Shown here: in pieces, positions 1-14,553 of the stretch
Position numbering within the stretch: position 1 is the first letter of the stretch
Layout: every line of letters starts with the position of its first letter
Assembly: GCA_900544475.1 (NCBI GenBank)
Contig: UQVU01000038.1
Coordinates: forward strand, 1-14,553
Direction: 5' to 3'
Length of the DNA: 14,553 nt
From: an uncultured Butyricicoccus sp.
GTDB taxonomy: Bacteria > Bacillota > Clostridia > Oscillospirales > Butyricicoccaceae
The notes under the pieces: generated by a model
Seen by the model: the letters and a program-made list of their open reading frames with translations, nothing else
What the model was told of the DNA's origin: nothing
The model's database searches: none
Made by a program: the position numbers and the translations under genes

Positions 1-561
1 GGGGGCGTACTGGATTGCTTCTCCGGCATGATCAGTGAGCGAAATGACGGTGCTTCCATCGCAGAGGTTACCGGCAAGTACCTCGGTCACACCATGCAGA
101 ATATCATGCGTGTGTTCTCAGTTGTACTGTTGATCATGGTCGGTACGGTATTTGCAGTCGGCCCGGCCGGTTTGATCGTTACGCTATGCAAGAGCAACGG
201 TGTGTCCGGTGTGCTTTCGACCACGCTGTTCTGGCTGATCGTCATCCTGGTTTACTACTTTATTGCAACCTTTATTTCGATTGATAAGATCATCGGCAAG
301 GTATACCCGCTGTTCGGCATGTGCCTGATCATCATGGCGGTCGGCGTTATCATCGGTATCTTCACAAACCCGAACTACACTATTCCGGAAATCTGGACGC
401 ATCTGTACAATATGCACCCGTCCGGCACGCCGGTATGGAGCTTCATGTTCATCACGGTCGCGTGCGGCGCGATTTCCGGCTTCCATTCCACGCAGTCGCC
501 GTTGATGGCGCGCTGCATGAAGGACGAGAAGCAGGGTCACTTCGTATTCTACGGCGCATAA
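1..561 (+). pseudogene. cstA: CstA-family carbon starvation / pyruvate transporter, 5' end outside window, C-terminus truncated
   Basis: The reading frame is open from base 1, so the true start lies upstream and the ATG at 28 is only an internal methionine. The visible 186 residues contain the CstA signatures FSGMISERNDGASIAEVTGKY near the left edge and GAISGFHSTQSPLMARC close to the end, separated by several hydrophobic membrane segments. CstA proteins are inner-membrane carriers linked to peptide and pyruvate uptake. In family members the segment EKQG..VFYGA continues into more membrane helices (typically M-x-AEG-x-IALIWA). Here TAA follows FYGA directly and nothing CstA-like resumes in any frame before the next gene at 631. 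I therefore read it as a 3' truncated gene by deletion, probably non-functional. A short natural isoform is less likely because conserved core helices are lost. Confidence 0.8.
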
Positions 562-564
562 GAT

Positions 565-597
565 GCAGCCGGCCGTTCGTTCTGTTCGACCGGCTGC
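565..597 (+). terminator. Inverted repeat after the truncated transporter, possible terminator
   Basis: GCAGCCGG at 565-572 pairs exactly with CCGGCTGC at 590-597 around a 17-base loop, three bases after the stop codon of the transporter remnant. It is placed like a terminator, but no T-run follows (AATCATCC), so efficiency is doubtful. It may be the original terminator of the intact transporter gene brought close by the deletion. Confidence 0.35.
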
Positions 598-630
598 AAT
601 CATCCGCAGAAGTAATTGAGGTGACGGAAA

Positions 631-1644
631 ATGATGTTCAAACCTTATCCGCTCGGTTCCGGGCGCATAGATGACGCGGCGCTCGCCGAGGATAAAAAAA
701 GCTGCCGGAAAATCGGCCCGTGCGGCATGGGCGAAAAGGCGCTGTACCTCAACAGCTTTTTCATTGACCGCCGGTACTACGTGCCGTTTTCCGCCGTTAC
801 GCGCGTCTACAAGCGCGTCGCCATGAGCCGCGGCGGCTTCACCGGCAAGGGAATTTTCGCCAGTATGGCGTATCTGGTCGTGGAGTTCGAGGGCGGCCGC
901 CGGAAAGCCTGCAACTTCAAGTACGAGGCGCAGGTCGATGAGTTTCTCAGCGCCATGCGTGCCGCGCATCCGTCTATTCCGTGCGTGAGCGAGGCGGCAG
1001 AGCAGCGCATCGCGGAGGAAAAGGCACGCCGCGAGGAAGAGGAGCGCCGCCGTCCCCCGATGAGCGAGGCGGCAGAAAAGACCGTGCGTCTTTTAGATAA
1101 CGCCATCGACTACCTCGATGAGCGCCCCGAGCTGACCGAGGGCCTGAGCATGGCGGCAAAGCGCCGCCGCAATTATCAGTGCACGAACGGAAGCTACCGT
1201 TGGGCGGCGATGGTGATCACCATGCTCGGCTTTGCGGCTCTCGCTTTCGGCATCTTCGCCTTCACGCAGCATAATTCGTTCGCGGTTTACTTTACGCTGT
1301 TCGGCCTTGCCGCGATTTTCACCTTCGCCGGCTTCAGCGTGCTCCCGACCGCACGCAACAACCGCACCGCCATCATGAAAAACGATGCGCAGGCGCAGGA
1401 GAAAATGCAGGCGTACCTGTCGGACTACCTGAACTTTCCGCTTCCGGCCCGCTACGCGCATCCGGTTGTGCTGCGCCGTATGCAGCGTGCCATTCTGGAC
1501 GGCCGCGCGGTCACGGCAGAGCAGGCGCTCGCTGTCGTCAAGGACGACCTCAAGGCGCTGAACGCCGACGTGCAGGTGTCGCAGGAGGAATATGACGAGG
1601 TGGTCGCCATCAAGCCGATGTTCCTCAACGCAGATTATCAGTAA
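631..1644 (+). CDS. Uncharacterised two-TM protein with possible PH-like N-terminal domain (337 aa)
   Basis: I do not recognise a named family. The start at 631 is preceded by GAGGTGA at 618-624; the adjacent second ATG at 634 is an equally possible start. Residues about 30-110 alternate beta-type strands (ALYLNSFFID, YYVPFSAVTRVY, AYLVVEFEGG) and end in a helix-like stretch, a pattern resembling PH/GRAM-like membrane-associated domains; this is inference. A highly charged Glu/Arg helix follows (about 121-145). Two hydrophobic segments at about 191-211 and 217-238 form a TM hairpin. The C-terminal 100 residues are soluble and helical. There is no signal peptide, so both ends are probably cytoplasmic. 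It appears monocistronic, 69 bases after the transporter remnant and convergent with the oxidoreductase downstream. A housekeeping membrane-associated protein is possible, but no function is claimed. Confidence 0.8.
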   Translation: MMFKPYPLGSGRIDDAALAEDKKSCRKIGPCGMGEKALYLNSFFIDRRYYVPFSAVTRVYKRVAMSRGGFTGKGIFASMAYLVVEFEGGRRKACNFKYEAQVDEFLSAMRAAHPSIPCVSEAAEQRIAEEKARREEEERRRPPMSEAAEKTVRLLDNAIDYLDERPELTEGLSMAAKRRRNYQCTNGSYRWAAMVITMLGFAALAFGIFAFTQHNSFAVYFTLFGLAAIFTFAGFSVLPTARNNRTAIMKNDAQAQEKMQAYLSDYLNFPLPARYAHPVVLRRMQRAILDGRAVTAEQALAVVKDDLKALNADVQVSQEEYDEVVAIKPMFLNADYQ

Positions 1645-1652
1645 AAAGCAGA

Positions 1653-1704
1653 AATCCCCCGTGGAGCAACGTGAAATGTGCTCCGACGGGGGATTGGTGT
1701 TTTT
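1653..1704 (+). terminator. Bidirectional rho-independent terminator between convergent genes
   Basis: A GC-rich stem (AATCCCCCGTGGAGCA at 1653-1668 against TGCTCCGACGGGGGATT at 1679-1695, one bulged base) lies 8 bases after the stop of the 631-1644 gene. It is followed on the plus strand by GTGTTTTT. On the minus strand the hairpin is followed by TTTCTGCTTTTT, so it can also end the convergent oxidoreductase gene. Confidence 0.85.
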
Positions 1705-1710
1705 CGGGGG

Positions 1711-2409
1711 TTATCTGTCCGTCCACGGGCGGCGCTTGCCGTGCCAGCCGGCCTTCTCCCACGAGGAAAAGTCGGGTTCGGAACGCGCGGAATGCAGGTG
1801 GGCAAAGCGGATGAGGTGAAACCACCGCTTGGCGCGGCGGTTGTATCCGGTTTTTCCTGCGCCGCTTTGAATGCGCCGGGCCATGCGGCCGGTCTGCGCA
1901 TGAATGCGCTCCTGAATACGCGGCGGAACCTCGGCGGGGCGGGACGCCTGCACGCCGAACGTCAGGCGGTATACCTTGCGGACGCCCCACATTTCAAGGC
2001 TGTCCGCGATGTCCTTCGCGGTGCTTTTCAGACCGCCGCCCGCCGCCGTCGCGATTACGACCGCCTGCTTGTGCGCCATTTCCGGGCGCGGACGGTGAAC
2101 GACCCACCATGTCCCGAAATGGTCGAGAAAGCTCATCATCTGGCCGGTGGCGTGATAGACATAGACCGGACTTGCGAAAATCAGCAGGTCGGCCGCGAGA
2201 ATGGCGTCCGCGAGCGGCTTCAAGCGGCCGTAATGCGGACAGTGCGTCAGGTCGGTCCGGAAGCAGGTATAGCAGCCGAGGCAGGGCGCGTCGAAGTCGC
2301 GCGGCAGAAAAAACTCCTGCGTTTCGCCGCCGACCTTGTGCGCCAGCTCACGCGCCGCCAGACAGGTGCTTCCCTCGTGGCTCTGCCCGTGAATGATGAC
2401 CGTTCTCAT
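1711..2409 (-). CDS. Flavodoxin-fold NAD(P)H-dependent oxidoreductase (NADPH-dependent FMN reductase family), 232 aa
   Basis: The start at 2409 (MRTVIIHGQSHEGST) is chosen over an in-frame ATG at 2475 because the family begins directly with its first beta strand and because GGAAGG (complement of 2419-2424) lies 9 bases upstream. The first strand plus GQSHEGST (8-14) is the FMN-phosphate loop. CLGCYTCF with Cys43, Cys46, Cys49 and the later Cys57 is the cysteine cluster common in clostridial members, some of which bind an iron-sulfur cluster or use the cysteines for redox. ADLLIFASPVYVYHATGQM (73-91) is the second flavin-contact strand, and FLDHFGTWW follows. The C-terminal 60 residues are basic. 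It is a cytoplasmic flavoprotein likely reducing quinones, nitro compounds or flavin; substrate unknown. It has its own promoter at 2505-2533 and shares a terminator with the convergent gene. Confidence 0.88.
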   Translation of the reverse strand: MRTVIIHGQSHEGSTCLAARELAHKVGGETQEFFLPRDFDAPCLGCYTCFRTDLTHCPHYGRLKPLADAILAADLLIFASPVYVYHATGQMMSFLDHFGTWWVVHRPRPEMAHKQAVVIATAAGGGLKSTAKDIADSLEMWGVRKVYRLTFGVQASRPAEVPPRIQERIHAQTGRMARRIQSGAGKTGYNRRAKRWFHLIRFAHLHSARSEPDFSSWEKAGWHGKRRPWTDR

Positions 2410-2504
2410 GAAAATACGCCTTCCTTTCGCGCTGCCGGATGCCGGAACGCTTCCCGGCGTCCGGATGTTTCCCATCTGCTGTTCTCTCTGTTTGTGGTAC
2501 GTTC

Positions 2505-2533
2505 AGCATAGCAGAGAAACGCCAAAAATACAA
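2505..2533 (-). promoter_or_regulatory. Sigma-A type promoter of the oxidoreductase gene
   Basis: On the minus strand TTGTAT (complement of 2528-2533) and TATGCT (complement of 2505-2510) are separated by 17 bases, about 95 bases upstream of the start at 2409. The -35 box ends one base before the left end of the 161-bp inverted-repeat element at 2535, so the element insertion stopped right at the promoter edge. Confidence 0.65.
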
Positions 2534-2534
2534 G

Positions 2535-2695
2535 GGCAACACCGCACAATTAAAGCTGCGGCGCTTTGCGGAAATTTTGTGCCCTGACTTTGTTGCGATT
2601 TCACGGTAATACGTCAAGTATTACCGCAAAACCGCGCCTCGTCAGTACGCAAAATTTACTCGCAAATCGCTCTTGTCCAATTATGCGGTATTGCC
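2535..2695. mobile_element. 161-bp MITE-like inverted-repeat element, copy 1
   Basis: The segment starts GGCAACACCGCACAATT and ends AATTATGCGGTATTGCC, which are near-perfect inverted repeats (two mismatches in 17). It matches the segment at 7344-7504 over its full 161 bases with, by my hand count, eight substitutions and no gaps. It contains an internal perfect hairpin CGGTAATAC/GTATTACCG (2604-2612 / 2618-2626) and no credible coding frame. Small size, terminal inverted repeats and dispersed copies fit a miniature inverted-repeat transposable element mobilised by a transposase elsewhere. No clear target-site duplication is visible at this copy (ACAAG on the left, TTCAA on the right). Confidence 0.8.
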
Positions 2696-2893
2696 TTCAA
2701 CTGGCGCAGCATTTCGCGAATGCTCGAACTGAAAAAACTGCTCCTCACCGCCATCGAGGAGCATCGGGAGCTGCCGGAGACCGAGCGCGGCAATCTTCTG
2801 GGCGAGTGCGACCTTATCATGAGCTTTCTCTGCTACAACGACATCAGCGCGATGAGCCGCCTGCACCGCAGCGCAAGCAGCCGGAACAGCTGA
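2696..2893 (+). pseudogene. Internal fragment of a MalT-like LuxR-family transcriptional regulator
   Basis: From the right end of the element the plus frame reads FNWRSISRMLELKK, then LLLTAIEEHRELPETERG and a stretch containing LIMSFLCYNDISAMSRLHRS, stopping at 2893. The segment with SFLxYNDIxxMSxLHRxA is, from memory of the family, typical of the helical repeat region of large (about 800 aa) MalT-like LuxR regulators. Only about 65 residues remain, with neither the ATPase nor the LuxR DNA-binding domain, so it cannot act as a regulator. An ATG at 2720 could start a 57-aa product but has no good ribosome binding site. It begins exactly at the element boundary and is followed by a strong terminator. 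The family assignment is moderately sure; its fragmentary nature is clear. Confidence 0.6.
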
Positions 2894-2915
2894 AAACTTC
2901 ACAGAAACAGGCTCA

Positions 2916-2958
2916 AGGGTCTGCCGCAGTTTTTATCCTGCGGCAGACCCTCATTTTT
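2916..2958 (+). terminator. Strong rho-independent terminator after the regulator fragment
   Basis: AGGGTCTGCCGCAG (2916-2929) pairs over 14 bases without mismatch with CTGCGGCAGACCCT (2938-2951), loop TTTTTATC, followed by CATTTTT. It probably belonged to the gene whose fragment precedes it. Confidence 0.85.
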
Positions 2959-2968
2959 GGCGGTATAA

Positions 2969-2980
2969 CGGTATTGCCTT
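2969..2980 (-). repeat. Solo terminal inverted-repeat end of the MITE-like family
   Basis: CGGTATTGCCTT is the outer 12 bases of the element's right end (its complement AAGGCAATACCG matches the left end of the copy at 7344). No element body is attached on the left. It touches the stop codon of the aldo/keto reductase remnant (TTA at 2979-2981). At 12 bases the match is short, so it may be partly chance, but its position between two gene scraps supports a real remnant. Confidence 0.45.
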
Positions 2981-3197
2981 AAACGATGGTCATGAACCAC
3001 TCGCCCGTCTTGGGGTCGTAGTGCGGGAAGAACAGGCTTTCGCCATGTCCTCGGCGGTCAGCGTGAAGTCGAACAGGTCGAAGTTCTGCTGCATACGCTC
3101 CTTGTAGACCGACTTCGGGATAACGACAACACCGCTCTGCATGAGGAAGCGGAGCGCGGTCTGTGCGGCGGTCTTGCCGCATTTCGCGCCGATTAGA
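2979..3197 (-). pseudogene. C-terminal remnant of an aldo/keto reductase, frameshifted
   Basis: On the minus strand the upstream part reads KCGKTAAQTALRFLMQSG, then VVVIPKSVYKERMQQNFDLF and DFTLTAEDMA, which is the conserved C-terminal third of NADPH-dependent aldo/keto reductases, including the IPKS and R-x-x-x-NFD cofactor-contact motifs. The family continues into a short helix and then ESLFF.HYDP. Here ESLFFPHYDPKTGEWFMTIV is present but in another frame, starting straight after AEDMA near 3046. About seven or eight codons of the intervening helix seem to be missing with a non-multiple of three, giving a frameshift. No N-terminal TIM-barrel sequence precedes it: upstream of about 3197 the plus-strand promoter of the next gene begins. 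It is a dead remnant. Confidence 0.8.
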
Positions 3198-3267
3198 GAA
3201 GGGACGCGCCTCTCTGCAAAAAACTGATAAATCAGACGAAAAAACTGCCCATTCGCGCCGTTTTCCC

Positions 3268-3296
3268 TTGTACTTCCAGAAAAATGATGATAAAAT
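3268..3296 (+). promoter_or_regulatory. Sigma-A type promoter of the hybrid histidine kinase
   Basis: TTGTAC at 3268-3273 and TAAAAT at 3291-3296 are separated by exactly 17 bases in a locally AT-rich stretch, about 60 bases upstream of the kinase start. No other good promoter is visible between the aldo/keto reductase remnant and the kinase. Confidence 0.65.
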
Positions 3297-3355
3297 AAAA
3301 ATGTATAAGTCTTTTCAACAAAAGCCGACTGTATCTGGCTCAAGGGGGAAACGAA

Positions 3356-6300
3356 ATGAGCAGGATAAAGACAACAGCACGAAACGGGTATCTGTGCATC
3401 GCAATGTGCCTGTGCTTTCTTTTTACACTGCTGCCTGCGGCCGGCGCCGCGCCGGATAACAGGACGAAAACCATCCGCGCCGCATGGTACGAGGATTCCG
3501 ACCATATTACCGGCGAAAAGGGCGAGCGCAGCGGCTATGGCTACGAATACGAGCAGGCGGTCGCCTCCTACACCGGCTGGCGCTATGACTACGTAAAGGG
3601 CGACTGGTCCGAGCTGCCGATGGGCGAGGAGAAGTGTTACCTCTACGCCGACCTGACGGACGGGAAAATCTCGCCCTCCGACCTTTCGACACTCAACGGC
3701 AAAAAAATCGTTGTCTTAGAGGGCAGCGTGCAGGGCGAGCAGTTCATCGAGTGGGAGCAGATCCACGGCATCCGGACGCAGCATATTGAGATTCACAGCA
3801 TGGAGAAGGCTATCGCTCTCGCGCAGCGGCACAAAATCGACGGCGTTATCTACAGCGAAACGCCGAAGTGGCCGGCGGCCGGTATGTCCGCCATCACGCA
3901 GATCGGCGGGTCGGATGTTTATTTCGCGATCAACCCCAATCGCCCCGACCTGAAAGAAGAGCTCGACAACGCCATGCGCAAGATGTCGAACGATATGCCG
4001 TTCTACGCGGACGAGCTGTACAAGCGCTACCTCAGCGCGACTTCGACCGCCGTCCTCGACAGCACGGAAAAGGACTGGCTCGCACAGCACGGCGACATCC
4101 GCGTCGGCTGGCTGATTGACGACATCGGTTACAGCAACTTCGAGCCGGGCGTTCCCGGCAAGCTGACCGGCATCATCACGGACTACATCGTTTATGCGAA
4201 GGACTGCCTGGGCGAAAATACGCTGAGCTTCCTTCTGAAGGGGTTCGATTCGCAGGAGGAGCAGCTTCAGGCACTCAAAAACGGGGAGATCGACATGATT
4301 TTCCACGCGGCGCAGAACCCGTACATGGCCGAACGGAACGACCTTATTCTGTCGAACACCGTCATGAAAGTGTCTCTTGCGGCGGTCACGACGCAGAAAT
4401 CCCTCTATGAGGACAAAGCGTGCAGCGTTGCGGTCGTAAGCGACGATCTTGTGCTGCAATGGTACATCTCGTATTACCATCCGACGTGGCAGGTCGTCGC
4501 GTGCGACTCGCAGCAAACGGCGGAGGAAATCGTGCGCAGCGGCGGGGCGGACTGCTTCCTCGTGGAGAACGGACGGCTCAATCAGTACATGGAGGACAAC
4601 CGCTACCGCTGCGTGTTTCTGACGCAGCCGCAGGAGCTTTCGTTCGCGGTGCGCCGCGACAATCCGGTGCTGCTCGCTATCCTGAATAAAACGCTCAAAA
4701 CCATGCAGTCCTCCATGCTGACCGGTGCGCTGTCGCTCTATGACAGCTCCGCGCAGCGCGTCACCCTCGCGAGCTTCGTCAAGGATAATCTGCTTCCTGT
4801 CGCGAGCGGATTTCTCGCGTTCTTCCTGATGATCCTGCTCGTCATTCTCGGCTTTCTGCGCAAGTCACGCATGGCCGAGGCAACCGCACGAGAAGCTGCC
4901 GCGCAGTCGCTTGAGCTGAACCGGCAGCTCCAGAAAAGCCAGCAGGAGCTTCAGGCCGCGCTCATTCAGGCGGAAAGCGCAAACGCCGCGAAAACGACCT
5001 TTCTTTCCAATATGTCGCACGACATCCGCACCCCGATGAACGCCATCGTGGGCATCACACGGCTGATGGAGCACGAAAACGGACTGACCGACCGCCTGCG
5101 CGGCTACATTCACAAAGTACAGTCATCGAGCCGCCATCTGCTCGGCCTTATCAACGATATTCTGGATATGAGCCGCATCGAGTCGCGCGAGGTCAAGCTG
5201 AAAACGGAGGAGGTCAGCCTCGCCGAGCAGGTGGGTCAGGTGGACAGCATCATCCGCGCACAGGCGAACGAACGCAAACAGAATTTTGTCATCTGCAGCA
5301 AGGACATTGTGCACGAAAACCTCATCTGCGACGGCGTGCACCTGCGGCAGGTTTTCCTCAACCTGCTTTCGAACGCGGTCAAGTATACGCCCGAGGGCGG
5401 TGATATTGAGTTTGAGCTGAGCGAGCTGCCGTGCAGCATTTACGGCTACGCGAAGTTCGCCTTTACCGTGACCGATACCGGCTACGGCATGACGCCCGAG
5501 TTTGTGGGGCACATCTTCGAGCCGTTCACCCGCGCGGAAAATTCCATGACGAACAAGGTGCAGGGCACCGGCCTCGGCATGGCGATTACGAAAAACATCG
5601 TTGACCTGATGGGCGGCGAAATTAGGGTCGAAAGCGAGGTCGGAAAGGGCAGCCGCTTTACGGTCACGCTGACGCTGCGGCTCAACGAGCGGGCCGACCG
5701 CACGAACGGCGCGGAGCACGTGCTGCTGATTTCTGAGGACGAGCGCCTCATCCGCAACACCCGTGCGGCGCTGAGCGAAACCGATACCGCGTTCGAGGCG
5801 GCACACTTTGACGAGGCGGAAAAGCGCCTGCGCGAGGGCACGACCGACGTTATCATGCTGACCGGCGCACTGCCGGGGAAAACGCTCAAGGAAACGGTCA
5901 GCCTGTGCCGCGAGCTTGCGAAAAACGCCGTGCTCATTTTCTTTGTGGACTATCAGCAGGAGGAGAAAACGCAGGCGGAGCTCACCGAGAGCGGCGTGGA
6001 CGGCATGATACCGCGTCCGTTCTTCCTGTCGCATCTCGCAAGCGCTATCGCCTCGACCCGCGCCCGCACGGTTTCGAGCAGTCCGAACCGCACCATTCTC
6101 TACGGAAAGCGCTTCCTGTGCGCCGAGGACAACGAGCTGAACGCGGAAATCCTGAAAGAGCTGCTGCATATGTACGGCGCGGAATGCACCATCTATCCGG
6201 ACGGCAAGCAGCTGACGGAAGCCTTCAAAACGCTGAAACCCGGCGAGTATGACGCTATCCTGATGGACGTACAGATGCCCGTGATGAACGGCCTTGACGC

Positions 6301-6487
6301 GACCCGCGCTGTCCGTAGCGGCGGCAATCCGCTTGGCCGCACGATACCGATTATCGCCATGACGGCGAACGCCTTTTCCGAGGACGTTCAGAACTGCCTG
6401 GACGCCGGCATGGACGCGCATATCGCGAAGCCGCTCGATATTGCGCTTCTCGAAAAAACGCTCCGCAGCCTGCTGCACAAGAGATAA
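3356..6487 (+). CDS. Membrane hybrid sensor histidine kinase with tandem solute-binding (SBP_bac_3-like) sensor domains
   Basis: The 1043-aa protein starts at 3356 behind AAGGGGG (3342-3348). Order: signal peptide (about 1-31, cut near AGAA); first periplasmic binding-protein-like domain (about 37-229); second (about 245-462); TM helix about 480-502; coiled coil to about 548; HisKA with phospho-acceptor His555 in SHDIRTPMNAI; ATPase domain with N-box Asn673, DTGYGM at 707 and GTGLGM from 737; degenerate receiver about 786-900; intact receiver with acidic Glu924/Asp925, phospho-acceptor Asp971 (LMDVQMPVMNG) and Lys1025. It should sense a small ligand such as an amino acid outside the cell and phosphorylate its own receiver; no regulator or DNA-binding partner is adjacent. 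In the first sensor domain the sequence jumps from GDWSE to LPMGEEKCYLY (residues 82-97), omitting the roughly 35-residue NGEIDL.....TPER segment normal for the fold. In the degenerate receiver Thr836 occupies the phospho-Asp position and Arg replaces Lys. Confidence 0.93.
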   Translation: MSRIKTTARNGYLCIAMCLCFLFTLLPAAGAAPDNRTKTIRAAWYEDSDHITGEKGERSGYGYEYEQAVASYTGWRYDYVKGDWSELPMGEEKCYLYADLTDGKISPSDLSTLNGKKIVVLEGSVQGEQFIEWEQIHGIRTQHIEIHSMEKAIALAQRHKIDGVIYSETPKWPAAGMSAITQIGGSDVYFAINPNRPDLKEELDNAMRKMSNDMPFYADELYKRYLSATSTAVLDSTEKDWLAQHGDIRVGWLIDDIGYSNFEPGVPGKLTGIITDYIVYAKDCLGENTLSFLLKGFDSQEEQLQALKNGEIDMIFHAAQNPYMAERNDLILSNTVMKVSLAAVTTQKSLYEDKACSVAVVSDDLVLQWYISYYHPTWQVVACDSQQTAEEIVRSGGADCFLVENGRLNQYMEDNRYRCVFLTQPQELSFAVRRDNPVLLAILNKTLKTMQSSMLTGALSLYDSSAQRVTLASFVKDNLLPVASGFLAFFLMILLVILGFLRKSRMAEATAREAAAQSLELNRQLQKSQQELQAALIQAESANAAKTTFLSNMSHDIRTPMNAIVGITRLMEHENGLTDRLRGYIHKVQSSSRHLLGLINDILDMSRIESREVKLKTEEVSLAEQVGQVDSIIRAQANERKQNFVICSKDIVHENLICDGVHLRQVFLNLLSNAVKYTPEGGDIEFELSELPCSIYGYAKFAFTVTDTGYGMTPEFVGHIFEPFTRAENSMTNKVQGTGLGMAITKNIVDLMGGEIRVESEVGKGSRFTVTLTLRLNERADRTNGAEHVLLISEDERLIRNTRAALSETDTAFEAAHFDEAEKRLREGTTDVIMLTGALPGKTLKETVSLCRELAKNAVLIFFVDYQQEEKTQAELTESGVDGMIPRPFFLSHLASAIASTRARTVSSSPNRTILYGKRFLCAEDNELNAEILKELLHMYGAECTIYPDGKQLTEAFKTLKPGEYDAILMDVQMPVMNGLDATRAVRSGGNPLGRTIPIIAMTANAFSEDVQNCLDAGMDAHIAKPLDIALLEKTLRSLLHKR

Positions 6488-6495
6488 CCAAAAAT

Positions 6496-6538
6496 ACCTC
6501 CCTGCACCGCCGTGAAAGGCTTTGTGCAGGGAGGTTTT
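6496..6538 (+). terminator. Rho-independent terminator of the hybrid kinase gene
   Basis: ACCTCCCTGCAC (6496-6507) pairs without mismatch with GTGCAGGGAGGT (6524-6535) and is followed by TTTTCG. It lies 8 bases after the kinase stop codon. Confidence 0.85.
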
Positions 6539-6595
6539 CGTAGGTCTGAATGTGTTTGCCGGGCGCTTGCCGCGCAGAAGACAACGAAACTCTGG

Positions 6596-6615
6596 TTTAA
6601 TTGTGCGGTGTTGCC
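6596..6615 (-). repeat. Solo terminal inverted-repeat end of the MITE-like family
   Basis: The complement of 6596-6615, GGCAACACCGCACAATTAAA, is identical over 20 bases to the left end of the element copy at 2535-2554. No internal element sequence follows, so it is one isolated end facing leftwards. A 20-base identity is too long for chance in this window. Confidence 0.75.
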
Positions 6616-6670
6616 TTTTTTCCGTGCAGCATTTTCGGGGGCGGGATTGTATCTCTGATGAAGACGATAA

Positions 6671-6808
6671 AACACCAACGCATTTGCCGGAAACGGCACG
6701 CTCATGGTGCCGGTCCGCGCACTCGGCGAGGAAAACTACTTCGCCTATACCGCCATCCCGGACGCTGTCGGCCTGACCGAGGCACAGCTCGAGGCGGCGC
6801 TGAAATAA
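6671..6808 (+). pseudogene. C-terminal remnant of an unrecognised protein
   Basis: Within the 460-base gap between the kinase and the flavoprotein gene, the plus frame after a stop at 6668 reads NTNAFAGNGTLMVPVRALGE, then ENYFAYTAIPDAVGLTEAQL and EAALK, ending at TAA 6806-6808. The composition and codon pattern look coding, and NGTLMVPVRALGE slightly resembles the MVPvRa.aE motif of copper amine oxidase-like stalk domains, but the rest does not, so no family is claimed. There is no ribosome binding site in front of the internal ATG at 6704. I interpret it as the tail of a deleted gene, lying just right of the solo element end. Apart from the terminator and this remnant, nothing else is seen in 6540-6947 except a possible promoter. 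Confidence 0.4.
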
Positions 6809-6857
6809 CGGGCGCAATGGTTTCCTTTTGGTAACTACGGCACAATATTGTGCGTAC

Positions 6858-6886
6858 TTTACGGATGGCTAAAGCCGTGGTATTGT
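6858..6886 (+). promoter_or_regulatory. Possible promoter of the pyridoxamine oxidase-family gene
   Basis: TTTACG (6858-6863) and TATTGT (6881-6886) are 17 bases apart, about 60 bases before the start at 6948. Both boxes deviate from consensus and the region is AT-rich, so this is only the best candidate. Confidence 0.3.
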
Positions 6887-6947
6887 TATATCAACAAAGA
6901 AAAACACCGCAAAACACGCGGAAATAATATTTCTGGAGGTCAATATC

Positions 6948-7343
6948 ATGAGCAAAGTCGTAGAATTCCTGAACGCAAATCCGGTACAGTATCTCGCAAC
7001 CGTAGGCCGTGACGGCAAGGCAAAGTGCCGCCCGTTTATGTTCTCCGGTGAGATGGATGGCAAGCTGTGGTTCTGCACCAACAGCACCAAGGACGTTTAC
7101 AAGGATATGCAGGCAAACCCGGAGATCGAGATTTCGGTTTCCAGCCCGGAGTACGCATGGATCCGCCTGCACGGCAAGGCTGTTTTCGAGAACAACATGG
7201 CAGCCAAGGAGATGTGCATTGCCAACCCGATCGTAAAGGGTCAGTACGGCGAGGCGACCAACCCGATTTTCGAGGTGTTCTATCTGGAAAATCCGCACGG
7301 CGCAATCGCTGACTTCTCCGGCAAGCCGCCGTACGAGTTCTAA
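6948..7343 (+). CDS. Pyridoxamine 5'-phosphate oxidase-family (FMN-binding split-barrel) protein, 131 aa
   Basis: A strong ribosome binding site TGGAGGT (6934-6940) precedes the ATG by 7 bases. The protein opens with a helix (MSKVVEFLNAN) and then YLATVGRDGKAKCRPFMF (15-32), the first strands of the FMN-binding split barrel, followed by KLWFCTNSTKDVYKDM (39-54), ANPEIEISV (56-64) and WIRLHGKAVF (71-80), all in the order and spacing of small PNPOx-like proteins of anaerobes. At 131 residues it has the usual length for this single-domain group. It is cytoplasmic and probably a flavin- or F420-like cofactor-binding reductase dimer; true PdxH activity is unlikely because the characteristic PLP-binding C-terminus is absent. 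Codon choice looks like that of a well-expressed gene. The stop codon TAA directly abuts the left end of the second inverted-repeat element. Confidence 0.9.
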   Translation: MSKVVEFLNANPVQYLATVGRDGKAKCRPFMFSGEMDGKLWFCTNSTKDVYKDMQANPEIEISVSSPEYAWIRLHGKAVFENNMAAKEMCIANPIVKGQYGEATNPIFEVFYLENPHGAIADFSGKPPYEF

Positions 7344-7504
7344 GGCAATACCGCATAATGAAAGCTGCGGCGCTTTGCGGAAATTTCGTGCCCTGACTTT
7401 GTTGCGATTTCACGGTAATATGTCAAGTATTACCGCAAAATCTCGCCTCGTCAGTACGCAGAATTTACTCGCAAATCGCTCTTGTCCAATTATGCGGTAT
7501 TGCC
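7344..7504. mobile_element. 161-bp MITE-like inverted-repeat element, copy 2
   Basis: The element begins GGCAATACCGCATAAT and ends ATTATGCGGTATTGCC, a perfect 16-base terminal inverted repeat, and is about 95 percent identical to the copy at 2535-2695 over its whole length. CTAA stands on both flanks (7340-7343 and 7505-7508), a possible 4-base target duplication. An internal hairpin CGGTAATA/TATTACCG is conserved. It fills the space between the flavoprotein stop codon and the ribosome binding site of the macrodomain gene, so any transcript of the macrodomain-SirTM pair either starts inside it or reads through it. No convincing -35/-10 pair was found inside. Confidence 0.85.
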
Positions 7505-7526
7505 CTAAAAATGAGGAGGGAAAAAG

Positions 7527-8312
7527 ATGACGCACAAAATGCAGCGCAGATACCTGATAGAAGAATTATTGAAAGAGAATCGTCAATACAGCGGAATGAA
7601 GATTCCAACCGATGAGAATGAGCAAAAAGCTCTTCTACGAGCTTTAATGAATGTTCGTCTGCCGAAAGCGGTTCCCCCTCGTTTTTTGGAAATTCAGGAT
7701 GAATACTTACAGGAAGAAATACGTCGTGGAGCTATTGTCGATGCCGATTCTCTGCCGCCTGTTCCGGGAGATTGCCGCATTGCGCTGTGGCAGGGGGATA
7801 TGACCACGTTGCGAGTGGATGCAATCGTAAATCCTGCCAACAGCGGCATGTGTGGGTGTTTCCAACCTTTACACAACTGTTTAGATAATATCATTCACAG
7901 CAAAAGCGGAATTGCTCTGCGGCTGTACTGTGCAGATATGATGAAGAAACAGGGCCACGAAGAGCCGACCGGGCAAGCAAAAATCACACCGGGTTTCAAT
8001 TTGCCCTGCAAGTACATTATCCATACAGTCGGCCCGATCATCTATGACCGGGTAAGACAAGAGGATGAACAGCTGCTTGCGTCCTGCTATCGCTCCTGCT
8101 TGAAGCTGGCTGATGAAAATGGTGTCCGGAGCATTGCCCTTTGCTGCATTTCCACCGGAGTGTTTCGATTTCCGAATGATCGTGCAGCAGAGATTGCGGT
8201 TCAGACTGTGCGAGAATATTTGAATGGGGACACGGGGATAAGAAAGGTGATATTTAATGTTTTCAAGGATATTGACAAGGAAATCTATACAAAGCTCCTT
8301 GGGACAGGCTGA
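7527..8312 (+). CDS. Zinc-type macrodomain protein-ADP-ribosyl hydrolase (SirTM-linked), 261 aa
   Basis: The ATG at 7527 follows GAGGAGGG (7513-7520) by 6 bases. Residues 1-80 form a helical N-terminal extension typical of SirTM-associated macrodomains. The macrodomain starts at IALWQGDMTTLRVDAIVNPA (85-104): Asp91 and Asn102/Asn105 are ADP-ribose contacts. GCFQPLHNCLDN (110-121) carries Cys111, His116 and Cys118, matching the zinc-binding motif of the zinc-dependent macrodomain class. YIIHTVGP (163-170) and CCISTGVFRFP (206-216) are the later strand and phosphate-binding loop. Family members remove mono-ADP-ribose from proteins modified by the neighbouring sirtuin. The gene overlaps the SirTM start by 56 bases, indicating translational coupling. 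By eye it is more AT-rich than the surrounding genes, which with the flanking element suggests acquisition. Confidence 0.93.
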   Translation: MTHKMQRRYLIEELLKENRQYSGMKIPTDENEQKALLRALMNVRLPKAVPPRFLEIQDEYLQEEIRRGAIVDADSLPPVPGDCRIALWQGDMTTLRVDAIVNPANSGMCGCFQPLHNCLDNIIHSKSGIALRLYCADMMKKQGHEEPTGQAKITPGFNLPCKYIIHTVGPIIYDRVRQEDEQLLASCYRSCLKLADENGVRSIALCCISTGVFRFPNDRAAEIAVQTVREYLNGDTGIRKVIFNVFKDIDKEIYTKLLGTG

Positions 8313-9123
8313 AAAGCTCCGTTCGGCACTTCAAGGTGCAGATGCTGTGGTTGTTGGTGCGGGAGCAGGTCTGTCCACCTCGGCCGGATTTGTTTATAAT
8401 GGTGAACGATTTCAACAATATTTCTGTGACTTCGCTTCAAAGTATGGCTTCAGTGATATGTACTCCGGTGGTTTTTATCCTTATGCGACATTGGAAGAAT
8501 ACTGGGCGTACTGGAGCCGCTATATCTGGATCAACCGCTACACGCCCGCACCGAAACCGGTGTACAGCGACCTGTTGGCACTGGTCAAGGATAAGGATTA
8601 TTTTGTTCTGACCACGAATGTCGACCATCAATTCCAGAAAGCCGGGTTCGACAAGCACCGCCTGTTCTACACGCAAGGCGATTACGGGCTGTTCCAGTGC
8701 AGTCAGCCATGCTGTCAGAAAACCTACGACAACGAAGAAATCGTCCGTCAGATGGTCGAGCAGCAACGCAATATGCGCGTGCCAAGCGAGCTTGTGCCGC
8801 GCTGCCCGGTCTGCGGCAGACCGATGACAATAAATTTGCGCTGCGATGATACCTTTGTCGAGGACGAGGGGTGGCATCGGGCGGCAGAGCGGTATTCGGA
8901 GTTTCTGCGGCGGCACAAGGGGCTGAAAACGCTGTTTCTGGACTTGGGTACCGGAATGAATACGCCGACAATCGTAAAGTTTTCTTTCTGGCGTATGGCG
9001 AACGAGTGGCCGGATGCTGCTTATGCCTGCATCAACTTGGGCGAAGCCTATGCACCGAAAGAGATCAAAGCAAAGTCTATCTGCATCGATGCAGATATTG
9101 GAAGTGTGTTGAATCAAATCTGA
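8257..9123 (+). CDS. Class M sirtuin (SirTM), NAD+-dependent protein ADP-ribosyltransferase, 288 aa
   Basis: The start at 8257 lies inside the end of the macrodomain gene and has AAAGGTGA (8243-8250) 6 bases upstream. The NAD-binding GAGAGLSTSAGF (34-45) opens a sirtuin Rossmann fold. TTNVDHQF (119-126) supplies Asn121 and Asp123, and YTQGDYGLFQC (138-148) has Gln140 where deacetylating sirtuins carry the catalytic His; this substitution defines SirTM enzymes, which transfer ADP-ribose rather than deacylate. Structural zinc ligands are Cys148/Cys152 and the CPVC pair Cys183/Cys186. LDLGTGMNTPTIVKFSFW (229-246) and ACINLGEAYAP complete the NAD pocket. In staphylococci and streptococci the enzyme modifies a lipoylated GcvH-like carrier; no carrier or lipoate ligase gene is within this window. 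Base composition rises in GC from roughly 8500 onward relative to the first part of the gene. Likely cytoplasmic. Confidence 0.93.
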   Translation: MFSRILTRKSIQSSLGQAEKLRSALQGADAVVVGAGAGLSTSAGFVYNGERFQQYFCDFASKYGFSDMYSGGFYPYATLEEYWAYWSRYIWINRYTPAPKPVYSDLLALVKDKDYFVLTTNVDHQFQKAGFDKHRLFYTQGDYGLFQCSQPCCQKTYDNEEIVRQMVEQQRNMRVPSELVPRCPVCGRPMTINLRCDDTFVEDEGWHRAAERYSEFLRRHKGLKTLFLDLGTGMNTPTIVKFSFWRMANEWPDAAYACINLGEAYAPKEIKAKSICIDADIGSVLNQI

Positions 9124-9188
9124 ACCGTATCTGCAACCGGCACAGGCTGATAAGAGCCGGAAAGGATACGCAAATGGAAAAGTCAATT

Positions 9189-9205
9189 ATTGTGCGGTGT
9201 TGCCC
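9189..9205 (-). repeat. Solo terminal inverted-repeat end of the MITE-like family
   Basis: The complement of 9189-9205, GGGCAACACCGCACAAT, is identical over 17 bases to the left boundary of the element at 2534-2550, including the extra outer G. No element body is attached. It lies 65 bases after the SirTM stop and 4 bases before the -35 box of the next gene, and faces the full copy at 7344-7504 in inverted orientation across the macrodomain-SirTM pair. Confidence 0.7.
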
Positions 9206-9209
9206 TATC

Positions 9210-9238
9210 TTGCAGAAACTGAAGATTTCTCCTATAAT
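9210..9238 (+). promoter_or_regulatory. Strong sigma-A type promoter of the sensor kinase / response regulator unit
   Basis: TTGCAG (9210-9215) and a consensus TATAAT (9233-9238) are 17 bases apart. The likely transcription start falls near 9245, almost on the ribosome binding site, so the 5' leader would be very short. This separates the two-component genes from the SirTM unit upstream. Confidence 0.75.
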
Positions 9239-9261
9239 GAGATTTGAGGGGGGAGCTGCCC

Positions 9262-11196
9262 ATGAAGAACAAACGAATGCGCTATATCTCGATAACGGCG
9301 GCTATCCTGCTGGTTTTTGTGCTGCTGATGCTGCTGTTTTCCAACCGATCGGGCGATTTCAGCGCAATGGAAGCGCAGAACGGCGTGCTGGATGCAACAT
9401 CAGCGGACTTTTCGTCGGCGCTATATGAGATAGACGGTGAATGGGCGTTCTATCCTGAGGTACTCGGCAGCGGCGCAGAGCTGAGCACGGCCCAACCGGG
9501 AGAACGCAATGAATCCATTCCATACGGCTCATACCGGCTGCAAATACACGCGCAGCCGAAACAATACCTGACACTTGGCGGCTACTCATTCGATTACAGC
9601 ACGCGCGTGCTGGTAAACGGCAGTGAAGTGCTCGAAATCGGCAAGGTGGGGGCGTCCGCGGCGGAGTCTGAGCCGCGCATCGACTATATGCTCATACCGA
9701 TTTACACCAGCGAGGATGGCACGGTCGAGGTGGTCTGCCAGTACGCGAATTTCGTGCATCGCGAAGGCGGCGGTCTGACGCAGATGCATCTTTCTGCCGC
9801 GGAGAACATCGACCGCATGCGCCGAAGCCAGAATTTGTATTCCTTAGTGCTTGGCGGTTCGCTGTGCCTGTTCGGCATGTATTTTCTGCTGTTTGCGGTC
9901 TTTCAGGGCGAGAGCAAGTATGTTTTCCTCGCGGTCATCTGCGCGCTGCTCGGTCTGCGTGACCAGAATTTCTATGTGCTGCATCTGCTGCCTGCAAGCT
10001 ACAACTGGGCAGTCGCATATCGGTTTCTGGTGCTGATGATTACGCTGCAGCCGTGTTTTCTGCTGCTTTTGCTGCAAAGCCTGTACGAAAAGCTGGCGAA
10101 GCCGATCGTTGTGCGGTGCTATGCGGCGCTGTATACCGTGCTGGCGGCGGCGCATTTTATCCTGCCGACGCAGGATATCGCACCGCTGAGTAAAATCGGG
10201 TACTATCTCTCGATACCGTTTTTCCTGTATCTGGTTGTACAGCTGATTCGGCGGTTCTGGCGTATCCGGCGGTTTGAATGGGACGATGTGCTTGTTCTGC
10301 TCGGCTATCTGCTGTTGTTCGGCTCGAACGTGTACGAGGCGGTATTTGGCCGCATCGTGACGACCATCACGCGCCACGGAGCAGCGCCGCCGTATCTGCT
10401 GGTGTTCGTGTTCCTGATTGCGGGAGCCATCAGCCTGAAGATCAACCGCCGGGAACAGGAGCTGTCCGAGAGCCGCCGTCAGCGTGAGGTGCTGACCCAG
10501 CTCAACCGGCAGAAAAGCGAATTTCTGCACCAGATGGCGCATGAACTGAAAACGCCGCTCACGGTTATGAGCGGCTACGCGCAGCTGACCGACTGGCAGC
10601 TTAGCACCGGAGCGGTCGGCGCGAGCGCGCATGAACACATGCAGACCATTTCGTCCGAAGCGCAGCGGCTTTCTGCGCTCGTATCGCGGCTGATCGACCT
10701 CGCCAACGGCGGTTCACCCGATATTGAGATGGGCGTCATTGACGCGGCGCAGCTGCTGTCCGGCGCGGTGGATGTGTGCCGTCCGATGCTGGAAAAGAAG
10801 CACAACCGGCTGGAAAGCGACAGTGGAGAGGGCATTACGCTCTGGGGCAATACGGAAATGCTGCTGCAGGTGCTCATCAACCTGACGGTCAATGCCAATC
10901 GCTACACGGAGAACGGCGTGATCGCCTACCGCATTGCGGACGAGGGTGAGCGGGTGTGCCTGCGCGTGAGCGACACCGGCAGCGGCATTGCGCCCGACCT
11001 GCTGCCGCATATCTTTGAGAAGGGCTGCAGCGGCGACGGCGGCAGCGGTATCGGCCTGACGATCTGCGCGGACGCGATGAGGATTCACCACGGCTCGCTC
11101 GAGGTGGAGCATACCGATGCAGACGGCACGGTGTTCCGGCTCGAATTGCCGAAAAAGCCGCTCAAAACACAAGGAGAGAACGATTGTGGAAGATAA
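9262..11196 (+). CDS. 7TM-DISM-like membrane sensor histidine kinase, 644 aa
   Basis: ATG 9262 is preferred over an upstream in-frame TTG at 9244 because AGGGGGGAG (9247-9255) sits 6 bases before it. An N-terminal membrane anchor (about 7-27) is followed by an extracellular beta-sandwich (about 50-190; DGEWAFYPEVL, YGSYRLQIHA, TRVLVNGSEVLEIGKVG) resembling the sugar-binding-like sensor of 7TMR-DISM proteins. About seven hydrophobic helices follow (192-214, 219-235, 250-272, 284-302, 312-329, 342-362, 376-394), then a short coiled coil. HisKA has His427 in HQMAHELKTPL; the ATPase domain has Asn544 (NLTVNANRYT), DTGSGI from 571 and GSGIGL from 594. It probably senses a carbohydrate-like or small extracellular ligand and phosphorylates the overlapping regulator. 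The stop codon overlaps the regulator start by 11 bases. The extracellular-domain family is inferred from pattern only. Confidence 0.92.
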   Translation: MKNKRMRYISITAAILLVFVLLMLLFSNRSGDFSAMEAQNGVLDATSADFSSALYEIDGEWAFYPEVLGSGAELSTAQPGERNESIPYGSYRLQIHAQPKQYLTLGGYSFDYSTRVLVNGSEVLEIGKVGASAAESEPRIDYMLIPIYTSEDGTVEVVCQYANFVHREGGGLTQMHLSAAENIDRMRRSQNLYSLVLGGSLCLFGMYFLLFAVFQGESKYVFLAVICALLGLRDQNFYVLHLLPASYNWAVAYRFLVLMITLQPCFLLLLLQSLYEKLAKPIVVRCYAALYTVLAAAHFILPTQDIAPLSKIGYYLSIPFFLYLVVQLIRRFWRIRRFEWDDVLVLLGYLLLFGSNVYEAVFGRIVTTITRHGAAPPYLLVFVFLIAGAISLKINRREQELSESRRQREVLTQLNRQKSEFLHQMAHELKTPLTVMSGYAQLTDWQLSTGAVGASAHEHMQTISSEAQRLSALVSRLIDLANGGSPDIEMGVIDAAQLLSGAVDVCRPMLEKKHNRLESDSGEGITLWGNTEMLLQVLINLTVNANRYTENGVIAYRIADEGERVCLRVSDTGSGIAPDLLPHIFEKGCSGDGGSGIGLTICADAMRIHHGSLEVEHTDADGTVFRLELPKKPLKTQGENDCGR

Positions 11197-11860
11197 ACTG
11201 ATTTTGCTGGTGGAGGACAATCCGCACATTATGGCGATCAACGACGCGGCACTGCATATGCGCGGTTACCGCACCCTGCAGGCAGAAACCGCGCACAAGT
11301 GCCGGGAGCTGCTGTGCTTTCACGCGGTGGACCTGATCGTGCTGGATATTCTTCTGCCGGACGGCGACGGCGTGGCGCTGTGCCGCGAGATCAAGCAGGA
11401 ATATGACGTGCCGATCCTGTTCCTGACCGCTATGGGCGAAAACGAGGATATCGTCAAGGGACTGACCGCAGGCGGAGACGATTATCTGACAAAGCCGTAT
11501 GATCTGGAGGTGTTCATGGCCCGCGTGGAAGCGCGTCTGCGTGCGGCGCACCCGAAGGAACGCGCAGTACGGTTTGGACCGCTGCAGATGAATCTGCTGA
11601 GCGGACGCGCGTACATCGGAGAGACCGACCTGAATCTGACGCAGAAGGAGTTTGCGGCGCTGCTGTATCTGGCGCGGAACCCGAACCGCAGCGTCAGCGC
11701 GCAGGAGCTGTACGAGGCGGTCTGGCAGCAGCCGATGGGAGCCGACCCGCATGCCGTACGCATGACGATCTCGCGGCTTAAGCAGAAGCTCGGCGGAGAG
11801 GATGCGAGGGTCACGGTCAATTCGTACCGCAGCAGCGGCTATCGGCTCGAGGAGCAATAA
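11186..11860 (+). CDS. OmpR/PhoB-family response regulator, 224 aa
   Basis: The start is a GTG at 11186 (translated MEDKLILLVEDN), set by AAGGAGAG (11171-11178) 7 bases upstream; an ATG at 11117 in the same frame would extend the protein with kinase-tail sequence that has no family counterpart. The receiver has the acidic pair Glu10/Asp11, phospho-acceptor Asp54 (VLDILLPDGDG), Thr81 and Lys103 (TKPYD). The winged-helix DNA-binding domain covers about 128-222 with LTQKEFAALLYL, VWQQP, VRMTISRLKQKL and the terminal hairpin SYRSSGYRL. It is a cytoplasmic transcription factor translated together with the sensor kinase through an 11-base overlap and ended by a strong terminator. Its targets are unknown; the secreted FG-GAP protein gene 176 bases downstream is a candidate by position only. 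Confidence 0.95.
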   Translation: MEDKLILLVEDNPHIMAINDAALHMRGYRTLQAETAHKCRELLCFHAVDLIVLDILLPDGDGVALCREIKQEYDVPILFLTAMGENEDIVKGLTAGGDDYLTKPYDLEVFMARVEARLRAAHPKERAVRFGPLQMNLLSGRAYIGETDLNLTQKEFAALLYLARNPNRSVSAQELYEAVWQQPMGADPHAVRMTISRLKQKLGGEDARVTVNSYRSSGYRLEEQ

Positions 11861-11870
11861 TTGAATATTT

Positions 11871-11924
11871 ACAGCGGACGGCGAAGGTAACAAATTTGAT
11901 ACCTTCGCCGTTCGCTGTCTTTTT
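11871..11924 (+). terminator. Rho-independent terminator after the two-component operon
   Basis: A 19-base stem (ACAGCGGACGGCGAAGGTA at 11871-11889 with TACCTTCGCCGTTCGCTGT at 11900-11918, one G-U pair) is followed by CTTTTT. It lies 10 bases after the regulator stop and separates it from the FG-GAP protein gene. Confidence 0.9.
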
Positions 11925-12036
11925 GCCTTTATACTGAAAGTACGGTGAAATACCTGTATCCTCGGACGGTGCGCCGCAGTAAAGCAAGGGGAAAACCGTG
12001 GAAACCGTTTATTTCATAAGGCAAGGAGGAAGAAAG

Positions 12037-14553
12037 ATGAAAAAACGAATTTGCAGTTTGCTGCTGATATGCAGTATGCTGGCAGGTCTGCTGCCGCAGA
12101 TCGTGCTGCCGCAGGCGGCGGCTGCGGATACTGCAGCAGCAAGAGACGGCTTTGGTCTGCCCACGGAAGAAAAAACGGGCATGACAGACGAAGCCACACT
12201 TCGTAATAACCCATACGGCACGCTGGGATGGGTTCCGCTGTTCCAGAACCACGAGCTGGTTGTAGCCGGCGTGGACTCGGATGAGTTCCAGACGACATAC
12301 GAGGGCGCAGCCAACGGAAAGGGCAATCAGATGTCTACGTTTCGGTGGAGCAACTCGACGGATGTCGGCAATGCCGAGCGCATTGCGACTGTGGCATTTG
12401 ACCCGAACGGCACCGGCAAGGACGAGTACATTGCGAATCTGGTATTTGATAAAAGTAAGGCACGGCTTCGCCTGTATGTGACGAACAAGGACCGCAAGGT
12501 GTCTGGTGTTATGGATGTTTGCGGTGGCGACAGTGAGTACATCAAGAACCTGAAATTCTATCAGACCCGCGCTATGCTGTGTCTGACCGCAGGCGACTTT
12601 GACGGCGACGGCAAGGATACCCTGATGGTCTACACGCAGGGCAATAACCAGAATACGGATACGGTAGACAGCATTAAGGAGTATACGTTCAGCGGCGGCA
12701 AACTGGATGAGGGTAAGCGCGTTATCAACCTCGGTGACGTCATTGACGGCGGCCGAGATGCGCTGAAAGCAATGCTGTACCACGACGGCAACGGCGATAA
12801 CGAGCTGCGCGCGCATCTGAGCGTTGATATGGAAGTCGGCGACGTGGATATGGACGGTATCGACGAGCTGGCAATGACGGTCAACGTCAACGACCTGAAA
12901 CAGAGCGAATACAAGCTGGATGGTAAAAAATATACCGACTTTGAAAAGTCTTATCTGACGGTTTACGACTACAACGACAAGAACAGTTGGAATCAGAAGC
13001 TGAACGAAAAGCTGCTGAACGAGGATGGCGGCGCAAGCGGCCGTGCCCGTTTTGCAGGCGTGACCATCGGTTATATCAGTGATAAGCCGAGCGGCAGTAT
13101 GCCGCCGGAAGTTGTTGCGGTAGGCTACTACGATAAGAATGGTGATTATCAGGACTGCGAGTTTGACAGGAGCAAGCTGCTGGCATACAGCTATCAGTAC
13201 AGCACGAAGGATAATTCGTGGACAGAGAAATGCAAGGCGACAGAAGTTGTCACCAACGGCTTTACCAATACCGGCACCAAGGGTGACGATGTGCAGAATC
13301 CGATCGCGGTAGCGGCTGTTGCGGCGGACGGCGTCAACACCAAGGAATATCTGTTCATTTCCGGCAGTATGTATCAGATTGGCACGGTGGACGGCAATCA
13401 GCGGCTGTCTATCCTGGAAGGCTCGAATAAGGGCCATGACCGCTGGCTGGGCGGCCGTCTCATCAACAACAGCGGTATTCTGGACTATGCCGTCGGCAAT
13501 TTTAACGGCAACAAGCAGGGCATGGAACAGGTATACTACGTTGAGTACCGCAAGCAGGAGACCTTCGACAAGCAGTTTTTGAAGATTGGTCAGCTTTATA
13601 AAAAATCGAGTACGAGCACCTCGGGCGGTCAGACAACGGTTACGCCGGACAGCACGTTCAGCCGCTGGGAGGATGACTGGACATACTATGACAAGAGCAA
13701 CTGTAATCTGGCGCTTACAACGGCAGATGTAAACAACGATGCCATGCTCGCGAAGATCAAAAGCGTCAGCACCGGCTACACCGATCCGAAGGTAATGGCG
13801 ATTCTGGAAGCGTCGCCGCATTTCGCTGAGGTGAATGACGGCGATATCGGAAACTCCGCGACGTCGATCGGCAAGAGCAAGGAGGAAGGTTTTAATGCGA
13901 CCGTATCCGGCTCGTTTGGTTTTGATATTATGGCGGGCTTTGAATATGTCGCGCCGCTCATCGAGACTGGCGGCGGTGTGGAGTTCAATACCAGTCATAC
14001 CTTTACGGCGGGTACAACACAGTCTGCCAGCCGCACGATAGAGGTTGTTTATTCCAACTCTACGAATGAAAACATGGTGGTCATGTATGCAACGCCGATG
14101 ACTTACTATGAGTACGAGGTGAAATATCCGGACAATACAAAGAAGGGAAATTCGCCGAAGCTGACCAGTGCCATGACGCTGGCGGTTCCGGGTAATCCTT
14201 CGATGAACATGGTTTCGGTGGATACCTATAACGAGGCCGCATCGGCGTACGAGGGTATGCAGCAGATTGGCAGCAACCTGCATCTGGGTACGCCCGGTCA
14301 GCCGAATACCTATCGTTCCAGTTTGCCGAGTGGTAAACTTTCGTGGGCTTCTGAGGCTAAAGACGCAGGTCACTACAGGGACAGCGGCACAAAGACACAG
14401 CGCATTACCACTTCCACAGGCAGCAGCCTGAACTTTGAGTATTCCTATGAAGGCTCGGTGCAGATGTACGGCGTCGTAGGCGGCTTCAAGGCAGGCGGCG
14501 GCTATCACTGGGGTGCAAGCGTCGGTACGGAAAAAGTTAATACCACCAGCATT
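12037..14553 (+). CDS. Large secreted FG-GAP/VCBS-like repeat protein, 3' end outside window (839 codons visible)
   Basis: A near-perfect AAGGAGGA (12023-12030) is 6 bases before ATG 12037, and the frame stays open to the right edge. The signal peptide is clear: MKKRICSLLLICSMLAGLL with cleavage near residue 30 (QAAAA-D). Two calcium-loop-like FG-GAP motifs are visible: GDFDGDGKDTL (Asp187, 189, 191, 194) and GDVDMDGIDEL (Asp269, 271, 273, 276), plus a degenerate one at NFNGNKQG (about 488). They suggest an integrin-like beta-propeller at about 60-540. A Ser/Thr/Gly linker (STSTSGGQTTVTP) follows. The next part (about 585 onward) reads MAILEASPHFAEV and then alternating hydrophobic/polar strands (ATVSGSFGFDIMAGFEY, TASRTIEVVY-like, MVVMYATPMTYYEYEV) and at the right edge GGFKAGGGYHWGASV. 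Such strands recall beta-barrel pore formers or long beta-sandwiches; function unknown. A good promoter is not obvious in the 176-base gap. Confidence 0.85.
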   Translation, partial: MKKRICSLLLICSMLAGLLPQIVLPQAAAADTAAARDGFGLPTEEKTGMTDEATLRNNPYGTLGWVPLFQNHELVVAGVDSDEFQTTYEGAANGKGNQMSTFRWSNSTDVGNAERIATVAFDPNGTGKDEYIANLVFDKSKARLRLYVTNKDRKVSGVMDVCGGDSEYIKNLKFYQTRAMLCLTAGDFDGDGKDTLMVYTQGNNQNTDTVDSIKEYTFSGGKLDEGKRVINLGDVIDGGRDALKAMLYHDGNGDNELRAHLSVDMEVGDVDMDGIDELAMTVNVNDLKQSEYKLDGKKYTDFEKSYLTVYDYNDKNSWNQKLNEKLLNEDGGASGRARFAGVTIGYISDKPSGSMPPEVVAVGYYDKNGDYQDCEFDRSKLLAYSYQYSTKDNSWTEKCKATEVVTNGFTNTGTKGDDVQNPIAVAAVAADGVNTKEYLFISGSMYQIGTVDGNQRLSILEGSNKGHDRWLGGRLINNSGILDYAVGNFNGNKQGMEQVYYVEYRKQETFDKQFLKIGQLYKKSSTSTSGGQTTVTPDSTFSRWEDDWTYYDKSNCNLALTTADVNNDAMLAKIKSVSTGYTDPKVMAILEASPHFAEVNDGDIGNSATSIGKSKEEGFNATVSGSFGFDIMAGFEYVAPLIETGGGVEFNTSHTFTAGTTQSASRTIEVVYSNSTNENMVVMYATPMTYYEYEVKYPDNTKKGNSPKLTSAMTLAVPGNPSMNMVSVDTYNEAASAYEGMQQIGSNLHLGTPGQPNTYRSSLPSGKLSWASEAKDAGHYRDSGTKTQRITTSTGSSLNFEYSYEGSVQMYGVVGGFKAGGGYHWGASVGTEKVNTTSI

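Follow-up and report, generated by a model that had tools for sequence, protein, structure and literature searches.

We consider it reasonably probable that the overlapping zinc-macrodomain (Macro) and class M sirtuin (SirTM) genes in the 14,553-nucleotide stretch of DNA analysed here (the window) form a lipoyl-independent writer-eraser module of redox operons that serves in redox or electrophile stress, a judgement that extends to no single named target. SirTM would use NAD+ to place ADP-ribose on a redox partner that is encoded or induced together with it, at an acidic (or cysteine) side chain; the mark would keep this partner inactive, and under stress the Zn-macrodomain would strip it. In related operons that encode an ACGX peptide, the likely target would be the modified peptide in place of GcvH-L, with a radical-SAM enzyme (rSAM) in place of LplA2 and flavoproteins in place of LLM and OYE. 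In the window, which contains no ACGX genes, the target would be either a PPOX-class flavoprotein (or the protein with which it exchanges electrons) or the product of a distant gene. Stand-alone pairs have already been published; new here are the lack of lipoylation machinery in most genomes with such pairs, the position in redox operons and the ACGX subset.

Both reading frames of the pair (Table 1) are intact in the sequence and contain the catalytic and zinc residues. The first matches the Pfam Macro profile (E 9.8e-39) and the NCBIfam protein-ADP-ribose hydrolase model (348.5 bits; cut-off 272), its closest PDB relatives being 8rsi, 5kiv and 8rsl, and it carries the zinc ligands C111, H116 and C118 (C111-x4-H116-x-C118) together with the dyad D120 and H124. 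The sirtuin remains below threshold against Pfam SIR2 (20 versus a cut-off of 24 bits) and matches PDB 5a3a with an E-value of 9.7e-73. A weaker match is to the two-domain chain 8rsn, a fungal macro-sirtuin fusion; the fungal Mfs1 fusion has the same two domains and 8rsn matches both window proteins, but in the window the domains are encoded by separate overlapping genes. The features of the SirTM class are present, namely Q140 (QG for HG) with N121 and R195, and an adjacent macrodomain gene overlapping by 56 nt; the pyrophosphate motif GVGx[NT]TP appears as GTGMNTP at residues 231-237, with one substitution, V to T. Window residues N121, Q140 and R195 align with N118, Q137 and R192 of SpySirTM, as given in the relevant passages of PMC4518038. 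By sequence, the protein is predicted to be an ADP-ribosyltransferase of class M, and the overlap may couple the translation of the two genes. The preliminary description, which had recognised a Cys-x4-His-x-Cys macrodomain overlapping a Gln-for-His sirtuin, is borne out on this point.

Table 1. Features of the window, by position, strand and basis of assignment
Feature	Position	Strand	Basis
Second repeat copy, 94% identical to the copy at 7344..7509	2535..2700	.	
PPOX-class split-barrel flavoprotein, 131 aa	6948..7343	+	Pfam/NCBIfam and neighbour counts
MITE-like repeat, 166 nt, terminal inverted repeats, between PPOX and Macro	7344..7509	.	sequence and folding
Zn-macrodomain, predicted protein-ADP-ribose hydrolase (eraser), 261 aa	7527..8312	+	Pfam/NCBIfam/PDB matches and alignment
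Zinc motif codons, CFQPLHNC (residues 111-118), followed by D120-x3-H124	7857..7880	+	alignment
Overlap of 56 nt, Macro 3' end and SirTM 5' end	8257..8312	+	ORF coordinates
SirTM, class M sirtuin, predicted mono-ADP-ribosyltransferase (writer), 288 aa	8257..9123	+	PDB match and alignment
Codons Q140-G141, QG instead of sirtuin HG	8674..8679	+	alignment
Flank with sensor kinase, response regulator and a large protein truncated at the end of the window	9226..14543	+	

N121, Q140 and R195 are invariant in all 108 aligned SirTM rows, the window included (six loci with no frame long enough were dropped from this alignment), and all 98 aligned macrodomains, again counting the window, keep the zinc ligands C, H and C, the two dyad residues of the next motif, Dx3H, each being retained in 97. 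A positive patch near the macrodomain active site, reported for GcvH-L binders, was considered as a discriminator and rejected; the loops carry a net charge of -2 in the window macrodomain against +2 in the single extended-operon macrodomain compared, and the feature was not used because this charge ranges from -3 to +4 across the 98 macrodomains.

The order Macro then SirTM, with an overlap of 47-77 nt, occurs in 59 of 81 loci (the window and 80 relatives). The remaining loci comprise eight without overlap, seven in reverse order (one of them with a second SirTM after the macrodomain) and seven with no full-length macrodomain within 3 kb (one of these truncated at the start of its contig). 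An overlapping eraser-writer order would suit a toxin-antitoxin or defence module in which SirTM is the toxin and Macro the antitoxin, as would the lower GC content of part of the cassette (46.8% over 7501-8500, compared with 55.2% over 8501-9000 and 51-63% in other 500-nt intervals) and the absence of SirTM from G440, the nearest genome found. We nevertheless regard such a module as very unlikely, given the loci in which SirTM has no full-length macrodomain nearby or the order is reversed, the redox nature of the recurrent neighbours, and the phage records, of which only 3 of 50,697 show a match, one covering 93% of the protein at 41.5% identity, the other two partial.

The gene upstream of the pair had been described as an unrelated flavoprotein. 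Its fold was correctly named, as it is a PPOX split barrel, but its unrelatedness is contradicted by comparison of SirTM neighbourhoods. In a class-wide draw of genomes, at least one family among HxlR or Rrf2 regulators, PPOX(-ferredoxin) flavoproteins and nitroreductases is found upstream of SirTM in 41 of 60 loci versus downstream in 3 of 49; without the 3-kb condition on flanks, the figures are 45 and 6 of 65. PPOX alone accounts for 23 of 60 upstream and 0 of 49 downstream (same strand, 3 kb), and HxlR for 26 of 60 upstream, while 19 of the 60 evaluable loci lack all of these families in the upstream 3 kb. Within the similarity-selected set, where 66 of 81 loci were counted upstream and 59 downstream (the others have less than 3 kb of flank), 36 of 66 have a same-strand PPOX-type gene in the 3 kb upstream, versus 1 of 59 downstream. 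Oxidoreductases in the gene strings of relatives include PPOX, PPOX-ferredoxin, nitroreductase, NmrA-like and ADH-like proteins, and on plasmids of Treponema and Enterococcus the pair again has PPOX and Rrf2 beside it. Few upstream neighbours are commoner than PPOX-type flavoproteins; in relatives the pair often closes an HxlR- or Rrf2-linked string of flavin, ferredoxin or NAD(P) oxidoreductase genes, and the upstream flavoprotein is not a random neighbour.

These neighbour families were picked from the first 80 loci and then counted there, and the draw reused the same models; at least four of its 65 loci are shared with the first set (L014, L009, L060 and L130, the last being L079). SirTM was accepted in the draw at E-values up to 1e-20, which admits some fragments and weak matches; fragmentary or weak matches in G064, G084, G098, G292, G408 and G415, and secondary fragments, were not included. 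In the initial neighbour table, clusters c12, c20, c25 and c28 looked by eye like antisense ORFs over real genes (c20 over PPOX, c12 over ACGX peptides), and the neighbour counts given here come from six-frame HMM searches.

PPOX stands directly upstream of Macro in the window, on the same strand, across a gap of 183 nt of which 166 are the MITE-like repeat, which folds as a single long hairpin (z -7.6). Profile searches of the window found no HxlR or Rrf2 regulator and no PPOX-ferredoxin, so that within the grouping we propose, the 'redox-operon SirTM pair', the window keeps PPOX alone among the recurrent redox neighbours. This PPOX is likely to be the original operon partner of Macro and SirTM. 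An Rfam search gave no match, and promoter-like matches were no more frequent than in shuffled sequence. The downstream flank is conserved at 91.6% in G440, where no SirTM pair lies ahead of it and synteny with the window breaks at 9226; because the kinase region of G440 is preceded by other genes than in the window, the sensor kinase downstream of the pair is probably incidental. G440 also retains an HxlR-PPOX pair with no adjoining Macro-SirTM, so PPOX does not need the latter.

It is rather unlikely that SirTM modifies PPOX itself, or the PPOX-ferredoxin paralogue, with the ADP-ribose mark gating flavin or iron-sulphur activity. Such a role would fit the upstream frequency of PPOX in both sets of loci, its persistence as the sole such partner beside the window pair and its presence near pairs on plasmids, but PPOX is missing from the upstream 3 kb of 37 of the 60 drawn loci and G440 carries PPOX of the same type without the pair. 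Furthermore, the window PPOX shares only 24-27% identity with the best-matching PPOX-ferredoxins, which makes a single conserved target site doubtful.

GcvH-L and LplA2 were not found among the window genes scanned; nor did queries from the Aerococcus and Mesomycoplasma extended operons find them in the same-strand 3-kb flanks of any of 65 SirTM loci in the class-wide draw (60 with 3 kb of sequence upstream and 49 with 3 kb downstream). The preliminary description was right that neither gene lies beside the pair, and relatives do not carry them just outside the cassette within this range. Neither of the two outcomes that it had named as contradicting it was encountered, the second being judged from relatives. 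Its view of the context as unusual is not upheld, since stand-alone pairs have been described as 'independent operons' (Rack 2015) and a 'minimal operon' (Ariza 2024), with targets stated as unknown in the relevant passages of both; pairs that lack lipoyl neighbours are the norm among the clostridial loci drawn. According to passages of PMC11490716, the macrodomain of one minimal operon and fusion macrodomains do not demodify GcvH-L.

At the genome level, of 50 genomes that carry close relatives of this SirTM, 42 gave no strong match to GcvH, lipoate ligase (LplA/LipB), LipA or E2, the searches covering 50 of the 80 loci (L001-L040, L042, L045-L048, L050, L051, L059, L060 and L068). PF01597 matches of 24.1 bits or less, to which 7 of the 13 genomes over the cut-off belong, were left uncounted as GcvH because they fall far below the GcvH-L controls of 62-66 bits (known GcvH-L proteins score 65.6 and 62.3 bits, known LplA2 proteins 171.5 and 167 bits); PF01597 scores in the 50 genomes are either 105-143 bits or at most 24.1, and none lies in the GcvH-L range. 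E2 was counted in three genomes, at E below 1e-30, with partial over-cut-off matches of 28.3 and 26 bits (G030, G040) excluded, and LipA gave 25 weak matches in the 50 genomes, none above the cut-off. If all over-cut-off matches to GcvH, ligase and E2 are counted, 34 rather than 42 of the 50 genomes are without the machinery. In the draw of 391 genomes, lipoate ligase is absent from 54 of 69 SirTM genomes; it is depleted with SirTM, being present in 15 of 69 as against 151 of the 322 others (Fisher p 9e-5). G440 has neither lipoate ligase nor GcvH, and the ligase is present in G442 and G443 of the same family.

A lipoylated carrier from another part of the genome might be the target, by analogy with staphylococci and streptococci; this would accord with lipoyl-GcvH-L being the sole proven SirTM substrate in passages of PMC4518038 and PMC11490716, and with the minority of SirTM genomes that possess a ligase. 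We judge it highly unlikely in view of the genomes in both samples that lack the machinery searched for, the depletion of ligase with SirTM, the empty GcvH-L score range and the gene content of G440. A lipoylated target is likewise unlikely in most clostridial pairs. Because no GcvH-L or LplA2 lies beside the pair, its relatives are mostly without lipoylation and G440 lacks ligase and GcvH, the target of the pair is likely to be non-lipoyl, in agreement with the earlier suggestion of a different substrate.

When the window and the 80 loci were searched for small conserved peptides, ACGX was the single convincing family. Of the 80 loci of relatives, 16 contain rSAM, and in relatives' SirTM gene strings the ACGX peptide (TIGR04341) and the TIGR04340 enzyme score above curated cut-offs. 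Among 16 ACGX loci examined for the pair, 12 have it on the rSAM strand no more than 3 kb downstream of that gene, two (L125 and L126) have no pair in about 16 kb, and in the other two (L131 and L133) less than 1 kb, containing no macrodomain, separates the last operon gene from the contig end. A Roseburia plasmid annotated in RefSeq encodes acgA, acgM, a nitroreductase, a 4Fe-4S protein, an ADP-ribose hydrolase and Sir2. All 15 ACGX genomes of the draw carry SirTM, versus 54 of 376 others (p 1.3e-12, without correction for relatedness). The window has no ACGX-like repeat in six frames and no radical-SAM match.

Clustering of this kind might be merely regulatory, bringing stress genes together under HxlR or Rrf2 while SirTM acts on an unlinked housekeeping protein. 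The neighbours are indeed interchangeable along the SirTM tree, on which ACGX requires 19 changes, and there are the drawn loci without any neighbour family, but the constant presence of SirTM in ACGX genomes and the placement of the pair just downstream are tighter than shared regulation suggests, and none of 500 shuffles clusters the ACGX label on the tree as strongly as observed. We therefore hold a purely regulatory explanation to be doubtful.

ACGX is not an obligate SirTM target, because closely related SirTMs occur on the tree both with and without it; the peptide is a candidate target. Among 199 CG motifs of ACGX peptides, D occupies the third position after CG in 112, and C the position after that in 82. 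It is possible, and we suggest it tentatively, that in Clostridia an rSAM-modified, cysteine-rich ACGX peptide replaces lipoyl-GcvH-L as the carrier that SirTM modifies and the Zn-macrodomain releases, the acceptor being the repeat Asp or the cysteines. This would constitute a second, lipoyl-free extended SirTM operon, of which window-type pairs would be reduced relatives with PPOX alone. We found no link between ACGX and SirTM/Macro in print, and no paper on the ACGX peptide system.

The window shares adjacent genes, a QG sirtuin, the zinc motif and the lack of GcvH-L and LplA2 with the stand-alone SirTM/Zn-Macro operon (Rack 2015; Ariza 2024, MorMacro). In contrast to what is described in the relevant published passages, relatives of the window pair lie at the 3' end of redox strings, of which the window retains PPOX. 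The extended operon of Lactobacillales and Staphylococcaceae (GcvH-L, Macro, SirTM, LplA2, OYE, LLM) resembles these strings in clustering writer, eraser and flavin oxidoreductases, and its small modified carrier and modifying enzyme are analogous to those of the ACGX subset (acgA peptide, acgM rSAM), a system that occurs in relatives' SirTM strings and is absent from the window. Unlike the extended operon, the relatives have no lipoyl carrier or ligase, encode other oxidoreductases and carry HxlR or Rrf2 regulators. Candidate targets for in vitro work are the AcgA peptide, PPOX, PPOX-ferredoxin and nitroreductase, and with SirTM carried by every drawn ACGX genome, the ACGX peptide system gains a possible biochemical setting.

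By the sequence criteria tested, the two overlapping genes of the window are a predicted SirTM/Zn-Macro pair, comprising a class M sirtuin (a putative ADP-ribose writer) and a zinc macrodomain (the putative eraser). The preliminary description of an overlapping macrodomain and a sirtuin with Gln in place of His was borne out: the frames share 56 nt on the + strand, the macrodomain contains C111-x4-H116-x-C118 followed by D120-x3-H124, and Q140 is present in the sirtuin. The macrodomain exceeds the NCBIfam cut-off for protein-ADP-ribose hydrolase; the sirtuin scores under the cut-off of the general Pfam SIR2 model and matches PDB chain 5a3a (E 9.7e-73), which we take to be SpySirTM. Residues N121, Q140 and R195 are unchanged in all 108 aligned rows. 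The alignment pairs them with SpySirTM residues for which mutants are reported to have dramatically lower activity (PMC4518038).

The pair on its own is known. Its context had been called unusual for lack of the lipoyl carrier GcvH-L and the lipoate ligase LplA2 found in extended SirTM operons, a view that is not supported, as two papers already present this as an ordinary arrangement (Rack 2015, PMC4518038; Ariza 2024, PMC11490716). At 65 SirTM loci drawn across the class, neither gene was found within 3 kb on the strand of the pair. What appears to be new is the redox-operon setting and the apparent dependence on SirTM of ACGX, a repeat peptide (acgA) with its radical-SAM enzyme (acgM); open-licence PMC, mostly at the level of titles and the start of abstracts, gave no match for either, and both may be published elsewhere.

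The window SirTM falls within a supported set of seven (95*), all without ACGX, and is closest to that of a Gemmiger locus (L001). Compared with the L001 gene set, the window retains the split-barrel flavoprotein (PPOX), Macro and one SirTM. The gap between PPOX and Macro is 183 nt, of which 166 belong to a MITE-like repeat with inverted ends that is predicted to fold as a single hairpin (z -7.6), and co-transcription of PPOX with the pair in the window strain is uncertain. The repeat occurs at at least 38 places in the nearest genome found, G440 (40 of 138 candidates scored), which is 95% identical to the window across the downstream kinase genes. G440 has an HxlR-PPOX pair, with 83% DNA identity to the window around PPOX; the 17 kb covered there contain neither Macro nor SirTM. 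A search of that genome recovered no SirTM, lipoate ligase or GcvH; its only SirTM match, at 24 bits, was read as a canonical sirtuin. Part of the cassette is lower in GC (46.8% over 7501-8500; 55.2% over 8501-9000) and synteny with G440 ends at 9226, which gives the pair the look of an accessory module. Two close homologues carry the name Agathobaculum, which is the probable host genus.

Features of the window and gene orders of comparison loci
Feature or locus	Position	Strand	Description
Short frame	6490-6947		Ends ...FAYTAIPDAVGLTEAQLEAALK; by eye, resembles a broken gene's tail; between hybrid kinase and PPOX
PPOX	6948-7343	+	Split-barrel flavoprotein
Macrodomain, 261 aa	7527-8312	+	ORF and family matches
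Sirtuin (SirTM), 288 aa	8257-9123	+	ORF and family/structure matches
166-nt MITE-like repeat, copy 1	7344-7509		Between PPOX and Macro
166-nt MITE-like repeat, copy 2	2535-2700		Same window
Single repeat ends	6605 and 9194
Large protein	11998-14553		Signal-like start; extends past window end; two-component system upstream; conserved in G440
L001 cassette (Gemmiger)			HxlR, SnoaL, window-type PPOX, ECF transporter-like, PPOX-ferredoxin, Macro, two tandem SirTMs
L001 SirTM frames	9126-10810		Two overlapping frames after a single Macro
Roseburia plasmid (RefSeq)			HTH (HxlR), acgA, acgM, nitroreductase, 4Fe-4S, Macro, Sir2
Treponema plasmid (RefSeq)			NAD(P)H-binding, PPOX, Rrf2, hypothetical (SirTM match), Macro
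Enterococcus plasmid (RefSeq)			Rrf2, SDR, Macro, SirTM, PPOX

Neighbouring genes of 80 related loci and the window were clustered and then recounted with HMMs on six frames. The recurrent upstream order starts with a regulator (Rrf2, or HxlR in divergent orientation), continues with one or more radical-SAM/SPASM, SnoaL-like, NmrA-like, ADH-like or nitroreductase genes, and closes with PPOX or PPOX-ferredoxin, Macro and SirTM; individual loci carry parts only. Where 3 kb was available upstream, a same-strand PPOX-type gene was found at 36 of 66 loci, HxlR at 22, Rrf2 at 15 and any tested family at 53, the families having been chosen from the same loci in which they were first counted; downstream, PPOX was found at 1/59 and any family at 5/59. 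PPOX persists in 25 of 48 clusters after collapsing at 85% SirTM identity. The 65 drawn loci, at least four of them shared with the first set and 12 first found via ACGX, though within the same draw, gave any family upstream at 41/60 versus 3/49 downstream, with 19/60 having none upstream. RefSeq annotation of plasmids from Roseburia, Treponema and Enterococcus repeats these redox-neighbour themes.

At least two tandem SirTM matches per cassette, some maybe fragments, occur in L183, L197 and L226. In six loci (L028, L031, L045, L056, L071 and L074) no full-length macrodomain lies within 3 kb of SirTM, so that the writer has no linked eraser. The extended operon of Mesomycoplasma hyorhinis (L176) encodes LLM, lipoyl protein, Sir2, LplA and flavin oxidoreductase, and no macrodomain gene is annotated in that stretch. 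A DUF1848 gene lies upstream of the pair in L057, where ACGX peptide remains occur without the radical-SAM gene, and downstream of it on the Roseburia plasmid (L177).

Lipoylation machinery is sparse in these organisms. Profile searches of 50 genomes with close SirTM relatives found GcvH (>100 bits) in six, the lipoate ligase catalytic domain over cut-off in eight, a strong E2 match in three and LipA over cut-off in none; 42 have none of the four, or 34 if weak over-cut-off GcvH and E2 matches also count. No PF01597 score in these genomes lies between 24.1 and 105 bits, and the models pick up both proteins of the Aerococcus and Mesomycoplasma extended operons, scoring GcvH-L at 65.6 and 62.3 bits and LplA2 at 171.5 and 167 bits. 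Single absences may be assembly gaps, because many genomes are metagenome-assembled, with completeness figures not given; the complete-genome record of Blautia parvula (L059) and a genome with a 2.6-Mb contig (L009), both among the 50, have no lipoyl match over cut-offs. In a draw of 391 genomes sampled evenly across the class, SirTM occurs in 69 (E up to 1e-20; some fragments or weak), and lipoate ligase in 15 of these versus 151 of the 322 without SirTM (Fisher p 9e-5). Two genomes from the family that includes G440 tell against a lipoyl-independent pair: G442 and G443 each have SirTM together with a lipoate ligase, and in both HxlR adjoins a diverged Macro-SirTM (L170 and L169), no tested oxidoreductase lying in between.

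Radical-SAM genes are present in 16 of the 80 related loci (in L020 broken off by the contig end). The two tested score 590.8 and 603.8 bits against TIGR04340 rSAM_ACGX (cut-off 400), and all five small ORFs tested match the TIGR04341 repeat peptide (55-69 bits; cut-off 28). Across the draw, rSAM_ACGX exceeds its cut-off in 15/391 genomes, which hold 16 such genes, one of them interrupted by an in-frame stop. An ACGX-like peptide accompanies all 16, and at 12 Macro-SirTM follows the radical-SAM gene in the same orientation, no more than 3 kb away; two loci have no pair in about 16 kb, and two no macrodomain in the <1 kb remaining before the contig end. Three sub-cut-off matches (284-308 bits) lack both peptide and pair. 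In 33 peptides or peptide pieces, 201 of 202 Cys residues lie within CG; three positions after this motif stands D in 112/199 and C in 82/199. SirTM is found in 15/15 ACGX genomes versus 54/376 others (p 1.3e-12; relatedness uncorrected), in three of the 15 away from ACGX. Lipoate ligase is absent from 14 of these 15, and from all 10 ACGX genomes within the 50.

SirTM does not require ACGX, because the ACGX label needs 19 changes on the SirTM tree, where loci with and without it sit close together, L005 and L011 for example. Shuffled labels average 26.5 changes, with 0/500 as low; this is a quick tree with many forks open, on which supported forks force six changes.

If the extended operon is a guide, SirTM would transfer ADP-ribose onto a redox partner, which Zn-Macro would release. 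In S. aureus the iron-regulated sRNA IsrR is reported to raise the GcvH-L operon (PMC11257911), which fits an iron or redox setting. The known acceptor in GcvH-L is aspartate (PMC4518038). The ACGX repeat contains both aspartate and cysteine, and the peptide is a conceivable, if rather unlikely, SirTM target. The asymmetry between ACGX with SirTM (15/15) and SirTM with ACGX (15/69) fits two readings of ACGX, as a SirTM client or as a cassette that only shares its regulation.
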